Source of the DNA: Gaetbulibacter sp. 4G1
Lineage (GTDB): Bacteria; Bacteroidota; Bacteroidia; Flavobacteriales; Flavobacteriaceae
DNA length: 64,000 bases
NCBI RefSeq assembly: GCF_002741945.1
Contig: NZ_MDVN01000001.1
Coordinates: forward strand, 62,001 to 126,000
Direction of reading: 5' to 3'
Numbering within the stretch: the first letter of the stretch is position 1; each line of letters starts with the position of its first letter. Positions 1-64,000 of the stretch are shown here, one piece after another. The position numbers and the translations under genes were made by a program. The notes under the pieces were generated by a model. The model saw nothing but the letters and a program-made list of their open reading frames with translations, had not been told where the DNA came from and ran no database searches.

Positions 1-97
1 TAAACATAAAGCTTTATTAACGTAGCATTATTAGAAGAAATTTAATGCTAAAAATTTACTCATGCTAAAAAAAGAGTATTTGCTTTTTATAGTATTA

Positions 98-505
98 CTA
101 ACCAGAATAACTCACAAAATTCCTTGGTGTTTCAAAAAGTGTAATTTCTAATTCCAATTCTGGTTTTAATTCAGGCTTAATTTTATCATAAATAACTACA
201 ACAATATTTTCTGCTGTGGGATTTAACTCCCTAAATTCAGGAACTTCTACATTTAAATTTTTATGATCGAAAGCGTCCTCAATCTTTTCTTTAATAATAT
301 CTTTTAAAGTTTTAATATCTATAACATAGCCTGTTTCTTTATCTATAGTACCTGTAACGCTTACTATAAGCTCATAATTATGACCATGAAAATTGGGGTT
401 ACTGCATTTACCAAAAATCAAGCTGTTTTTTTCATCAGTCCAATCTTTTCTATACAATCTATGAGCCGCATTAAAATGAGCCTTTCTACTAACTGTTACT
501 TTCAT
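98..505 (-). CDS. queD: 6-carboxytetrahydropterin synthase / 6-pyruvoyl-tetrahydropterin synthase family (QueD-like)
   Basis: This 135-residue cytosolic enzyme belongs to the family that converts 7,8-dihydroneopterin triphosphate to 6-carboxytetrahydropterin, the second step of queuosine (preQ0) synthesis. The zinc ligands are visible as H15 (AAHRL) and H40/H42 (FHGHNY). The catalytic cysteine is C34 in GKCSNPN. DHKNLN and PTAENI, both typical of the family, follow, and the length is normal. The ATG at 505 lies inside the 3' end of idi (17 bp overlap), so the two genes are probably co-transcribed and translationally coupled. A pterin-forming PTPS role cannot be excluded from sequence alone, but the short bacterial form with this Cys context favours QueD. 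Confidence 0.9.
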   Translation of the reverse strand: MKVTVSRKAHFNAAHRLYRKDWTDEKNSLIFGKCSNPNFHGHNYELIVSVTGTIDKETGYVIDIKTLKDIIKEKIEDAFDHKNLNVEVPEFRELNPTAENIVVVIYDKIKPELKPELELEITLFETPRNFVSYSG

Positions 506-1028
506 TTGTAGCTAAGTTTATATGTTCGTAGAATTTATCAAAAATCACTTTAAACCATTCAGTGTAAAGCTCAGGATGTAATGAAATATCAACTTCAATA
601 TCCTCTAATGACATCCATTTCCAGTTTGAAACTTCATCTTCATTAATTATTGGTGATTCGTTATAATTACCCAATAAAACATGATCATATTCATGCTCGG
701 TTAGGCCATTATCAAAAGGAGCTTTATAAATAAATGAAATAGATTCCTTAAGCTCTACATCAAATCCCATTTCTTCCTGTAAACGACGTCTACCTGCTTC
801 AATATTAGTTTCTCCGTCCCTCTGATGGCTACAACACGTGTTGGTCCATAAACCAGGAGAGTGATACTTATCTAATGCTCGTTGTTGCAACATCAATTCA
901 CTATTATCATTAAATATAAAAACTGAAAATGCTCGATGTAATAAGGCCTTTTCATGAGCCTCCATTTTTGGCATTAAGCCAATTTTCTCATCTTTTTCGT
1001 TTACAAGAATTACTTGTTCTTCTTTCAT
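489..1028 (-). CDS. idi: Isopentenyl-diphosphate delta-isomerase, type 1 (Nudix fold)
   Basis: This 179-residue cytosolic enzyme interconverts IPP and DMAPP for isoprenoid synthesis (quinones, carotenoids, undecaprenyl carriers). The type 1 signature is clear: the catalytic cysteine region TNTCCSHQ (C65/C66), the Nudix-like helix EAGRRRLQEEMGF, and the acidic pair E111/E113 in TEHEYDHV, which matches the second catalytic glutamate region of the family. It is the first gene of a two-gene unit with queD. A -7-like TATTTTTG (RC of 1036-1043) lies only a few bases upstream of the ATG, which would imply a very short leader. Confidence 0.95.
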   Translation of the reverse strand: MKEEQVILVNEKDEKIGLMPKMEAHEKALLHRAFSVFIFNDNSELMLQQRALDKYHSPGLWTNTCCSHQRDGETNIEAGRRRLQEEMGFDVELKESISFIYKAPFDNGLTEHEYDHVLLGNYNESPIINEDEVSNWKWMSLEDIEVDISLHPELYTEWFKVIFDKFYEHINLATNESNS

Positions 1029-1128
1029 AGTTTTACAAAAATACCAAGTAATTTTTTAAAAGACATTAATCTTATCATAAAAATAAAAAGAGGTGCATGG
1101 CTATTATTTTTTTTGGTACTATAAATAG

Positions 1129-1136
1129 TATATTTG
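1129..1136 (+). promoter_or_regulatory. Likely prfC promoter, -7 box TATATTTG
   Basis: TATATTTG matches the Bacteroidota sigma-A -7 consensus TAnnTTTG and sits 19 bp before the prfC ATG, giving an expected leader of about 14 nt. A TTTG at 1112-1115 is too close to act as a well-spaced -33 element, so only the -7 box is convincing. Confidence 0.55.
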
Positions 1137-1155
1137 CAACCCATTTATATAATAT

Positions 1156-2745
1156 ATGAGTTTTTTAAAAGAAATAGAACGTAGGCGTACCTTTGGAATT
1201 ATATCGCACCCAGATGCTGGTAAAACAACACTAACAGAAAAACTACTATTATTTGGTGGTGCCATTCAAGAAGCTGGCGCCGTAAAAAGTAATAAAATTA
1301 AGAAAGGGGCTACGAGTGATTTTATGGAAATTGAGCGCCAACGTGGTATTTCTGTAGCTACTTCTGTTTTAGCATTTGAATATAATGGCATAAAAATTAA
1401 TATTCTTGATACACCTGGGCACAAAGATTTTGCTGAAGATACGTTTAGAACGTTAACAGCTGTAGATAGTGTCATTGTGGTTATTGATGTTGCAAAAGGT
1501 GTTGAAGAGCAAACTGAAAAACTGGTAGAGGTTTGTCGTATGCGTAATATCCCTATGATTGTATTCATTAATAAAATGGATAGAGAAGGAAAAGATGCTT
1601 TTGATTTGCTAGATGAAGTTGAGCAGAAATTAGGATTAAAAGTAACTCCCTTAAGTTTTCCAATTGGTATGGGGTATGATTTTAAAGGTATATACAATAT
1701 ATGGGAGAAAAACGTAAACCTTTTTAGTGGTGATAGTAGAAAAGATATTGAAGAAACTATAGAGATTTCAAATTTAGCATCTCAAGAATTAGATACGTTA
1801 GTTGGTAGTGAAGCTGCAAATACTTTACGAGAAGAAATTGAACTTGTTGAAGGCATATATCCAGAATTTGATAAAGAAAAATACCTTAACGGAAATTTAC
1901 AACCTGTATTTTTTGGTTCAGCTTTAAATAATTTTGGGGTTAGAGAGCTACTAGACTGTTTTGTAGAAATAGCTCCAACACCAAGGCCAAAACAAAGTGA
2001 GGAACGCTTGGTGCAACCTAACGAAAATAAATTTAGCGGTTTTGTTTTTAAAATTCATGCCAATATGGATCCAAATCACAGAAATCGATTAGCCTTTATA
2101 AAGATTGTTTCTGGCGAGTTTAAACGTAATGCACCGTATTTACATGTTAGAAACAATAAAAAAGTAAAATTTTCTAGTCCAAATGCATTTTTTGCTGAAA
2201 AAAAGGAGATTGTAGACATATCTTACCCTGGTGACATTGTTGGTTTACAGGATACGGGGAATTTTAAAATTGGAGACACTTTAACTGAAGGAGAAACATT
2301 AAACTACAAAGGTGTTCCAAGTTTTTCCCCAGAACACTTTAGATATATTAATAATGCCGATCCTTTAAAATCTAAACAGCTTTTTAAAGGCATAGATCAA
2401 TTAATGGATGAAGGTGTAGCTCAATTATTCACTTTAGAACTCAATGGGAGAAAAGTAATTGGAACCGTTGGTGCCTTGCAATATGAAGTTATTCAATACA
2501 GACTGGAGCACGAATATGGTGCAAAATGTACTTACGAAAACTTAAATGTTTTTAAAGCTTGTTGGGTTGATCCAGAAGATGACAAGAATGATGAATATAA
2601 AGAATTTATTAGAGTTAAACAGCGTTTCCTTGCAAAGGATAAGCAAAATCAACTTGTTTTTTTAGCAGACTCTGCTTTCTCTTTACAGATGACTCAACAA
2701 AAATATCCTAGTATTAAATTTCATTTCACATCGGAATTTGAGTAA
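1156..2745 (+). CDS. prfC: Peptide chain release factor 3 (RF3)
   Basis: This 529-residue translational GTPase recycles RF1/RF2 from the ribosome after peptide release. The G1 motif HPDAGKTT is at residues 18-25, the G3 motif DTPGHKDF near residue 86 and the G4 motif NKMD near residue 140. They are followed by the EF-Tu-like beta-barrel domain and the RF3-specific C-terminal domain (for example VGALQYEVIQYRLEHEYG). Length and order are standard. It stands alone on the plus strand, divergent from idi. A weak 7-bp stem (TAATCGT/ACGATTA, about 2789-2824) downstream may act as a terminator. Confidence 0.97.
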   Translation: MSFLKEIERRRTFGIISHPDAGKTTLTEKLLLFGGAIQEAGAVKSNKIKKGATSDFMEIERQRGISVATSVLAFEYNGIKINILDTPGHKDFAEDTFRTLTAVDSVIVVIDVAKGVEEQTEKLVEVCRMRNIPMIVFINKMDREGKDAFDLLDEVEQKLGLKVTPLSFPIGMGYDFKGIYNIWEKNVNLFSGDSRKDIEETIEISNLASQELDTLVGSEAANTLREEIELVEGIYPEFDKEKYLNGNLQPVFFGSALNNFGVRELLDCFVEIAPTPRPKQSEERLVQPNENKFSGFVFKIHANMDPNHRNRLAFIKIVSGEFKRNAPYLHVRNNKKVKFSSPNAFFAEKKEIVDISYPGDIVGLQDTGNFKIGDTLTEGETLNYKGVPSFSPEHFRYINNADPLKSKQLFKGIDQLMDEGVAQLFTLELNGRKVIGTVGALQYEVIQYRLEHEYGAKCTYENLNVFKACWVDPEDDKNDEYKEFIRVKQRFLAKDKQNQLVFLADSAFSLQMTQQKYPSIKFHFTSEFE

Positions 2746-2889
2746 CTTTTACTATGCATTTCGTCGATTATTTTAAAAAAAAACAGTATTTAATCGTATT
2801 TTTTATACATTTAAACGATTATTTTTAATTTTAAATTTTATAGATGCATACTTTTAAAACAGAATCATAACCCCAAATATGACCTACTT

Positions 2890-3117
2890 ATGGAAACAAA
2901 TCCAAACGTTTTCAGTAATTCCGATATTACTGTAACTTACAAACCCTGCGTATGCATTAATGCTGAGCGTTGTGCAAAAGGCCTTTCAAATGTTTTTAGA
3001 AACTCTGTTATTCCATGGATAGATTTGGACGGAGCTTCTACAAAAGTAATTATAAAGCAAATTAAAAAATGTCCTTCTGGTGCATTACAATTCCATGTAA
3101 ATAAGGAAGTCGCTTAA
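2890..3117 (+). CDS. Small (4Fe-4S) mono-cluster protein, YjdI type
   Basis: This 75-residue protein resembles the divergent mono-cluster ferredoxin domain seen in E. coli YjdI and at the ends of some CDGSH-type proteins. The cysteines visible are CVC-x5-C near residues 20-28 (CVCINAERCAKG) and a later KKCPSGAL. The C-terminal CPSGAL is diagnostic. It has no signal peptide and is cytosolic. It stands alone between prfC and the convergent DUF3467 gene. The electron partner and role are unknown. Confidence 0.75.
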   Translation: METNPNVFSNSDITVTYKPCVCINAERCAKGLSNVFRNSVIPWIDLDGASTKVIIKQIKKCPSGALQFHVNKEVA

Positions 3118-3160
3118 AAAAGTAAAATTTTCTACATTTTTGAATAAATATATCAAAAAC

Positions 3161-3191
3161 AAAAAAGCCTTAAATAAACTTTAAGACTTTT
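3161..3191 (-). terminator. Intrinsic terminator after the DUF3467 gene
   Basis: Read on the minus strand, AAAAGTCTTAAA pairs with TTTAAGGCTTTT (one G-U wobble) around a 5-nt loop and is followed by a T run. It begins eight bases beyond the stop codon at 3199. Confidence 0.7.
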
Positions 3192-3198
3192 ACTTTCT

Positions 3199-3516
3199 TT
3201 ATGCTTGACCAGTTGGTCCGAAATTTAATGGAATTGGTGGTTGCTCATAATCTTTAATTTCACCATGAGCATTTTCAAATCTGGCTACATTATCTCCTAG
3301 TGCTTTTAACAGTCGTTTAGCATGCTGAGGCGTTAAAATAATTCTAGCTTTCACTTTATTTTTAGGTACACCTGGCATTATATTTACAAAGTCTACTACA
3401 AATTCAGATACTGAGTGATTAATAATTGCTAAATTAGAATATATTCCTTCAGCAACACTTTCATCTAGCTCAATATTAATTTGACCTTGTTTCTGCTTAT
3501 CTTTTTCTTCTGCCAT
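3199..3516 (-). CDS. DUF3467 family protein
   Basis: This 105-residue soluble protein matches the widespread DUF3467 family in its core (residues ~15-85), with INIELDESVAEGIYSNLAIINHS followed by EFVVDFVNIMPGVPKNKVKARIILTPQHAKRLLKAL. No enzymatic motif is visible and the molecular role is unknown. It lies directly downstream of rpoC, separated by a hairpin with a T run, so it may be read by partial readthrough or from its own promoter in 3517-3536. Its position next to rpoC is common in Bacteroidota (from memory, not checked). Confidence 0.8.
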   Translation of the reverse strand: MAEEKDKQKQGQINIELDESVAEGIYSNLAIINHSVSEFVVDFVNIMPGVPKNKVKARIILTPQHAKRLLKALGDNVARFENAHGEIKDYEQPPIPLNFGPTGQA

Positions 3517-3536
3517 AATCTTATGTTTTTAAATAT

Positions 3537-3572
3537 AAAAAGCCTCCAAGTTTATATACATGAAGGCTTTTA
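3537..3572 (-). terminator. Terminator after rpoC
   Basis: On the minus strand AAAAGCCTTC pairs with GGAGGCTTTT (one wobble) around a ~14-nt loop and is followed by T residues. It lies between rpoC and the DUF3467 gene and is nearly symmetrical. It probably ends most of the rpoBC transcript. Confidence 0.65.
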
Positions 3573-3582
3573 TTTTTTAATG

Positions 3583-3602
3583 ATTCCTGCCTTCGCAGGA
3601 AT
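3583..3602. repeat. Short palindromic repeat (ATTCCTGC-CTTC-GCAGGAAT), copy 1
   Basis: A perfect 8-bp stem with a CTTC loop sits 6 bp beyond the rpoC stop codon. An identical 20-mer occurs at 16462-16481 between two tRNA genes. Exact recurrence in intergenic DNA suggests a dispersed REP-like palindrome. In one frame it encodes IPAFAG, a peptide often seen in spurious gene calls. Confidence 0.8.
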
Positions 3603-3607
3603 AAAAA

Positions 3608-6600
3608 TTAATTATAATTTAATTCTTTTTTCACTTGCATCATCTCATCAAATTCTTCTTTAGAACCCACAATGATATCCGTATAGTTACGCATACCTGT
3701 ACCTGCTGGAATTCTGTGTCCAACAATTACATTCTCTTTAAGTCCTTCTAAAGAATCTACTTTACCTGCCACAGCTGCTTCGTTAAGAACCTTAGTGGTC
3801 TCTTGGAAAGATGCCGCAGATATAAATGATTTAGTTTGAAGCGATGCTCTAGTAATACCTTGTAATATAGGTGTTGCTGTAGCTGGTTGTGCATCTCTTG
3901 CCACTACAAGATTTTTATCTTCTCGTCGCAAAATTGAATTTTCATCTCTTAACTCACGAGGTGAAATAATTTGACCCGCTTTTAAGTTTGCTGAATCTCC
4001 AGCATCTTCAATAACTTTCATTCCGAAAATCTCATCGTTTTCTTTAATGAAATCTGCTTTATGAGCTAATTGATCTTCTAAGAAGATAGTATCACCAGAA
4101 TCAATAATTCTAACTTTACGCATCATTTGTCTAACTACAACCTCAAAGTGCTTATCGTTAATTTTTACACCTTGTAAACGATATACTTCTTGTACTTCGT
4201 TAACTAAGTATTGTTGTACAGCAGATGGTCCTTTAATATTTAAAATATCATTAGGTGTAATCGATCCATCAGATAAAGGCATACCAGCTTTTACATAATC
4301 GTTTTCTTGTACAAGAATTTGATTAGATAATTTCACTAAGTACTTCTTAATATCACCTGTTTTAGATTCTACAATAATCTCACGGTTACCTCTCTTAATT
4401 TTTCCAAAAGATACTACACCATCAATAGCACTAACTACAGCTGGATTAGATGGGTTACGTGCTTCGAATAACTCGGTTACACGAGGTAAACCTCCAGTAA
4501 TATCACCTGCTTTTGCTGACTTACGAGGTATTTTAACTAATATTTTACCAATATTAATTTTCTCTCCATCATCAATCATTAAGTGTGCTCCAACTGGTAA
4601 ATTGTATGAACGGATAGTTTCTCCTTTAGAGTCTTCAATATGAAGCGTCGGGATTAATTTCTTATTTCTTGATTCTGAAATAACCTTTTCTTGGAAACCA
4701 GTTTGTTCATCAATTTCAACTTGATAGGTAACTCCTTGTTCTATATTTTCATATTTCACTTTTCCAGCGAATTCTGAAATAATAACACCATTATAAGGGT
4801 CCCAAGAACAAACCACATCACCTTTACTTAGGGTTTGGCCATTTTTAACATAAATAGTAGACCCATAAGGAATATTATTTGTGCTTAAAACTATACCTGT
4901 TTTCTTATCTGTTAATTTAAGTTCAGAGGTACGAGAAATAACAATATCAACATCATTACCTTCATTGTCCTGTCCTTTTACAGTTTTTAAATCTTCAATT
5001 TCTGCAACTCCATCAAATTTAACAGCAAGTTTGTTATCTTCAGAAATGTTACCTGCAATACCACCTACGTGGAATGTACGTAATGTTAACTGCGTACCAG
5101 GTTCTCCAATAGACTGTGCAGCTACAACACCTACAGCTTCGCCACGTTGTACCATTTTACCAGTAGCTAAATTACGTCCGTAACATTTTGCGCAAATTCC
5201 TTTTAAAGCTTCACATGTTAATGCCGAACGCACTTCTATAGTTTCAATTGGTGATGCTTGAATAGTTTTAGCTATGTCATCTTCAATTAATTGTCCTGCA
5301 GATACTAATAATTCATCAGTTAAAGGATTATAAACATCGTTTAAAGAAACACGTCCTACAATTCTTTCTTCTAAAGTTTCTACAACTTCATCATTTTTCT
5401 TTAACGGTTCAACTTCAACACCTCTTAAAGTACCACAATCTTCAGTATTTATTATAACATCTTGAGATACATCTACTAAACGACGTGTTAAATACCCTGC
5501 ATCGGCAGTTTTAAGAGCTGTATCTGCAAGTCCTTTACGCGCACCGTGAGTAGAAATAAAGTATTCTAAAATTGAAAGTCCTTCTTTAAAGTTAGAAAGA
5601 ATTGGGTTTTCAATAATTTCTCCTCCACCTGCGTTAGATTTTTTAGGCTTAGCCATTAATCCACGCATACCTGTAAGCTGACGAATCTGTTCTTTAGATC
5701 CACGAGCTCCAGAGTCAAGCATCATAAACACTGAGTTGAACCCTTGTTGATCTTCACGAATACGCTTCATAGACAATTCAGTCAATTCAGCATTTGTAGA
5801 AGTCCAAATATCAATAACTTGGTTATAACGTTCATTATTAGTGATAAGTCCCATGTTATAGTTACCAGTAATTCCGTCAACTAAACCATTAGCTTTATCA
5901 ATCATTCCTTGCTTTTCTGGTGGAATAATAATATCACCTAAACTAAATGATAATCCGCCTTGAAATGCAAACTTAAATCCTAATGTTCTAATAGCATCAA
6001 GGAAATCTGCAGTTTCTGGAACAGATGTTACTTTAAGAATATCTCCAATAATATCTCTTAACGATTTTTTGGTAAGTACTTGATTAATATAACCTGCAGC
6101 CTGTGGTACATGTTGATTAAATAATACTCTACCAACAGTAGTATCAACAATCATTTTATCAAGCTTACCGTCTTCGTTAAGATCAATAGTTCTTACTTTT
6201 ATACCAGCATTCAAATCAACTCTTTTCTCGTTAAAAGCAATAACTACTTCTTCTGGAGAATAGAAAGTTAAACCTTCGCCCTTAATTGGCAATTCTGGTG
6301 TAGACTTACGTAATTTAGTCATATAATACAACCCAAGAACCATATCCTGAGATGGTACCGTTACTGGTGAACCATTAGCAGGGTTTAAGATATTATGTGA
6401 TGCCAACATTAATAATTGACATTCTAAAATAGCTTCTGGTCCTAATGGTAGGTGCACCGCCATTTGATCTCCATCAAAATCGGCGTTAAATGCAGTACAT
6501 ACTAATGGATGTAATTGGATAGCCTTCCCTTCAATTAATTTTGGTTGAAAAGCTTGTATCCCCAATCTATGTAACGTAGGCGCACGGTTTAGTAATACTG

Positions 6601-7909
6601 GGTGTCCTTTAAGAACATTTTCCAAAATATCCCAAACCACTGGCTCTCTTTTATCTATAATTTTCTTTGCGGATTTAACTGTCTTAACAATACCTCTTTC
6701 AATTAACTTTCTAATTACAAAAGGTTTGTATAATTCAGCTGCCATGTTTTTTGGCAATCCACATTCAAATAATTTTAATTCTGGTCCAACAACAATTACA
6801 GAACGTGCAGAGTAATCAACACGTTTACCTAATAAGTTTTGACGGAAACGCCCTTGCTTACCTTTAAGTGAATCTGATAATGATTTTAATGGTCTGTTAG
6901 AATCTGTTTTTACTGCTGATGACTTACGTGTGTTATCAAATAATGAATCTACAGATTCTTGCAACATACGTTTCTCATTACGTAAAATTACTTCTGGTGC
7001 TTTTATCTCAACCAATCTTTTTAAACGGTTGTTACGGATAATTACACGACGGTATAAATCATTTAAATCAGACGTTGCAAAACGACCACCATCTAACGGC
7101 ACTAACGGGCGTAATTCTGGCGGAATAATTGGCACAACTTTCATAATCATCCATTCTGGACGATTTTCTCTGTTGTTATTTGATTCACGTAAAGCTTCAA
7201 CAACTTGCAAACGTTTTAAAGCTTCAGTTTTACGTTGTTTAGACGTTTCAGTATTTGCTTTATGACGTAATTCGTATGATAAAGATTCTAAATCAATTCT
7301 TGCTAATAATTCAATTAAGCACTCAGCCCCCATTTTAGCAATGAATTTCTCAGGATCAGTATCATCTAAATATTGATTTTCCTGAGGAAGTGCTTCAAGA
7401 ATATTTAAATATTCCTCTTCAGTTAGGAAATCCATTTTTTGTAATGGTTCTCCTTCTTCATTTTTAGCACCACCTGGTTGAATAACTACGTAACGTTCGT
7501 AGTAAATAATCATATCTAATTTCTTAGATGGTAAACCAAGTAAATAACCAATTTTGTTTGGTAACGAACGGAAGTACCAAATATGAGCTACAGGAACAAC
7601 TAAGTTTATGTGTCCTACTCTATCTCTACGTACTTTCTTTTCGGTAACCTCTACACCACAACGGTCACAAACAATACCTTTATAACGTATTCTTTTATAT
7701 TTACCACAAGCACACTCATAATCCTTTACAGGACCAAAAATACGCTCACAGAACAAACCATCACGTTCTGGTTTGTGAGTTCGATAATTGATAGTTTCTG
7801 GCTTTAAAACTTCACCTCTAGATTCTGCTAAAATAGATTCTGGTGATGCTAAACCAATTGAGATTTTATTAAACCTCTTTACTGTATTCTTATCTTGTTT
7901 TCTTGCCAT
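3608..7909 (-). CDS. rpoC: DNA-directed RNA polymerase subunit beta'
   Basis: This 1433-residue catalytic subunit of RNA polymerase shows the zinc ribbon cysteines C66, C68, C81 and C84 near the N-terminus. The Mg-binding active-site motif [12 protein letters not shown] is present, as is the second zinc cluster with [11 protein letters not shown]. The conserved C-terminal helix region [12 protein letters not shown] is also there. The ATG follows the rpoB stop after 31 bp, and the gene is the distal member of the secE-to-rpoC operon. The length is typical for Bacteroidota, and no insertions or breaks are visible. It is followed by a terminator hairpin and a short palindromic repeat. Confidence 0.99.
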
Positions 7910-7940
7910 AATATATGGTTGAAATGAATTTATTAATTAA

Positions 7941-10900
7941 CTACTCCTCTAATCTGATATCTAGACCTAAACCTTTCAATTCATGCATTAATACATTGAA
8001 TGATTCTGGTAAGCCCGGATCTGGCATTGGTTCACCTTTTACAATACTTTCGTATGTTTTAGCTCTACCAATAACATCATCAGATTTTACAGTTAAGATT
8101 TCTCTTAAAGTACTTGAAGCTCCATACGCCTCAAGTGCCCATACTTCCATCTCACCAAAACGTTGCCCTCCAAATTGTGCTTTACCACCAAGAGGTTGTT
8201 GTGTAATTAATGAGTAAGGTCCAATAGAACGTGCGTGCATTTTATCATCAACCATATGCCCTAATTTCAACATATAGATGACACCCACAGTTGCTGGCTG
8301 GTCGAAACGTTGTCCTGTTCCACCATCGTATAAATATGTATGACCATATCTTGGAATTCCAGCTTCGTCTGTGAATCCATTAATTTGATCGATTGTAGCC
8401 CCATCAAAAATTGGTGTTGCATATTTACGATCTAATTTTTGACCTGCCCATCCTAAAACAGTTTCATAAATCTGACCAATGTTCATACGAGATGGTACAC
8501 CAAGCGGATTCAATACAATGTCAACAGGAGTTCCATCTTCTAAGAATGGCATATCTTCTTGACGAACAATACGAGCAACAATACCTTTGTTACCGTGTCG
8601 TCCTGCCATTTTATCTCCTACCTTAAGTTTACGCTTTTTAGCAATATAAACTTTAGCTAATTTGATGATTCCTGCTGGTAACTCATCACCTACAGAAATA
8701 GTAAACTTCTCACGACGTAACGATCCTTGCAAATCGTTTTCTTTAATTTTATAGTTGTGAATTAAATCAGCAACTAATTGATTTGTATGAGTATCAGTAG
8801 TCCATTTTCCAGATACTAAATGCGCATAATCATCAACAGCATTTAACATTTTTAGAGTGAATTTTTTACCTTTTGGTAGTACTTCTTCTCCTAAATCATT
8901 AAAAATACCTTGAGCCGTTTTACCATTTACAATTGTAAAAAGCTTTTCAATTAAAGTGTCTTTCAATGCATCAAATTTAGCATCATAGATACCTTCTAAT
9001 TGTAGAATATCATCTTTATCCTGAGCTCTTTTACGTTTATCTTTTACTGCTCTAGCAAATAACTTCTTTTCAATTACAACACCATTTAAAGATGGTGAAG
9101 CTTTTAAGGAAGCGTCTTTAACATCGCCTGCTTTATCTCCAAAGATAGCGCGTAGTAATTTTTCTTCTGGAGTTGGATCAGATTCTCCTTTTGGTGTAAT
9201 TTTACCAATAAGAATATCGCCTGGTTTAACTTCGGCTCCAACACGAATCATTCCATGCTCATCTAAATCCTTAGTAGCTTCCTCTGAAACGTTAGGAATA
9301 TCATTAGTCAACTCTTCGTTTCCTAATTTAGTATCTCTAACTTCTAAAGAGTATTCATCTATATGAATTGATGTGAAAATATCTTCACGAACCACTTTTT
9401 CAGAAATTACGATAGCATCCTCAAAGTTATACCCTTTCCAAGGCATAAAGGCTACTTTCATATTTCTACCTAAAGCTAATTCTCCTTTTTGAGTCGCATA
9501 ACCTTCACATAAAACTTGTCCCTTAGTAACTTTATCACCTTTAACAACAATTGGTTTTAAGTTGATAGAAGTCCCTTGGTTTGTCTTTCTGAATTTTACT
9601 AATTGGTATGTTTTAATATCACTGTCAAAGCTTACTTTAGCTTCATCTTCAGTACGATCGTATTTAATTTTAATTTCATTAGCATCAACATATAGTACTT
9701 CTCCATTTCCTTCGGCATTAACTAATACTCTAGAGTCTGAAGCAACTTGACGTTCTAAACCTGTTCCTACTATTGGTGCTTGTGGCAATAATAATGGTAC
9801 TGCTTGACGCATCATGTTAGATCCCATTAATGCTCTATTTGCATCATCATGTTCTAGGAATGGAATTAAAGATGCCGATATAGATGAAATTTGATTTGGT
9901 GCAACGTCTGTGTAGTTTACAGCAGTTGGCTCAATTACTGGGAAGTCTCCTTCCATTCTAGCAATTACCTTATCGTGTAAAATCTTTCCATTGTCATCAA
10001 CTTCAACAGTTGCTTGGGCAATTAATTTCTCTTCTTCCTCTTCTGCACTTAAATACGTTGGTGCGTTTTTAATATCTACAACACCGTCAGTTACTTTTCT
10101 ATATGGTGTTTCAATGAATCCCATAGAATTAACTTTAGCAAACACTGAAAGTGATGATATTAAACCAATGTTTGGTCCCTCTGGAGTTTCAATAGGACAT
10201 AAACGTCCGTAGTGTGTATAGTGAACATCACGAACCTCGAATCCTGCTCTTTCTCTAGATAAGCCTCCAGGTCCTAATGCTGATAAACGACGTTTGTGTG
10301 TTATCTCTGCTAATGGATTTGTTTGATCCATAAATTGAGATAACTGATTTGTTCCAAAGAAAGAATTAATAACAGACGATAACGTCTTAGCGTTAATTAA
10401 ATCAATTGGTGTAAATACCTCATTGTCACGAACGTTCATACGCTCACGAATAGTACGTGCCATACGTGCTAAACCAACTCCAAATTGAGATGATAATTGC
10501 TCTCCAACTGTACGTACACGACGGTTAGATAAGTGATCAATATCATCAATCTCTGCTTTAGAGTTAATAAGCTCGATTAAGTATTTTATAATAGTTATAA
10601 TATCTTCTTTGGTAAGCACTTGCTTATCCATTCCGATATCTAACTGTAATTTTTTATTCATTCTATAACGTCCAACTTCACCTAAAGAATAACGTTGGTC
10701 AGAGAAGAATAATTTATCAATAATACCACGTGCTGTTTCCTCATCTGGCGGCTCAGCATTACGTAATTGTCTATAGATATGTTCAACTGCTTCTTTTTCA
10801 GAATTTGTTGGATCTTTTTGAAGTGTATTATGAATAATAGCATAATCACCTTGCTCAGAAGTTTCTTTATGTAAAAGAATTGTTTTTACTTCAACTTCAA

Positions 10901-11753
10901 GAATTTCTTCAATATTTTCTTTATCAAGAACTGTATCACGATCTAGCACAATTTCGTTACGCTCGATAGATACTACTTCTCCTGTATCTTCATCAACAAA
11001 ATCTTCATGCCATGTATTAAGTACACGAGCAGCCAATTTTCGTCCTAGATACTTTTTTAATCCAGATTTAGAAACTTTTACTTCTTCAGCTAAATCAAAA
11101 ATCTCTAAAATATCTTTATCGCGCTCAAAACCGATAGCTCTAAATAATGTTGTTACAGGTAACTTTTTCTTTCTATCAATGTAAGCATACATTACCTGAT
11201 TGATATCTGTAGCAAATTCGATCCAAGAACCTTTAAATGGAATTACTCTTGCAGAATACAATTTTGTACCATTAGCATGGAAGGATTGACCAAAGAAAAC
11301 TCCTGGTGAACGGTGTAATTGAGATACTACTACACGTTCTGCACCATTAATACAAAATGTACCTGAAGGCGTCATGTAAGGTATAGTTCCTAAGTACACA
11401 TCTTGAACAATGGTTTCGAAATCTTCATGTTCAGGGTCTGTACAATATAACTTTAACCTTGCCTTTAGCGGAACGCTATAAGTAAGACCCCTTTCAATAC
11501 ACTCTTCAATAGCGTATCTTGGCGGATCTACAAAGTAATCTAAAAATTCTAAAACAAATTGATTACGTGAATCTGTGATTGGAAAGTTTTCCATAAAGGT
11601 GTTGTAAAGACCTTCATCACCTCTTTCTTCTGATTTAGTTTCTAATTGGAAAAAATCCTGAAAGGATTTTATCTGAATATCCAAAAAATCTGGATACTCT
11701 GTTCTATTTACAATAGACGAGAAATTTAATCTTTCAGCTTGTGTTGATAACAT
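7941..11753 (-). CDS. rpoB: DNA-directed RNA polymerase subunit beta
   Basis: This subunit of about 1270 residues forms the catalytic cleft with beta'. The rifampicin-binding region is visible ([21 protein letters not shown]), as are GRHGNKGIV and the C-terminal [20 protein letters not shown]. The reading frame can be extended one codon to a TTG at 11756, but the ATG at 11753 ([13 protein letters not shown]) is the better start. A 190-bp leader after rplL holds a strong hairpin and three heptamer repeats (listed separately), so expression relative to the ribosomal proteins is probably adjusted there. The rpoC gene follows closely. Confidence 0.99.
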
Positions 11754-11794
11754 CAATGGACGGAATTATGATTAAAAAAATAGTGATAGTGCTT

Positions 11795-11821
11795 TTAAAC
11801 ACTGATTAAACAGCTTAAACA
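11795..11821. repeat. Three heptamer repeats TTAAACA in the rplL-rpoB gap
   Basis: TTAAACA occurs at 11795-11801, 11806-11812 and 11815-11821 (TGTTTAA on the transcribed strand). The repeats sit 42-76 nt upstream of the rpoB ATG, where a protein or RNA binding site affecting rpoB would be expected. The function is unknown, and AT-rich chance repetition is possible. Confidence 0.45.
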
Positions 11822-11883
11822 GTTTTACTTATTTATGTAGCTGTTTTGTAATTTTATTTGGTATATCATTATATACGCAAAAT

Positions 11884-11920
11884 GGTTTAGGTCTTGAAGA
11901 CTATGCTTCAGACCTAAACC
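11884..11920 (-). promoter_or_regulatory. Strong hairpin between rplL and rpoB (attenuator or processing site)
   Basis: GGTTTAGGTCTGAAG pairs with its complement across a 6-nt loop with a single bulged base, giving about 15 bp. The stem starts 24 nt after the rplL stop. On the minus strand it is followed only by ATTTTG, not a full T run, so it is a weak terminator or RNase site rather than an operon end. E. coli has an attenuator and RNase III site at the same place, although no homology in sequence is implied. Confidence 0.7.
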
Positions 11921-11943
11921 TTTGTGTTTTTGAGTAGGTAAGC

Positions 11944-12318
11944 TTACTTAAGCTCAACCTCAGCTCCAGCCTCTTCTAAAGATGCTTTTAATGCTTCAGC
12001 TTCATCTTTAGTTACAGCTTCTTTGATAGCACTTGGTGCATCATCAACTAAACCTTTAGCTTCTTTTAATCCTAAACCAGTTAATTCTTTAACTAATTTT
12101 ACAACTGCTAATTTAGAACCACCAGCTGCTTTTAAAATAACATCAAATTCAGTTTGAGCTTCTTCTTCTCCACCTCCAGCAGCAGGACCAGCAACAGCAA
12201 CTGCAGCAGCAGCAGCAGGCTCGATACCATACTCATCTTTTAATATAGTTGCTAACTCATTTACTTCTTTTACTGATAAGTTAACTAATTGTTCTGCGAA
12301 ATCTTTTAAATCTGCCAT
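11944..12318 (-). CDS. rplL: 50S ribosomal protein bL12 (L7/L12)
   Basis: This 124-residue stalk protein recruits translational GTPases. It has an N-terminal dimerisation helix, an Ala/Gly-rich hinge (residues ~34-52) and the C-terminal domain with the GTPase-contacting [15 protein letters not shown]. It follows rplJ after 62 bp in the usual order. The large gap before rpoB allows the ribosomal protein part to be expressed more highly than polymerase. Confidence 0.98.
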
Positions 12319-12380
12319 TTTTCTATCGTTTTAATAATTTTGTAATAATATGTTTGTAATAAAGTGCGTACTATTTAATA

Positions 12381-12902
12381 CTATCCTTCTTTTTCAGATA
12401 GTGTTTTAATAATTCCAGCTAATTTCCCACCACTTGATTGAAGTGCTGAAATAACATTTTTAGCAGGCGATTGTAATAATGTAACAATCTCTCCTATCAA
12501 TTCTTCTTTAGATTTGATATCTACTAACATGTCTAATTGCTCATCGCCAATATAAACTGCTTCCTCAATAAATGCTCCTTTTAATAAAGGTTTATCTGAT
12601 TTTTTACGGAAGGTTTTTATTAACTTAGCTGGTACATTACCAGTTTCAGAATACATCACTGATGTATTTCCTTTTAAAACTGTTGGAAGTTCACCAAATT
12701 CTCTATCTGACGCTTCCATTGCTTTTTCAAGTAATGTATTTTTAACTACTGCTAATTTTACGTTGGCTTTAAAACAAGCACGACGTAAATTTGAAGTTGT
12801 AACTGCATTTAATCCTGAAATATCTGTTAAATAGATATTTGCATTATTAGCTAATTCTGCAGTTAAGTCCTCAATTACTTGTGATTTTTCTTCTCTTGTC
12901 AT
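12381..12902 (-). CDS. rplJ: 50S ribosomal protein uL10
   Basis: This 173-residue protein anchors L7/L12 dimers to the 23S rRNA GTPase centre. The N-terminal MTREEKSQVIEDL and the central NTLLEKAM region match the family, and the C-terminal helix that binds L12 is present. It lies between rplA (20 bp upstream) and rplL. In other bacteria the L10-L12 complex regulates its own mRNA. I did not identify a clear binding structure in the short gap here. Confidence 0.98.
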   Translation of the reverse strand: MTREEKSQVIEDLTAELANNANIYLTDISGLNAVTTSNLRRACFKANVKLAVVKNTLLEKAMEASDREFGELPTVLKGNTSVMYSETGNVPAKLIKTFRKKSDKPLLKGAFIEEAVYIGDEQLDMLVDIKSKEELIGEIVTLLQSPAKNVISALQSSGGKLAGIIKTLSEKEG

Positions 12903-12922
12903 AATTTAAAGTTTTAACTTAA

Positions 12923-13612
12923 TTAACCAATTTTTGGATCAACAGCTATACTTGGGCTCATTGTAGAAGACATAAATATGCTTTTTACATATGTACCTTT
13001 TGCAGTTGTTGGTTTTAGTTTCATTAATGTTGTTAATAATTCATTTGCATTACCTGCAATTTTATCAGCACTAAATGATGCTTTTCCTATAGCAGCGTGT
13101 ACAATACCTGTTTTATCAACTTTAAAGTCAATTTTACCAGCTTTTACTTCTGTTACAGCTTTAGCAACATCCATAGTTACTGTACCTGTTTTTGGGTTTG
13201 GCATTAAACCACGAGGGCCTAAAACACGTCCTAAAGGACCTAATTTACCCATAACACTTGGCATAGTAATAATAACATCAACGTCTGTCCAACCGCTCTT
13301 GATTTTATCAAGATACTCATCTAAACCAACGTAATCTGCTCCAGCTTCTTTAGCTTCGGCTTCTTTATCTGGTGTTACTAATGCTAATACTTTTATATCC
13401 TTACCTGTTCCGTGTGGAAGTGAAACCACTCCTCTTACCATCTGATTTGCTTTACGAGGATCTACTCCTAAACGCACTGCTAAATCAATTGATGAGTCGA
13501 ACTTAGTATTGGTAATTTCCTTTATTAATGCTGATGCTTCATCAACAGAATAAATTTTACCTTTTTCAATTTTTGCTAAAGCCTCTTTTTGCTTTTTTGT
13601 TAATCTTGCCAT
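12923..13612 (-). CDS. rplA: 50S ribosomal protein uL1
   Basis: This 229-residue protein forms the L1 stalk controlling E-site tRNA release. The signature [15 protein letters not shown] is visible, and the C-terminal [10 protein letters not shown] ends normally. It follows rplK after 20 bp. In many bacteria L1 represses the L11-L1 mRNA, and the 71-bp nusG-rplK gap is where such a site would be sought. Confidence 0.98.
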
Positions 13613-13632
13613 TTTCTAATGTCTTTTATAGA

Positions 13633-14070
13633 TTAAGAAGGAAATTTTCCTGTTACGGTTATTCCCATCGATCTTGCTGTACCAGCAACCATTCTCATAG
13701 CAGACTCTGTAGTAAATGCATTTAAATCTACCATTTTGTCTTCTGCAATAGTTTTAACCTGATCCCAAGATACTTTAGCTACTTTTTTTCGGTTTGGCTC
13801 TCCAGAACCTTTCTTCACCTTAGCTGCTTCTAATAATTGTACAGCTGCTGGTGGAGTTTTGATTACAAAGTCAAATGATTTGTCTTTGTAAACAGATATA
13901 ACCACTGGTAATACTTTACCTGGCTTATCTTGGGTTCTGGCATTGAATTGCTTACAGAACTCCATGATGTTAACACCTGCAGCTCCTAAAGCGGGTCCAA
14001 CCGGTGGCGATGGATTCGCAGCACCTCCCCGAACTTGTAACTTAACTACTTTACCTAATTCTTTTGCCAT
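13633..14070 (-). CDS. rplK: 50S ribosomal protein uL11
   Basis: This 145-residue protein binds the GTPase-associated centre of 23S rRNA. The N-terminal proline-rich segment [25 protein letters not shown] (interrupted here only by quotation) is hallmark sequence, and the C-terminal rRNA-binding domain ends with [16 protein letters not shown]. It is the first ribosomal protein gene after nusG in the standard order. Confidence 0.98.
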
Positions 14071-14141
14071 TTTTAATAATTTAATTTTGATGTTATCTTT
14101 CTTTTGGAAGCGAAAGATTCATCTATCTTAATGTAACACTA

Positions 14142-14696
14142 TTATACTTTTTCTACTTGCATATAACTTAATTCTAATGGTGTTTTTCTTCCGAAAATTT
14201 TAACCATAACTTCAAGTTTACGCTTTTCTTCATTTATTTTTTCTATCGTACCATCAAATCCATTAAAAGGACCATCAATAACTTTCACAGTTTCTCCTTT
14301 AGTAAAAGGTATAGCAACATTGGCATTTTCTTCTACTGCCAATTCATCAACTTTACCTAACATTCTGTTTACTTCAGATTGTCTTAATGGCACAGGGTCT
14401 CCTCCTTTTGTTTCTCCTAAAAACCCAATTACATTTGTAACAGATCTAATAATATGAGGAACTTCTCCTGTTAAGTTGGCTTGAACCATTATATATCCTG
14501 GAAAAAAAACTTTTTCCTTATGAATTTTTTTTCCGTTACGAATCTGGATAACTCTTTCTGTAGGTACTAGTACTTGGTCAACATAATCTTGTAAACCTAA
14601 ACGAGCAATTTCATTTTCGATATAGGTTTTAATTTTGTTTTCCTGACCACTTACAGCCCTAACAACATACCATTTTTTTTCGCTTACTTCAGACAT
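14142..14696 (-). CDS. nusG: Transcription termination/antitermination factor NusG
   Basis: This 184-residue factor binds the RNA polymerase clamp and couples polymerase to ribosomes or Rho. The NGN domain (KKWYVVRAVSGQENKIKTYIE, PGYIMV) and the C-terminal KOW domain (GETVKVIDGPFNGFDGTI) are both present. The open frame extends ten codons further to 14726, inside secE. MSEVSEKKW at 14696 leaves a 10-bp gap to the secE stop and matches family N-termini, so I place the start there. Confidence 0.97.
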   Translation of the reverse strand: MSEVSEKKWYVVRAVSGQENKIKTYIENEIARLGLQDYVDQVLVPTERVIQIRNGKKIHKEKVFFPGYIMVQANLTGEVPHIIRSVTNVIGFLGETKGGDPVPLRQSEVNRMLGKVDELAVEENANVAIPFTKGETVKVIDGPFNGFDGTIEKINEEKRKLEVMVKIFGRKTPLELSYMQVEKV

Positions 14697-14706
14697 AAAT
14701 TTGTTT

Positions 14707-14904
14707 TTAACCGTTAATCCAATCAAAGTAAAATGTTATGGCTTTGCTGAATACTGTATCTACTCCCCATATTGCAAGAGAGAATATAATTGAAAATACC
14801 GCAACTAGAACTGTTAAACTTTGTGCCTCAGCCCATGTAGGCCATGTTACATTGTTCTTTAGTTCTCCAAATGATTCCTTTATATAATTTACAATTCCAG
14901 CCAT
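14707..14904 (-). CDS. secE: Preprotein translocase subunit SecE
   Basis: This 65-residue single-pass inner-membrane subunit clamps SecY. An amphipathic segment NYIKESFGELKNNVTWPTWAEA precedes one transmembrane helix at residues ~30-52, as in short bacterial SecE proteins. The order tRNA-Trp, secE, nusG is conserved. Confidence 0.95.
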   Translation of the reverse strand: MAGIVNYIKESFGELKNNVTWPTWAEAQSLTVLVAVFSIIFSLAIWGVDTVFSKAITFYFDWING

Positions 14905-14924
14905 TTATTTTTATTCTTTATTTG

Positions 14925-14997
14925 CACGGGTTGAGAGACTCGAACTCCCGACACCTGGTTTTGGAGACCAGTGCTCTACCAACTGAGCTAAACCCGT
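14925..14997 (-). tRNA. tRNA-Trp (anticodon CCA)
   Basis: The 73-nt gene folds as a cloverleaf with acceptor stem ACGGGTT/AACCCGT and discriminator G. The anticodon stem CTGGT/ACCAG encloses the loop CTCCAAA, and the T-loop is TTCGAGT. The 3' CCA is not encoded. It lies between tuf and secE in the operon. Confidence 0.97.
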
Positions 14998-15063
14998 AAA
15001 TATAAGTCAAAAGGCATCACGTTAATACGTGATACCTTGACTCTATATTTATTAAACTTTTAT

Positions 15064-16251
15064 TTAGTCTAAAATTTCAGTTACCTGACCTGCACCAACT
15101 GTTCTACCACCTTCACGGATAGCGAAACGTAATCCTACGTTCATTGCAATTGTGTTAATTAACTCAACAGTAATAGTTAAGTTATCTCCAGGCATTACCA
15201 TTTCAACTCCATCAGGAAGCGCAATGTTTCCAGTTACATCAGTTGTACGAACGTAAAACTGAGGACGGTAGTTATTATGGAATGGAGTGTGACGTCCACC
15301 TTCTTCTTTTTTAAGGATATAAACCTCAGCTTTGAATTTAGCGTGAGGAGTTACAGAACCTGGTTTACAGATTACCATTCCTCTAGAGATTTGAGATTTC
15401 TCAATACCTCTTAATAAGATACCAGCATTATCTCCAGCTTCACCTCTATCTAATATTTGACGGAACATCTCGATACCAGTAATTGTAGAAGTTAATTTCT
15501 CAGCTCCCATACCAATAATCTCTACAGGATCTCCTGTGTTAGCAATACCAGTTTCAATACGACCAGTAGCAACAGTACCACGACCAGTAATAGAGAATAC
15601 ATCTTCAATTGGCATTAAGAAATCTTTATCAACTTCTCTTAATGGCTCTTCAATCCAAGTATCACAAGCTTCCATTAATTCCATTACTGTATCAACCCAC
15701 TTTTGCTCACCGTTAAGCGCACCTAAAGCAGAACCAGCAATTACAGGTCCATTATCTCCATCGTACTCATAGAAAGATAATAAATCTCTGATTTCCATAT
15801 CTACTAATTCTAGTAACTCTTCATCATCAACCATATCCACTTTATTCATGAATACAACGATACGAGGAATACCTACTTGACGACCTAATAAGATGTGCTC
15901 ACGAGTTTGTGGCATAGGACCATCAGTGGCAGCTACTACTAAAATAGCACCATCCATTTGAGCAGCACCAGTAACCATGTTCTTTACGTAATCGGCGTGA
16001 CCTGGACAGTCAACGTGAGCGTAATGACGATTTGCTGTTGCATATTCTACGTGAGATGTATTAATTGTTATACCTCTTTCTTTTTCTTCAGGAGCGTTAT
16101 CGATTTGATCGAAATCTTTTGCTTCTGACAAACCTGCATCAGCTAATACTTTAGTAATAGCAGCAGTTAAAGTTGTTTTACCGTGATCTACGTGTCCAAT
16201 TGTACCAATATTTAAGTGTGGTTTTGAACGATCGAAAGTTGCCTTTGCCAT
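15064..16251 (-). CDS. tuf: Elongation factor Tu
   Basis: This 395-residue GTPase delivers aminoacyl-tRNA to the ribosome. The P-loop GHVDHGKTT begins at residue 19. DCPGHADY and NKVD follow, and the C-terminal [16 protein letters not shown] is intact. The gene is preceded by four tRNA genes and followed by tRNA-Trp, the arrangement of E. coli thrU-tyrU-glyT-thrT-tufB. It is the only tuf copy in this window. Confidence 0.99.
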
Positions 16252-16323
16252 GTTTTTAAATAATTTTAATCTTAGTTATATAATAATATTAGTGTATTCT
16301 GTTTTTTTATACTCTATAATTAG

Positions 16324-16395
16324 AGCCAATGACGAGATTTGAACTCGTGACCTCTTCCTTACCAAGGAAACGCTCTACCCCTGAGCTACACCGGC
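16324..16395 (-). tRNA. tRNA-Thr (anticodon GGT)
   Basis: The acceptor stem is GCCGGTG/CATTGGC with two G-U pairs, and the discriminator is T. The anticodon arm is TTTCC/GGAAG around TTGGTAA. It is the last of the four tRNAs before tuf. Confidence 0.96.
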
Positions 16396-16461
16396 GTAAA
16401 GTTTTTATTTCCTATTCTCTCAAATAACCTCTGTTAAAGGTTACATTAAATGAAAGAAGAG

Positions 16462-16481
16462 ATTCCTGCCTTCGCAGGAAT
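16462..16481. repeat. Short palindromic repeat (ATTCCTGC-CTTC-GCAGGAAT), copy 2
   Basis: This sequence is identical over 20 bases to the copy after rpoC (3583-3602). It sits in the spacer between tRNA-Gly and tRNA-Thr, only 5 bp from the end of tRNA-Gly, and would be part of the tRNA precursor as a stable hairpin. Confidence 0.8.
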
Positions 16482-16486
16482 TTTAG

Positions 16487-16559
16487 AGCGAGAGACCGGG
16501 TTCGAACCGGCGACATTCAGCTTGGAAGGCTGACGCTCTACCAACTGAGCTACTCTCGC
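16487..16559 (-). tRNA. tRNA-Gly (anticodon TCC)
   Basis: The acceptor stem is GCGAGAG/CTCTCGC with discriminator T. The anticodon stem TCAGC/GCTGA encloses CTTCCAA, and the T-loop is TTCGAAC. It is third in the tRNA-tuf operon. Confidence 0.97.
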
Positions 16560-16622
16560 AATTTTAACAAGCTAAAAACTTGTTTGGATTCAAAATTTCA
16601 AATAAAAATCTTAAAAAAGTTG

Positions 16623-16704
<82 letters not shown>

Positions 16705-16738
16705 AATTAACTTATTTTTCAATCTTTTTAAGAACTTG

Positions 16739-16812
16739 AGCCGATGGAGGGACTCGAACCCACGACCTGCTGATTACAAATCAGCTGCTCTAGCCAGCTG
16801 AGCTACATCGGC
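16739..16812 (-). tRNA. tRNA-Thr (anticodon TGT)
   Basis: The acceptor stem is GCCGATG/CATCGGC with discriminator T. The anticodon stem GCTGA/TCAGC encloses TTTGTAA, and the T-loop is TTCGAGT. It is the first gene of the tRNA-tuf operon, about 45 nt after the predicted transcription start. Confidence 0.97.
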
Positions 16813-16833
16813 TTTTTTACACTTTTTACGCAT

Positions 16834-16861
16834 AAAAAAAGCCCGCTATTTCTAACGGACT
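16834..16861 (-). terminator. Intrinsic terminator of the hpf transcript
   Basis: On the minus strand AGTCCGTTA and TAGCGGGCT form nine pairs (two G-U) closed by a GAAA tetraloop and followed by seven T residues. The hairpin overlaps the predicted start of the tRNA-tuf transcript, which would lack part of the 5' arm and so escape termination. Confidence 0.75.
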
Positions 16862-16862
16862 G

Positions 16863-16891
16863 CAAATGTATAGATTTATTTTTTTATTCAA
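16863..16891 (-). promoter_or_regulatory. Promoter of the tRNA-tuf-secE operon
   Basis: Reading the minus strand, TTG (RC of 16889-16891), an 18-nt spacer and TACATTTG (RC of 16863-16870) fit the Bacteroidota TTG / TAnnTTTG promoter closely. Transcription would start near 16857, about 45 nt before tRNA-Thr. It is the best complete promoter in the window. Confidence 0.75.
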
Positions 16892-16912
16892 AACATTTTT
16901 TGAAAAATTTTA

Positions 16913-17215
16913 TTATAAATGTGCTCTTAATTTTTCTTTTCTTTTTTTAAGTTGTCTTTCTAGTGATGATACAGCCATATCAGCACCTTCTTCAAAGCTT
17001 TTGCATTGTTTTTTTACTACAAAACTATCACCTGGAACACTTACTCTGGCTTCGAAAATTTTATTTTCTTTGTCGCTTGTGTTTTCTAACTTTAAATAAA
17101 CATCAGATTTTATAACTTTATCATAAAACATATCTAACTTATCCATTCGCTTTTGAATAAAATCTATTAACTTTTGGTCAGCATTAAAATTGACTGATTG
17201 CGTGTTTACTTTCAT
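16913..17215 (-). CDS. hpf: Ribosome hibernation promoting factor, HPF/RaiA family (short form)
   Basis: This 100-residue protein binds the decoding centre of idle 30S subunits and silences translation in stationary phase. The beta-alpha-beta-beta-beta-alpha pattern is visible: MKVNTQSVNF, ADQKLIDFIQKRMDKL, KLENTSDKENKIFEARVSVPG, then the basic helix ERQLKKRKEKLRAHL. There is no long-form C-terminal dimerisation domain. It lies 37 bp after xerC on the same strand and is followed by a terminator. Confidence 0.92.
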   Translation of the reverse strand: MKVNTQSVNFNADQKLIDFIQKRMDKLDMFYDKVIKSDVYLKLENTSDKENKIFEARVSVPGDSFVVKKQCKSFEEGADMAVSSLERQLKKRKEKLRAHL

Positions 17216-17252
17216 ACTTTTGTTTTTTGGTTAGACAATAAAACTTTGCTTT

Positions 17253-18143
17253 CTATTTTTCGCTCCTTGGATGTGCTTTTACATGCACTTTTTTAAGTTC
17301 GGCTATACTATTATGTGTATAAACTTGTGTTGCCGCTAAACTTGAATGCCCCAAGAGCTCTTTGACAGCATTTAAATCTGCACCTTGGTTAAGTAAATGA
17401 GTAGCAAAAGAGTGTCTTAATATATGAGGACTCTTTTTTACTTTACTAGATGCTAAACTAAAATACTCATTTATTATTCTGTAAACAAGTGTTTCGTATA
17501 TTTTAACTCCTTTTTTCGTTAAAAATAAAATATCAACATCTTTAATACTTTCTAATTTATTTCTAAAACTTAAATAACTACTTATTGTTTGCACAACAGG
17601 TTCTAATAACGGAACAATACGTTCTTTATTTCTCTTTCCAAGTACTTTTAACGTTTTATTATCTAAGTTAACATTTATTAACTTTAGCTCAACTAACTCA
17701 ATCCTCCTTATCCCAGTTGAGTAAAATAATTCTATTATTAATTTGTTTCTAGTGCTCTCAAAATCATTTCCAAAATGTATGTCGTTCAAAACAGTCATTA
17801 TTTCGTTTTCTGAAAAAGGAACCTGAACTTTTTTACTCGTTTTTAATGCTTTGTGTTTAGAAAGAGGGTTGGTTTCAATATCACCAATTTTTAAAAGGAA
17901 CTTATAATATGTGTTTAATGCTGAGACTTTTCTATTTATACTTCTATTAGAAATTTCATTTTCTACCATTGAAACTATCCAACTTCTTATTTGAGAATAG
18001 TTAACATTATTAATGGTATTTGCTTCGTATTCGTTTTTTATGAACTCTAAAAAAAATTCTAAGTCTTTTTTGTATGCATTTACAGTTAATACTGAATAGT
18101 TTTTTTCGAGTGATAAATAATCTGTAAATGATTTGAATAACAT
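17253..18143 (-). CDS. xerC: Tyrosine recombinase XerC
   Basis: This 296-residue protein cuts and joins at dif-like sites to resolve chromosome dimers. It has an N-terminal SAM-like core-binding domain (residues ~1-90) and a catalytic domain with R146, K170, H240-x-x-R243, H266 and the nucleophile Y275 in TQVYTH. All expected residues are present and the length fits XerC/XerD. The housekeeping setting between rpsU and hpf argues against a mobile-element integrase. Confidence 0.93.
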   Translation of the reverse strand: MLFKSFTDYLSLEKNYSVLTVNAYKKDLEFFLEFIKNEYEANTINNVNYSQIRSWIVSMVENEISNRSINRKVSALNTYYKFLLKIGDIETNPLSKHKALKTSKKVQVPFSENEIMTVLNDIHFGNDFESTRNKLIIELFYSTGIRRIELVELKLINVNLDNKTLKVLGKRNKERIVPLLEPVVQTISSYLSFRNKLESIKDVDILFLTKKGVKIYETLVYRIINEYFSLASSKVKKSPHILRHSFATHLLNQGADLNAVKELLGHSSLAATQVYTHNSIAELKKVHVKAHPRSEK

Positions 18144-18151
18144 TTTTTAAT

Positions 18152-18179
18152 GTTCAAGATATAAAGTTCAAGATACAAA
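18152..18179. repeat. Two tandem 14-bp repeats upstream of xerC
   Basis: GTTCAAGATATAAA and GTTCAAGATACAAA stand directly next to each other, differing at one base, 8 bp upstream of the xerC ATG. A binding site, slippage product or chance are all possible. Confidence 0.5.
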
Positions 18180-18199
18180 GTTTTAATTAAGTTAAAACA

Positions 18200-18229
18200 A
18201 AAAAATCCCACTTGAAGTGGGATTTTTTT
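18200..18229. terminator. Bidirectional terminator after rpsU
   Basis: ATCCCACT-TGA-AGTGGGAT is flanked by A and T runs that extend the stem. It lies 80 bp past the rpsU stop (minus strand) and upstream of xerC, so it separates the two transcripts. Confidence 0.8.
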
Positions 18230-18309
18230 GTTTTAGAGATTTTTGTTTTTAAAAGGATGAAAGTTTAAAATGAAGCTTTGCCGCAATTCATAAAAGAATT
18301 CATTATAAA

Positions 18310-18504
18310 CTATACTTCTTCTGCATCTCTTAATCTTTGTACGTATTGAGCTTTTTGTATTTGTGCTCTACGAACTATTGAAGGTTTTTTAAACTGCTTA
18401 CGCTCTTGCAACTGATTCTTAATAGTTGTTTTAACAAACTTACGTTTGTAACGCTTTAACGCTCTATCTATATTTTCTCCTTCTTTTACAGGTATTATTA
18501 ACAT
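18310..18504 (-). CDS. rpsU: 30S ribosomal protein bS21
   Basis: This 64-residue small-subunit protein begins MLIIPVKEGENIDRALKRYKRKF, typical of Bacteroidota S21, with a basic C-terminal extension. In Flavobacteriia, S21 with S18 and S6 is known to cover the anti-Shine-Dalgarno of 16S rRNA, which explains the rarity of SD sites in these genomes. This gene has a strong SD site (18515-18520), which fits published evidence that rpsU is translated preferentially by ribosomes lacking S21, a negative feedback loop. It is transcribed alone from its own promoter. Confidence 0.96.
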   Translation of the reverse strand: MLIIPVKEGENIDRALKRYKRKFVKTTIKNQLQERKQFKKPSIVRRAQIQKAQYVQRLRDAEEV

Positions 18505-18514
18505 AGTGTCTTAA

Positions 18515-18520
18515 CCTCCT
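18515..18520 (-). promoter_or_regulatory. Strong Shine-Dalgarno AGGAGG of rpsU
   Basis: The minus strand reads GAGAGGAGGTTAAGACACT then ATG, with 10 nt between AGGAGG and the start codon. Sites like this are exceptional in this window, where most genes have none. It is the expected sensor for S21 autoregulation. Confidence 0.85.
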
Positions 18521-18541
18521 CTCTTTTAAATTTTGTGGGTG

Positions 18542-18549
18542 CAAATATA
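18542..18549 (-). promoter_or_regulatory. rpsU promoter, -7 box TATATTTG
   Basis: TATATTTG (minus strand) matches TAnnTTTG and would give a leader of about 32 nt holding the SD site. No clear -33 TTG is visible at the right spacing. Confidence 0.55.
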
Positions 18550-18589
18550 TAAATAATTACGAATTCTAAATTTTAAATTTTAAATTATT

Positions 18590-19762
18590 TTATGTTGCAG
18601 GTTTATACTCCTTTTTATCAATAATAATTTTTGCTAAAATTTCTTTAAGTATCTCTGAAGTCCCTCCTCCTATTGGTCCCAGTCTGCTATCGCGCAAAAG
18701 TCTTGCCATTGGATAATCTTCCATATAACCGTAGCCACCTAAAAATTGCAAGCATTGATAGATAACCTCATCTGCCATTTTTGTAGATTTCAACTTAGAC
18801 ATTGTAGCTTCTTTTACCACATATTCACCTTTATTTAATCGGTAAGCAACAGAATAATTAAACTCTTTACAAATTTCCATATCTGTATATAATTCTGTAA
18901 CTGAGTGTCTTAAAGCCTGAAATTTATCGATAGATTTACCAAATGCCATACGCTCAGACATGTATTGCAGCGCATACTCTAAAGCATATTCTGCTCTTGC
19001 ATGTGCATTAACTCCCATAACTAAGCGTTCTAAAGAGAAATGTTGCATTATGTATGGAAAGCCTTTGTTCTCCTCGCCCATTAAATTACTTACTGGAACT
19101 TTTACATTGTCAAAAGCTATTTCGCCTGTATCAGACGCTCGCCAACCTAACTTATCTAATTTGGTTGCTGATACACCTGGAGTTCCTCTATCTATAACAA
19201 AGATACTAATACCTTTATTACCCAATTCTGGGTTAGTTTTTGCGGCAACAACCAAATAGTCACTTACCACTCCGTTAGTTATAAAAGTTTTTGATCCGTT
19301 TATAATATAATCATTTCCATTCCTAACTGCTGTTGTTCTCATTCCTGCTACATCGCTACCTCCAAAAGGTTCAGTAATACATAAACATCCTATTTTATCA
19401 CCTGAAATACTTGGAGCTAAATAACGCTCTTTTATATCATGATTACCTTCTGCATTAAGGTGTGTCATTGCTAAATAACAATGTGCCCAAATTGCAGCAG
19501 CAAAACCTCCAGAATTTATTTTTTGAAGTTCTTCAAGAAGTATAACGGTATAGAAAAGATCTAAATTTAAGCCGCCATAAGTTTCAGGATAATTGATACC
19601 GAAGAAACCCATATCTCCAAATTTTTTCCAAATAAAGCGCTCAATATTCCCTGTGCTTTCCCACTTATCAATATATGGAACGACTTCTTTGTTTAAAAAA
19701 TCTTGCAAACTTTCTCTAAAAAGTTGATGTTCTTCTGTGAAGTACATAGTATTCATTAGCAT
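18590..19762 (-). CDS. Acyl-CoA dehydrogenase family protein
   Basis: This 390-residue FAD flavoenzyme oxidises acyl-CoA thioesters at the alpha-beta bond (fatty acid or branched-chain breakdown). The N-terminal helical domain (TEEHQLFRESLQDFL), the FAD/substrate motif CITEPFGGSDVAGM and the C-terminal FLGGYGYMEDYPMARLLRDSRL are clear. The usual C-terminal Glu of medium-chain enzymes is replaced (PIGGGTSEIL), as in long-chain and isovaleryl types, where the base lies in the helix corresponding to AEYALEYALQ. ATG codons at 19762, 19756 and 19747 are all possible starts. The substrate is not predictable. Confidence 0.9.
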   Translation of the reverse strand: MLMNTMYFTEEHQLFRESLQDFLNKEVVPYIDKWESTGNIERFIWKKFGDMGFFGINYPETYGGLNLDLFYTVILLEELQKINSGGFAAAIWAHCYLAMTHLNAEGNHDIKERYLAPSISGDKIGCLCITEPFGGSDVAGMRTTAVRNGNDYIINGSKTFITNGVVSDYLVVAAKTNPELGNKGISIFVIDRGTPGVSATKLDKLGWRASDTGEIAFDNVKVPVSNLMGEENKGFPYIMQHFSLERLVMGVNAHARAEYALEYALQYMSERMAFGKSIDKFQALRHSVTELYTDMEICKEFNYSVAYRLNKGEYVVKEATMSKLKSTKMADEVIYQCLQFLGGYGYMEDYPMARLLRDSRLGPIGGGTSEILKEILAKIIIDKKEYKPAT

Positions 19763-19785
19763 TTTTTTCTTCCGATATTACGGTA

Positions 19786-20655
19786 TTAATCAAGCGACAA
19801 ATATAATTTAATTATCTCGATTTTATTTATTGGAAAGCCCTTTACTTTTAATAATTCATCTAATGATTTAAATCCCTCCCTTAATTTTCTTTGTTCGACA
19901 ATATCATGTGCCAAATCATAATCGATATGCTGAATATTAACAAGATCTTCTATTTCTGCTTTGTTTATACTTATCTTTTTAATGCTCTTTGGGGTTTTAA
20001 CAGTAAATTGATTTGTGATTTTGTTAATTAATTCAGGTGTTAATCCGTAAACATCTTGAAGTTGTACATCGCCAATAAAACCACCAACAAATTTGTTTCT
20101 AAATTTTATAATACGCATTGATAAAACCTCACCTACACCATTCACTTTTTGCAGTTGTTTTGCTGTTACTGTGTTTAAATCTTGTTTTTGAGCAAATGTT
20201 TTAGGAGTACTATTATAATAGACTACTGAATTGACTCTTTGCTTTGGCTTGGTTACCCAATCTGGGAATTTAAAATACGGCGATATTGCATTTAAAAGAG
20301 AATCAGACACTTTGGTTATCTCTTGAAATTCTTTTACTGAATTTATCCACTTATTTTGCTTTCTATATGCATGTAGTCTGTCAATCTCTTCATTTGACAT
20401 GCCTAACGAAGCCCCTTTAAAATCAGTTATATAATTGGGGTTAAATGGGAATGTCTTTGGTTTCCTTCTTTCAAGTTCTACTAATTTTAACGAATCTATT
20501 TCATTCTGAAATTTTTTAAGTTCTTTTTGATTTACTATTATTTCTTCTGAAGGTGCATCAATAAAAAAATAAGCGCATTGCAATATTATTATAAACAGTA
20601 TTAATAAAAAAATCCCATTTCGCTGTTTTTTAGAAAACGTGAAATGGGATTTCAT
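19786..20655 (-). CDS. Membrane-anchored helix-hairpin-helix protein (ComEA-like)
   Basis: This 289-residue protein has one N-terminal transmembrane helix (residues ~14-32) and a mostly extracytoplasmic body. Two helix-hairpin-helix regions are visible: LNTVTAKQLQKVNGVGEVLSMRII (around 160-185) and a second ending in SINKAEIEDLVNI...KVKGF. ComEA-type HhH domains bind DNA in competence, but this single-pass arrangement is widespread in Bacteroidota and its role is unproven. The ATG is 16 bp after the symporter stop. The first twenty codons coincide with a perfect terminator hairpin (20603-20652), so expression may depend on coupling to translation of the upstream gene. Confidence 0.8.
   Translation of the reverse strand: MKSHFTFSKKQRNGIFLLILFIIILQCAYFFIDAPSEEIIVNQKELKKFQNEIDSLKLVELERRKPKTFPFNPNYITDFKGASLGMSNEEIDRLHAYRKQNKWINSVKEFQEITKVSDSLLNAISPYFKFPDWVTKPKQRVNSVVYYNSTPKTFAQKQDLNTVTAKQLQKVNGVGEVLSMRIIKFRNKFVGGFIGDVQLQDVYGLTPELINKITNQFTVKTPKSIKKISINKAEIEDLVNIQHIDYDLAHDIVEQRKLREGFKSLDELLKVKGFPINKIEIIKLYLSLD
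20603..20652 (-). terminator. Terminator hairpin embedded in the start of the HhH gene
   Basis: On the minus strand GAAATGGGATTT (ending at 20610) pairs perfectly with AAATCCCATTTC (from 20652), a 12-bp stem. An inner 5-bp stem GTTTT/AAAAC is also possible, and the structure is followed by a run of seven T. It is placed 20 nt after the symporter stop but inside codons 2-16 of the next gene. Confidence 0.75.
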
Positions 20656-20671
20656 ATTAATGTATTTTATA

Positions 20672-22318
20672 TTATTCTTTACTAGATTTTATTGCGCCTA
20701 CATACTTACTCATTTCCTCTCTTACTTTAGGGAATAAGAAGAATAACCCTATCATATTTGGAAACACTAATGCTAGAATCATGGCATCAGAAAATTTAAT
20801 AACAGCATCCAAAGTTGCAGCAGCTCCAATTATAACAAATAGTAAAAATAAAATCTTATAAACCATATCTGCTCTTTTCCCTTTACCAAATAAATATTTC
20901 CATGATTGTAAGCCATAATATGACCAAGAAATCATGGTAGAAAATGCGAATAAAACTATAGCTATTGTTAATATATATGAGAAGCCAGGAATTACAGAAT
21001 CAAAAGCCATAGAGGTTAAGTCTACACCTCCTACAGAACTTCCATCTACATTTAATAATACACTACTACTCGAGTCGCCTGCAGCCCCATATTGAAAAAC
21101 ACTTTGCATATTGGTACCATCTATATTAAAAAAGATAATTACTAGCGCAGTCATAGTACAAATAACAACAGTATCAATAAACGGTTCTAAAAGCGCTACA
21201 ACCCCTTCCGAGGCTGGATATTTTGTTTTTACTGCTGAGTGAGCAATGGCAGCTGAACCAGCTCCAGCTTCGTTAGAAAATGCTGCTCTTTGAAAACCAA
21301 CAATAAGGACTCCTACCAAACCACCAAGGCCTGCCATTGGAGTAAATGCTCCTTCAAAAATTAATCCAAATGCTTTTCCTACGTAATTAATGTTTGCAAA
21401 AATTATTACTAAAGCAGCTAATACATATATTCCAGCCATAAATGGCACTATTTTCTCTGTTATTTTAGCAATTCTTTTAATACCACCAATAATCACTATT
21501 CCTACAAGAACTGCTAGAATAAAACCTATTATCAGTCCTGTAGCTCCTCCTTGTAAACCAAACAATGAACTTAATTGAACTGCCGCTTGATTAGACTGAA
21601 AAGCATTACCTCCTCCAAATGATGCTCCTACACAAAGTATCGCAAAAAGAGCAGCCAATACCTTTCCTATTCCTGCAAAACCTCTTTCTTTTAATCCTTT
21701 AGAAAGGTAATACATAGGACCTCCATAAACGGTTCCATCGTCTCCAACATCTCTATATTTTACTCCAAGAGTACATTCAACAAATTTTGTAGCCATTCCT
21801 ATTAACCCGCAAACAATCATCCAAAATGTCGCGCCTGGACCACCAAGTGCTATAGCTACAGCTACGCCTGCTATATTACCTAAACCTACAGTTCCAGAAA
21901 CAGCCGTTGCAAGCGCCTGAAAATGAGAAACCTCTCCTTCTTGACTTTCATCTTTAATAGTACCAATAACATCTCCATCTACAGCTAATCCTGCTTCGTC
22001 ATCTGCTCCATCAATAGCTTCATGATGATCTATTTCATCATACTTACCTCTTACTGTATTTATAGCTAATCCAAATTTTGTAACACTTGGAAATCTAAAA
22101 TAAACTGTAAAAAATGTTGCTCCTGCTACCAATAAAATTACTACAAATGGGACATTATACTCCCCTATAGGAATTGTAGTAAGTACAAAGCCTTCCCACC
22201 AAGTTGCCACCGGCATAAATGCATCATTAACCCTTTCATCTAGGCCTTTTTCTGCTTCTTGTGCAAATGTTAAAAATGGTAATATTAATGTGAAAATTGA
22301 AAGAAGATACTTCTTCAT
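20672..22318 (-). CDS. Alanine or glycine:cation symporter, AGCS family
   Basis: This 548-residue inner-membrane sodium/amino-acid symporter shows the AGCS signature GTVGLGNIAGVAVAIALGGPGATFWM, and then QRAAFSNEAGAGSAAIAHS. About eleven membrane segments are visible. It starts with a cleavable-looking signal (FLTFAQEAEKG). An acidic loop of ~40 residues (after TVRGKYDEIDHHEAIDG) separates the first membrane pair from the core, longer than in proteobacterial members. A terminator-type hairpin follows immediately. Substrate preference (Ala, Gly, D-Ala) cannot be read from sequence. Confidence 0.92.
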   Translation of the reverse strand: MKKYLLSIFTLILPFLTFAQEAEKGLDERVNDAFMPVATWWEGFVLTTIPIGEYNVPFVVILLVAGATFFTVYFRFPSVTKFGLAINTVRGKYDEIDHHEAIDGADDEAGLAVDGDVIGTIKDESQEGEVSHFQALATAVSGTVGLGNIAGVAVAIALGGPGATFWMIVCGLIGMATKFVECTLGVKYRDVGDDGTVYGGPMYYLSKGLKERGFAGIGKVLAALFAILCVGASFGGGNAFQSNQAAVQLSSLFGLQGGATGLIIGFILAVLVGIVIIGGIKRIAKITEKIVPFMAGIYVLAALVIIFANINYVGKAFGLIFEGAFTPMAGLGGLVGVLIVGFQRAAFSNEAGAGSAAIAHSAVKTKYPASEGVVALLEPFIDTVVICTMTALVIIFFNIDGTNMQSVFQYGAAGDSSSSVLLNVDGSSVGGVDLTSMAFDSVIPGFSYILTIAIVLFAFSTMISWSYYGLQSWKYLFGKGKRADMVYKILFLLFVIIGAAATLDAVIKFSDAMILALVFPNMIGLFFLFPKVREEMSKYVGAIKSSKE

Positions 22319-22427
22319 AATAAATTTGTTGTTAGTTAGTTTTATTAAATAATATGCATTTAAAAGCTAGCAAGATGCTAAAAAAAAATGATTTTTTAAA
22401 ACAATTGATTGTTAAAATGCGAATCCA

Positions 22428-23441
22428 TTAATTTATATTATATACAGAATTAAGTACATCTATTTGTTCTGGTCGACCCAAAACTATAATCTTTGAATTT
22501 GGTGCTAAGTCTAAATCTGCTTCAGGGTTTACTATGTATTCTCCATTTTCATTTTTATAACCAATTACAGTACAACCTGTTACTTTTCTTAAATCTAAAT
22601 CTTTAATAGTTTTAATTTCTTTGGTTAATTTTTCAATAGCAATCTCTTCAATATTTATATTTGATTTTCCAACAATAGAAAGGTTATCTACAAATTCCAT
22701 TAACCCAGGAACTACAACTAAAGATGCCATGTGATCACCTCCTATTTTATCTGGTAAAATAACATTATTAGCACCTGCGAGTTTTAACTTTTGATACGAT
22801 GTTTCTTGAGAAGCTCTACTTATAATATTTATATTTTTATTTATTTGTCTTGTAGAAAGCACTATAAATAAATTATCTGCATCATTTGGTAAGGCCGATA
22901 TTAAGCAGGAAGCTCTATCTACACCAGCTTGTAATAGCACTTCGTCTTCACTAGCATTACCTAAAACAAATGGCATGAGTTCATTTTCAATTTTATCAAC
23001 CAATTCCTTATCTTTTTCAATAATAACAAATGGTTTATTATAAGCCAATAACTTAGTTGCAGCTTGTCTCCCATTTCTTCCATAGCCACAAATAATAATG
23101 TGCCCTTTTAATTTATCAATCTTTTTCTGCATCTTTTTTTGTTTTAATTCTTCAAAATTATTTTTGCTTAAAATATATTCAGTAATTACAGACAAGGCAT
23201 ATCCTAAAATAAAAACACTAGTTAAAATTAAAGATATAGTAAAAACTTTAGTAGCATCGTCTAACGGATGTACTTCTTTAAAACCAACTGTAGTAACAGT
23301 TATTACTGTCATATATAGCGCATCAATCCATGTATAATTAGACATAGATTTAAAACCAACAACACCAATAAACAACAATAGAATCAACAGAATAACTGCT
23401 GTATAAATTTTTGTTCTAAAAATTTTTATTAGCTGGTTCAT
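22428..23441 (-). CDS. Two-TM potassium channel with cytoplasmic RCK (TrkA-N) domain
   Basis: This 337-residue inner-membrane protein has TM1 at residues ~13-30, a pore helix with filter TVGFKE (51-56), TM2 at ~70-90, a Rossmann NAD-type domain starting IIICGYGRNGRQAA and a C-terminal TrkA-C-like part. The architecture is that of MthK-like channels, which gate K+ by ligand binding to RCK. The filter departs from the usual GYGD: the second glycine is lysine (K55) and the acid is Glu. The ATG overlaps the stop of the PspC-like gene by 4 bp, so they share an mRNA. Confidence 0.88.
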   Translation of the reverse strand: MNQLIKIFRTKIYTAVILLILLLFIGVVGFKSMSNYTWIDALYMTVITVTTVGFKEVHPLDDATKVFTISLILTSVFILGYALSVITEYILSKNNFEELKQKKMQKKIDKLKGHIIICGYGRNGRQAATKLLAYNKPFVIIEKDKELVDKIENELMPFVLGNASEDEVLLQAGVDRASCLISALPNDADNLFIVLSTRQINKNINIISRASQETSYQKLKLAGANNVILPDKIGGDHMASLVVVPGLMEFVDNLSIVGKSNINIEEIAIEKLTKEIKTIKDLDLRKVTGCTVIGYKNENGEYIVNPEADLDLAPNSKIIVLGRPEQIDVLNSVYNIN

Positions 23442-23665
23442 AAATCAAAAACAGATGAGCGTTTTGTATATACTATATCTTTTATACGCATCCAAAAAGC
23501 CATAAATAAGTAAAGTGCAAAACCAAAACCTAAGGTTACAAAAGTTAAATACATAAACGAGGTACGTACTACCTTTGCTCTAATACCCAATCTATCAGCA
23601 ATTCGCTGACACACATAGTAACCATGCTTTTGAAAATATAATAAAGATTTGTAGATAATATTCAT
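23438..23665 (-). CDS. PspC-domain small membrane protein
   Basis: This protein of about 75 residues has the PspC pattern: a short soluble start (MNIIYKSLLYFQKHGYYVCQRIADRLGI) followed by one hydrophobic segment (VRTSFMYLTFVTLGFGFALYLFMAFWM). In proteobacteria PspC is part of the phage-shock membrane-stress response, and in Bacteroidota such short forms are of unknown function. The frame can be extended to a TTG at 23680, but ATG 23665, 16 bp after the DUF2851 stop, is more likely. It sits between DUF2851 and the potassium channel in one transcript. Confidence 0.75.
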   Translation of the reverse strand: MNIIYKSLLYFQKHGYYVCQRIADRLGIRAKVVRTSFMYLTFVTLGFGFALYLFMAFWMRIKDIVYTKRSSVFDL

Positions 23666-23681
23666 GCTGCAATTTAACAAT

Positions 23682-24953
23682 TTATTTAGTTAATAAGCTA
23701 TTCCCTATTGTACATTGTAAACATTTATTTTTATTACAATATTCGTTCTTTAATTGTAGTAAAGCTTGAGATTGCAGCGCAGAGTTTGACACTTTTTTTA
23801 ATGAATTAAACTTTTGGGTAATATTATTTTTTTCAGAAACTATTTGTTGTATTAATTTTACAATGTCTTCTTCTATTTGTTTTCCTTGATATATGGCATA
23901 AGTAAACTTTATTGGAATAATAGTATTAATTATTAATAAATCTATAAACGCCTTGCTAAGTCGCTTTTTTGATTTTTTAGAATCCTTATCAAAAGTATAA
24001 TGTGATTCCCAAAAGGGGGAGGTCTCAATTGAAAAGAGCGTATAGAAATCTTTGATGGTAAGTATTTCATTAATTTTAGAAAACAAGTTTTGCTCTTTAT
24101 TATATAGACCTGCCAGTTGTGATAATCGAATGGTGGGAAAATTTGATGGTCGTAATCTAAAAAACTTAATCGGTGTTATGTTTTCATTAAACAAGCTGAA
24201 TTTTTGCTTTAAAAATTGGTGTTCTTTAATTAAACTTTGAAAATAAGAATCTTGAATATCTCCACTTAACAAGTCAGCTTGACCAAAAAATAAAGCCTCC
24301 AAACTGGTTTGATTGTTTTGTAATTTTCTAATGATTGAAAAATCTATAGTATTTGCCATACTCAAAAAGGCATCTGCATTTACTTTAAGTCCAAAATTTT
24401 TAGCAAGCATTTTAAACAAAACTGCTTCCCAATCGTTTTTCGATATTTTTAAAAGTTGATTTATGCTCTCAGCTTTCCTCTCTAAGCGTTCAAAATATAA
24501 ACGTTCCAACCAATTTTGCATCATAAAATCATCAATGTTAGCAAAATCTTGTTCGCAATTAATCCATTTATTAGTTTTGGAAAATAATTGCTGGTAATTA
24601 TTTAAAGCTGTTCTTGATATATACTCTTTTAGCTCTAAAGTAGGGATTGTTGTATTATCCTTTCTGTAAACATTTGTGTCGTGTTCCCAAACTACATGAA
24701 GAATTACATTATCGTAAGCTTTATCTTGTTCGTGATTATGCAAAAACCAATCAGATGATTTGATATGAACTTCTAAATTTCCTACCCACAATTGGTTATC
24801 GATTTTTAGTTGTGCATTAAAAAAATCTGGGCCTGCATTTAAATTATGCTGGCCAACAGACAGTATTGTAATTACTTCGTCATTTGTAGTTTTTAAATTT
24901 GTAACATCAATTTTTTTATGTTTCCACGTATAGTGGAGAAAATCTTCTTGCAT
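23682..24953 (-). CDS. DUF2851 family protein
   Basis: This 423-residue soluble protein has the DUF2851 hallmarks: MQEDFLHYTWKHKKID at the N-terminus and VGQHNLNAGPDFFNAQLKI. WVGNLEVHIKSSDWFLHNHE follows, and a cysteine cluster NEYCNKNKCLQCTIG lies at the C-terminus. The acidic residues in GPDF, NLEVH and HVVW resemble restriction-nuclease-like folds (inference), and the Cys cluster could bind metal. The biochemical role is unknown. It is the first gene of a unit with the PspC-like protein and the channel. Confidence 0.8.
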   Translation of the reverse strand: MQEDFLHYTWKHKKIDVTNLKTTNDEVITILSVGQHNLNAGPDFFNAQLKIDNQLWVGNLEVHIKSSDWFLHNHEQDKAYDNVILHVVWEHDTNVYRKDNTTIPTLELKEYISRTALNNYQQLFSKTNKWINCEQDFANIDDFMMQNWLERLYFERLERKAESINQLLKISKNDWEAVLFKMLAKNFGLKVNADAFLSMANTIDFSIIRKLQNNQTSLEALFFGQADLLSGDIQDSYFQSLIKEHQFLKQKFSLFNENITPIKFFRLRPSNFPTIRLSQLAGLYNKEQNLFSKINEILTIKDFYTLFSIETSPFWESHYTFDKDSKKSKKRLSKAFIDLLIINTIIPIKFTYAIYQGKQIEEDIVKLIQQIVSEKNNITQKFNSLKKVSNSALQSQALLQLKNEYCNKNKCLQCTIGNSLLTK

Positions 24954-25052
24954 CCAATAAATATAAAATTACAATGTATAAGCACCAAATCAAAAAGAGT
25001 TTATTCTAATCTAAATTAATTAATTTAGTAGATATCAACTAAATTTAAAATT

Positions 25053-25883
25053 ATGAAACTCCTTTTAACTTATTTTTTAATCATACTTTTTTTACTAACT
25101 AGCTGTAATAAAAAACCCCCTCTGAAAGAATCTGAAGCAGTTCAAACTTCGGAAAACGAGTTTAAATATTCAAAAATAATTGATTTAACCCACGAATTTT
25201 CTGAAGAAACTGTCTATTGGGTAACAGCTAAAAAGTTTAAATTAGATACCGTTTTTAATGGCCATACTGACAAAGGTTTCTTTTATTCTGCCTATAATTT
25301 CTCTACTGCCGAACATGGTGGCACACACATTGATGCTCCCATTCATTTTTCAGAAAATAGTGAAACTGTAGATCAAATTCCTTTAAAAAATTTAATAGGA
25401 CAGGCTATAAAAATTGATGTTTCTAAAAAGGCTATAAGTAACCCTGATTATCAAATTAGTGTTGAAGACTTAACAAACTGGGAAACAGAACAGCAAATGC
25501 AAATACCAAATGGTAGTATTGTTTTATTGCAAACTGGTTTTTCAAACTTTTATCCTAATCCAATTAAATATTTAGGAACAGACCAGCGTGGTGAAGATGC
25601 TGTGAAACTTTTACATTTCCCAGGGCTTTCTCCCGAAGCATCAGAATGGTTGGTAAAAAATAGAAATATACATGCCATCGGCATTGATACAGCCAGCATT
25701 GATTATGGACAATCACAACATTTTGGAAGCCATGTAAACTTAATGTCTCAAAACATTTCGGCCTTTGAAAACTTAACAAATCTTAATGAGTTGCCAAATA
25801 CCGGTTTTTATATTGTAGCATTACCCATGAAAATTAAAGGTGGATCTGGCGCACCCTTAAGAATAGTGGCTTTATTGAATTAG
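25053..25883 (+). CDS. Cyclase-family metal hydrolase, predicted lipoprotein
   Basis: This 276-residue protein belongs to the cyclase/kynurenine-formamidase fold. The metal motif EHGGTHIDAPIHF (H88, H92, D94, H98) is intact. Residues 1-18 form a lipoprotein signal ending LLTSC, so the enzyme is predicted on the periplasmic side of a membrane, whereas classical KynB is cytosolic. No tryptophan-degradation gene is nearby, so I do not assign kynurenine formamidase. It stands alone, divergent from the DUF2851 gene. Confidence 0.85.
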   Translation: MKLLLTYFLIILFLLTSCNKKPPLKESEAVQTSENEFKYSKIIDLTHEFSEETVYWVTAKKFKLDTVFNGHTDKGFFYSAYNFSTAEHGGTHIDAPIHFSENSETVDQIPLKNLIGQAIKIDVSKKAISNPDYQISVEDLTNWETEQQMQIPNGSIVLLQTGFSNFYPNPIKYLGTDQRGEDAVKLLHFPGLSPEASEWLVKNRNIHAIGIDTASIDYGQSQHFGSHVNLMSQNISAFENLTNLNELPNTGFYIVALPMKIKGGSGAPLRIVALLN

Positions 25884-25942
25884 AATATTTATTTAAAAGC
25901 CATTAATAAATAATTGAGAAACATTATTCTTTAATAAATGAA

Positions 25943-25950
25943 TAAATTTG
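25943..25950 (+). promoter_or_regulatory. Likely promoter of the DUF2721 gene, -7 box TAAATTTG
   Basis: TAAATTTG matches TAnnTTTG, 15 bp before the ATG at 25966. No well-spaced -33 element is visible. Confidence 0.45.
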
Positions 25951-25965
25951 TAAAAAGCCTTATAT

Positions 25966-26361
25966 ATGGAACAACTTACTTTAACTACACCTGCACTTTT
26001 ATTCTCAGCCATATCATTAATCATGCTCGCTTATACCAATAGGTTTTTGGCCTATGCAGCTATAATAAGGAACCTACATGATAAATATAAACAGGAAAAA
26101 GACTCCGTATTAATCGCTCAAATAAAAAATATAAAACAACGCTTGTATTTAACACGATCTATGCAAATTTTTGGCATAAGTAGTTTGCTACTTTGTGTTT
26201 TAACTATGTTTTTAATTTATGTGCAGCTGCATAATATTGCTATTTGGGTTTTTGGTTTTGCTCTTTTATTATTAATTATTTCGTTAAGTCTTTTAATCAT
26301 CGAAATTCAAATTTCAGTAAAAGCTTTAGAACATCATATTAGTGATATTGAGAATAATTGA
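25966..26361 (+). CDS. DUF2721 family membrane protein
   Basis: This 131-residue protein begins with one hydrophobic segment containing FSAISLIMLAYTNRFLAYAAIIRNL, the DUF2721 pattern. It continues with a charged helical linker (HDKYKQEKDSVLIAQIKNIKQR) and two further transmembrane helices near residues 65-85 and 92-112. A short helix with predicted coiled-coil character ends it (EIQISVKALEHHISDIE). The function is unknown. Confidence 0.75.
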   Translation: MEQLTLTTPALLFSAISLIMLAYTNRFLAYAAIIRNLHDKYKQEKDSVLIAQIKNIKQRLYLTRSMQIFGISSLLLCVLTMFLIYVQLHNIAIWVFGFALLLLIISLSLLIIEIQISVKALEHHISDIENN

Positions 26362-26451
26362 TTTACCTAATTTTAAGTCAAATGAAAGAATTACTATTTG
26401 ATTTAACTATATAAATAAGAAATTTTTATATAAAAAATATTCCCGTTAAAA

Positions 26452-27453
26452 ATGATTCTATTTGAAATATTACTTTTTATAATTGGATTAACTGGTTTTG
26501 TGTTTGGTAGTTTTTTTATTTCTTCAATTGAAAATAAGTACAACTATGAGTTATACTTAATAAAAATTTTGTGGTATCTAATTCCCATTCTGTTTCTATT
26601 TGGCTTTTATAAAGAATATGATTCATTTTTTAGAGAAGTTTATCTCTATTCTACAGGATTAATGTTTATTTTTTATTCAATTTTATCAGCTTTGTTAGCA
26701 AATCATTTCGAGCAAGTTTTCGAATCAAAATATGAAAACACAAAAAAAATATTTTTTTATTGTTTACGAATTTTTACAATTGCTTATGGCGCATTATGTC
26801 TATCTATATCTACTGCTGTAATAAAATCCACTTCATTTCATCTTGGGATTACTGAGTATATTTATGATGGTAAAAAATTAAATGATTTAATCTATAATTC
26901 TTTGACAAAAACTACATATAGAATTGAGCAAAACAAAGAATGTTGTAAACAATTTATAAAAAATTTAAACAAAATTGAAAATAATAGTATCTCACTAGAA
27001 GGAAACACATTTTCCTTTTTTAGTGGAAACTATAATGGGCACTTAAGTAAAAATTTAAGTTTTAAATACTCTTTCGAAAGGGGTATTAAAGGGATCCCTT
27101 CTAAGCACTTTATCAGTTATAATGATTTTTTATCACCTAAGAGTGAATGCTTTATAAAATTATCGTATATCAATAAAACTAGTAGATTAACCCAAATAAG
27201 CATACCCCCACTAAAAAAGGAAATACAAAATCAAATAGCAACTTTTGATTATTTAAAACAAAATATTAAAAACAAACCACCAACATTAACTTTCTTTTCT
27301 TTTGCTAGTTTTTCTGAATTGATTGGAATAAAAGGATATAATTTAAACCCAAAAAATTCATTTACCTCTAACTTTGACTTATGTTTACTTTGGTTTTTCT
27401 ATATACTAACTGGTGTACTATTTTTTCACATAAGTAAGTACTGGAGAAAATAG
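26452..27453 (+). CDS. Uncharacterised membrane protein with a central extracytoplasmic domain
   Basis: I do not recognise this 333-residue protein. Four hydrophobic segments cluster at residues ~2-24, 37-53, 62-84 and 100-125. A soluble middle region (~130-305) contains CCKQF and SFFSGNYNGHLSKNLSFKYSFE, and one more transmembrane helix lies near the C-terminus (~310-328), followed by KYWRK. It has no close neighbour on its strand. Base composition is even more AT-rich than the surroundings and the codons are plain, which together with the absence of a recognisable family suggests a strain-variable gene. Confidence 0.6.
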   Translation: MILFEILLFIIGLTGFVFGSFFISSIENKYNYELYLIKILWYLIPILFLFGFYKEYDSFFREVYLYSTGLMFIFYSILSALLANHFEQVFESKYENTKKIFFYCLRIFTIAYGALCLSISTAVIKSTSFHLGITEYIYDGKKLNDLIYNSLTKTTYRIEQNKECCKQFIKNLNKIENNSISLEGNTFSFFSGNYNGHLSKNLSFKYSFERGIKGIPSKHFISYNDFLSPKSECFIKLSYINKTSRLTQISIPPLKKEIQNQIATFDYLKQNIKNKPPTLTFFSFASFSELIGIKGYNLNPKNSFTSNFDLCLLWFFYILTGVLFFHISKYWRK

Positions 27454-27480
27454 GTTAGTTATATAAAACTAAAACAACTT

Positions 27481-28839
27481 CTACAACGCACTAATAATAT
27501 CGTACTTAGTAATAATTTGATGTGTGCCATCTTCAAACTTTACTAAAACAGCATTATTATCTCTATCAAATAGTTTAGAAATATCTTCAATGTCTGTATT
27601 TTTACTAACCACAGGAAATGGTTTATGCATCACATCCTTTATTGGTAAATCTGAAATATCTTTATTCTCAATATACATGCGTAACAAATCGGCTTCATCA
27701 ATAGCCCCAACAAATCCTGTAGAGTCTTCAACAGGAATTTGAGATATTTTATACTTTTTCATACGCTCGATGGCATGAGAAACTAATTCTTCAGTTTTTA
27801 CCGTTATCAAAGTTTGATTTTCAGTATTTTTTACAAGATCTTCAGCTGTTGTATTTTCATCTTCAATAAAACCACGTTCTCGCATCCATTCGTCATTAAA
27901 CATTTTGCCAACATATCGGCTTCCATGGTCATGAAACAAAACTACTACAACATCATCTTTTGTAAACTCTTTTTCTAATTGTAATAAGCCTTTAATTGCA
28001 GAACCTGCAGAATTACCTAAAAACATACCTTCTTCTTTGGCCAGTTTTTGCGTGTAAATTGCTGCGTCTTTATCTGTTACTTTAGTAAATCCATCAATAA
28101 GGCTAAAATCTACATTTTCCGGCAAAATATCTTCACCAATGCCTTCGGTTATATAAGGATAAATTTCATTTTCATCAAACTCTCCTGTTTCATGATATTT
28201 TTTAAATACAGAACCATAAGTATCTACACCCCAAATTTTAATATTAGGGTTTTGTTCTTTTAAATATTTTCCAACACCAGAAATAGTACCACCAGTACCA
28301 ACTCCTACCACAAAATGAGTAATCTTACCATCAGTTTGTTTCCAAATTTCTGGGCCAGTGCTTTCGTAATGTGCCTTGGCATTACTTGGGTTGTCGTATT
28401 GATTTACATACCATGAGTTTGGTGTTTCCTCACTTAATCGTTTAGAAACTGAATAATAACTTCTAGGGTCTGTAGGTTCTACATTTGTTGGGCATACCAC
28501 AACTTTTGCTCCTACAGCTCTTAAAATATCCATTTTTTCTTTGGATTGCTTGTCGCTAATTACAAAAACACATTTGTAACCTTTTACAATCGCCGCTAAA
28601 GCTAGTCCCATGCCTGTATTACCAGATGTTCCTTCAATAATTGTACCTCCTGGTTTTAAACGACCATCAGCTTCGGCATCTTCAATCATTTTAAGCGCCA
28701 TTCTATCTTTTGTAGAATTGCCTGGGTTAAAGGTTTCATATTTTGATAAAACTAAACATGGTAAACCTTTTGTTAAAGAATTCAATTTTACTAATGGTGT
28801 ATTACCAATAGTTTCTAATATATTTTTTGCATATTCCAT
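27481..28839 (-). CDS. PLP-dependent cysteine synthase / cystathionine beta-synthase with C-terminal CBS pair
   Basis: This protein of about 452 residues has a fold-type II PLP domain: the lysine is in GNSTKDRM (K47 counted from the upstream TTG), SGNTGMGLA binds substrate carboxylate and GTGGTISG binds PLP phosphate. Two CBS motifs follow (KYKISQIPVEDSTGFVGAI and the C-terminal FEDGTHQIITKYDIISAL). This matches bacterial CBS-type enzymes acting in homocysteine/cysteine conversion, with regulation through the CBS pair. The frame extends to TTG 28848, but ATG 28839 (MEYAKNILETIGNTPL) fits the family. Cystathionine synthase versus cysteine synthase activity cannot be settled here. Confidence 0.88.
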   Translation of the reverse strand: MEYAKNILETIGNTPLVKLNSLTKGLPCLVLSKYETFNPGNSTKDRMALKMIEDAEADGRLKPGGTIIEGTSGNTGMGLALAAIVKGYKCVFVISDKQSKEKMDILRAVGAKVVVCPTNVEPTDPRSYYSVSKRLSEETPNSWYVNQYDNPSNAKAHYESTGPEIWKQTDGKITHFVVGVGTGGTISGVGKYLKEQNPNIKIWGVDTYGSVFKKYHETGEFDENEIYPYITEGIGEDILPENVDFSLIDGFTKVTDKDAAIYTQKLAKEEGMFLGNSAGSAIKGLLQLEKEFTKDDVVVVLFHDHGSRYVGKMFNDEWMRERGFIEDENTTAEDLVKNTENQTLITVKTEELVSHAIERMKKYKISQIPVEDSTGFVGAIDEADLLRMYIENKDISDLPIKDVMHKPFPVVSKNTDIEDISKLFDRDNNAVLVKFEDGTHQIITKYDIISAL

Positions 28840-29052
28840 AGCTTGCAAAAATACATAAGTGTTTTAAAAAAGAAGAATTAGTTATAATTATTTTAATAAA
28901 CTATGTTTCATTCATCGTATTTTTTAATTATTTCATCTTTTTACAATTGAGTTTCATCTATTTTAACAATCTCTTTATCTAAAAACTACCTGATTATCAA
29001 TTATTTAAAAAACAAAAAATTAATTTGGCACTCAACCCAAAAATACAATATT

Positions 29053-29256
29053 ATGAAAACTAAAATTTTTGTTACCCTTATGTTAACTGCTGGTTTATTA
29101 GCTGGAAGCTCTGCTATTAAAGTAGATGTATGCCACAATGTGGATAATAATCCACATGTAATTAATATTGCATTACCAGCAGCAGTCATGCACTTAATTC
29201 AACATTCTGGAGATTCGCTAGGAAATTGTAGCTCTGGAGAAGAAAGTAGTAAATAA
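29053..29256 (+). CDS. Small secreted protein with paired Cys and His residues
   Basis: This 67-residue protein has a clear Sec signal peptide (residues 1-21, ending GSSA). The mature ~46-residue part has VDVCHNVDNNPHVINIALPA (C27, H28, H35) and MHLIQHSGDSLGNC (H47, H51, C59). The pattern C-H-x(6)-H and H-x(3)-H-x(7)-C resembles a short motif found near the ends of larger secreted Bacteroidota proteins (my recollection), here alone. Two cysteines could form one disulfide, and the histidines could bind metal. It is monocistronic with a strong terminator. Confidence 0.65.
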   Translation: MKTKIFVTLMLTAGLLAGSSAIKVDVCHNVDNNPHVINIALPAAVMHLIQHSGDSLGNCSSGEESSK

Positions 29257-29261
29257 AGAAT

Positions 29262-29297
29262 AAAAAAAGGCTTTGAATTAATTCAAAGCCTTTTTTT
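29262..29297. terminator. Bidirectional terminator, 36-nt perfect palindrome
   Basis: AAAAAAAGGCTTTGAATT is followed by its exact reverse complement. It lies between the small secreted protein (plus) and the permease (minus), reaches the permease stop codon and serves both. Confidence 0.9.
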
Positions 29298-30531
29298 ATT
29301 CAAACCTTATTGCTTTTACTGGCGATATTTTTGTAATAATGTATGAAGGTACTAAAAGCATTAGTAAACATAAGATTAGTGTTCCTATGTTTAAAGCCAC
29401 AATATAACCTAAACTTATAAAAACTGGTGCTTCAGTAACGTAATACGTTTCTACTGGAAGCTCTATTAACTTAAAATATTTTTGTGCAAATAATAATCCT
29501 AATCCTAAAATATTCCCCCATAGCAATCCTAGAAAAATAAGGTATGACGCATTGTAAATAAATAGTTTGCGAATGCTAAAATTATTACTCCCTAAAGCTT
29601 TTAAAACACCAATCATTTGAGTACGCTCTAATATTAAAACTAGCAATGCAGTTATCATGTTAATACCAGCTACAAGTATCATAATACCAATGATACCGTA
29701 AATATTTTTATCAAAAATTTTAATCCACTCTAAAATAGAGTAATATTTATCTGCTATTGTTTGCGTGTTTAATGTTGAAGGCGTGTTTTGGTAGATTTCT
29801 ATACCTTTTCTTTGTAGTTCGCTGTAATCATTTATAAAAACCTCAAAGCCTCCTATTTCGTCTTCTTTCCATTTATTGATGCGCTGTAAATGACGAATGT
29901 CTCCTATTAAATAAGTAGCATCAAAATCTTGAAACCCCGAGTTATAAATACCTGTAATTGTATATGTAATAATATTTGGTAGCTTATTAGGATCTTCCTT
30001 CTTAAAAATCATTTGAAATTTGTCTCCCAATTTAAATTGCAGTCGATTTGCTAAATACTTAGATATTAAAACCTCTTCGTTTCGTTTACTGTTATAATCT
30101 GGAAGCTTACCTTCAACTAAAAAATCTTTGAAATAGCTCCAGTTATAATCTGCCCCAACACCTTTTAAAATGGCACCTTCAAAATCGGTTTCTGTACGTA
30201 TAACACCAAACTTTGTAGCTACAACTTGAATATGACTAATACCTTCAACCGATTTAAACTCTGGATAAAACTCTTGATTTTTTGATATAGGAAATACGCT
30301 TTCTTGCGAGTTATTACTATCGTAATATGTAATATTTACATGCCCATTAAAGGCTACAACTTTATCGCGAATTTTTTGTTGCAAACCAATTCCTGTCGCA
30401 ATAGCAACCATCATTACAACCATGCCTACAGCAATTGCAGCTATTCCAATTTTTATTATTGGTGCCGAAATACTACTTTTATACGCTTTACTACCAATAA
30501 TGCGTTTAGCTATAAAAAACTCGTAATTCAA
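29296..30531 (-). CDS. ABC transporter permease, LolC/LolE or MacB type (FtsX-like)
   Basis: This 411-residue inner-membrane protein has TM1 at residues ~25-48, a ~220-residue periplasmic domain and three C-terminal TMs (~278-300, 322-345, 370-395), ending in SPVKAIRFE as is usual for FtsX-like permeases. Such proteins work with an ATPase to extract lipoproteins or export substrates. The start is TTG: the family N-terminus (NYEFFIAKRIIGSKAY) begins right there. No ATPase gene is adjacent. The FtsE-like ATPase at 42.7 kb is the only candidate in the window. Confidence 0.85.
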   Translation of the reverse strand: MNYEFFIAKRIIGSKAYKSSISAPIIKIGIAAIAVGMVVMMVAIATGIGLQQKIRDKVVAFNGHVNITYYDSNNSQESVFPISKNQEFYPEFKSVEGISHIQVVATKFGVIRTETDFEGAILKGVGADYNWSYFKDFLVEGKLPDYNSKRNEEVLISKYLANRLQFKLGDKFQMIFKKEDPNKLPNIITYTITGIYNSGFQDFDATYLIGDIRHLQRINKWKEDEIGGFEVFINDYSELQRKGIEIYQNTPSTLNTQTIADKYYSILEWIKIFDKNIYGIIGIMILVAGINMITALLVLILERTQMIGVLKALGSNNFSIRKLFIYNASYLIFLGLLWGNILGLGLLFAQKYFKLIELPVETYYVTEAPVFISLGYIVALNIGTLILCLLMLLVPSYIITKISPVKAIRFE

Positions 30532-30539
30532 TTTATATT

Positions 30540-31868
30540 ATGCTATTTAAAGGTTTCTTCAGTTTTAAATTTAATACACCTATATTAAGAGAACTTAATA
30601 CTATTACTAGGTTTTTTGTTAAATACCTATTATGGGCTTTCAAAAATACAGTTTTATTATTTGTTTTAGTAATGATTTCTTGCGGAAGTAAGTCTAAATC
30701 AAAAGACATTTCAAGTATAACAAACGATCACATCTTAAAATCAGTTGAGAATGAAAAAGCTATTATAGTTGGTGCAAACCAAACTGAAACTTATTTACCG
30801 CTAATAAACGGAAAACGTATAGGTATTGTTGCAAATCAAACTTCTGTTATATTTAAGGCAGAAGGTGGAAGTTACACTCATTTAGTAGATTCATTAATAA
30901 CTTTAAACGTAGATATTAAAAAAGTATTTGCTCCAGAACATGGGTTCCGTGGTACTGCAGATGCTGGTGAAAAGATAAAAGATGGTGTTGATACTAAAAC
31001 TAATTTACCTATACTTTCACTACATGGTAAAAGCAGAAAACCATCAAAAGAACAGCTAGCTGATATTGATATTATGATTTTTGACATACAAGACGTTGGC
31101 GCTCGCTTTTATACCTATATATCTACTTTGCATTATATTATGGAGGCCTGTGCTGAAGCAAAAATTCCGTTGTTAATTTTTGATAGACCAAATCCAAACG
31201 GGCATTATGTTGATGGTCCAACTTTAGAAATTGAAAATAAAAGCTTCCTTGGAATGCATACTATTCCATTAGTACATGGTATGACTATCGGCGAATATGC
31301 TCATATGCTAAATGGAGAAGGGTGGCTAACAGATCAATTAAAATGTAATATTACTGTCATACCTGTTAAGCATTATACACACAATACATTTTATAGCTTA
31401 CCTATTAGACCTTCTCCTAATTTACCAAACGATCAATCTATAAAACTGTACCCAAGTTTAGGGCTTTTTGAAGGTACAAATGTAAATGCTGGACGTGGTA
31501 CAGAGTTTCAATTTCAACGTTATGGTGCTCCTTTTTTAGATAAAGAAAATCTTAAGTTTACCTATACACCTATTCCTAATTTTGGAGCAAAACACCCAAA
31601 ACATAAAAACAAACTTTGTTATGGTGAAGATTTAAAAGATGAGGATGTTGAAGGAGTTATGACCTTAAAATGGATTATTAAAGCTTATAAAAATTCAACT
31701 GATAAATCTTTGTTTTTCCTTACTGAAGGTTTCACAAAACATGCTGGCTCAGACAAATTACAAAAACAAATTGAAGCTGGTTGGAGTGAAAAAGCGATTA
31801 AAGAAACGTGGCAAGAAGATTTAAATGCGTTTAAAAAAATTCGTGAAAAATATTTAATTTATGATTAA
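30540..31868 (+). CDS. DUF1343 protein, NamZ-like exo-beta-N-acetylmuramidase, lipoprotein
   Basis: This 442-residue protein has the DUF1343 domain, whose characterised member NamZ removes terminal MurNAc from peptidoglycan fragments. Visible family blocks are GIVANQTSVIF, VFAPEHGFRGTADAGE, DVGARFYTYISTLHYIMEA, DRPNPNGHYVDGP and PNLPNDQSIKLYPSLGLFEG. A hydrophobic segment ends in LVMISC (C48), a lipobox, but about 30 residues precede it, unusually long for a lipoprotein signal. The ATG is only 8 bp from the divergent permease start, so its promoter must lie inside the permease gene or the true start is a non-ATG codon downstream. Confidence 0.88.
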   Translation: MLFKGFFSFKFNTPILRELNTITRFFVKYLLWAFKNTVLLFVLVMISCGSKSKSKDISSITNDHILKSVENEKAIIVGANQTETYLPLINGKRIGIVANQTSVIFKAEGGSYTHLVDSLITLNVDIKKVFAPEHGFRGTADAGEKIKDGVDTKTNLPILSLHGKSRKPSKEQLADIDIMIFDIQDVGARFYTYISTLHYIMEACAEAKIPLLIFDRPNPNGHYVDGPTLEIENKSFLGMHTIPLVHGMTIGEYAHMLNGEGWLTDQLKCNITVIPVKHYTHNTFYSLPIRPSPNLPNDQSIKLYPSLGLFEGTNVNAGRGTEFQFQRYGAPFLDKENLKFTYTPIPNFGAKHPKHKNKLCYGEDLKDEDVEGVMTLKWIIKAYKNSTDKSLFFLTEGFTKHAGSDKLQKQIEAGWSEKAIKETWQEDLNAFKKIREKYLIYD

Positions 31869-31917
31869 CAAATCTACGCTTCTATAATACTAGGTAGATT
31901 GTGTTTGAAATAACATC

Positions 31918-32799
31918 TTATTTGTAAAGCAAATTTATCAACCTATCTGGATAGTCTGTAATAATTCCATCTACATTAAGCTCAATAACTTTCTTTAAAT
32001 CCTCAACTGAATTAACCGTCCATGGAATCACTTGAAAATTTTTAGTTTTTAAATCCCTTACCAGCTTATCATTTAAAAGTTTATAATCTGGGCTTATAAT
32101 TTCTGGCAAAAAACTCATCGAAGAGAGCTTCCCAAAAACATCTTCATTAGCTCCAATTAAAAGGGCAACTTTCATTTTTGGAGATTGTTTTCTAGTTTCT
32201 TCTAAAACTCTTAAATCAAAGCTTTGAATATTAGTAGTTTTAAAAACTTGGTTGTTATTTACCACCCTCAAAACCAGAGCAACAAAATCTTTTGGACTTG
32301 GTGTAAATATTCCATCGAAACTAGGTTTAGATTTAACTTCAATGTTGAACTTGATTTTTGGGTTTAGTTTTTTAGAGGTTTTTATTACCTCATCTAAAGA
32401 TGGTTTATATGTTTTAAGCTTTTGTTGCTTTGTAAATCTTGGATGAAATTTTGTACCACAATCAAACTGCTTAATACTATCAAAAGTCATTTGATATAAG
32501 TTATATTTTTTGTCATAATCTTCAGCTATTTCAAATCCATTCATATCTAAACAATTGGTTCTACTCATAAAAGGCTCATGAGATACCACAACAATATTAT
32601 CTTTAGAAATTGCAACATCCAACTCAATAGTATGGACACCTAATTCTATGGCTTTCTTAAAAGCTTCAAGCGTGTTTTCAGGCATCAAACCACGACAACC
32701 TCTATGTCCTTGAATTTCTATAATTTTTGTTGATTCGCATTCCATAACGAAAAATAAAAGGAAGTAAAAGAAGATTAGTTTTAACTTATTATTCATCAT
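31918..32799 (-). CDS. Glycerophosphodiester phosphodiesterase family protein, exported
   Basis: This 293-residue TIM-barrel hydrolase releases glycerol 3-phosphate from glycerophosphodiesters. GHRGCRGLMPENTLEAF (H32), the metal motif ELDVAISKDNIVVVSHEP and the C-terminal VDGIITDYPDRL are intact. A hydrophobic N-terminus (residues 7-19) precedes Cys21. The lipobox is poor (VMEC), so lipidation is uncertain but export is likely. Its ATG overlaps the TAA of the upstream hydroxylase (TAATG), so they are coupled. Confidence 0.9.
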   Translation of the reverse strand: MMNNKLKLIFFYFLLFFVMECESTKIIEIQGHRGCRGLMPENTLEAFKKAIELGVHTIELDVAISKDNIVVVSHEPFMSRTNCLDMNGFEIAEDYDKKYNLYQMTFDSIKQFDCGTKFHPRFTKQQKLKTYKPSLDEVIKTSKKLNPKIKFNIEVKSKPSFDGIFTPSPKDFVALVLRVVNNNQVFKTTNIQSFDLRVLEETRKQSPKMKVALLIGANEDVFGKLSSMSFLPEIISPDYKLLNDKLVRDLKTKNFQVIPWTVNSVEDLKKVIELNVDGIITDYPDRLINLLYK

Positions 32800-33635
32800 T
32801 AATGATCTACAGTTTCAGTTGGTTTTCTGTATTTCTGAAAAGGCTGTTTCAATAAATCTTTAATATTACTATTTTCTTTTTCATCAGGGAAAACATCAAC
32901 ACCATATACAATTTTATCAGTATCTAATTCCATGTATGTGCCAAATAACCTATCCCAAACCGAAAAAATATTTCCGTAGTTAGAATCTGTATATGGCATT
33001 TTATAATGATGATGCACCTTGTGCATATCTGGAGATACCAATACGTAGCTTATTAATTTATCAACCCTTTTGGGCAGCTTAATGTTTGAATGACTAAACT
33101 GTGTTGCAACAATTGATAATGATTGGTAAAGCATAACAATACCTATTGGAGCACCAATAACAATAACTCCAATTAATGTAAATGTATAACGAATAACACT
33201 CTCAATAGGGTGATGCCTGTTAGCTGTAGTAGCGTCAACTTTATGATCAGAATGATGTACTAAATGTACCATCCATAACGGTGGGACTTTATGCTCTATT
33301 AAATGTGGTAAATAAGCTCCAAAAAAGTCCATTAAAAAAACGCCAATAACAACATATAAACCTAACGACATCTCTGGTAACCAATTTAAAATTCCAAAAT
33401 TACTGGCAATTGCCCAATCAGAAGAAATTAATAAAAGAAATGCCATAGGTAAATTAACAAGTATAGTTGTTATTGTAAAAAATATGTTAGGAACAGCATG
33501 TTTCCATTTTTTATAATTAAAATTAAACAAAGGCATTGCACCTTCTAAAAGCCAGAAAAAAGTTAAACCTCCTACGATAATAATACCACGATGAAGCGGT
33601 GGAATAGATTCAAAATATTGCAATAAAGTTTCCAA
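32799..33635 (-). CDS. Sterol desaturase / fatty acid hydroxylase family protein
   Basis: This 278-residue integral membrane di-iron oxygenase shows the histidine clusters HLIEH, HLVHHSDH, NRHHP and HKVHHHY, which bind two irons. Four to five hydrophobic segments surround them. Substrates of bacterial members include fatty acids, ornithine lipids and carotenoids, and this one cannot be assigned. The start is TTG at 33635, since the next Met lies 30 codons in. It is translationally coupled to the glycerophosphodiesterase downstream, suggesting a lipid-turnover link. Confidence 0.85.
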   Translation of the reverse strand: METLLQYFESIPPLHRGIIIVGGLTFFWLLEGAMPLFNFNYKKWKHAVPNIFFTITTILVNLPMAFLLLISSDWAIASNFGILNWLPEMSLGLYVVIGVFLMDFFGAYLPHLIEHKVPPLWMVHLVHHSDHKVDATTANRHHPIESVIRYTFTLIGVIVIGAPIGIVMLYQSLSIVATQFSHSNIKLPKRVDKLISYVLVSPDMHKVHHHYKMPYTDSNYGNIFSVWDRLFGTYMELDTDKIVYGVDVFPDEKENSNIKDLLKQPFQKYRKPTETVDH

Positions 33636-33677
33636 TAGAAAAAAATTTAGATACTAAATATAATGAAAACTTAGAAG

Positions 33678-34172
33678 TTAAAGCTTAACTCTTTTTTTCA
33701 TTTCTTCAACAATATTATAAGCTGCAGGGCACATAGCAACATTTTTTAAAGTGAGATTAGAAATCTGTTGAAACTTTTTTCTGTCAGTATGGGGGAATTC
33801 TCTGCAAGCCTTGGGTCTTACCTCGTAAATAGAGCAGTAGTTATCAGCCCCTAAAAAAGTACATGGCACTTTTTGTAGCACATAATCGTTATCCTCATCA
33901 ACTCGTAAAAATTGATTTATAAACTGTTGTGGTTTTTGCTTAAAATGCTTCGATATTCTATTAATATCTTTATCTGTAAATAATGGCCCAGTAGTTTTGC
34001 AACAATTTGCACAAGCTAAACAATCCGTTTTCTCAAACTCTTCATCGTGTAGTTCTTGCATCACATAATCTAAATTCTTAGGTGGTTTCTTTTTAAGCTT
34101 CGCAAAGAATTTTTTGTTTTCGTTATGCTTATCTTTGGCGAGCTTTGGAAGATTATTTATGGTGTCTTGCAT
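33678..34172 (-). CDS. YkgJ family cysteine-cluster protein
   Basis: This 164-residue soluble protein has two cysteine clusters, DCLACANCCKTTGP and CTFLGADNYCSIYEVRPKACREFPH. These are the signature of the YkgJ/UPF0153 family, thought to bind zinc or an Fe-S centre. A Lys-rich N-terminus (residues 12-36) precedes them. The function is unknown. It is divergent from the methyltransferase with about 45 bp between the starts. Confidence 0.85.
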   Translation of the reverse strand: MQDTINNLPKLAKDKHNENKKFFAKLKKKPPKNLDYVMQELHDEEFEKTDCLACANCCKTTGPLFTDKDINRISKHFKQKPQQFINQFLRVDEDNDYVLQKVPCTFLGADNYCSIYEVRPKACREFPHTDRKKFQQISNLTLKNVAMCPAAYNIVEEMKKRVKL

Positions 34173-34217
34173 GGTGTAAAAATACTATAATTTATGAGAT
34201 GCTGAAACAAGTTTAGC

Positions 34218-34931
34218 ATGACAAAATTAATTATGAAAGACCTTTTTGGAAACGCTATATTAGATTATCAAAACGGAAATTATACCGAGGATATTATTAC
34301 ATCAACTAGTATTTCTGATGAAGATGTATTGCCCCTTCCCTACTTGTTTCGCGATTTTGAAGACATGCCAAAACTCGAGAAGAAAGCTTTAAAATTGGCA
34401 AAAGGTTTGATTTTAGATGTGGGTTGTGGAGCAGGAAGTCATAGTTTATATTTACAAGAAAAAGGGTTCAAAGTAAAAGCTATTGATATTTCAAAAGGAG
34501 CAACAGAAGTTAGCAAACAACGTGGGGTTATAAATGCTGTAGAAAGAGGTGTTTTAGATGAATCTGGAACATTTGACACCATTTTATTATTAATGAATGG
34601 CACTGGAATATTTCAACAAATGTCTATGGTCTCAAAGCATTTATTACATTTAAAAAATCTACTTAAAACAAATGGACAAATTTTAATTGATTCTTCTGAC
34701 ATTAAATATATGTTTGAAGACAAAGATGGTGGTTTCTGGATAGATACTAATGCAAATTATTATGGTGAACTCGATTATTTCTTGTCATATAAAGGCGAAA
34801 AAGAAGTGCCAATGAAATGGTTGTATTTAGATTTTAATACTCTATTGACAGCTTGCATTTCTGTTGGGCTTAAATGTGAACTGGTTTTAGAAGGCGAGCA
34901 TTTTGATTATTTGGCGAGAATAACAAACTGA
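34218..34931 (+). CDS. Class I SAM-dependent methyltransferase
   Basis: This 237-residue protein has the SAM-binding motif LILDVGCGAGSHSLYLQEKG (about residues 69-88). The acidic loop KAIDISKGATEV and a post-motif region TILLLMNGTGIFQQM follow. The substrate is unknown. A second ATG lies 8 codons in (MKDLFGNAILDYQNG), which is the more usual beginning for this family and may be the real start at 34233. It ends 3 bp before the convergent phosphatase-like gene. Confidence 0.8.
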   Translation: MTKLIMKDLFGNAILDYQNGNYTEDIITSTSISDEDVLPLPYLFRDFEDMPKLEKKALKLAKGLILDVGCGAGSHSLYLQEKGFKVKAIDISKGATEVSKQRGVINAVERGVLDESGTFDTILLLMNGTGIFQQMSMVSKHLLHLKNLLKTNGQILIDSSDIKYMFEDKDGGFWIDTNANYYGELDYFLSYKGEKEVPMKWLYLDFNTLLTACISVGLKCELVLEGEHFDYLARITN

Positions 34932-34934
34932 GGT

Positions 34935-35402
34935 TTAGTTTTTAGGTAAAGACTCTATTAGTTTTTCTACTTTCTCTTTTATAGCATCTTTTGCTACATT
35001 ATAATCTTTACTTATTGATGGCGTGCCATTCCATTGTTCATCACTTAGTTGATTAGAATCATTATTTGTTGGTAAATTACAATCAAAAGTTACTGTTTTG
35101 TAGGCTTTTTTAATATCGTATAAATCAACTTTTTTTGGTTTCCAAGCTTCTACATCAAAGCCATCATTCTTTAAACCTAAAATCGTTTCTTTAGTTAAAA
35201 GACTATCAGGCTCTGTTCCCCTAAAAACAGCATGATACTTTAAATTTTGTTCTTTAGATAATTTATTAAAATATGCTGCTGCAATAGGGCTTCTGGCGGC
35301 CCCATGAGTACAAACAAACAAAATTTCCTTAGAAGCTTCTTCTTGTTTACAGTTAAACAAAACCCCTAATACAAAAAAAATAATAATTATTTTTTTTAAC
35401 AT
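34935..35402 (-). CDS. Low-molecular-weight phosphatase / arsenate-reductase-fold protein with lipoprotein signal
   Basis: This 155-residue protein carries the phosphatase loop ILFVCTHGAARSPIA, with C31-x5-R37, the catalytic motif of LMW protein tyrosine phosphatases and thioredoxin-linked arsenate reductases. A hydrophobic leader (residues 4-16) ends in LFNC (C18), predicting a lipoprotein outside the cytoplasm, which is unusual since the known families are cytosolic. The C-terminal acid loop (usually DPY/DPF) is not obvious; the nearest is SKDYNVAKD. No ars genes are nearby. It is co-directional with the amidohydrolase 3 bp upstream. Catalytic role is unproven. Confidence 0.75.
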   Translation of the reverse strand: MLKKIIIIFFVLGVLFNCKQEEASKEILFVCTHGAARSPIAAAYFNKLSKEQNLKYHAVFRGTEPDSLLTKETILGLKNDGFDVEAWKPKKVDLYDIKKAYKTVTFDCNLPTNNDSNQLSDEQWNGTPSISKDYNVAKDAIKEKVEKLIESLPKN

Positions 35403-35405
35403 AAT

Positions 35406-37019
35406 TTAAAGAGTTACCCCATTAATAAACGTATTAATCACTTTTATATTAGGAATTTCAGAAACTTCAACCGTCATAATATCCTTATCTAAAATGATAA
35501 AATCAGCAAATTTACCAGCTTCAATACTGCCTTTTTCGTCTTCTTCAAAATTTGAATAAGCCCCCCAAATCGTCATACCCTTTAAAGTTTCTTCCCTACT
35601 TAAAGCATTTTCTATTTGATACCCTTCTTCTGGGTATCCCTTTAAATCTTGTCTTGCAACTGCAGCGTAAAATGTGTAAAATGGACTTACATACTCCACA
35701 GGGAAATCAGTTCCTAAAGCCACTTTTCCATGTTTATTTAATAAGTTTTTATAAGCATAAGCTCCTTTAATACGTTTGCTACCAAGTCTATCTTCTGCCC
35801 AATACATATCGCTTGTAGCATGAGTTGGTTGTACTGATGGAATAATATCATCAAACAAATCAAAATCTTCTGATGAAATAACTTGTGCGTGTTCAATACG
35901 CCAGCGTCTATTGGACTTTTTATGTAATACTTCTTTATAAATTTGTAAAACAGCATGATTTGCGGAGTCACCAATAGCATGAGTATTCATTTGGTATTCT
36001 GAATTTGCAATTGCTTTAGCTGATGCTTTGAAAGTTTCTAAATCTGTAACTGGTAAACCTAAATGCTCTGGTTTATCACTATAAGGCTTGCGTAACAATG
36101 CCCCCCTTGAACCTAAAGCACCATCAGCATAAAATTTGAAGGATCTTACATTTAGTCTTTCGGTTTTTATAACGCCTTTACTTAAATAATAATCTAAATT
36201 TTTCTTTGATGCGGAAACCATAGCGTAAACACGCATTTTTAAATCACCTGCTTGTTGCAAACTATCAATAATTTCAATAGCTTCAATTCCTAAACCAGCA
36301 TCGTCAACCGTAGTGAGTCCATATCCTAAACAGATTTTTTGTGCCTCTAATAAAGCATTTGCTATATCTTTTTTTGTTGGCTTTGGCCAATAATTCATTA
36401 CTAATCCTTCAGCATTATCAACTAAAACTCCTGTTAATTCTCCTTTTTCAAGAACAATTTCGCCTCCATCTATCATGCTATTTTTAGTAACGTTTCCTAA
36501 ATTTAAAGCAGCCTGGTTACATAATATTGCATGACCATCTATTCTTGTTAAAGTGATTGGAATATCTGGAAATAATTCATCTAATTGTTTTTTATTAGGA
36601 TACTCTTTAACGCTCCAATCGTTTTGGTCCCATCCTCTACCTTTAATAAATTTTAGATTATGTTTCTTTTGAAAATCTACAACGCGTTGTACAACCTCAT
36701 CAAAACTAGTTGTGCCAACCAAATCTACTGCTTGCTGATTAAATCCTAATCCTAAAAAATGACAATGCGCATCAATAAAACCTGGCACTATAGTTTTCCC
36801 TTCTACATCAATTGTTTTTAAGGCTTCATATTTTGAAGACAAATCTTCTACATTTCCAACTTCTATAAATTTTCCGTCTTTAATTGCAAAAGTTGTTGCC
36901 GTTTCAAAATCATTATTTACTGTGTAAATATTAGCGTTTGTAACTATTAAATCAACTTGATGCTTTGTTGAACAACTAATTGTAATTAAGGTTAATAAAA
37001 GAATACTTAATTTTTGCAT
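35406..37019 (-). CDS. Exported amidohydrolase, YtcJ-like
   Basis: This 537-residue metal-dependent hydrolase of the amidohydrolase superfamily has the metal motif GFIDAHCHFLG (H85, H87) and then NTHAIGDSANH, RIEHAQ and GTDFPVEYVSPF near the C-terminus, as in YtcJ/NfdA proteins. Residues 1-16 are a lipoprotein signal ending TISC. The substrate (an N-substituted amide) is unknown. It is followed after 3 bp by the phosphatase-like lipoprotein, so the two exported proteins likely share an mRNA. Confidence 0.88.
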   Translation of the reverse strand: MQKLSILLLTLITISCSTKHQVDLIVTNANIYTVNNDFETATTFAIKDGKFIEVGNVEDLSSKYEALKTIDVEGKTIVPGFIDAHCHFLGLGFNQQAVDLVGTTSFDEVVQRVVDFQKKHNLKFIKGRGWDQNDWSVKEYPNKKQLDELFPDIPITLTRIDGHAILCNQAALNLGNVTKNSMIDGGEIVLEKGELTGVLVDNAEGLVMNYWPKPTKKDIANALLEAQKICLGYGLTTVDDAGLGIEAIEIIDSLQQAGDLKMRVYAMVSASKKNLDYYLSKGVIKTERLNVRSFKFYADGALGSRGALLRKPYSDKPEHLGLPVTDLETFKASAKAIANSEYQMNTHAIGDSANHAVLQIYKEVLHKKSNRRWRIEHAQVISSEDFDLFDDIIPSVQPTHATSDMYWAEDRLGSKRIKGAYAYKNLLNKHGKVALGTDFPVEYVSPFYTFYAAVARQDLKGYPEEGYQIENALSREETLKGMTIWGAYSNFEEDEKGSIEAGKFADFIILDKDIMTVEVSEIPNIKVINTFINGVTL

Positions 37020-37040
37020 GATGGTATTTTTTATAAAAAT

Positions 37041-37069
37041 AAAAAAAGCGTTCTTAAACGAACGCTTTT
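37041..37069 (-). terminator. Terminator after the DUF1287 gene
   Basis: AAAAGCGTTC and GAACGCTTTT form a perfect 10-bp stem with a 6-nt loop. On the minus strand seven T residues follow. It lies between the DUF1287 stop and the amidohydrolase start. Confidence 0.85.
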
Positions 37070-37086
37070 GTAAACTATTATTTATA

Positions 37087-37665
37087 CTAATCTATAAACC
37101 GGTAATGTCCAATAATTTTAAAATCAAAAAGACAATCTTCTAAAACTTGACCTGCGCCAATATTATGGACTATTAAGTTTCGTTTACCATCTTTAGATTT
37201 TTTATTAACTACAATTCCAATATGCGTTATCGCTCCTCTTAAATTCCAACAAACCACATCTCCTGGGAAATAATCATTTGCGTTTTGGGTAATTGGTTTT
37301 TCTGCCCCCTGACGTTTAAAATAGGTCATCAAATTAGGGACCCTGCGATGATCAATATTTTTGTCAGTAGTTTTTAGTCCCCATATTTTTGGATATATAT
37401 TAAAATTAGCCCTCATATCTTCATGAACTTCCTTTTGTAAATCAATACCCAGCTTTCTATATGCTCTAATTACTACATCGGTACATACTCCTTTATCTCT
37501 TGGCACATCTCCGTTAGGGTAGTCAATTGAAAAATAACTCGGGTCATATATAACTTTTTGATTTGTTAATTCTAAAGCAGCTTTCGAAAGGTTTAATACT
37601 TGTACATTACTTTGTGAAATACAAATATTACAAACGAAAAGGAATATGAAAAAAAGCTTTTTCAT
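37087..37665 (-). CDS. DUF1287 family secreted protein (NlpC/P60-like fold)
   Basis: This 192-residue protein has a signal peptide (residues 1-18, ending CISQS). The body contains YPNGDVPRDKGVCTDVVIRAYR, with C61 in the position of a catalytic cysteine. GDVVCWNLRGAITHIGIVV follows with the histidine, and the order is consistent with NlpC/P60 cysteine peptidases. The family is often proposed to act on cell-wall peptides, but activity is not demonstrated here. It is downstream of the barrel/TPR pair on the same strand, followed by a strong terminator. Confidence 0.82.
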   Translation of the reverse strand: MKKLFFIFLFVCNICISQSNVQVLNLSKAALELTNQKVIYDPSYFSIDYPNGDVPRDKGVCTDVVIRAYRKLGIDLQKEVHEDMRANFNIYPKIWGLKTTDKNIDHRRVPNLMTYFKRQGAEKPITQNANDYFPGDVVCWNLRGAITHIGIVVNKKSKDGKRNLIVHNIGAGQVLEDCLFDFKIIGHYRFID

Positions 37666-37709
37666 GAAAATATGAATTTCATTTTATGAGATACATCTTT
37701 TAGAGATAA

Positions 37710-39446
37710 CTAGAAATCAAACTTAAAAGTAGCTCCTGCTAAAAACTGAATGCTTTGTACTGGGTAGTTAAACCAACGTTCATAAGCCTTATTAGATATA
37801 TTATTAGCTTTTGCAAATACCGAAATTTTATCGTTAATATGATATCCTAAATGTGCATTGGCATCAAAGTAACTATCTAGAGTAATTAATGTGCTTGCTG
37901 GCCCTGTAAAAGGATCAATAATACTTAACAAGTCTTTACGCTCTCCCACATAAATAAGGTTAGCACCAGCAAACCAATGCTCGTTTATTTGATAATCTAA
38001 AAACAACGAACCTTTTACATCGGGCAAATTCCAAGCTTCAGCTTCAGTATCTGTTGTGTATTTAAAATATTCGGCTTTTAAGCCTAATTTGAAGTTTCGG
38101 TTAACATCTACATTAATTTCACCTGCTACTCCAAAAGTATCAACATCATCATACACTATTCCAAAAGAGTTACCATATTGATAATTTTCGGCATTAGTAA
38201 AATCGAAAAAAGTAGTATTATGTCTAAACAAAGCTTTACTCCTATCTGCTAAATAACGTCCACTAATATTATAGCTCATATTACTTGACAATTTTCCTTT
38301 TAAACCTATAAACGCATTATATTGTTGGTCTGTTGGCATAACTGCTAAAGTTGGAGACACAAAAGAATTTTCGGTAGCAAAATCATGATATGAGTTCTGT
38401 ATTAGTTCGCCTTGAATACCTCCATAAGCAATCAATACATCATTAACCAATCTATATGTTGCGGTAATATTTGGATATAAATAGATATTATTATCCTTAG
38501 TTTCTGAATCTCTCAAATATGAAACTGTAACCCCCAAATTAACAGTTAAATCGTCTTCTTTCAATTGATATGTAGGAGAAACACTGATTTGGAAATTACC
38601 GTGCCTTAATTCGTTATTAGAAGTGTTACTTCTATCAAATGTTCCGTTTATATAATCAAATTTAAAATCGGTTGATATTTCCTCGCCATTAATTGGTATA
38701 TCTATTTTAGCCTTAGCTATAAATCTATTTTCTCCAGAACCTTGATTATCTCCAAAACGTCTGAAAAAGAAACTTCCTGAATTTATATATGTATTTTCAA
38801 ATGAAATATCACCACCAAAATGTGCGCTATAAAACGAATGCTCCTCATCAATATTACTTGACTGCGCTAAAGAAATTAAACCTTCTTCTACTCCATACCA
38901 ATTGTACATTTGTTGCTGAAAACCACCTTCGACATTCCAAGCTAAATCTCTTAAGCGACTAGAATAATTAGCATTTATTTTTGTTGTTGAAAAATTATCA
39001 TCAAAAGCCAACCCATCAATACCTCCTTGGGAAGAATGATGACTTACATAGCCACCAACACTTTCGGTTCTACTAATAGCATGGTTTAAATATACTTCGC
39101 CTAAAATAGTAGTATAGGTTCCAACACCTAAAGTTGCATAATTATCATATAGTCTAACAGGTTTTGCTTTTTCTACCACAGCAGCTTTTCCTTTTGCTGG
39201 TGTAAATGTTGATGCTACTGGAAACGAAAATATATTATACTTAATCTCCTTTTTTGTTGCAGTTTCCTCATCATCTAATGAAGGAATTTCTTTAACCTTA
39301 AAAGCATCAGAAATTGATGGTGTATATGGTTTAACTACATCAATAACACCTGTATTAATAGTGTCATTTTTCCGATTTTGAGAGAAAACTGACGTTATAC
39401 TTAACGTTACAATAGCTAATAAAAAATATTTTTTGTGCTTTCGCAT
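37710..39446 (-). CDS. Outer-membrane beta-barrel protein resembling TonB-dependent receptors
   Basis: This 578-residue protein has a signal peptide (residues 1-23, ending VFSQ). A ~60-residue linker with VVKPYTPSISDAFKVKEIPS precedes the barrel, whose alternating strands end in YPVQSIQFLAGATFKFDF with a C-terminal Phe. It lacks the plug domain and carboxypeptidase-like repeat of classical receptors. It follows a 1013-residue TPR protein by 26 bp, a pairing I believe is common in Flavobacteriia. An assembly or protein-protein role is more likely than transport, but this is inference. Confidence 0.75.
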   Translation of the reverse strand: MRKHKKYFLLAIVTLSITSVFSQNRKNDTINTGVIDVVKPYTPSISDAFKVKEIPSLDDEETATKKEIKYNIFSFPVASTFTPAKGKAAVVEKAKPVRLYDNYATLGVGTYTTILGEVYLNHAISRTESVGGYVSHHSSQGGIDGLAFDDNFSTTKINANYSSRLRDLAWNVEGGFQQQMYNWYGVEEGLISLAQSSNIDEEHSFYSAHFGGDISFENTYINSGSFFFRRFGDNQGSGENRFIAKAKIDIPINGEEISTDFKFDYINGTFDRSNTSNNELRHGNFQISVSPTYQLKEDDLTVNLGVTVSYLRDSETKDNNIYLYPNITATYRLVNDVLIAYGGIQGELIQNSYHDFATENSFVSPTLAVMPTDQQYNAFIGLKGKLSSNMSYNISGRYLADRSKALFRHNTTFFDFTNAENYQYGNSFGIVYDDVDTFGVAGEINVDVNRNFKLGLKAEYFKYTTDTEAEAWNLPDVKGSLFLDYQINEHWFAGANLIYVGERKDLLSIIDPFTGPASTLITLDSYFDANAHLGYHINDKISVFAKANNISNKAYERWFNYPVQSIQFLAGATFKFDF

Positions 39447-39472
39447 ATGTTTAGATTTACGATTGATGTTTT

Positions 39473-42400
39473 TTAATTTTCTTCTGTTTCTATTGACGAA
39501 TTTGTTTTAGCTTCTTCAGCTTTTATTTGGCGCAATTCAGTTTTTGCCTCTTCTACAACATCATCAAATTCAGCAAAATTCTCAATAACGCTTTCTAAAA
39601 TATAAGTAGCTTGAAACGCATCCTTTAAAGCATAATAATTCTTAGCCATGAGCACTAATCCTTTGGCGCTATAATATTTATACCCTGAAAAATCTTTGGC
39701 CAATTTTTGAACAGATTTATTTGATGCGGCATGTTTACCTTCTTTATTTTTAAAATAAGCATTGTAATACAATGCCTCAGCTGCCATTTCTCCTGTGGCG
39801 ACTTTTTCTACTTTAGCATAAGCCGTTTTAGCTCTGTCCTCATCTCCTGTTTTAATAGCTGATCGCGCAATAATAATATGAGCATCACTTTTAATCTTAT
39901 TATCAATTTTAGAATTTGTAAGGACCTTTTCTGCATAAGACACTGCATCACTATAATTTTCTAATTGATAATTAGTTTTCATCAAATTAGATTGAGCAAA
40001 GACTACATTTTGAGGAAAGTTTGCCTCTTCTTCCAATCGTAACAATAATGGTATGGCTTTATTCCAGCTTTTATTTTCTAAATAATATTGTGATAATCTC
40101 GACAGAGCTTCTTCTGTATATTCACTTTGTGATGTCTCTACTATATATTTATAATGAGGTGCTGCATTAGCCAATAAATCTTTTTTGTAGTATAACTGTG
40201 CAATATAAAAATGAGCTTGTAATGCATGTATCCCATTAGGAAACTCATTTAAATATCCATTAAATTGTTTAATGGCTTTATCTGTGTTATTATCTAAATA
40301 TTGCTTTTCGGCAGCTTCGTATGTGGTATTATCTAAATCTGCATCGGTAATTTCTACATAATCTAAAGTTTTTACCCATCTAGCATAATCATCAACTCTA
40401 CCTAAATCTATATAAATTAATCGAGCTGTTGCAACCGACTGAACCGCTTCTGGTGTTCCTGGATAATCCGCAGCAACTTTTTTAAATTTGCTTAAAGCTT
40501 GTTCGTTCTCACTACTATTATAATAAACTAACCCTTGACGTAATAAGGCTTTTGGAACGAAAGAACTCATTCTATATTCGCTACTCAAACGATTATAAAT
40601 TTGCATCGCTTTATCTTTTTCGTTTGCCTTAACATAGGAATTTCCTAATTCATACATTGCATCATCTCGTAATTTTGATTTAGGATAAGCTTCAATAAAT
40701 TGTTCTAAATCTTTCATTTTCTTTGAAGACTGCCCAATATAACCTACACTTATTGTTTTTTGAAAAAAAGGATAATCAGAATCAATCTCATTCATTTCAA
40801 TAGCTTTTTCATAAGCATTTATAGCATTTCTATAATCGCTAGAAACGAAATGTCCGTCGCCTAATCGTAAATACGCATCATTCAATCTTACTTTATCATC
40901 TTTCTTATTTGAAATAAATTGATTGAAATACGTAGTGGCTTGCGGATAGTTTTTTTGTTTAAAATATGTATAAGCTAAATTATAATCTATGTTCTCAATT
41001 TCTGGAGTTGAAGCTGATGAAGTCTGTTGCTGAAATTGTTTAAACCCAACTAGGGCATCATCATAATTTGTTAAATTATAGTCAGCTTCTGCTTTCCAAA
41101 AGGTGGCTCTAGCTGTATATTTAGGGTCTCTTGGTTCTTCTAAAGATTGATCAAAAAGCGTTTCAGCTTCTAAATATTGAGTGTCGTTATACAACTCAAT
41201 CCCTCTATAAAAAGCTACTTTTTGGTAAGCGACTTTATTTTCAAAGCTCTTTTTTCCTTCTAAAAGTTTAAGTGCTTCTTTGTAATTTTTGGATGTAATA
41301 TATGAATCAATTAAGAGTGTTTCAATTTCTTCTTTGTAACTGGTATCTGGATATTTATCTAAATAACCTGCTAAAACCTGTGGTGCTGATTGATATGGGT
41401 TACCAATTTCGTAACTAATTTTTGCATAATTTAGCCAAGCATCTTCCTGAATTTTTAAATCGAAACTCATTTGTGATGCATTTCTAAAAGCATTTAAAGC
41501 TTCTTGCTTTTTGTCTAAATGAATATAACTTTCTCCTAAATGATAATACGCATTTTGAGCAATAGAATTATTACCTCCAACAATTTTATTGAATTCTGAG
41601 ATGGCTTTTTCGTAATCCTTTTGTTTATAATACGCATATCCTAATTGATAAAAATCAGTATTATTCCACTTTGCTGTTCTATCTCTTTTCCCTTTCTTAC
41701 CTTTATATTCGGTTAAATAAGGTATAGCTTCGGCGTACTTTTCTAAATTGAAGTAACTTTCTCCAATAATTTTTGATAATTCAGATACTTCGGCTTCATC
41801 ACTTGTATCTAGTCTGTCTTTTGCCAACTCGATGGCTTTTTCAAATTTACCTAGCTTAAAATGAAGATCTGCTTGATAATACGACAGTTTTTCTTTGTAG
41901 CGTTCTTGGTCACTAACCTGATCAAAATATTCATTAGCCTCATCATAATCATCACCTTCATAAGCCATAAAACCAAGATAATATTTAGCTTGCGACCCAT
42001 ATTCTTGAGAGTTTTCAACGCGTGACAAATATTTTTTTGCAACCTTATACTGTTTAACCGAAAAAGCAGAATATCCATTATTAAAATTAAATTTTTCTTT
42101 TTCCTTTTTAGCTAAAGCATCTTCGTTTACTTTATCATACCATTTTCTAGCATGGGGATATTTTGAGTTTTCAAAATAATAATCGGCAACATCAACAAAG
42201 GCAGTATTTCGTTTTGTGCTTGTAGGGTAGTCTTTTACAAAATCTTCTACTAATTGATCTGCTGCTTGTTGATTGAGTCGTACGGCACAATTAGCTATGT
42301 AATAAGCACAATCAGACTGCAAAATTTCTTCTTTAGCATTTTTCTTAACACTTCTAAATAAAGATTGTGCAGCAAGATATTGTTGATTATTAAATAGTGA

Positions 42401-42514
42401 AAGGGCTTTTTGATAGTCTACTAAGTTACTGGTGTAAGTTGCTGACTGCTGCGCCATGATTTGGAAACTAAAACTTATGGCTACCAAGAGGGAAACAATA
42501 TTATTTTTAGTCAT
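39473..42514 (-). CDS. Large periplasmic tetratricopeptide-repeat protein
   Basis: This 1013-residue protein has a signal peptide (residues 1-21, ending IMAQQ) followed almost entirely by TPR helices. Repeats such as YLAAQSLFR, KFEKAIELAKDRL, DYRNAINAYEKAIE and NEQALSKFKKVAADYPGTPEA recur every ~34 residues. The charged C-terminus TELRQIKAEEAKTNSSIETEEN has no anchor. BamD-type and YbgF-type TPR proteins are related in style. With the downstream barrel it probably forms an outer-membrane complex (inference). Its -7 box is at 42540-42547. Confidence 0.85.
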   Translation of the reverse strand: MTKNNIVSLLVAISFSFQIMAQQSATYTSNLVDYQKALSLFNNQQYLAAQSLFRSVKKNAKEEILQSDCAYYIANCAVRLNQQAADQLVEDFVKDYPTSTKRNTAFVDVADYYFENSKYPHARKWYDKVNEDALAKKEKEKFNFNNGYSAFSVKQYKVAKKYLSRVENSQEYGSQAKYYLGFMAYEGDDYDEANEYFDQVSDQERYKEKLSYYQADLHFKLGKFEKAIELAKDRLDTSDEAEVSELSKIIGESYFNLEKYAEAIPYLTEYKGKKGKRDRTAKWNNTDFYQLGYAYYKQKDYEKAISEFNKIVGGNNSIAQNAYYHLGESYIHLDKKQEALNAFRNASQMSFDLKIQEDAWLNYAKISYEIGNPYQSAPQVLAGYLDKYPDTSYKEEIETLLIDSYITSKNYKEALKLLEGKKSFENKVAYQKVAFYRGIELYNDTQYLEAETLFDQSLEEPRDPKYTARATFWKAEADYNLTNYDDALVGFKQFQQQTSSASTPEIENIDYNLAYTYFKQKNYPQATTYFNQFISNKKDDKVRLNDAYLRLGDGHFVSSDYRNAINAYEKAIEMNEIDSDYPFFQKTISVGYIGQSSKKMKDLEQFIEAYPKSKLRDDAMYELGNSYVKANEKDKAMQIYNRLSSEYRMSSFVPKALLRQGLVYYNSSENEQALSKFKKVAADYPGTPEAVQSVATARLIYIDLGRVDDYARWVKTLDYVEITDADLDNTTYEAAEKQYLDNNTDKAIKQFNGYLNEFPNGIHALQAHFYIAQLYYKKDLLANAAPHYKYIVETSQSEYTEEALSRLSQYYLENKSWNKAIPLLLRLEEEANFPQNVVFAQSNLMKTNYQLENYSDAVSYAEKVLTNSKIDNKIKSDAHIIIARSAIKTGDEDRAKTAYAKVEKVATGEMAAEALYYNAYFKNKEGKHAASNKSVQKLAKDFSGYKYYSAKGLVLMAKNYYALKDAFQATYILESVIENFAEFDDVVEEAKTELRQIKAEEAKTNSSIETEEN

Positions 42515-42539
42515 TAACGATTTGTTTTTAATTAAAAAT

Positions 42540-42547
42540 CAAAGATA
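42540..42547 (-). promoter_or_regulatory. Promoter of the TPR/barrel operon, -7 box TATCTTTG
   Basis: TATCTTTG on the minus strand fits TAnnTTTG and lies 25 bp before the ATG of the TPR gene. The rest of the 225-bp divergent gap (42515-42739) holds AT-rich sequence with a short tandem run of TTTTAAC and nothing else I recognise. Confidence 0.5.
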
Positions 42548-42739
42548 ATTCAATATAAATCTTATAACGTAATAATCGTGCCATAATTATAAACTGACTT
42601 ATTAAATGTTAAAAAAGCTAAAATTTGAGAGGCAGAAGTTGGATTTTTTTAGCAATCATTTTAAACTTTTCTTGTTTAACTTTTAACTTTTAACTTATTA
42701 ATAATACATTTACAATACTTAAAATTTATATCTGTTTTT

Positions 42740-43423
42740 ATGTCGAACCCAATATTACAATTAAAAGAAGCTTCCATTTTTCAAGGTGACAGCTTAGTGC
42801 TTTCAAATGTAAACGTAGAAGTTAACAAAGGGGATTTTGTATACTTAATTGGTAAAACAGGAACTGGCAAAAGTAGTTTTATGAAAACCCTTTATGGAGA
42901 TTTACCCTTAACAGAAGGTGAAGGCCATATTGTAGATTATAATTTAAAAACTCTAAAAGAAAAAGAAATACCTTTTTTAAGACGAAAATTAGGTGTTGTA
43001 TTTCAAGATTTCAAATTATTAACTGATAGAACTATAAACGATAATTTATTGTTTGTTTTAAAGGCTACAGGTTGGAAAGATAAAGACGACATGGAAACGC
43101 GAGTTGAAGAAGTTTTAACCAAAGTAGATATGAAAACAAAAGGGTTTAAGTTTCCACACGAACTTTCTGGTGGTGAACAGCAACGTGTTGCTATTGCTAG
43201 AGCCTTACTTAACAATCCTGAGCTTATTCTTGCTGATGAACCAACGGGTAATTTAGATCCACAAACTAGTGTTGAAGTCATGGAAGTTTTACAAGACATT
43301 AATAAAAATGGTAATACCATTTTAATGGCTACTCATGATTATGCTTTATTGCTTAAATACCCTAGCAAAACCTTAAAATGTGATGACAATGCGGTATATG
43401 AAGTTGTACAGAGGAAGGGGTAA
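42740..43423 (+). CDS. ftsE: ABC transporter ATP-binding protein, FtsE-like
   Basis: This 227-residue ATPase has Walker [10 protein letters not shown] (~38-46), Q-loop VFQDF, signature [15 protein letters not shown], Walker [13 protein letters not shown] and H-loop ATHD. The sequence [16 protein letters not shown] is typical of FtsE/LolD-type proteins, which pair with FtsX to activate peptidoglycan hydrolases at division. No FtsX-type gene is adjacent, which is usual for Bacteroidota. It might equally serve the permease at 29.3-30.5 kb. Confidence 0.88.
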
Positions 43424-43524
43424 TTATGTCTATTTGAAATAAAGTTTATTATTATATAAAATATATTTTGCAATAAAAAACAACTACGAAACACACTTTT
43501 CTCAGCTTAAAATGTTTATCTAAA

Positions 43525-44466
43525 ATGCCTTTTTTCTCTGTCGTAATACCATTATATAATAAAGAAAATTATATAGAAGACACTCTTAGAAGTGTTTTAA
43601 ATCAAACATTCCCAGATTTTGAGGTCATTATTGTTAATGATGGTAGTACTGATAAGAGTTTAGATGAAGTTGCTAAATTTAATGATGATAGAATAACGAT
43701 ATTCAAACAAAAAAATGCTGGAGTTTCCGTAGCTAGAAATAAGGGAATAGAATTAGCTAAATCTAAGTATATTGCACTTTTAGATGCCGATGATTTTTGG
43801 CATAACAATCATTTGTTTGAATTAAAAAAACAAATACTTCAATTTCCAGATACGGGACTATATTGTAATAATTATCAGGTTTTTTATACAGAAAAAGTAT
43901 CTCGCCCAGCAAATTTTAATTTTAATTTTGATTCAGAAATTATTATAGTAGAAGACTTTTTTAAGGCAAGTATTATAAATTCCGTTGCGTGGACTTCTGC
44001 AATTGGTTTTTCTAAAGAAAAATTTAATAAAATAGGAGGTTTTAACACTCAATTAAAAACAGCACAAGATTTAGATTTATGGATTAGGTTTGCTCTTAAA
44101 TATAAAGTAAGTTTTAACCCTGTAATTACAATGTCTTATAAGTTATACATATATGATAGTCTTTCTAAAAATGAAAACGAGTATAACCATATTCGTTACA
44201 ATTTTATATCTAGTTTTTCAGAAGAAGAAAGAACAAATTCTTCATTAAAATTATATTTAGATATTAATAGATATGCCCTCGCCATTAGAACTTTAATGAA
44301 TAATAATAAGGGGCTTTATAAAAAATTAAAACAAGAAATTGATTTCAAAAACTTAAACTTAAAGCAACGAATATTGCTACATTCTCCAGGTTTTATATTA
44401 CAAAGCATTAAAAAATTTCAAAATTTTTTAATTAAAAACAAGCTATATTTAACTGCCTATAGCTAA
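43525..44466 (+). CDS. Glycosyltransferase family 2
   Basis: This 313-residue GT-A enzyme has FSVVIPLYNKENYIEDTLRSV at the N-terminus, IIVNDGSTDKS for nucleotide binding and ALLDADDFWH with the metal-binding acidic motif. Later KTAQDLDLWIRFALKYK has the ED-like acceptor region. There is no transmembrane segment. It transfers a sugar from a nucleotide donor, probably for surface polysaccharide or lipooligosaccharide, given the adjacent GT4, transferase and flippases. It is convergent with the GT4 gene, 4 bp apart. Confidence 0.9.
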   Translation: MPFFSVVIPLYNKENYIEDTLRSVLNQTFPDFEVIIVNDGSTDKSLDEVAKFNDDRITIFKQKNAGVSVARNKGIELAKSKYIALLDADDFWHNNHLFELKKQILQFPDTGLYCNNYQVFYTEKVSRPANFNFNFDSEIIIVEDFFKASIINSVAWTSAIGFSKEKFNKIGGFNTQLKTAQDLDLWIRFALKYKVSFNPVITMSYKLYIYDSLSKNENEYNHIRYNFISSFSEEERTNSSLKLYLDINRYALAIRTLMNNNKGLYKKLKQEIDFKNLNLKQRILLHSPGFILQSIKKFQNFLIKNKLYLTAYS

Positions 44467-44470
44467 GTGC

Positions 44471-45538
44471 TTATTTGAGTAATTTTTTCCATTGTTTAGA
44501 AATGTTTTCTTTAGAAAATTTACTTACGCTTGCTTTCGCATTTTTTTTACACTCATTATATAATTTCTTATTTTCAATAAAACTATCAAATGCGATAGCT
44601 AATACTGATGGGTTATGATTTTCAACTAATAAACCATTGTACTCATGCTTAATAATCTCTTTGGGTCCCGATTTACAATTTACTGAAACTACAGGCGTCC
44701 CACATGCTAAAGACTCAATTAAAACTCTTGGGAACCCTTCATGATAACTGGTTAAAACTGTGAATTTTGCTTTTTTTACATAAGGAAAAGGGTTTTTCGA
44801 AAATGGCAAATGGTGAACAAACCCATTAAGTTGAAAATTATTAATTTTTTCTTTCAAAATACTAATATCTTTCCCCTGACCTATAATATATAATTTTATA
44901 TTTCTTTTAGATAATGAAGACTTTTTATAAGCTTTTAAAAGTAAAGTTAAATTTTTTACACTTTCTTCAATACGTCCATACCATAAAATAAACTCCTCAA
45001 CTAATTCAATTTCTTCATTACTTCTAGTACAAAAACCATTCACTTCTACCGAGTTATATATATGCGTAACTTTTTTTAAACCATACTTTTTAAATATAGT
45101 ATTTTCAATTTCCTTACTAACTCCCACAATTGTGGTGTTTTTGTACAATAGCCTTACAAGGAATTTGTTATTAGGAAAATAGTTTTTAAAAAAATGACTA
45201 CGCACCACAGAAATCTTATCTTTTGCCCTAAAAACACAATTATATAAAACATACTCTTTAAAAAAACCCGGTCTTGTCCGGTTGTCAATAATATAATCAA
45301 AACTATGTTCTTTAAAATATAATCTTAAAACTCTTATTTTTTTAAAATTAGAAATGTTGGAACCATACTCTTTTTCAAGGCTAAATAGAGTTCCAGAAAA
45401 TTCATAGTCAATATCATTTTTGGTCATTAATATATGAACATCATATTGAAAATCAGAAAGTATTTTTGAAAGTATTGCTGTTGACCTTTCCGCTCCTCCC
45501 TTGCCTAAAGATGTAGTAATGACACAAAGTTTTTTCAT
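44471..45538 (-). CDS. Glycosyltransferase family 4
   Basis: This 355-residue GT-B enzyme begins CVITTSLGKGGAERSTAIL, the glycine-rich acceptor loop. Its donor domain has ILWYGRIEESVKNLTLLL and the E-x7-E type motif EGFPRVLIESLACGTPVVSV. It is retaining by family. The substrate is unknown. It ends a unit starting with the flippases, with only 2 bp from the upstream sulfatase-fold gene. Confidence 0.9.
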   Translation of the reverse strand: MKKLCVITTSLGKGGAERSTAILSKILSDFQYDVHILMTKNDIDYEFSGTLFSLEKEYGSNISNFKKIRVLRLYFKEHSFDYIIDNRTRPGFFKEYVLYNCVFRAKDKISVVRSHFFKNYFPNNKFLVRLLYKNTTIVGVSKEIENTIFKKYGLKKVTHIYNSVEVNGFCTRSNEEIELVEEFILWYGRIEESVKNLTLLLKAYKKSSLSKRNIKLYIIGQGKDISILKEKINNFQLNGFVHHLPFSKNPFPYVKKAKFTVLTSYHEGFPRVLIESLACGTPVVSVNCKSGPKEIIKHEYNGLLVENHNPSVLAIAFDSFIENKKLYNECKKNAKASVSKFSKENISKQWKKLLK

Positions 45539-45540
45539 AA

Positions 45541-47142
45541 TTAATTTAGATTAAAAAAAGTATCATAATCAATTGTATCTCTTACTATCCTTTTTCTTTC
45601 TTTAAAATATTCACTAAAAATGCTGCGAGTAGAGTCAACTTCTTTTGCGTTAATACTAAGCAAATCTGCTATTGAGTGAAACATGTCGTCTATCATATAT
45701 TTAGAGTCTAAATTAAAATGAATATTTTCTCTTTCTTTAAAACTTTCTGAACACCATAATAACATTGGGATTTCATAAACATTTTTTGTTTTTATTTTAT
45801 CCCTAAAATGCCCTGAAAACCTAATATCATCATAAACTTCCTCTCCATGGTCTGAAAAATATAGAACAAAACTAGTAGCATTATTTTTTTTTGTAGACTC
45901 AATAACACTTCTAACTATATAATCAGCATATCTTACAGCATTATCATAAGCATTTATTTGAGCGTAGATCTTTTCTTCTTTAAATTTACTTTTCGGAATA
46001 ACATTATTAAAAAAATCAAAATCTTCTGGGTATCTATTTTTATAATTAAAATGTGTTCCTAATGTGTGTAAAAAAATTACTTTTTTATTTCCTCTCTCTT
46101 GTAGAACACTATTTAATTTTTCGACAAGGACATCATCAAAAATAGTTTTCTCACTACTATGCTTTATATTTAAAAAAAAGGCCTTTTCTGTCCCTAATCC
46201 TATTTTTGTAACATGAGAATCATTAAGCCCTATTGGTTTTTGGTTTGAAATCCAGTAGGTTTTAAATTTAGCTTTATTTAACAATTGTATTATTGAGCCT
46301 TTATATTTTCCTTCAGGGTTTTCATAATTGCCTAAGGTTAATGCTTTTGTTAAACTAGCTATTGTATATGTGTCTGGACTTATAACTTTTTTATATACTA
46401 ATAATTCATCTTCTATTTCTTCAAGTAATGGTGTTGTTTCTCTATAATAGTCATAAATCCCTAAATGTGAGCGTGCCGTAGATTCTCCAATTACAATTAC
46501 GTAAACCTCCTTTTCCTCTACATCAAAATGTCTAAAAACATTAGTAAAATTGCCGGTTTTATTGTTCACATAATCTCCTAATTTCTTAGACTCTGTATAG
46601 TATTCAACAGTAGATCTTAAAACCTTATATGGTAAATTGTATATAATTAAACCTGAAAATTTTAAAAAAGAAATAAGAATAACAAACAGACTGAAAATCT
46701 TTATTTTATTAAACTTTACTTTTGAAAAATTTGAGAAGTAAAGTTGTTTTATGTTATATAAGGTAATTATTAAAATTACCGCAAGCAATACTAGAATGTA
46801 CTTATCAATATAAAAGCCTAAAAATTCTTTTGTTTCTTTAGAATTTGTATCTAAAGCAACAAAAATAGCTGAGGAATTAAATATTGTTTTAAACAAATAA
46901 TAATAAACTGTTTCCAAATACAGAAAAGCGGCAAAAAACAAATACGAAATACTTAAATAATACTTTCTAAACTTACAGTTATTAAGAAAGAAAAAAGGAC
47001 AAATAATCGTTATAGCAAATAGAATATTCTCTACAAAATTATAAAATATACTCAGCGTAATTTCATTAAAAATAATATCAAATATAAATGCCAATAGTAC
47101 TAGATATAAATATCTGAATAGTATTTTACTTAAATTAATCAT
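45541..47142 (-). CDS. Phosphoethanolamine transferase, EptA-like (sulfatase fold)
   Basis: This 533-residue inner-membrane enzyme has five N-terminal TMs (about 8-27, 35-53, 62-80, 113-130, 150-168) and a periplasmic domain with VIGESTARSHLGIYDYYR (nucleophile T222). YKGSIIQLLNKAKFKTYWISNQ follows, and FSDHGEEVYD carries metal ligands. It would transfer phosphoethanolamine from phosphatidylethanolamine to lipid A core or a glycan, altering surface charge. It lies between the flippases and GT4, tying it to the glycan locus. Confidence 0.88.
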   Translation of the reverse strand: MINLSKILFRYLYLVLLAFIFDIIFNEITLSIFYNFVENILFAITIICPFFFLNNCKFRKYYLSISYLFFAAFLYLETVYYYLFKTIFNSSAIFVALDTNSKETKEFLGFYIDKYILVLLAVILIITLYNIKQLYFSNFSKVKFNKIKIFSLFVILISFLKFSGLIIYNLPYKVLRSTVEYYTESKKLGDYVNNKTGNFTNVFRHFDVEEKEVYVIVIGESTARSHLGIYDYYRETTPLLEEIEDELLVYKKVISPDTYTIASLTKALTLGNYENPEGKYKGSIIQLLNKAKFKTYWISNQKPIGLNDSHVTKIGLGTEKAFFLNIKHSSEKTIFDDVLVEKLNSVLQERGNKKVIFLHTLGTHFNYKNRYPEDFDFFNNVIPKSKFKEEKIYAQINAYDNAVRYADYIVRSVIESTKKNNATSFVLYFSDHGEEVYDDIRFSGHFRDKIKTKNVYEIPMLLWCSESFKERENIHFNLDSKYMIDDMFHSIADLLSINAKEVDSTRSIFSEYFKERKRIVRDTIDYDTFFNLN

Positions 47143-47156
47143 ACTCTCTTTCCTAT

Positions 47157-48449
47157 TTAAAAAACTCTATTTTTTCCAATAAAGTTATGTCTTAAAATAT
47201 AAAGCACAATGAAAAGATATAAAACATATCTAACAAAATGTGCTATTACAATTCCCTCTGTTCCATATATATTTAAAAAATAAACAGAAAAGTAGTAAAA
47301 CAATAAAACTGAAATAAGCTCAGTAATTACAAAATATGCCATTTGCGTTTTTGCTAAAAATTGGTATGAGATAATAAGAGCTATAAATTTTGTTAAATCT
47401 CCTAATAGTTGCCATATAAAAAAACTTTCAATAACCAAAAATTCGTTTGTATATAGAAGTTCTATTATTAAATCTCTTAAAAAGAAAACCAATAGCATAC
47501 CAACAACAACTAATGGTAATAACATCTTGTAAATTTTCTTAACTTCTTTTCTAAAATCAAAAGTATTGGTAATTTTTGCATACCGAGGTAATATATATAA
47601 AGGAAATATAGCTGCAGAAAACTGCATGTAAGTTTTAGATATCGATGTCATAGCTGTCCAATATCCTGCATCTGAAAGACCTACTTTATTCTCTATCAAA
47701 TTTCTAATTGCAATATCTGTTATATTAATAAATAAAACAACTATAACAGTCATGAAACTATAAGATAATAATTGATTTTTAAAGCCTAAACTAAATGATA
47801 TACTTTTAAAATTTATATATGTTTTATATGACTTACGGAAGAAAATAATAAAATTTAAAAAATAGATAATAGGTATTATACTTATTGCTAACAAGCTTCC
47901 CTTAACCCCTAACTTTAATGTAAGGAATATAATAAAGAAAGTACTTATTATAATAGTACTTAGTGTTAATTTTGAATATAATTTATATGCTGAAAGACCA
48001 TTTAATAAAGAATATAAAATGGCATTTATTCCCATAAAAGGGATTATAAACGACAAAACTTTAAAGATATAAGTATACTCCTGATTAGTTCCAAAAACAA
48101 CTTCACTTAGTGTCGTAGAAAAGAAAAATAAAATAATAAACGAAACTAAGGTAGCAATGGCTGCAAAAACAAAAGCTGTTGAAAACAGATTGTTTAGCTG
48201 CTTTTTATCTTCTTTATGCTCAGAAATATATTTTATTAATCCATTAGTAGTTCCTAAAACAGAAAATTGTTCAAAAAACTTTACTATATTCTTAAGATTA
48301 CCTACTAAAGCTATACCCTCTGCTCCTATTAAAATAGCTAAAGCTTTTTGAGAAATTAACGAAAAAAGCATTCTCACTAAAACTAGTAAAGTATTAGCTG
48401 ACGTAACTTTTAATAGTAAACTATTCTTTATGAAACTGGGTATATTCAA
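47157..48449 (-). CDS. O-antigen / oligosaccharide flippase (Wzx, MATE-like), copy 1
   Basis: This 430-residue protein has about twelve TMs. It starts SFIKNSLLLKVTSANTLLVLVRM from a TTG codon, the start being fixed by alignment with its neighbour. Blocks ILIGAEGIALVGNLKN, DAGYWTAMTSISKTYMQF and LPRYAKI are shared almost position by position with the next gene. Wzx proteins flip undecaprenyl-linked oligosaccharides across the inner membrane. It lies 33 bp after copy 2. Confidence 0.87.
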   Translation of the reverse strand: MNIPSFIKNSLLLKVTSANTLLVLVRMLFSLISQKALAILIGAEGIALVGNLKNIVKFFEQFSVLGTTNGLIKYISEHKEDKKQLNNLFSTAFVFAAIATLVSFIILFFFSTTLSEVVFGTNQEYTYIFKVLSFIIPFMGINAILYSLLNGLSAYKLYSKLTLSTIIISTFFIIFLTLKLGVKGSLLAISIIPIIYFLNFIIFFRKSYKTYINFKSISFSLGFKNQLLSYSFMTVIVVLFINITDIAIRNLIENKVGLSDAGYWTAMTSISKTYMQFSAAIFPLYILPRYAKITNTFDFRKEVKKIYKMLLPLVVVGMLLVFFLRDLIIELLYTNEFLVIESFFIWQLLGDLTKFIALIISYQFLAKTQMAYFVITELISVLLFYYFSVYFLNIYGTEGIVIAHFVRYVLYLFIVLYILRHNFIGKNRVF

Positions 48450-48482
48450 TAGTTTAGCTATATAAATTAATTAAAAAGTATT

Positions 48483-49781
48483 TTATTTCCTTTCCCCAGC
48501 AATGCCAAAAAGGGAACTTCTAAATATTAATAAAATGACACCATAATACATTAAGTAGCTAACAAAATGTCCAATAACTGCTCCTTCTACACCAAATACT
48601 TTAATAAAATAAATACTTGTAGCATATAATATTATAATTAAAAAGGCCTCAGTTACCACATAGTGCCAAAACATTTTTTTTGCTAAAAATTGGTATGCAA
48701 TTACCATAGACAGAACCTTTAAAAAATCTCCTAACAATTGCCATAAGAACAAATCTTCAACAGGTTTAAACTCCTCAGAAAAAACAGCGGTAACAATATA
48801 TGGTTTTAATAAATAAATTAACACAAACCCAAATAGCAATATAGGTATTATCGTTTTATAAAAGCCAAAGACCTCTTTTCTGAAAGCTTTAGCAGTATTA
48901 ATTTCTGCTAATCGAGGTAAAATATAAAGCGCCATTAAAGAACTCACCAGCATTAAATAGTATTTTGATATACGCGTCATGGCTTCCCAAAAACCAGCAT
49001 CTTTATATCCAATATTTTCAATAATAAAAGATCGAATAGCTAAAGCTACTATTGGCAATAAAACAGCTGAAAACAATGCCATAACGGAATATGAACTTAA
49101 TCGTTTAAAATAACTAAAACTCACATACTTAACTTGTATAAGCGGTGTTAAACTACGTCTATTTATAATTCCGACTAAGGTGATTAAGAATATTAATGAC
49201 TCAGCTAAAACAACAGACACCAAAGCTCCTTCTAACTTTCTTTGAAAAATTAAAAGTAGCGTAATTGAAACTCCTAAAATCTGCCCAATAATATTTATTA
49301 TAATAAGTATTTTATACTTAGAAAAGCCATTCATTATGGAAAACGAAAACATATTCAAAGAATAAAAAGGCAATACAATAGCAAAAATTTTAATGACGTA
49401 GGCGTAACTATTATAATTTGGAAATATGATGTTATTAATGTTTTCTGCATTAAAATAACACAGGAGAGACACTAAAATTGAAGAAACAAATCCAATATAA
49501 TAAACCGTAGAAATAGTTCTACTTAACCTTACAATATTCTCTTTATAATCTGCTATATATTTTACAGCTCCTTTATAAAAACCTAATATAGCGACTGACT
49601 GAATAGAACTAACAAAATTTCGTAAATTCCCTATTAAAGCCAATCCTTCTGCACCAATAAAAACAGCAATGGCTTTAGAAGTTAATATCCCTGCTATCAT
49701 TCTAGTTAGAATTGCAGCAGTTTTTAACGAAGTAACTTTTATTAAAACATTGTTATTTATGTAGTCTATTAATTTTTTCAA
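48483..49781 (-). CDS. O-antigen / oligosaccharide flippase (Wzx, MATE-like), copy 2
   Basis: This 432-residue protein is a paralogue of the downstream flippase and of the same topology. The shared blocks are VFIGAEGLALIGNLRN, DAGFWEAMTRISKYYLM and LPRLAEI. The start is a TTG at 49781. It is the first gene of a four-gene unit (flippase, flippase, phosphoethanolamine transferase, GT4). A second flippase suggests two glycans or divergence after tandem duplication. Confidence 0.87.
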   Translation of the reverse strand: MKKLIDYINNNVLIKVTSLKTAAILTRMIAGILTSKAIAVFIGAEGLALIGNLRNFVSSIQSVAILGFYKGAVKYIADYKENIVRLSRTISTVYYIGFVSSILVSLLCYFNAENINNIIFPNYNSYAYVIKIFAIVLPFYSLNMFSFSIMNGFSKYKILIIINIIGQILGVSITLLLIFQRKLEGALVSVVLAESLIFLITLVGIINRRSLTPLIQVKYVSFSYFKRLSSYSVMALFSAVLLPIVALAIRSFIIENIGYKDAGFWEAMTRISKYYLMLVSSLMALYILPRLAEINTAKAFRKEVFGFYKTIIPILLFGFVLIYLLKPYIVTAVFSEEFKPVEDLFLWQLLGDFLKVLSMVIAYQFLAKKMFWHYVVTEAFLIIILYATSIYFIKVFGVEGAVIGHFVSYLMYYGVILLIFRSSLFGIAGERK

Positions 49782-49882
49782 TTAATACGAGTTTTCTTTT
49801 CTTAAAAAAGTTAGTTTTTTATTGCAATTTTTTATAAAAACAAGAAATAGCGTTTAAATTTCTGTCATTTTTCTGGATGAAC

Positions 49883-49890
49883 CAAATATA
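49883..49890 (-). promoter_or_regulatory. Possible promoter of the flippase operon, -7 box TATATTTG
   Basis: TATATTTG on the minus strand would start a transcript with a leader of ~95 nt before the TTG at 49781. No JUMPstart-like element was seen. Confidence 0.4.
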
Positions 49891-49968
49891 CAAAATCATT
49901 TAACGTATATGGCCTAATATTAGTATATATATAAGAGTATACCGAATAATACAATCTATAAAAAACCA

Positions 49969-50208
49969 CTATTTCCGCTTTAAAAACAAATAGTATAAAT
50001 TAACCGAAAAAATTGCAACATTGGCAATAATTATTGGCAAACCAATTCTTAAAGTAGGCATTAAGAATCCATATATAACAAACAAAATACAGCCTGTCAT
50101 GTTTACAAAACGTAATGTCTTGACGTTTTTCATGGTAAAAGATATAAGCACCATTAATGATGCCAAATAGCCTATGTACTCTGTTCCTGTAATTCCGAAT
50201 AACTCCAT
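49969..50208 (-). CDS. Small YgjV-like / PQ-loop-type membrane protein
   Basis: This 79-residue protein has three hydrophobic helices (residues ~10-27, 33-49, 52-73), with YIGYLASLMVLISFTMKNVKTLRFVN, a pattern seen in YgjV-like and SemiSWEET-like proteins. Homologues are sometimes labelled uroporphyrinogen decarboxylase, which this sequence cannot be (too short, wholly hydrophobic). The substrate is unknown. It follows typA in the opposite sense of nothing else, between the typA terminator and the flippase promoter. Confidence 0.65.
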   Translation of the reverse strand: MELFGITGTEYIGYLASLMVLISFTMKNVKTLRFVNMTGCILFVIYGFLMPTLRIGLPIIIANVAIFSVNLYYLFLKRK

Positions 50209-50220
50209 AATAATTTCATA

Positions 50221-50252
50221 AAAAAAGAGAAACCCTATTAGAATTTCTCTTT
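50221..50252 (-). terminator. Terminator of typA
   Basis: On the minus strand AAAGAGAAA and TTTCTCTTT form a 9-bp stem around an 11-nt loop followed by T residues, 26 bp beyond the typA stop. Confidence 0.7.
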
Positions 50253-50277
50253 AAAGAATTTTTACTAATTTAATAAA

Positions 50278-52077
50278 TTAGATTGATTTATTTCTTTTAC
50301 GTTCAACCTCCGTTAAATAGATTTTACGCAAACGTAAGAAGTTTGGTGTAACTTCTACATATTCATCTTTTTGGATATACTCTAAAGCTTCTTCTAAAGA
50401 AAATTTAATTGCTGGAACAATTTTAGCTTTATCATCTGCACCAGATGAACGAACATTACTTAACTTTTTAGTTTTTGTTACGTTAACAGTCATATCATCT
50501 CCACGAGAATTTTCCCCTATAACTTGACCTTCATAAATATCTTCTCCAGGATCAACAAAAAACTTACCTCTGTCTTGTAACTTATCAATAGAATAAGGAA
50601 TAGCTTGTCCTTTTTCCATCGATACTAAACTTCCATTTTGACGTTCTGGAATCCCGCCTTTTAAAGGCTGATATTCTTTAAAACGGTGGGCCATAATAGC
50701 CTCACCTGCTGTTGCAGTTAAAAGTTGATTACGTAACCCTATAATACCTCTTGATGGCACTAAAAACTCACAAACCATTCTATCGCCTTTAGCCTCCATA
50801 CTTAACATTTCGCCTTTACGAAGTGTTACCATTTCTATTGCTTTGCCAGATACTGTTTCAGGTAAATCAATAGTCATTTCTTCAACAGGCTCACATTTAA
50901 CACCATCAATTTCTTTAATGATTACTTGAGGTTGACCAATTTGTAATTCGTATCCCTCACGACGCATCGTTTCAATTAATACTGATAAGTGTAAAACTCC
51001 ACGACCAAACACCATAAACTTATCAGCACTATCCGTTTCTTCTACTCTTAATGCTAAGTTTTTTTCTAGCTCTTTTGTTAAACGATCTTTGATATGACGA
51101 GAAGTAACAAATTTTCCATCTTTACCAAAAAATGGTGAATCATTAATGGTAAACAACATACTCATTGTTGGCTCATCAATAGCTATGGTTTTTAGCCCTT
51201 CAGGAGTTTCAAAATCGGCTACAGTATCACCAATTTCAAATCCTTCTAAACCAACAATAGCACAAATATCTCCAGCTTTAACCTCTTCCACTTTCTTACG
51301 CCCTAATCCTTCAAATGTATGTAACTCCTTGATTTTAGACTTTACAATACTTCCATCTCTTTTAACTAAAGATATATTTTGCCCTACTTTTAGTTCTCCA
51401 CGTGTTAATCGCCCAATAGCAATTCTTCCCGTAAACGAAGAAAAATCTAAAGATGTAATTAGCATTTGTGTAGTCCCTTCTTCAATTTTAGGAGACGGAA
51501 TATGGTCAATAACCATATCTAATAAGGGCTCAATATTATCAGTTTCATTTTGCCAATCATCACTCATCCAATTATTCTTTGCAGAACCATAAACCGTTGG
51601 AAAATCTAACTGCCATTCTTCAGCTCCTAATTCAAACATCAAATCAAACACTTTTTCATGTACCTCATCTGGTGTACAGTTTTCTTTATCAACTTTATTG
51701 ATAACTACACATGGCTTCAACCCTAAATCAATCGCTTTTTGTAATACAAAACGCGTTTGAGGCATTGGCCCCTCAAAAGCATCAACTAAAAGCAAAACAC
51801 CATCAGCCATATTTAAAACACGCTCAACTTCTCCACCAAAATCGGCGTGACCAGGGGTGTCAATGATATTAATTTTTGTGTCTTTATAAATTACAGAAAC
51901 GTTTTTAGATGTAATTGTAATTCCACGTTCTCGTTCTAAATCATTATTATCAAGAATTAAATCACCTGTATTTTCGTTTTCACGAAATAGTTGACAATGA
52001 TACATAATCTTATCTACCAAGGTTGTTTTACCGTGATCTACGTGTGCAATAATTGCAATATTTTTAATATTAGCCAT
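50278..52077 (-). CDS. typA: Translational GTPase TypA/BipA
   Basis: This 599-residue ribosome-associated GTPase acts in 50S assembly and stress/cold response. The G1 motif AHVDHGKTT begins at residue 11. DTPGHADF and NKVD follow, and the C-terminal domain with SRGIIGLRNQLLTATAGEAIM is intact. The frame extends 33 codons upstream to 52176, but the -7 box at 52103-52110 and the SD site AAGGAG at 52085-52090 lie inside that extension, so ATG 52077 (MANIKNIAIIAHVDHG) is the start. Confidence 0.97.
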   Translation of the reverse strand: MANIKNIAIIAHVDHGKTTLVDKIMYHCQLFRENENTGDLILDNNDLERERGITITSKNVSVIYKDTKINIIDTPGHADFGGEVERVLNMADGVLLLVDAFEGPMPQTRFVLQKAIDLGLKPCVVINKVDKENCTPDEVHEKVFDLMFELGAEEWQLDFPTVYGSAKNNWMSDDWQNETDNIEPLLDMVIDHIPSPKIEEGTTQMLITSLDFSSFTGRIAIGRLTRGELKVGQNISLVKRDGSIVKSKIKELHTFEGLGRKKVEEVKAGDICAIVGLEGFEIGDTVADFETPEGLKTIAIDEPTMSMLFTINDSPFFGKDGKFVTSRHIKDRLTKELEKNLALRVEETDSADKFMVFGRGVLHLSVLIETMRREGYELQIGQPQVIIKEIDGVKCEPVEEMTIDLPETVSGKAIEMVTLRKGEMLSMEAKGDRMVCEFLVPSRGIIGLRNQLLTATAGEAIMAHRFKEYQPLKGGIPERQNGSLVSMEKGQAIPYSIDKLQDRGKFFVDPGEDIYEGQVIGENSRGDDMTVNVTKTKKLSNVRSSGADDKAKIVPAIKFSLEEALEYIQKDEYVEVTPNFLRLRKIYLTEVERKRNKSI

Positions 52078-52084
52078 AATGATG

Positions 52085-52110
52085 CTCCTTATTTTAAGCG
52101 TGCAAAGGTA
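52085..52110 (-). promoter_or_regulatory. typA promoter (TACCTTTG) and Shine-Dalgarno (AAGGAG)
   Basis: On the minus strand TACCTTTG (52110-52103) fits the -7 consensus, and transcription would begin near 52097. AAGGAG (52090-52085) is 7 nt before the ATG. This is one of only two clear SD sites I found, the other being rpsU. Confidence 0.7.
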
Positions 52111-52297
52111 CTTATAAATAATGGATAAATTATATAATAACGCCTTTTTGGATATTTCCTTTTTTGATAAACTCAAAAAAGGCTACAATATGTAGTATAC
52201 CTTTCTGGTTTTTAACAATATAAGGATGCTGTTCATATACTAAATCAGCTAAAAAACTATAATTATATTTGCATATAAAACTTACGTTTACAAATAG

Positions 52298-52305
52298 TAT
52301 CTTTG
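52298..52305 (+). promoter_or_regulatory. kdsA promoter, -7 box TATCTTTG
   Basis: TATCTTTG fits TAnnTTTG with the ATG 28 bp downstream of the box end. No good -33 element was found. Confidence 0.5.
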
Positions 52306-52332
52306 TAGCCTTAATTTGCTGAATCCTTTTTT

Positions 52333-53151
52333 ATGAATCTTCTAGACATTCCAAAAATAAAACATACAAATGCTAATAACTTCTTTCTTTTATGTGGCCC
52401 TTGCGCAATTGAAGGTGAAGAAATGGCTTTTAGAATTGCTGAGAAAGTAGTTAGCATAACAAATAAATTAGAAATTCCTTATGTATTTAAAGGCAGTTTT
52501 AAAAAAGCAAATAGAAGCAGAATAGATAGTTTTACAGGCATTGGTAACGAAAAAGCTTTAGAAATTCTTGCAAAAGTTTCGAAGGAATTTGATGTTCCTA
52601 CAGTGACAGATATACATGAAACTAGCGACGCTACTTTAGCAGCTCAATATGTAGATGTGTTACAAATACCTGCTTTTTTGGTACGTCAAACAGATTTAGT
52701 AGTAGCTGCTGCTAAAACAGGTAAAGTGGTAAACTTGAAAAAAGGACAATTTATGAGTCCTGAAGCCATGAAACATGCTGTACAAAAAGTTAAAGATGCT
52801 GGTAGTGATAAAGCTTGGATAACTGATAGAGGTACCATGTTTGGATATCAAGATATGATTGTAGATTTTAGAGGTATTCCAACCATGCGTCAATATGCAC
52901 CAACTGTTTTGGACGTAACACACTCTTTACAACAACCCAACCAATCCGTTGGAGTAACTGGCGGTCGTCCAGATATGATTGAAACTATAGCTAGAGCTGG
53001 TGTAGTTAACCATGTTGACGGCCTATTTATAGAAACACATTTTGACCCAGCTAATGCTAAAAGTGATGGTGCAAATATGCTACATCTAGATAATTTGGAA
53101 TCATTACTTTCAAATTTAGTAGCTATTAGAAAAACGGTTCAAAACTTTTAA
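52333..53151 (+). CDS. kdsA: 3-deoxy-8-phosphooctulonate synthase (Kdo-8-phosphate synthase)
   Basis: This 272-residue cytosolic TIM-barrel enzyme condenses phosphoenolpyruvate with arabinose 5-phosphate, the first committed step of Kdo synthesis for lipopolysaccharide. FLLCGPCAIEGEEMAF, VFKGSFKKANRSR, PTVTDIHE and FIETHFDPANAKSDGANML are clear. The N-terminal metal position is CGPC, and the metal-dependent or independent class is not decided here. It is transcribed singly, near the glycan block and typA. Confidence 0.96.
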   Translation: MNLLDIPKIKHTNANNFFLLCGPCAIEGEEMAFRIAEKVVSITNKLEIPYVFKGSFKKANRSRIDSFTGIGNEKALEILAKVSKEFDVPTVTDIHETSDATLAAQYVDVLQIPAFLVRQTDLVVAAAKTGKVVNLKKGQFMSPEAMKHAVQKVKDAGSDKAWITDRGTMFGYQDMIVDFRGIPTMRQYAPTVLDVTHSLQQPNQSVGVTGGRPDMIETIARAGVVNHVDGLFIETHFDPANAKSDGANMLHLDNLESLLSNLVAIRKTVQNF

Positions 53152-53182
53152 ACTACCCTCTATAAATTTAATATTCTGAGTT

Positions 53183-53560
53183 TTAAACAAACCACGCCTT
53201 TTTACTTTTGCTTAATAAGCTAGAAGCTTCGTGAAGCAGTTCAACAAAGTTTTCTTGGTCCAAATCTTCCAAAGCCTTAAGTTGAATTGAACGCACTTGT
53301 TTTCGTTTATTATCATTCTTCAAAATAGGAAATTGCTTTTCAAGAAGAACTCCTTGAACAAAAGCAACATCAACATAATCTCTTCCCTTTAAAATATTTA
53401 TATAAACCATTGGCTTTTTATCAATATTATAAAACGGGATTTTATAACTATATCTTTCTATAACTTCAGGAAGTGTATTCAAAATTAAACTTCTTACATA
53501 AAGCATTATGGATTGATATGGTTCTTTTTGATTTATGAAATATTCATCTACTGGCTTCAC
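53183..53560 (-). CDS. DUF1801 domain protein
   Basis: This 125-residue soluble protein matches the YdhG/DUF1801 fold: VDEYFINQKEPYQSIMLYVRSLIL, EVIERYSYKIPFYNIDKKPMVYI and DYVDVAFVQGVLL. The fold is structurally characterised, but its function is unknown. The start is GTG at 53560. It is convergent with kdsA and divergent from the transglutaminase-like gene. Confidence 0.8.
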   Translation of the reverse strand: MKPVDEYFINQKEPYQSIMLYVRSLILNTLPEVIERYSYKIPFYNIDKKPMVYINILKGRDYVDVAFVQGVLLEKQFPILKNDNKRKQVRSIQLKALEDLDQENFVELLHEASSLLSKSKKAWFV

Positions 53561-53591
53561 TTTCGGAATAATTTTTTATTAGTTTAGTGCT

Positions 53592-54554
53592 ATGCAAAAT
53601 AGAATATTATTTTTATTAATCTTTTTTTCATTTAGTTTATTTTCTCAAAACTATAATCATATTGATTATAAGGTGAAAAACTATTCAAATATTTTAGATA
53701 TAGAGTCTTTAAGTGAAAAAATTAGAAATGATTTTAAAACAGATGAAGAAAAGGTAAGAGCTCTTTTTGTTTGGATTGTTGAAAACATAAAATATCAAGC
53801 AAGTGGTAGTAAATGGGCAACCACAAGGTTAGAGTTTTATTTCTCTGATTACCAAAAGAAAAGAGACAAAAGGAAAAAAGAAGTGAGAATATTTGAAAAG
53901 GCCATTAAAAACAAAAGAACCAATTGCTACGGTTATTCTTTAATTTTTAATGAAACCTGCAATCTACTTAATATTGAATCGGAAATTATTCTTGGATTCT
54001 CTAGAGGAAACCTAAGTAATATTGGACAAGAAATTGACATGAAAAATCATTCTTGGAATGCAGTAAAATTAAGTAACCAATGGAAATTAATAGATATTAC
54101 TTGGGCAAATGGTTATCTTGAAGTTGAAAAGACAGATAATAATGATTATTACTATTTTAAAAGCCCAAAAGAATTTTTAAACCAACATTTACCAGGTAAT
54201 TCAAAATGGCAACTAGTTTCAAATAAAATATCGAAAAAAGACTTCATTTCAAGACCTATTCTTTATCCAAAGTATTATTCTTCAAAATTTAAACTTATAA
54301 AAGAAACCAAAGGCATCTTTAAAATGTCCAAAGAAAATAAGTACGTTAAAATAAATTTTAATGAAGTTCCTGTAGACCCCAAATTAAGTTACAGTTTTTT
54401 AAAAGATCATTTCTTAACACCCATAAAGTTAAAAAAGAATAAAGATGGTTCTCTTAATTTAAATATTAAAAATAAAAAAAAAGAAAATACCTATTTAACT
54501 CTTTATTCGAATCTCATACCTATAATAAGTTATAAGATTGAATATATTGATTAG
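53592..54554 (+). CDS. Secreted transglutaminase-like protein
   Basis: This 320-residue protein has a signal peptide (residues 1-18, ending SLFSQ) and a transglutaminase-like cysteine-protease fold. The triad is visible as C112 (RTNCYGYS), H153 (NHSWNAV) and D168 (KLIDITW). The C-terminal ~120 residues are Lys-rich and beta-like. Bacterial members include peptidases acting on cell-wall or other proteins, and the substrate is unknown. It precedes the exosortase cluster but lacks its operator palindrome. Confidence 0.85.
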   Translation: MQNRILFLLIFFSFSLFSQNYNHIDYKVKNYSNILDIESLSEKIRNDFKTDEEKVRALFVWIVENIKYQASGSKWATTRLEFYFSDYQKKRDKRKKEVRIFEKAIKNKRTNCYGYSLIFNETCNLLNIESEIILGFSRGNLSNIGQEIDMKNHSWNAVKLSNQWKLIDITWANGYLEVEKTDNNDYYYFKSPKEFLNQHLPGNSKWQLVSNKISKKDFISRPILYPKYYSSKFKLIKETKGIFKMSKENKYVKINFNEVPVDPKLSYSFLKDHFLTPIKLKKNKDGSLNLNIKNKKKENTYLTLYSNLIPIISYKIEYID

Positions 54555-54604
54555 CTTTTTATTTTAACAAAAATTTATAATGGTTATTTCAAAATAATTT
54601 ATTT

Positions 54605-54626
54605 ACTTTGTATTTCAAAGTACTTT
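54605..54626. promoter_or_regulatory. Operator palindrome upstream of the 204-residue membrane protein
   Basis: ACTTTGTATTTCAAAGT (54605-54621) is a near-perfect 17-bp palindrome (one mismatch per arm), and its end overlaps the perfect palindrome AAAGTACTTT (54617-54626). The second site at 55603-55624 matches it at almost every position. It ends 3 bp before the ATG, so a bound protein would block initiation. The likely ligand is the winged-helix regulator two genes away in this cluster. Confidence 0.75.
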
Positions 54627-54629
54627 TAT

Positions 54630-55244
54630 ATGGAATCAAAAGATTATTTAAAAGATATCAGTGAGATTAAAGATTTAATGAACAAATCTTCTCGTTTTAT
54701 TTCACTTAGCGGACTGTCAGGAATACTAGCCGGAGTTTATGCACTTATAGGAGCAGCAATAGCATATTGGTTAGTTGTTGAGTACAGTCATGGTACCTTA
54801 ACGTTAGATGGAAAAATATTCAGATTAGTTATGCTAGATTTGTTTTTAGTTGCAGTTTTAAGCATCATAACAGGAATATTTTTAACCACAAAAAAAGCAA
54901 AAAAGCATGGAGAAAAAATTTGGGATGCGACCTCACAGCGTTTAGTTCTTAACTTTTTAATTCCACTTGTAGTTGGTGGGTTATATATTTTAATCATTTT
55001 AAATCAACAAAAATATGGACAAACCGGGGCTTTAATGCTCATGTTTTATGGTTTAGCATTAATAAACGCTTCAAAATATAGCATTGGTGACATTCGATAT
55101 TTAGGTTTTATACAAATAATTTTAGGCTTAATTTGTGCATGGTTTCCTGGTTACGGTTTTTGGCTTTGGGTATTAGGCTTTGGGTTTATGCATATTATTT
55201 ATGGTACTTGGATGCATTATAAATATGATGTAAAAAACAAATAG
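54630..55244 (+). CDS. Uncharacterised multi-pass membrane protein preceding the regulator
   Basis: This 204-residue protein begins with a soluble helix MESKDYLKDISEIKDLMNKSSRF, then five or six transmembrane helices (about 27-48, 68-90, 110-126, 132-150, 157-190). I do not recognise a family. It is always plausible as the first gene of the CreD cluster: the winged-helix gene begins 46 bp downstream and the operator palindrome sits immediately upstream. A membrane sensor or effector of the regulator is possible (inference). Confidence 0.7.
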   Translation: MESKDYLKDISEIKDLMNKSSRFISLSGLSGILAGVYALIGAAIAYWLVVEYSHGTLTLDGKIFRLVMLDLFLVAVLSIITGIFLTTKKAKKHGEKIWDATSQRLVLNFLIPLVVGGLYILIILNQQKYGQTGALMLMFYGLALINASKYSIGDIRYLGFIQIILGLICAWFPGYGFWLWVLGFGFMHIIYGTWMHYKYDVKNK

Positions 55245-55290
55245 CATTTAAGCGACTATTTTGCTGTTAAATCAACAAACAAACTTATAA

Positions 55291-55584
55291 TTGAGCATTA
55301 TAAACAACATAAACAAAGCATTCGATCATCGTATTAGACTAGGCATAATGTCTATTTTAATGGTTAATGAATATGCAGATTTCAATATGTTAAAGGAATT
55401 ATTAGGCGCAACTGATGGTAACTTAGCAAGTCATACAAAAGCTTTAGAAAATGCAGAATACATATTGGTTGAAAAACAATTTATCGGACGAAAACCCAAT
55501 ACGCGTTACTCTACTACAAAACTTGGTAGAGCTGCTTTTAAAAAACATATTGAAGCCCTTGAAAAATTAATCAATAAACAATAA
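55291..55584 (+). CDS. Winged-helix transcriptional regulator
   Basis: This 97-residue protein is a single winged-helix domain of the ArsR/MarR-like sort. NKAFDHRIRLGIMSILMVNEY is followed by the helix-turn-helix DFNMLKELLGATDGNLASHTKALENAEYI and the wing IGRKPNTRYSTTKLGRAAF, with a final dimerisation helix. It has no sensor domain. The start is TTG at 55291. With palindromes at 54605 and 55603, I infer that it binds both and represses itself and creD onward. Confidence 0.85.
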   Translation: MSIINNINKAFDHRIRLGIMSILMVNEYADFNMLKELLGATDGNLASHTKALENAEYILVEKQFIGRKPNTRYSTTKLGRAAFKKHIEALEKLINKQ

Positions 55585-55600
55585 ATATTTTTTTATCAAT

Positions 55601-55624
55601 TAACTTTGAAATTCAAAGTACTTT
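55601..55624. promoter_or_regulatory. Operator palindrome and -7 box upstream of creD
   Basis: ACTTTGAAATTCAAAGT (55603-55619) is a perfect palindrome around a central A and overlaps AAAGTACTTT (55615-55624). TAACTTTG (55601-55608), a good TAnnTTTG -7 box, overlaps its left arm, so binding would occlude the promoter. The ATG of creD follows 11 bp later. Confidence 0.8.
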
Positions 55625-55635
55625 AAAATAACATC

Positions 55636-57009
55636 ATGGAAAACACAAGCAAACAACAAAACAAATTTGGAAATTGGATAAAAACATCAATAACAGCAAA
55701 AATGCTTATAGTTGGCTTTTTAACATTCGTTTTACTAATACCTCTTTTTTTTATTGAGGACTTAATTAGAGAACGATCGTATAGACAAACAGAAGTAATC
55801 AATGAAATTAATCAACAATGGGGAAATGAAGTCCTAATTTATGGTCCTATATTGAAGGTACCATATAAAATATATAAAGAAAAAACAGTAACAGATAAAA
55901 AAACAAAAAAAGTATATACTGAAACTATCGAAGAAATTTACAGTGCTTATTTTTTTCCAGAAAATTTAAATATAAATTCAAGTCTAAATCCTGAAGAAAA
56001 AAAGCGGGGTATTTATACCACTGCTGTTTATAATAGCAAAATGCAAATAACAGGTTCATTTATTAAACCTGATTTTAGTGATATCGAAATTAATGATAAA
56101 GATATCCTTTGGAACAAAGCAAAAATCATAATTCAATCTTCAAATGTAAAAGGCGTTAATGAAGCAAATTTAAAACTAAATCAAGCCAATTATGAACTTA
56201 CATCTAAATATAATGGACAAAAAAACTATAATTATAATGAGTTAATACTCCACACACTTGAAACTAAAAACATTAATAAAGATCAGTTGCTTTTCATAAA
56301 ACCACTAGTCTTTAATGTCAACTTTAATATAAAAGGTAGTGAACAAATACGTTTTATACCAACTGGAAGGCAAACCGAAGCTCAAATTACTTCCAATTGG
56401 AAATCAGCTAACTTTTTTGGTGAATTTTTACCTTATAACGATGATAAAATAAATGATAGTGGGTTTAACGCAAAATGGAAAATTTTAGATCTAAACAGAC
56501 CTTTTTCTCAAGAGCATTATAATGGCATTCCAGATTTAAAAGAGTTTGCTTTTGGTGTAAACTTTATGATACCCGTAGACGAATATCAAAAAAGCGAACG
56601 CTCTGCAAAATATGGTTTTCTTGTTATAGGGCTTACATTTTTAATTTTCTTTTTAATACAAACCATGAGTAAAATAGATATTCACCCATTTCAATATTTA
56701 ATGATTGGTATAGCGCTTACTATGTTTTACACTTTACTGGTTTCAATATCAGAGCATAGTAACTTCTTAAAAGCTTATTTAATTGCAGGAACTTCAGTAA
56801 TTGTACTTATCACATTATATTCTAAATCTATATTAAAAACACTTAAGTTTCCGCTATTTATTGGGTTATCATTAACCGCTTTATATACTTTTATTTATGT
56901 GATAATTCAGTTAGAAAATTATGCCCTTTTAGTGGGCAGTATAGGGTTATTCTTAATCTTATCAATCGTCATGTTTGTATCAAGAAAAATAGATTGGAAC
57001 AATGGTTAA
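55636..57009 (+). CDS. creD: Inner-membrane protein CreD
   Basis: This 457-residue protein matches CreD. An N-terminal TM (residues ~18-40) precedes a large periplasmic domain (residues 45-330; LIEDLIRERSYRQTEVINEI, FIKPDFSDIEI, GFNAKWKILDLNRPF). Five or six TMs follow (from KYGFLVIGLTFLIFFLIQT onward). CreD in enterobacteria is induced by the CreBC system and affects envelope integrity and beta-lactam tolerance. No CreBC is present here. Its control is instead likely by the adjacent winged-helix protein. Confidence 0.9.
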   Translation: MENTSKQQNKFGNWIKTSITAKMLIVGFLTFVLLIPLFFIEDLIRERSYRQTEVINEINQQWGNEVLIYGPILKVPYKIYKEKTVTDKKTKKVYTETIEEIYSAYFFPENLNINSSLNPEEKKRGIYTTAVYNSKMQITGSFIKPDFSDIEINDKDILWNKAKIIIQSSNVKGVNEANLKLNQANYELTSKYNGQKNYNYNELILHTLETKNINKDQLLFIKPLVFNVNFNIKGSEQIRFIPTGRQTEAQITSNWKSANFFGEFLPYNDDKINDSGFNAKWKILDLNRPFSQEHYNGIPDLKEFAFGVNFMIPVDEYQKSERSAKYGFLVIGLTFLIFFLIQTMSKIDIHPFQYLMIGIALTMFYTLLVSISEHSNFLKAYLIAGTSVIVLITLYSKSILKTLKFPLFIGLSLTALYTFIYVIIQLENYALLVGSIGLFLILSIVMFVSRKIDWNNG

Positions 57010-57017
57010 TTTTATTA

Positions 57018-57122
57018 GTTAGTGATTGTGTTGGGCGTTTCCCCAAAGAAATTTGGGGTCGCGCTTTACACTATATATTTTTTTCGTGCCTCAAAAAAGG
57101 ATGCTGCTTCAATCACTAACGC
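57018..57122 (-). repeat. Structured intergenic repeat element, copy B
   Basis: The element (minus strand) starts GCGTTAGTGATTGAAGCAGC and ends near AACGCCC-AACA-CAATCACTAAC. Terminal 11-bp inverted repeats GTTAGTGATTG/CAATCACTAAC bound it at 57018-57028 and 57110-57120. Inside are conserved GCATCC, ATATAGTG-AAAGC and a CCCCAAA-TTTC-TTTGGGG hairpin. It shares these blocks with copy A at 63046-63147, which has different but still paired stems. It lies between creD and the 99-residue gene in antisense to the cluster. Confidence 0.75.
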
Positions 57123-57137
57123 AAAAAAGTATTAAGT

Positions 57138-57437
57138 ATGGATAATTTAATAAATACAAGCAAAATTATAACGCTTTTAAGTTTTGTAATTGGTACAATA
57201 TTATTTGCTCTTCAATTATATTTTAAACAATCTGATGCATTTATATCTCCTGGTCTAATCTTTGTCATTATTGCTTTAATCATAAACTCTATTTCATTAT
57301 TAGCTTTAACTTTTTCATTATTAGGTAGTACTAAACGTAAAATAGAAATACTTCAAACCTGTGGCATTGTATTATTAAATATACCAATAGCAATCTTGTA
57401 TTTCTATATACTAATATTAACCGAGTTTCGAGTTTAA
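57138..57437 (+). CDS. Small three-pass membrane protein of the exosortase K cluster
   Basis: This 99-residue protein has three hydrophobic helices (about 9-27, 38-60, 73-95) and no charged catalytic residues. I recognise no family. It begins 128 bp after creD, across the structured repeat, and is followed after 11 bp by the DUF2809 gene, so it is likely the first gene of a five-gene subunit ending with the MSEP-CTERM protein. Confidence 0.65.
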   Translation: MDNLINTSKIITLLSFVIGTILFALQLYFKQSDAFISPGLIFVIIALIINSISLLALTFSLLGSTKRKIEILQTCGIVLLNIPIAILYFYILILTEFRV

Positions 57438-57448
57438 AAATAAAATAT

Positions 57449-57826
57449 ATGAGTCTTCAATTTAACAAAATATATTTAATAATAGCAGCGCTACTTTTTA
57501 TAACAGAAGTGTTTATTGCTACCTTTTTTAAGTATGGTTTTATTCGATATACTTTTGGAGATTATTTGGTAGTTATACTACTCTACTGCTTCTTCAAAAG
57601 CTTTATAGAAGTAAACCCATTTAAACTAGCTATTTCAGTTTTAGCATTTGCTTTTTCAATTGAGTTTTTACAATTAATTAATATTCTAGAAACACTCAAT
57701 CTTCAAAACAATCATTTAGCAAAACTAATATTAGGTAGTACATTCCATATCTCAGATTTAGTGGCTTATACTCTTGGTATAATAACTGTTTTAATAGTTG
57801 AATATAAATTACAAAACCATGGATAA
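57449..57826 (+). CDS. DUF2809 family membrane protein
   Basis: This 125-residue protein has four transmembrane helices, with FIRYTFGDYLVVILLYCFFKSF and AFSIEFLQLINILETLNL as the DUF2809 pattern (a conserved GDxLV and SIEFLQ). DUF2809 members are VanZ-like in size and topology. The function is unknown. Its stop overlaps the DUF1361 start by 8 bp (ATGGATAA), indicating tight coupling. Confidence 0.78.
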   Translation: MSLQFNKIYLIIAALLFITEVFIATFFKYGFIRYTFGDYLVVILLYCFFKSFIEVNPFKLAISVLAFAFSIEFLQLINILETLNLQNNHLAKLILGSTFHISDLVAYTLGIITVLIVEYKLQNHG

Positions 57827-58478
57827 TATTAAACAACTCTTTATAAATAGGTTTAGAACCTTTACACTATTAAGTATTTCAATGACTTTTTGTATTGTAT
57901 TACTTATGATTAGAATGAAACTTACACATTCCTTTTTCTACTTGTTTTTAGTTTGGAATTTGTTTTTAGCAATCATTCCCTTTGTCATAACGACTTATTT
58001 AGTAAGTCTCCCCAAGCTTAATAAATTTGTATTAGCTTTTTGGTTTGGGGGATGGTTGCTTTTTTTGCCAAATGCCCCATACATTGTTACAGATTTAATT
58101 CATATCAGGCTAAGCAATACACGATTTGTTTGGTTAGATGTTATTGTTGTTACTTCTTTTGCTTTAAATGGGTTCATACTATTTTACTTATCTTTTTTAG
58201 ATATGATAAGCCTTTTAAACTATCATGTAAAGAAACAGTACGTTTTCTTTTCCATTCCAGTTCTACTATTTCTAAGCGCTTTTGGAGTTTATCTTGGAAG
58301 GTTTTTGCGTTACAATTCATGGGAAATTATTCAAAATCCGTTAGAATTATTTAATGATATTTTTCGAATTATCATTTACCCATCAAAACATATTGAGGCG
58401 TGGCTATTCACTATTTTATTTGGCGCATTTCTATGTATTGGTTTTTGGATATGTAATGACATAAGAAAAAATAATTAA
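57819..58478 (+). CDS. DUF1361 family membrane protein
   Basis: This protein of about 219 residues has six or so TMs. GGWLLFLPNAPYIVTDLIHI, SFLDMISLLNYH and GVYLGRFLRYNSWEI are DUF1361 hallmarks. The conserved polar NAPY, D and R residues inside the membrane suggest catalysis or transport, but nothing is established. The frame extends to a TTG at 57798, but ATG 57819 (MDNIKQLF) is more likely given the DUF2809 overlap. It ends 1 bp before xrtK. Confidence 0.8.
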   Translation: MDNIKQLFINRFRTFTLLSISMTFCIVLLMIRMKLTHSFFYLFLVWNLFLAIIPFVITTYLVSLPKLNKFVLAFWFGGWLLFLPNAPYIVTDLIHIRLSNTRFVWLDVIVVTSFALNGFILFYLSFLDMISLLNYHVKKQYVFFSIPVLLFLSAFGVYLGRFLRYNSWEIIQNPLELFNDIFRIIIYPSKHIEAWLFTILFGAFLCIGFWICNDIRKNN

Positions 58479-58479
58479 A

Positions 58480-59004
58480 ATGAAACTAATAAAGCATTCA
58501 ACATATTATATTATTGGAATAGTATTATTCATTGTTTTAAAACTTATATATTCCAATGCAGACAACAATCAAGTTTTTATCTTATTGAAACCTTTAGACA
58601 AAATTGTTGGTTTTATTCTCGACTCTCATTCGATTTATAATAATGACATTGGCTTTTTTCATGAAAAACTAAATATTACTATAGATAAATCTTGCTCTGG
58701 TTTTAATTTTTTATTGCTCTCTTCTATACTATTATATTTTTCACTTTTAAAAAACTTAAAGTCTAACTTTTTCAAAATTTCGGCAATTCCTGTAACCTTG
58801 TTTTTTGCTTATAGTTTCACGCTATTTGTAAATGCATCACGTGTTTTAACAGCAATCTTTATTGAAAAAAATACGAATTTAAATTATGTTTGGTTACACG
58901 AAGCCGAAGGTGTTTTTATTTATCTATCCTTTCTTACCACTCTATATATTTCTATCAACTACGTTCTAAATAAAATCATAAATACTCATGAAAAATTTGC
59001 TTAA
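58480..59004 (+). CDS. xrtK: Exosortase K (XrtK), transpeptidase-like membrane protease
   Basis: This 174-residue inner-membrane protein carries the exosortase triad: C72 in DKSCSGFNF, R121 in NASRVL and H140 in WLHEAEG, each in or next to a membrane segment. The compact size and the neighbouring MSEP-CTERM gene match exosortase K, a type described as having a single dedicated target. It cleaves the target near the MSEP motif and probably transfers it to an unknown acceptor. The gene follows DUF1361 by 1 bp and overlaps its substrate gene by 17 bp, enforcing joint translation. Confidence 0.9.
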   Translation: MKLIKHSTYYIIGIVLFIVLKLIYSNADNNQVFILLKPLDKIVGFILDSHSIYNNDIGFFHEKLNITIDKSCSGFNFLLLSSILLYFSLLKNLKSNFFKISAIPVTLFFAYSFTLFVNASRVLTAIFIEKNTNLNYVWLHEAEGVFIYLSFLTTLYISINYVLNKIINTHEKFA

Positions 59005-61786
59005 CCCAAAATGGTTGCTTGTTATAAACACGATTCCTGTAGTTCTTCTGTCGTTCATTTATTATAACGAATTCGATGTTATAAAAACACTTTTAGAGGA
59101 AGATAGTATACAACTGTGGTATAACTTTGGAGGCATTCTTTTTGGACTATCAATACTTCTTTTAGGGTATGTTCTGTATAGCATTCAACAGAAAAAAGAG
59201 GTTTCTGTTTTCTATGCGTTTTCAGCTTTATCAGTATACACAATTTATCTATACATCTATAGTATTTATAGCTCAGATATTATTCCTTGGAATATTCCTA
59301 GATGGATGCTTTCACAAGATTCAGTTTTATACCCTGGTACATTTTTAATGCCAACATTGGCTCATGCTTTATTTATTATAGTTATTAAATTGACTTCAAA
59401 AGCTAAAGATTTAAAAGCTTGGAAAAGTTTTTTATTAGCACTTTCAATTCCTCTTCTTACTTATATTTTTGTTCAAGTCATTTTACCTCTTTGGCAACCT
59501 ACAAGTTATAGATACAATAACCATGTTTTAGTTGTTGGTTTGGTAGTATGTGTTATTCTATTTCTATTCTTTTTAATTCGTAGTATTTATATTTTATCCA
59601 TTAAAAAAGGAAAAAACTGGTCTCAGCTTTATTTAGTAGCAAAGTTTTTGGTAGGCGTCGTGTTTCCATTACTCGGTCTACTAATAAATAATAAATTCAA
59701 TAGTGTTTTTGGTGATTTCAATACACCATGGTTTTATATTATTGCCCTAACAAATGGTCTTCTAATATGTGTAACCTCATCTGAAAACAAACAGCATAGA
59801 CTTATCTTATTTATTACCAGATGTATAACATATTCTTTTACATTTTACTTCTTTATTGTGTTTTTACCTTTCTTGCCCCTATCTGTTATTGCTATTGTTG
59901 CCATAGGTTTGGGTTTTTTAATGCTAACTCCTTTAGTGTTATTTATTATTCATACACAAGAATTATCGAGTGATTATAAATTTCTAAAAAACTTCTACTC
60001 TAAACAAGTTTTAATTATATCTGGAATTATTGGGTTTCTTGCAATACCTACAATATTAGCTTTATCTTATCAAAGAGATAAAATTGTACTATATGAAACT
60101 CTAGATTACCTGTATAATCCTGATTACTCCAAGGATTACAATATAAATAAAGAATCTCTTAAAAAAACCTTAGAGGTTGTTAAACATAATAAATCACGTA
60201 ATTCTGATTTTTTCATGAGTTCTCAAACACCATATTTATCAAGTTTTTTTAACTGGATTGTTTTAGATAATTTGACTTTATCTGACATAAAAATTAAAAC
60301 CATTGAAAAAATATTTTTCGACACAAAACCATTTGAATTGAGGGCAGAAAGGTTAAGAAATAAAAACGTAGACATATCAAACATAAGCTCGAATAGCACT
60401 TATAATGAAACTGATAACACATGGACAAGTTGGATAGATTTAGAAATTACAAACGCTAATAAAGACAATTTCACTTCTGAATATGCAACAACCATAGATT
60501 TACCCAACGGGTGCTGGATAAATGATTATTACCTTTATGTTGGTGACAGAAAAGAAATGGGAATTTTAACTGAAAAAAAATCAGCCATGTGGATTTTTTC
60601 TCAAATAAGAAACATTAATCAAGACCCAGGGTTGTTGCATTATTTAACTGGAAACAAAGTTTCTTTTAGAGTTTTTCCTTTTTCTGAAAATGAAATAAGA
60701 AGAACAGGAATTCAATTTATTCACAAAGAACCTATTACCATTAAAATTGACAATCATAAACTTACTTTAGGAGAAAAAAAGGAAACCTTAATCAATCATA
60801 AAAAGAATGACCAAATCGTTTACATTTCTTCAAAAGAAAAAGAAACACTTAAAAAGATAAAACGAAAACCTTATTATCATTTCATTATAGATACTTCACA
60901 TGAAAAAGATTCGCTAATAAACAACTATATAAAGGCTCTAGATGATTTTATAACTACCAATAATATAGACACAATGGAAGCTAAAATAAGTTTTGCAAAT
61001 ACCTTTGTTGAAACTGAAAGCTTTAATGGTGAATGGAAAAACAGCTTAAAAGAGCAAGAGTTTGAAGGTGGATTTTATTTAGAACGCGCTATAAAAAAAG
61101 TTCTCTTTAATTCATATACTAATCTTTCTAACAAATACCCTATCATTATTGTAGTTACAGATAATATGCTTGATGCTGTTATAAATAAAAACTTTGCAGA
61201 TTTTAAAATAGCTTTCCCAGAGAGCAACAGTTTTTATCATCTAAATACATTAGGCTATTTAGCTTCTCATAGCCTAGTAAGAAATCCTAAAGATTTTGTA
61301 AACGATAATACTGTGGTTGACATTGATAATGAGGTCTTAGCATGGCCAAATCCAATTAGTCCAGTAGCGTATTTACCTAATGATAGTTTGCCTAATATTG
61401 TTTTGAAAAACTCTGTTTTTGATTTTAAAGAAAATGCTATTGGTGAATCAAACTGGAATACAGGCTTACATTTACAAGGAAAATGGTTATCTGATATATT
61501 TTATCCTGAGAATGCTCAAACAGATTGGAATAATGCTGTAAAAATGAGTTTTAAATCTAAAATAATGACACCGCTTACTTCTTACATTGTTGTTGAAAAT
61601 GAAGCTCAAAAAGCAGCTTTACTTAAAAAACAAAAAGAAGTGTTAGCTGGAAAAAAATCTTTAGACCTCAATGAAAGAACACAACGCATGTCTGAGCCCA
61701 AATTAATACTATTACTAATTTTAATTGGAGTGTTTTTATTTTTAAGACGACGACAAATTATAAATAACTATAAACCATCAACATAG
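58988..61786 (+). CDS. MSEP-CTERM sorting-signal protein with VIT and degenerate vWA-like domains
   Basis: This 932-residue protein has ten or eleven N-terminal TMs (residues ~9-360, for example WLLVINTIPVVLLSFIYY). A soluble part follows, with a VIT-like domain (~496-585: TTIDLPNGCWINDYYLYVGD) and a vWA-like domain (from 631). The MIDAS position reads DTSHEKDS instead of DxSxS, so metal binding is doubtful. The C-terminal tail is the sorting signal: MSEP at 901-904, a hydrophobic helix 905-919 and RRR at 920-922. It is the expected substrate of XrtK. Its role is unknown. The 3' end overlaps the convergent dehydrogenase gene by 19 bp. Confidence 0.88.
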   Translation: MKNLLNPKWLLVINTIPVVLLSFIYYNEFDVIKTLLEEDSIQLWYNFGGILFGLSILLLGYVLYSIQQKKEVSVFYAFSALSVYTIYLYIYSIYSSDIIPWNIPRWMLSQDSVLYPGTFLMPTLAHALFIIVIKLTSKAKDLKAWKSFLLALSIPLLTYIFVQVILPLWQPTSYRYNNHVLVVGLVVCVILFLFFLIRSIYILSIKKGKNWSQLYLVAKFLVGVVFPLLGLLINNKFNSVFGDFNTPWFYIIALTNGLLICVTSSENKQHRLILFITRCITYSFTFYFFIVFLPFLPLSVIAIVAIGLGFLMLTPLVLFIIHTQELSSDYKFLKNFYSKQVLIISGIIGFLAIPTILALSYQRDKIVLYETLDYLYNPDYSKDYNINKESLKKTLEVVKHNKSRNSDFFMSSQTPYLSSFFNWIVLDNLTLSDIKIKTIEKIFFDTKPFELRAERLRNKNVDISNISSNSTYNETDNTWTSWIDLEITNANKDNFTSEYATTIDLPNGCWINDYYLYVGDRKEMGILTEKKSAMWIFSQIRNINQDPGLLHYLTGNKVSFRVFPFSENEIRRTGIQFIHKEPITIKIDNHKLTLGEKKETLINHKKNDQIVYISSKEKETLKKIKRKPYYHFIIDTSHEKDSLINNYIKALDDFITTNNIDTMEAKISFANTFVETESFNGEWKNSLKEQEFEGGFYLERAIKKVLFNSYTNLSNKYPIIIVVTDNMLDAVINKNFADFKIAFPESNSFYHLNTLGYLASHSLVRNPKDFVNDNTVVDIDNEVLAWPNPISPVAYLPNDSLPNIVLKNSVFDFKENAIGESNWNTGLHLQGKWLSDIFYPENAQTDWNNAVKMSFKSKIMTPLTSYIVVENEAQKAALLKKQKEVLAGKKSLDLNERTQRMSEPKLILLLILIGVFLFLRRRQIINNYKPST

Positions 61787-62970
61787 CTTTGTAAATAAGC
61801 AAAACGCTCAGTGAGTTTCCCGTTTTCTGTAATTTTAGCACGCTCTAAAACACCATCTTTATCATCATTAAAAAATGCAGGGATAACATGCTCTAAAAAC
61901 ATATCGCCAAAACCTTCGCTTGCATCTTTAGGGAGTTCGCAAGGTAAATTATCGACTGCCATAACAGTTATTGCATTGTTTGCATCAAAATCAACTTCAC
62001 TTTCTGTTTGTGGATCATAACCATAAAAAGGTTCTGCAATAGTAGAAGCTCGTAATGTTGATGCAACAGGTCCGTCAACATCGCAAGAAATGTCGGCTAC
62101 TAAATTGATATTAAAATTTGGTTGTTTGGCATCTTCTCTTGTAAATAAGTAAGGTGCATTATTACCATAAAAATGACCAGCTATAAAAAAATCGGTTTCT
62201 TTGGCGTATGGCATAAAATTACTTTCATAACCTGTTGGGTCTTTATAAAACTCCCACTTATCACCTACTTTGCCATCTTTACGCTTATTATATTCCATTA
62301 CATCAACCAAACAATAAACAGGTTCTGTAAATTTTGATGTTAAATATAAAGCATCACTTACTTGTTTTACTTTTAAATGCTCCAAAATTTCTTTTGCGCC
62401 ATGGGCTACTTTTCCTGTACCAGACAATAAAATTTTAATATTTGGCAAAGTAATTTTATCTAACTCACGCTTAACAGCATCTAAATCGGCTAGTGTTTCT
62501 ACTTTTGGCAAACTAAATAAATTGTCTCTTAAACCCAATGCTCTAAACCCATTATAAGCGCCTACCAATCCTGCGTAGCGGCCAAAGCCTATTAATCTGA
62601 ACCCTTTTTCGTTTACTATGGTTTCGTGGTCGTATAACTCAATATTTTTATCAAGAATTGCTTGAAGCAATTTACGATTATAGGGCTGTTTCTTTATGGT
62701 GTGCGAAAAGAAAAAATATTTTTTATTTGGAATTAAGTTTTCAATAGGTACTTCTTTTACACCAATCATAACATCGCAATTACTTACATCATTTGTAACT
62801 TCTAGTCCATTGCTTATGTATTGCTCATCTGGAAAAACACGAATATCTGACGTTTCAACCTTAAATTCTCCCTGAGGAAATTTCTCTTTAGTTTCTGCAA
62901 ATTTTTCAGGAGAAAATACAACACGTCTATCTGGTGGGTTTTTACGCTCTTTTATAATGGCAAACTTCAT
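61768..62970 (-). CDS. Alanine dehydrogenase / saccharopine dehydrogenase (LYS1-like) family protein
   Basis: This 400-residue NAD-dependent dehydrogenase begins KFAIIKERKNPPDRRVVFSPE, typical of the AlaDH/PNT N-terminal domain. The nucleotide-binding motif is LLSGTGKVAHGAKEIL, and DISCDVDGPVAST is a late conserved block. Bacteroidota homologues are labelled either alanine dehydrogenase or saccharopine dehydrogenase (lysine-forming), and I cannot choose by motif alone. Lysine degradation is plausible. It lies convergent to the MSEP-CTERM gene. Confidence 0.8.
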   Translation of the reverse strand: MKFAIIKERKNPPDRRVVFSPEKFAETKEKFPQGEFKVETSDIRVFPDEQYISNGLEVTNDVSNCDVMIGVKEVPIENLIPNKKYFFFSHTIKKQPYNRKLLQAILDKNIELYDHETIVNEKGFRLIGFGRYAGLVGAYNGFRALGLRDNLFSLPKVETLADLDAVKRELDKITLPNIKILLSGTGKVAHGAKEILEHLKVKQVSDALYLTSKFTEPVYCLVDVMEYNKRKDGKVGDKWEFYKDPTGYESNFMPYAKETDFFIAGHFYGNNAPYLFTREDAKQPNFNINLVADISCDVDGPVASTLRASTIAEPFYGYDPQTESEVDFDANNAITVMAVDNLPCELPKDASEGFGDMFLEHVIPAFFNDDKDGVLERAKITENGKLTERFAYLQSYVDGL

Positions 62971-63035
62971 ATATATTTTGGTATAAATTTTGTACGAAAA
63001 TAAGAGTTAATGCAGGTGTATACAAACTTTTTTGA

Positions 63036-63043
63036 TAACTTTG
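63036..63043 (+). promoter_or_regulatory. -7 box TAACTTTG upstream of copy A and tmRNA
   Basis: TAACTTTG matches TAnnTTTG and would start transcription near 63049, at the first bases of structured repeat copy A and about 115 nt before mature tmRNA. No good TTG at -33 is visible. Confidence 0.45.
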
Positions 63044-63045
63044 CT

Positions 63046-63147
63046 GCCCGCGTTAAGGATTGAAACGGCATCCTTTTGCTTTTTTGCAAAAGATATAGTG
63101 GAAAGCCTGACGCACTTTTGCTATGAAAAGCAAAAGTGGGTAACGCC
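63046..63147 (+). repeat. Structured intergenic repeat element, copy A
   Basis: Element A runs GCCCGCGTTAAGGATTGAAA to GGGTAACGCC. It contains CTTTTGC-TTTTTT-GCAAAAG and CACTTTTGCT-ATGAAA-AGCAAAAGTG hairpins and an outer GCGTTA/TAACGC pairing. It aligns with copy B at GCGTTA, GATTGAA, GCATCCTTTT, ATATAGTG, AAAGC and AACGCC. Between the -7 box and tmRNA it would form the 5' part of a precursor. Confidence 0.75.
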
Positions 63148-63166
63148 AACATAAAAAATTAATAAT

Positions 63167-63557
63167 GGGGTCGACTGGTTTTGACAGCGAGATTAATTAA
63201 ACGGTAAGCACGTCGTGTAATGGCATTGAAACACGTTAAAGGCTAGACCAAATTTTAAACGGCGAGAATAACTACGCTTTAGCTGCATAATCTGAATTAT
63301 AGTAAGATTAGCCTTGTCCTACTAGGTAGGAAAGCTTTATGTCTCTGGAAAGCCTTGGTTAACGGCGTTCCATTTTGAGGCATCGTAAATGTTAACATAG
63401 ATTTTGTGGCGCTTTGACACATTTTTGAAACTAAAAAAGATAAGTTGTAAGTAGAATGTTTTTAATCGGCTTACAATCGAAAACCAAGAAAAAACTAAGC
63501 GTGTAGAAAACTCTTTGGTTACTTGTTTGGACGAGAGTTCGATTCTCTCCGACTCCA
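63167..63557 (+). ncRNA. ssrA: tmRNA (SsrA)
   Basis: This 391-nt RNA rescues stalled ribosomes with SmpB and tags nascent peptides. The 5' end GGGGTCGACTGGTTTTGACA and the 3' end with T-loop TTCGATT close by GGGGTCG/CGACTCC, discriminator A, with no CCA encoded. The tag frame starts at 63261. It is a one-piece form. The intergenic segment downstream holds a terminator. Confidence 0.96.
63261..63290 (+). other. tmRNA tag-peptide reading frame
   Basis: The codons GGC GAG AAT AAC TAC GCT TTA GCT GCA then TAA encode GENNYALAA. The LAA end is the recognised ClpXP degron. The resume codon is GGC, as in other Flavobacteriia. Confidence 0.9.
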
Positions 63558-63560
63558 CAA

Positions 63561-63593
63561 AAAACCCTATAAAATGTTGACTTATAGGGTTTT
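63561..63593 (+). terminator. Terminator of tmRNA
   Basis: AAAACCCTATAA pairs with TTATAGGGTTTT around a 9-nt loop and is followed by ATTG and T-rich sequence, starting 4 nt after the tmRNA 3' end. The 143 bp after it (63594-63736) show no feature I can support. Confidence 0.8.
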
Positions 63594-63736
63594 ATTGTTA
63601 AAGTTGACAATTCAGTTGACTTTTTAGTTCGTTTTTAGATTTTTTATTTCCTATGATTTTATAACTTCATCTAGTAAAATTAAATTAAAAGCAAAAATGG
63701 AAAATTACAATCAGAGAATAGATAATCGTCAAAAAT

Positions 63737-64000
63737 CTATATTTTCCATAATGCATTGATCTCTTCCACTTTCCATTTTCCATTTACTTTTTTTATTAAT
63801 GCTAACGAACCTTCTCCACATTTTTCTCCACATACAAATGAAAAATACATTATACCTAAATCTTTACCTTCATTAAATACTATTTTAGAAAAACTTATGC
63901 CACCAACCTCAAACTCATCTTTTCGTTTATCAGAATCAGGGTTACGCAGCTTTTTAAATTTAACAAAATTGGATTTAAACGAATTTACAGCGTAAAAGTT
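63737..64000 (-). CDS. Partial hypothetical protein, 5' end beyond the window
   Basis: The minus strand has an open frame of 87 codons from the window edge to TAG at 63737, with no internal stop. It includes KLRNPDSDKRKDEFEVGG and ISFSKIVFNEGKDLGIMYFS. The sequence continues FVCGEKCGEGSLALIKKVNGKWKVEEINALW to the end. The pattern, with KVNGKWKVEEIN closing, resembles the C-terminal end of small exported or lipoprotein domains with paired cysteines (VCGEKCGEG). I do not recognise the family. The plus-strand frame over the same bases is a shadow. Confidence 0.6.
   Translation of the reverse strand, partial: NFYAVNSFKSNFVKFKKLRNPDSDKRKDEFEVGGISFSKIVFNEGKDLGIMYFSFVCGEKCGEGSLALIKKVNGKWKVEEINALWKI

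Follow-up and report, generated by a model that had tools for sequence, protein, structure and literature searches.

The 64,000-nucleotide stretch of Gaetbulibacter sp. 4G1 DNA analysed here (the window) contains two copies of a structured repeat of about 100 bp, raising the questions of which family they represent and whether their structure serves RNA or DNA. The initial annotation had located both copies and listed the sequence blocks they share; we confirmed both in the sequence, and cmscan scores exclude chance. The elements, their parts and their neighbours are as follows.

63050..63147, + strand: copy A, a full three-way junction lying upstream of the tmRNA gene, running from GCGTTA (63050-63055) to the GCC ending at 63147
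63050..63055, + strand: copy A outer helix, 5' strand GCGTTA, with its partner at 63141-63146
63056..63108, + strand: copy A Flavo-1 arm, class 1, AGGATTGAAACGGCATCC ... GATATAGTGGAAAGCCT
63111..63140, + strand: copy A second hairpin, hypervariable, CGCACTTTTGC ... GCAAAAGTGGG
63141..63146, + strand: copy A outer helix, 3' strand TAACGC
57034..57122, - strand: copy B, likewise complete, between creD and the gene after it, running from GCGTTA (57117-57122) down to GCC at 57034
57061..57116, - strand: copy B Flavo-1 arm, class 1
57041..57058, - strand: copy B second hairpin, CCCCAAATTTCTTTGGGG
63167..63560, + strand: tmRNA gene, context of copy A (RF00023, 133.6 bits)
55636..57009, + strand: creD homologue, context of copy B (PF06123, 473.7 bits)
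57016..57028, + strand: partial 5' frame TAGTTAGTGATTG, facing copy B and inverted to it (2 mismatches)
63036..63043, + strand: TAACTTTG, fitting the flavobacterial -7 box TAnnTTTG, directly before copy A

The two copies and the Flavo-1 family

Copy A matched the Rfam family RF01705 (Flavo-1) at 63038-63116 on the + strand when the window was searched with cmscan (52.4 bits, E 1.7e-8). Copy B scored 37.6 bits in a search of a 6.4-kb stretch (E 2.1e-5), below the gathering score of 42 bits, and is accepted as a family member through the shared frame rather than by score alone. Both copies fold better than their own shuffles (z -3.0 for copy A and -3.7 for copy B). The initial annotation knew of no described family, a point that the Rfam matches overturn. 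Flavo-1 was reported as a Bacteroidetes motif without an assigned function by Weinberg et al. in 2010 (PMC2864571), and a 2022 review counts it among the most abundant small RNAs of bacteria without naming a function (PMC9029176).

The Rfam model agrees with both copies in sequence and structure, and its taxon range is Bacteroidetes. Its 76 positions cover the arm and short flanks only, and it is filed as an sRNA (type Gene). Missing from it are the GCGTTA/TAACGC outer helix, the second hairpin, the other arm classes and the replacement of arms. The family itself was already known; new here are the outer junction, the arm of class 2 and the replacement of arms, none of which we found described in the open-licence literature searched.

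The site of copy A is filled in all four genomes of the genus, namely that of strain 4G1 (G000) and three others (G006, G199 and G200). The motif preceding it fits the -7 box consensus of flavobacteria (PMC9723704) and is retained in the other three genomes as well, four species in all. Given this box, copy A is possibly transcribed as the 5' leader of pre-tmRNA, in which case the precursor may start at about the element.

Near copy B, the partial frame at 57016-57028 is possibly the remnant of a second element; the number of partial-frame matches in the window as a whole was not above chance expectation. The inverted partial frame can pair with the foot of the copy B arm, and a similar sequence is present at the same site in G006. 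Other frame-like matches in the window were rejected as being coding sequence by eye or as lacking the rest of the element.

Architecture and dispersal of the full element

The full element is a three-way junction, usually of 80-110 nt, in which GCGTTA, the arm, CCGACC, the second hairpin, GG, TAACGCC and CAAA follow one another. Most copies in G000 have GCGTTA before the Flavo-1 arm and TAACGC after the second hairpin. A fixed frame, made up of the GCGTTA/TAACGC outer helix plus the GGGATTG/AAAGCCCGAC base, carries an exchangeable arm and a hypervariable second hairpin. The latter spans 8 to about 50 nt, varies in sequence and is paired in most copies. The second hairpins of copies A and B (CACTTTTGCT/AGCAAAAGTG versus CCCCAAA/TTTGGGG) are both real, but two sequences do not suffice to show the covariation that the initial annotation read from them, this hairpin being hypervariable over all copies.

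A conserved structure with compensating changes, as proposed in the initial annotation, was demonstrated in larger sets of copies. When 26 copies from G000 were aligned over 16 pairs, 98.3% of cells held standard pairs, double changes occurred in 8 of 16 pairs, and covariation was 0.408 compared with 0.158 in shuffles (reached by 0 of 500). For 83 copies from other genomes, whose alignment was fitted to the model, the corresponding values were 96.6%, 13 of 16 pairs, and 0.440 versus 0.120 (again 0 of 500). Five of the six outer-helix pairs showed double changes in the other-genome alignment. A covariance-model search, which had been suggested as a check, found full-length copies with paired changes in G199 and G200 when the model was built on the whole junction; neither genome was used for building.

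With RF01705, 35 matches exceeded the gathering score in G000, and 44, spread over both strands, had E values below 1e-3; G199 had 25 matches and G127, a genome of another genus, 126. Our frame-based census covered 680 kb of C21. The expectation of many intergenic copies in the family also held, with matches in 123 of 199 Flavobacteriaceae genomes, nearly every genus being represented by a single genome and counts being capped at 22 per genome. Carriage by phages or plasmids was not detected, there being no match in IMG/VR (tight pattern), INPHARED (blastn) or PLSDB (blastn).

The arm itself comes in classes. Class 1 is Flavo-1, and class 2, GGCATTTGTTGAAGCTC...GCGACTGCC, shares the outer frame but is unlike Flavo-1. 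Searching with a pattern built on the 3' half of class 2 arms gave 10-14 places per genome of the genus, compared with 0 for the reversed control pattern, and class 2 elements covary as well (0.168 versus 0.092 in shuffles, 0 of 500). There is at least one more arm type, seen at site 466010 in G199 and at locus L043. In G127, the class 1 arm occupies a different frame, TAGCCC ... GGAAATAGCTCC, and class 1 and class 2 arms each occur in both the GCGTTA and the TAGCCC frames. Flavo-1 of Rfam is one arm class of a dispersed, structured mosaic repeat of Flavobacteriaceae.

Repeats were also seen within the loops. At loci L038, L042, L045 and L134, and in one G200 element (38819 of the reversed stretch), the long loops of class 1 arms hold a repeat, AGATTGCCACGTCG...CGCAATGAC, whose core is resembled by the short loop GAGGCACGA. 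Arm apices with and without this repeat alternate at one site. A hairpin repeat, CTGAGCGNAGTCGAAG, lies in the second-hairpin slot or in a side loop of the class 2 arm at L017, L151, L156, L145 and L158, a case of repeats nested inside the hairpin loops of other repeats. The genus of G127 (loci L253-L280) has over 100 class 1 copies in the TAGCCC...AGCTCC frame, which makes it promising for finding an active system.

Arms and loops are replaced at sites with unchanged flanks

To follow single sites, we compared a syntenic stretch of G000 (C21:1-680000) and G200 (C1:425101-825100) that is 90% identical. About a dozen sites carry an element in both genomes. Sites are in general well kept, most being shared at 83-90% identity. 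Elements at 386437, 392828, 412970 and 451848 are identical or differ by one base. At 466010 and 625958 the class is kept with several substitutions, while at 276355 and 292861 the class is kept and the loop is changed, 292861 differing in the arm tip alone. The arm class is switched at 352286, 517716, 525159 and 641664, that is, at 4 of about 12 sites.

The flanks of the switched sites are 89-96% identical up to the element edge or to within a few bases of it. The exception is 525159, where G200 and G199 have a neighbouring repeat that is absent from G000. With G199 as the outgroup, three switches are derived in the G000 lineage and run in both directions (one from class 1 to 2', one from 2' to 1, and one from 2 to 1). 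Arms that switched class or changed loop match arms elsewhere in their own genome at 77-88%, compared with 38-63% for the orthologous G200 arm. The best match at another locus is 88%, and no exact donor copy was found.

Three sites (517716, 641664 and the tmRNA site) changed the arm but retained the outer helix and the second hairpin. At 641664, GGG of the imported 5' base lies opposite the resident CGC, and this mismatch places the breakpoint at the foot of the arm. At the tmRNA site, G200 has the same Flavo-1 arm as G000, and G006 and G199 have an arm of the GGCATTTGTTGAAGCTC ... GCGACTGCC type within the same outer helix and beside a similar second hairpin. Against RF01705, this site scores 26.6 bits in G006, and there is no match at it in G199.

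Class differences of this kind could be alleles swapped between species by ordinary homologous recombination, which would call for no special process. Imports should bring foreign flanks, however, whereas the observed flanks stay at the genome average (89-96%) to the element edge. Allele exchange also leaves unexplained how two arm classes arose at one site, and we judge it improbable.

The elements at 260823 and 343090 are intact in G200 and decayed or reduced to their ends in G000. At 343090, a 161-bp element in G200 corresponds to GTGTTAGGATAACGCC in G000, which consists of both ends without the arms and could be either a remnant or an unfilled frame. At 458027, neither G200 nor G199 has an element, but the surroundings are rearranged, so this is not a clean empty site. 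The element at 466010 is whole in G199, next to 5' intergenic DNA that can no longer be aligned.

This last site bears on the idea of a host-selected structural landmark, such as a terminator, a protector of mRNA 3' ends or a protein-binding cruciform. Any arm of the right shape would then serve, and swaps would be tolerated. An element kept while its surroundings diverge fits such a role, as do the frequent position of elements just after stop codons and the excess of convergent over divergent gene pairs around them (14 versus 7). The decayed remnants at 260823 and 343090 argue against it, and a position after stop codons would also be expected if other positions were harmful. We consider a landmark role unlikely.

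RNA, converting DNA or mobile element

The initial annotation had left the choice between RNA and single-stranded DNA. Its structural part stands, and the evidence now leans away from a dedicated RNA on account of orientation, mispairs and published transcriptome data (PMC9723704). As a functional RNA, either an sRNA or a cis-regulatory element, Flavo-1 would be active when transcribed and its copies would be kept for regulation. The strong covariation in 26 and 83 copies agrees with this, as does the conservation of many sites within the genus. The site directly before sufS (TIGR01979) is conserved across several genera, with a class 1 arm in G000, G006, G044, G049, G051 and G017 (five genera); in G036 the same frame holds a class 2 arm. 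Copy A, moreover, probably lies at the start of the tmRNA precursor, with its box (63036-63043) present in four species.

Several observations oppose an RNA function. The sufS site is empty in several other genera, and unrelated arm sequences replace each other at one site. Elements lie in both orientations to genes, rather than in the constant orientation of cis-regulatory elements. With genes taken as longest open frames, the neighbours of intergenic copies, read relative to the element (n = 54), were -- in 22 cases, +- in 14, ++ in 11 and -+ in 7, so that tandem contexts comprised 22 antisense and 11 sense (p 0.08). Of 39 cases in G199, 27 had the element on the strand opposite to the leading one (p 0.02), origin and terminus being placed by GC skew. 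Both of these biases are weak. In the F. psychrophilum transcriptome of Guerin et al., Flavo-1 matches likewise lie sense or antisense without distinction, many of them in untranscribed DNA (PMC9723704).

Mispairs in the helices give a further view of the folding molecule. Counts of G.U to A.C were 7:1 in the 26 own-genome copies, 16:13 in the 83 independent copies and 9:8 in class 2, compared with 44:0 for tRNAs of the same genomes, a yardstick taken from ARAGORN, which may not bracket A.C. The independent copies thus lack the excess of G.U over A.C that would speak for RNA; taken together, the counts neither favour nor exclude an RNA fold. A strand bias by G.T versus A.C, suggested by 7:1 on 26 copies, was gone at 16:13 on 83 and was dropped. 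Overall, we find a dedicated RNA function doubtful.

The reading we favour, with a probability of roughly one half, takes the Flavo-1 element for a mosaic repeat of intergenic DNA, not a dedicated regulatory RNA, with short-homology conversion letting other copies overwrite its arms. Replacement would then amount to ectopic gene conversion from one copy to another. A break may arise where the hairpin arm stalls replication or is cut, and would be repaired from another copy as short shared segments of the frame anneal. The conversion tract would stop at the frame because the arm classes have no common sequence beyond it. Both classes share about 12-14 nt of frame on each side, which accounts for the position of the breakpoints. 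For RecA-type conversion this is a short homology, and a dedicated enzyme is perhaps needed. New sites would arise rarely, and the structure would persist since well-folded arms are the ones copied, not through service to a neighbouring gene.

Some observations run counter to conversion. The well-kept sites and the intact element at 466010 could also mean host selection, and the own-genome count of G.T 7 versus A.C 1 hints at one folding strand. The conserved symmetric internal loops suggest that one strand is recognised by something.

Transposition offers other routes of spread. REP/REPIN-like elements are moved by a Y1 HUH transposase (of RAYT or IS200/IS605 type) acting on a folded strand. 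Flavo-1 resembles them as a hairpin with a constant frame, intergenic and in many copies, and Y1 genes are present in 72 of 199 family genomes, with 14 matches in G006. A profile search of G000, however, gave 0 matches to the Y1 transposase PF01797 despite three derived swaps in this lineage, which excludes Y1 as a present requirement, a recent loss being possible. RF01705 matches above gathering were found near none of 20 Y1/RAYT-like loci from relatives, and the weak orientation bias in G199 points away from the lagging-strand template (12 versus 27, p 0.02). Y1/RAYT mobilisation is not supported by these searches, and we think it quite improbable.

Derivation as a MITE from a DDE insertion sequence appears very improbable. 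The dispersed copies do have short terminal inverted repeats (GCGTTA/TAACGC, 6 bp), but one would not expect a MITE to have a covarying internal structure, and target-site duplication was not detected, the mean longest shared flank word of 35 copies being 5.03 compared with 4.94 in shuffles. A single element, at L023, has an 11-bp direct repeat, ATTAGTTTGAA, on both sides, with no such trend over the 35 copies.

The mosaic repeat can also be set beside other folded or modular elements. Integron attC sites are short, imperfect folded elements with conserved ends, AAC...GTT, and a variable loop. Flavo-1 elements share these traits, but their ends read GTT...AAC and gene cassettes were not seen. 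The BOX repeats have a modular make-up, boxA-B-C. BOX elements of Streptococcus pneumoniae (PMC3049150) are similarly small, modular and intergenic with conserved ends and a variable middle, whereas the Flavo-1 element, at fixed sites, exchanges its middle for arms of an unrelated class. REP/BIME and REPIN sequences with their RAYTs (PMC3116915, PMC2817692) are also dispersed, intergenic, palindromic and mosaic. Set against these, the Flavo-1 element has a three-way junction and an exchangeable arm, with no Y1 transposase in the genome and no RAYT beside its copies.

We tentatively raise the possibility, itself rather unlikely, of a new kind of small mobile DNA. Its unit of spread would be the hairpin arm, homing into resident copies of the frame at fixed sites, served by a putative enzyme or by hairpin-provoked break repair, without a transposase of its own or target duplication.

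Should the Flavo-1 element prove to be a converting DNA repeat, then a large "sRNA" family would be misfiled, and the automated annotation of sRNAs in flavobacteria would be affected. Arm replacement is visible at 10% divergence, which makes it testable whether small repeats persist by transposition, host selection or mutual overwriting.
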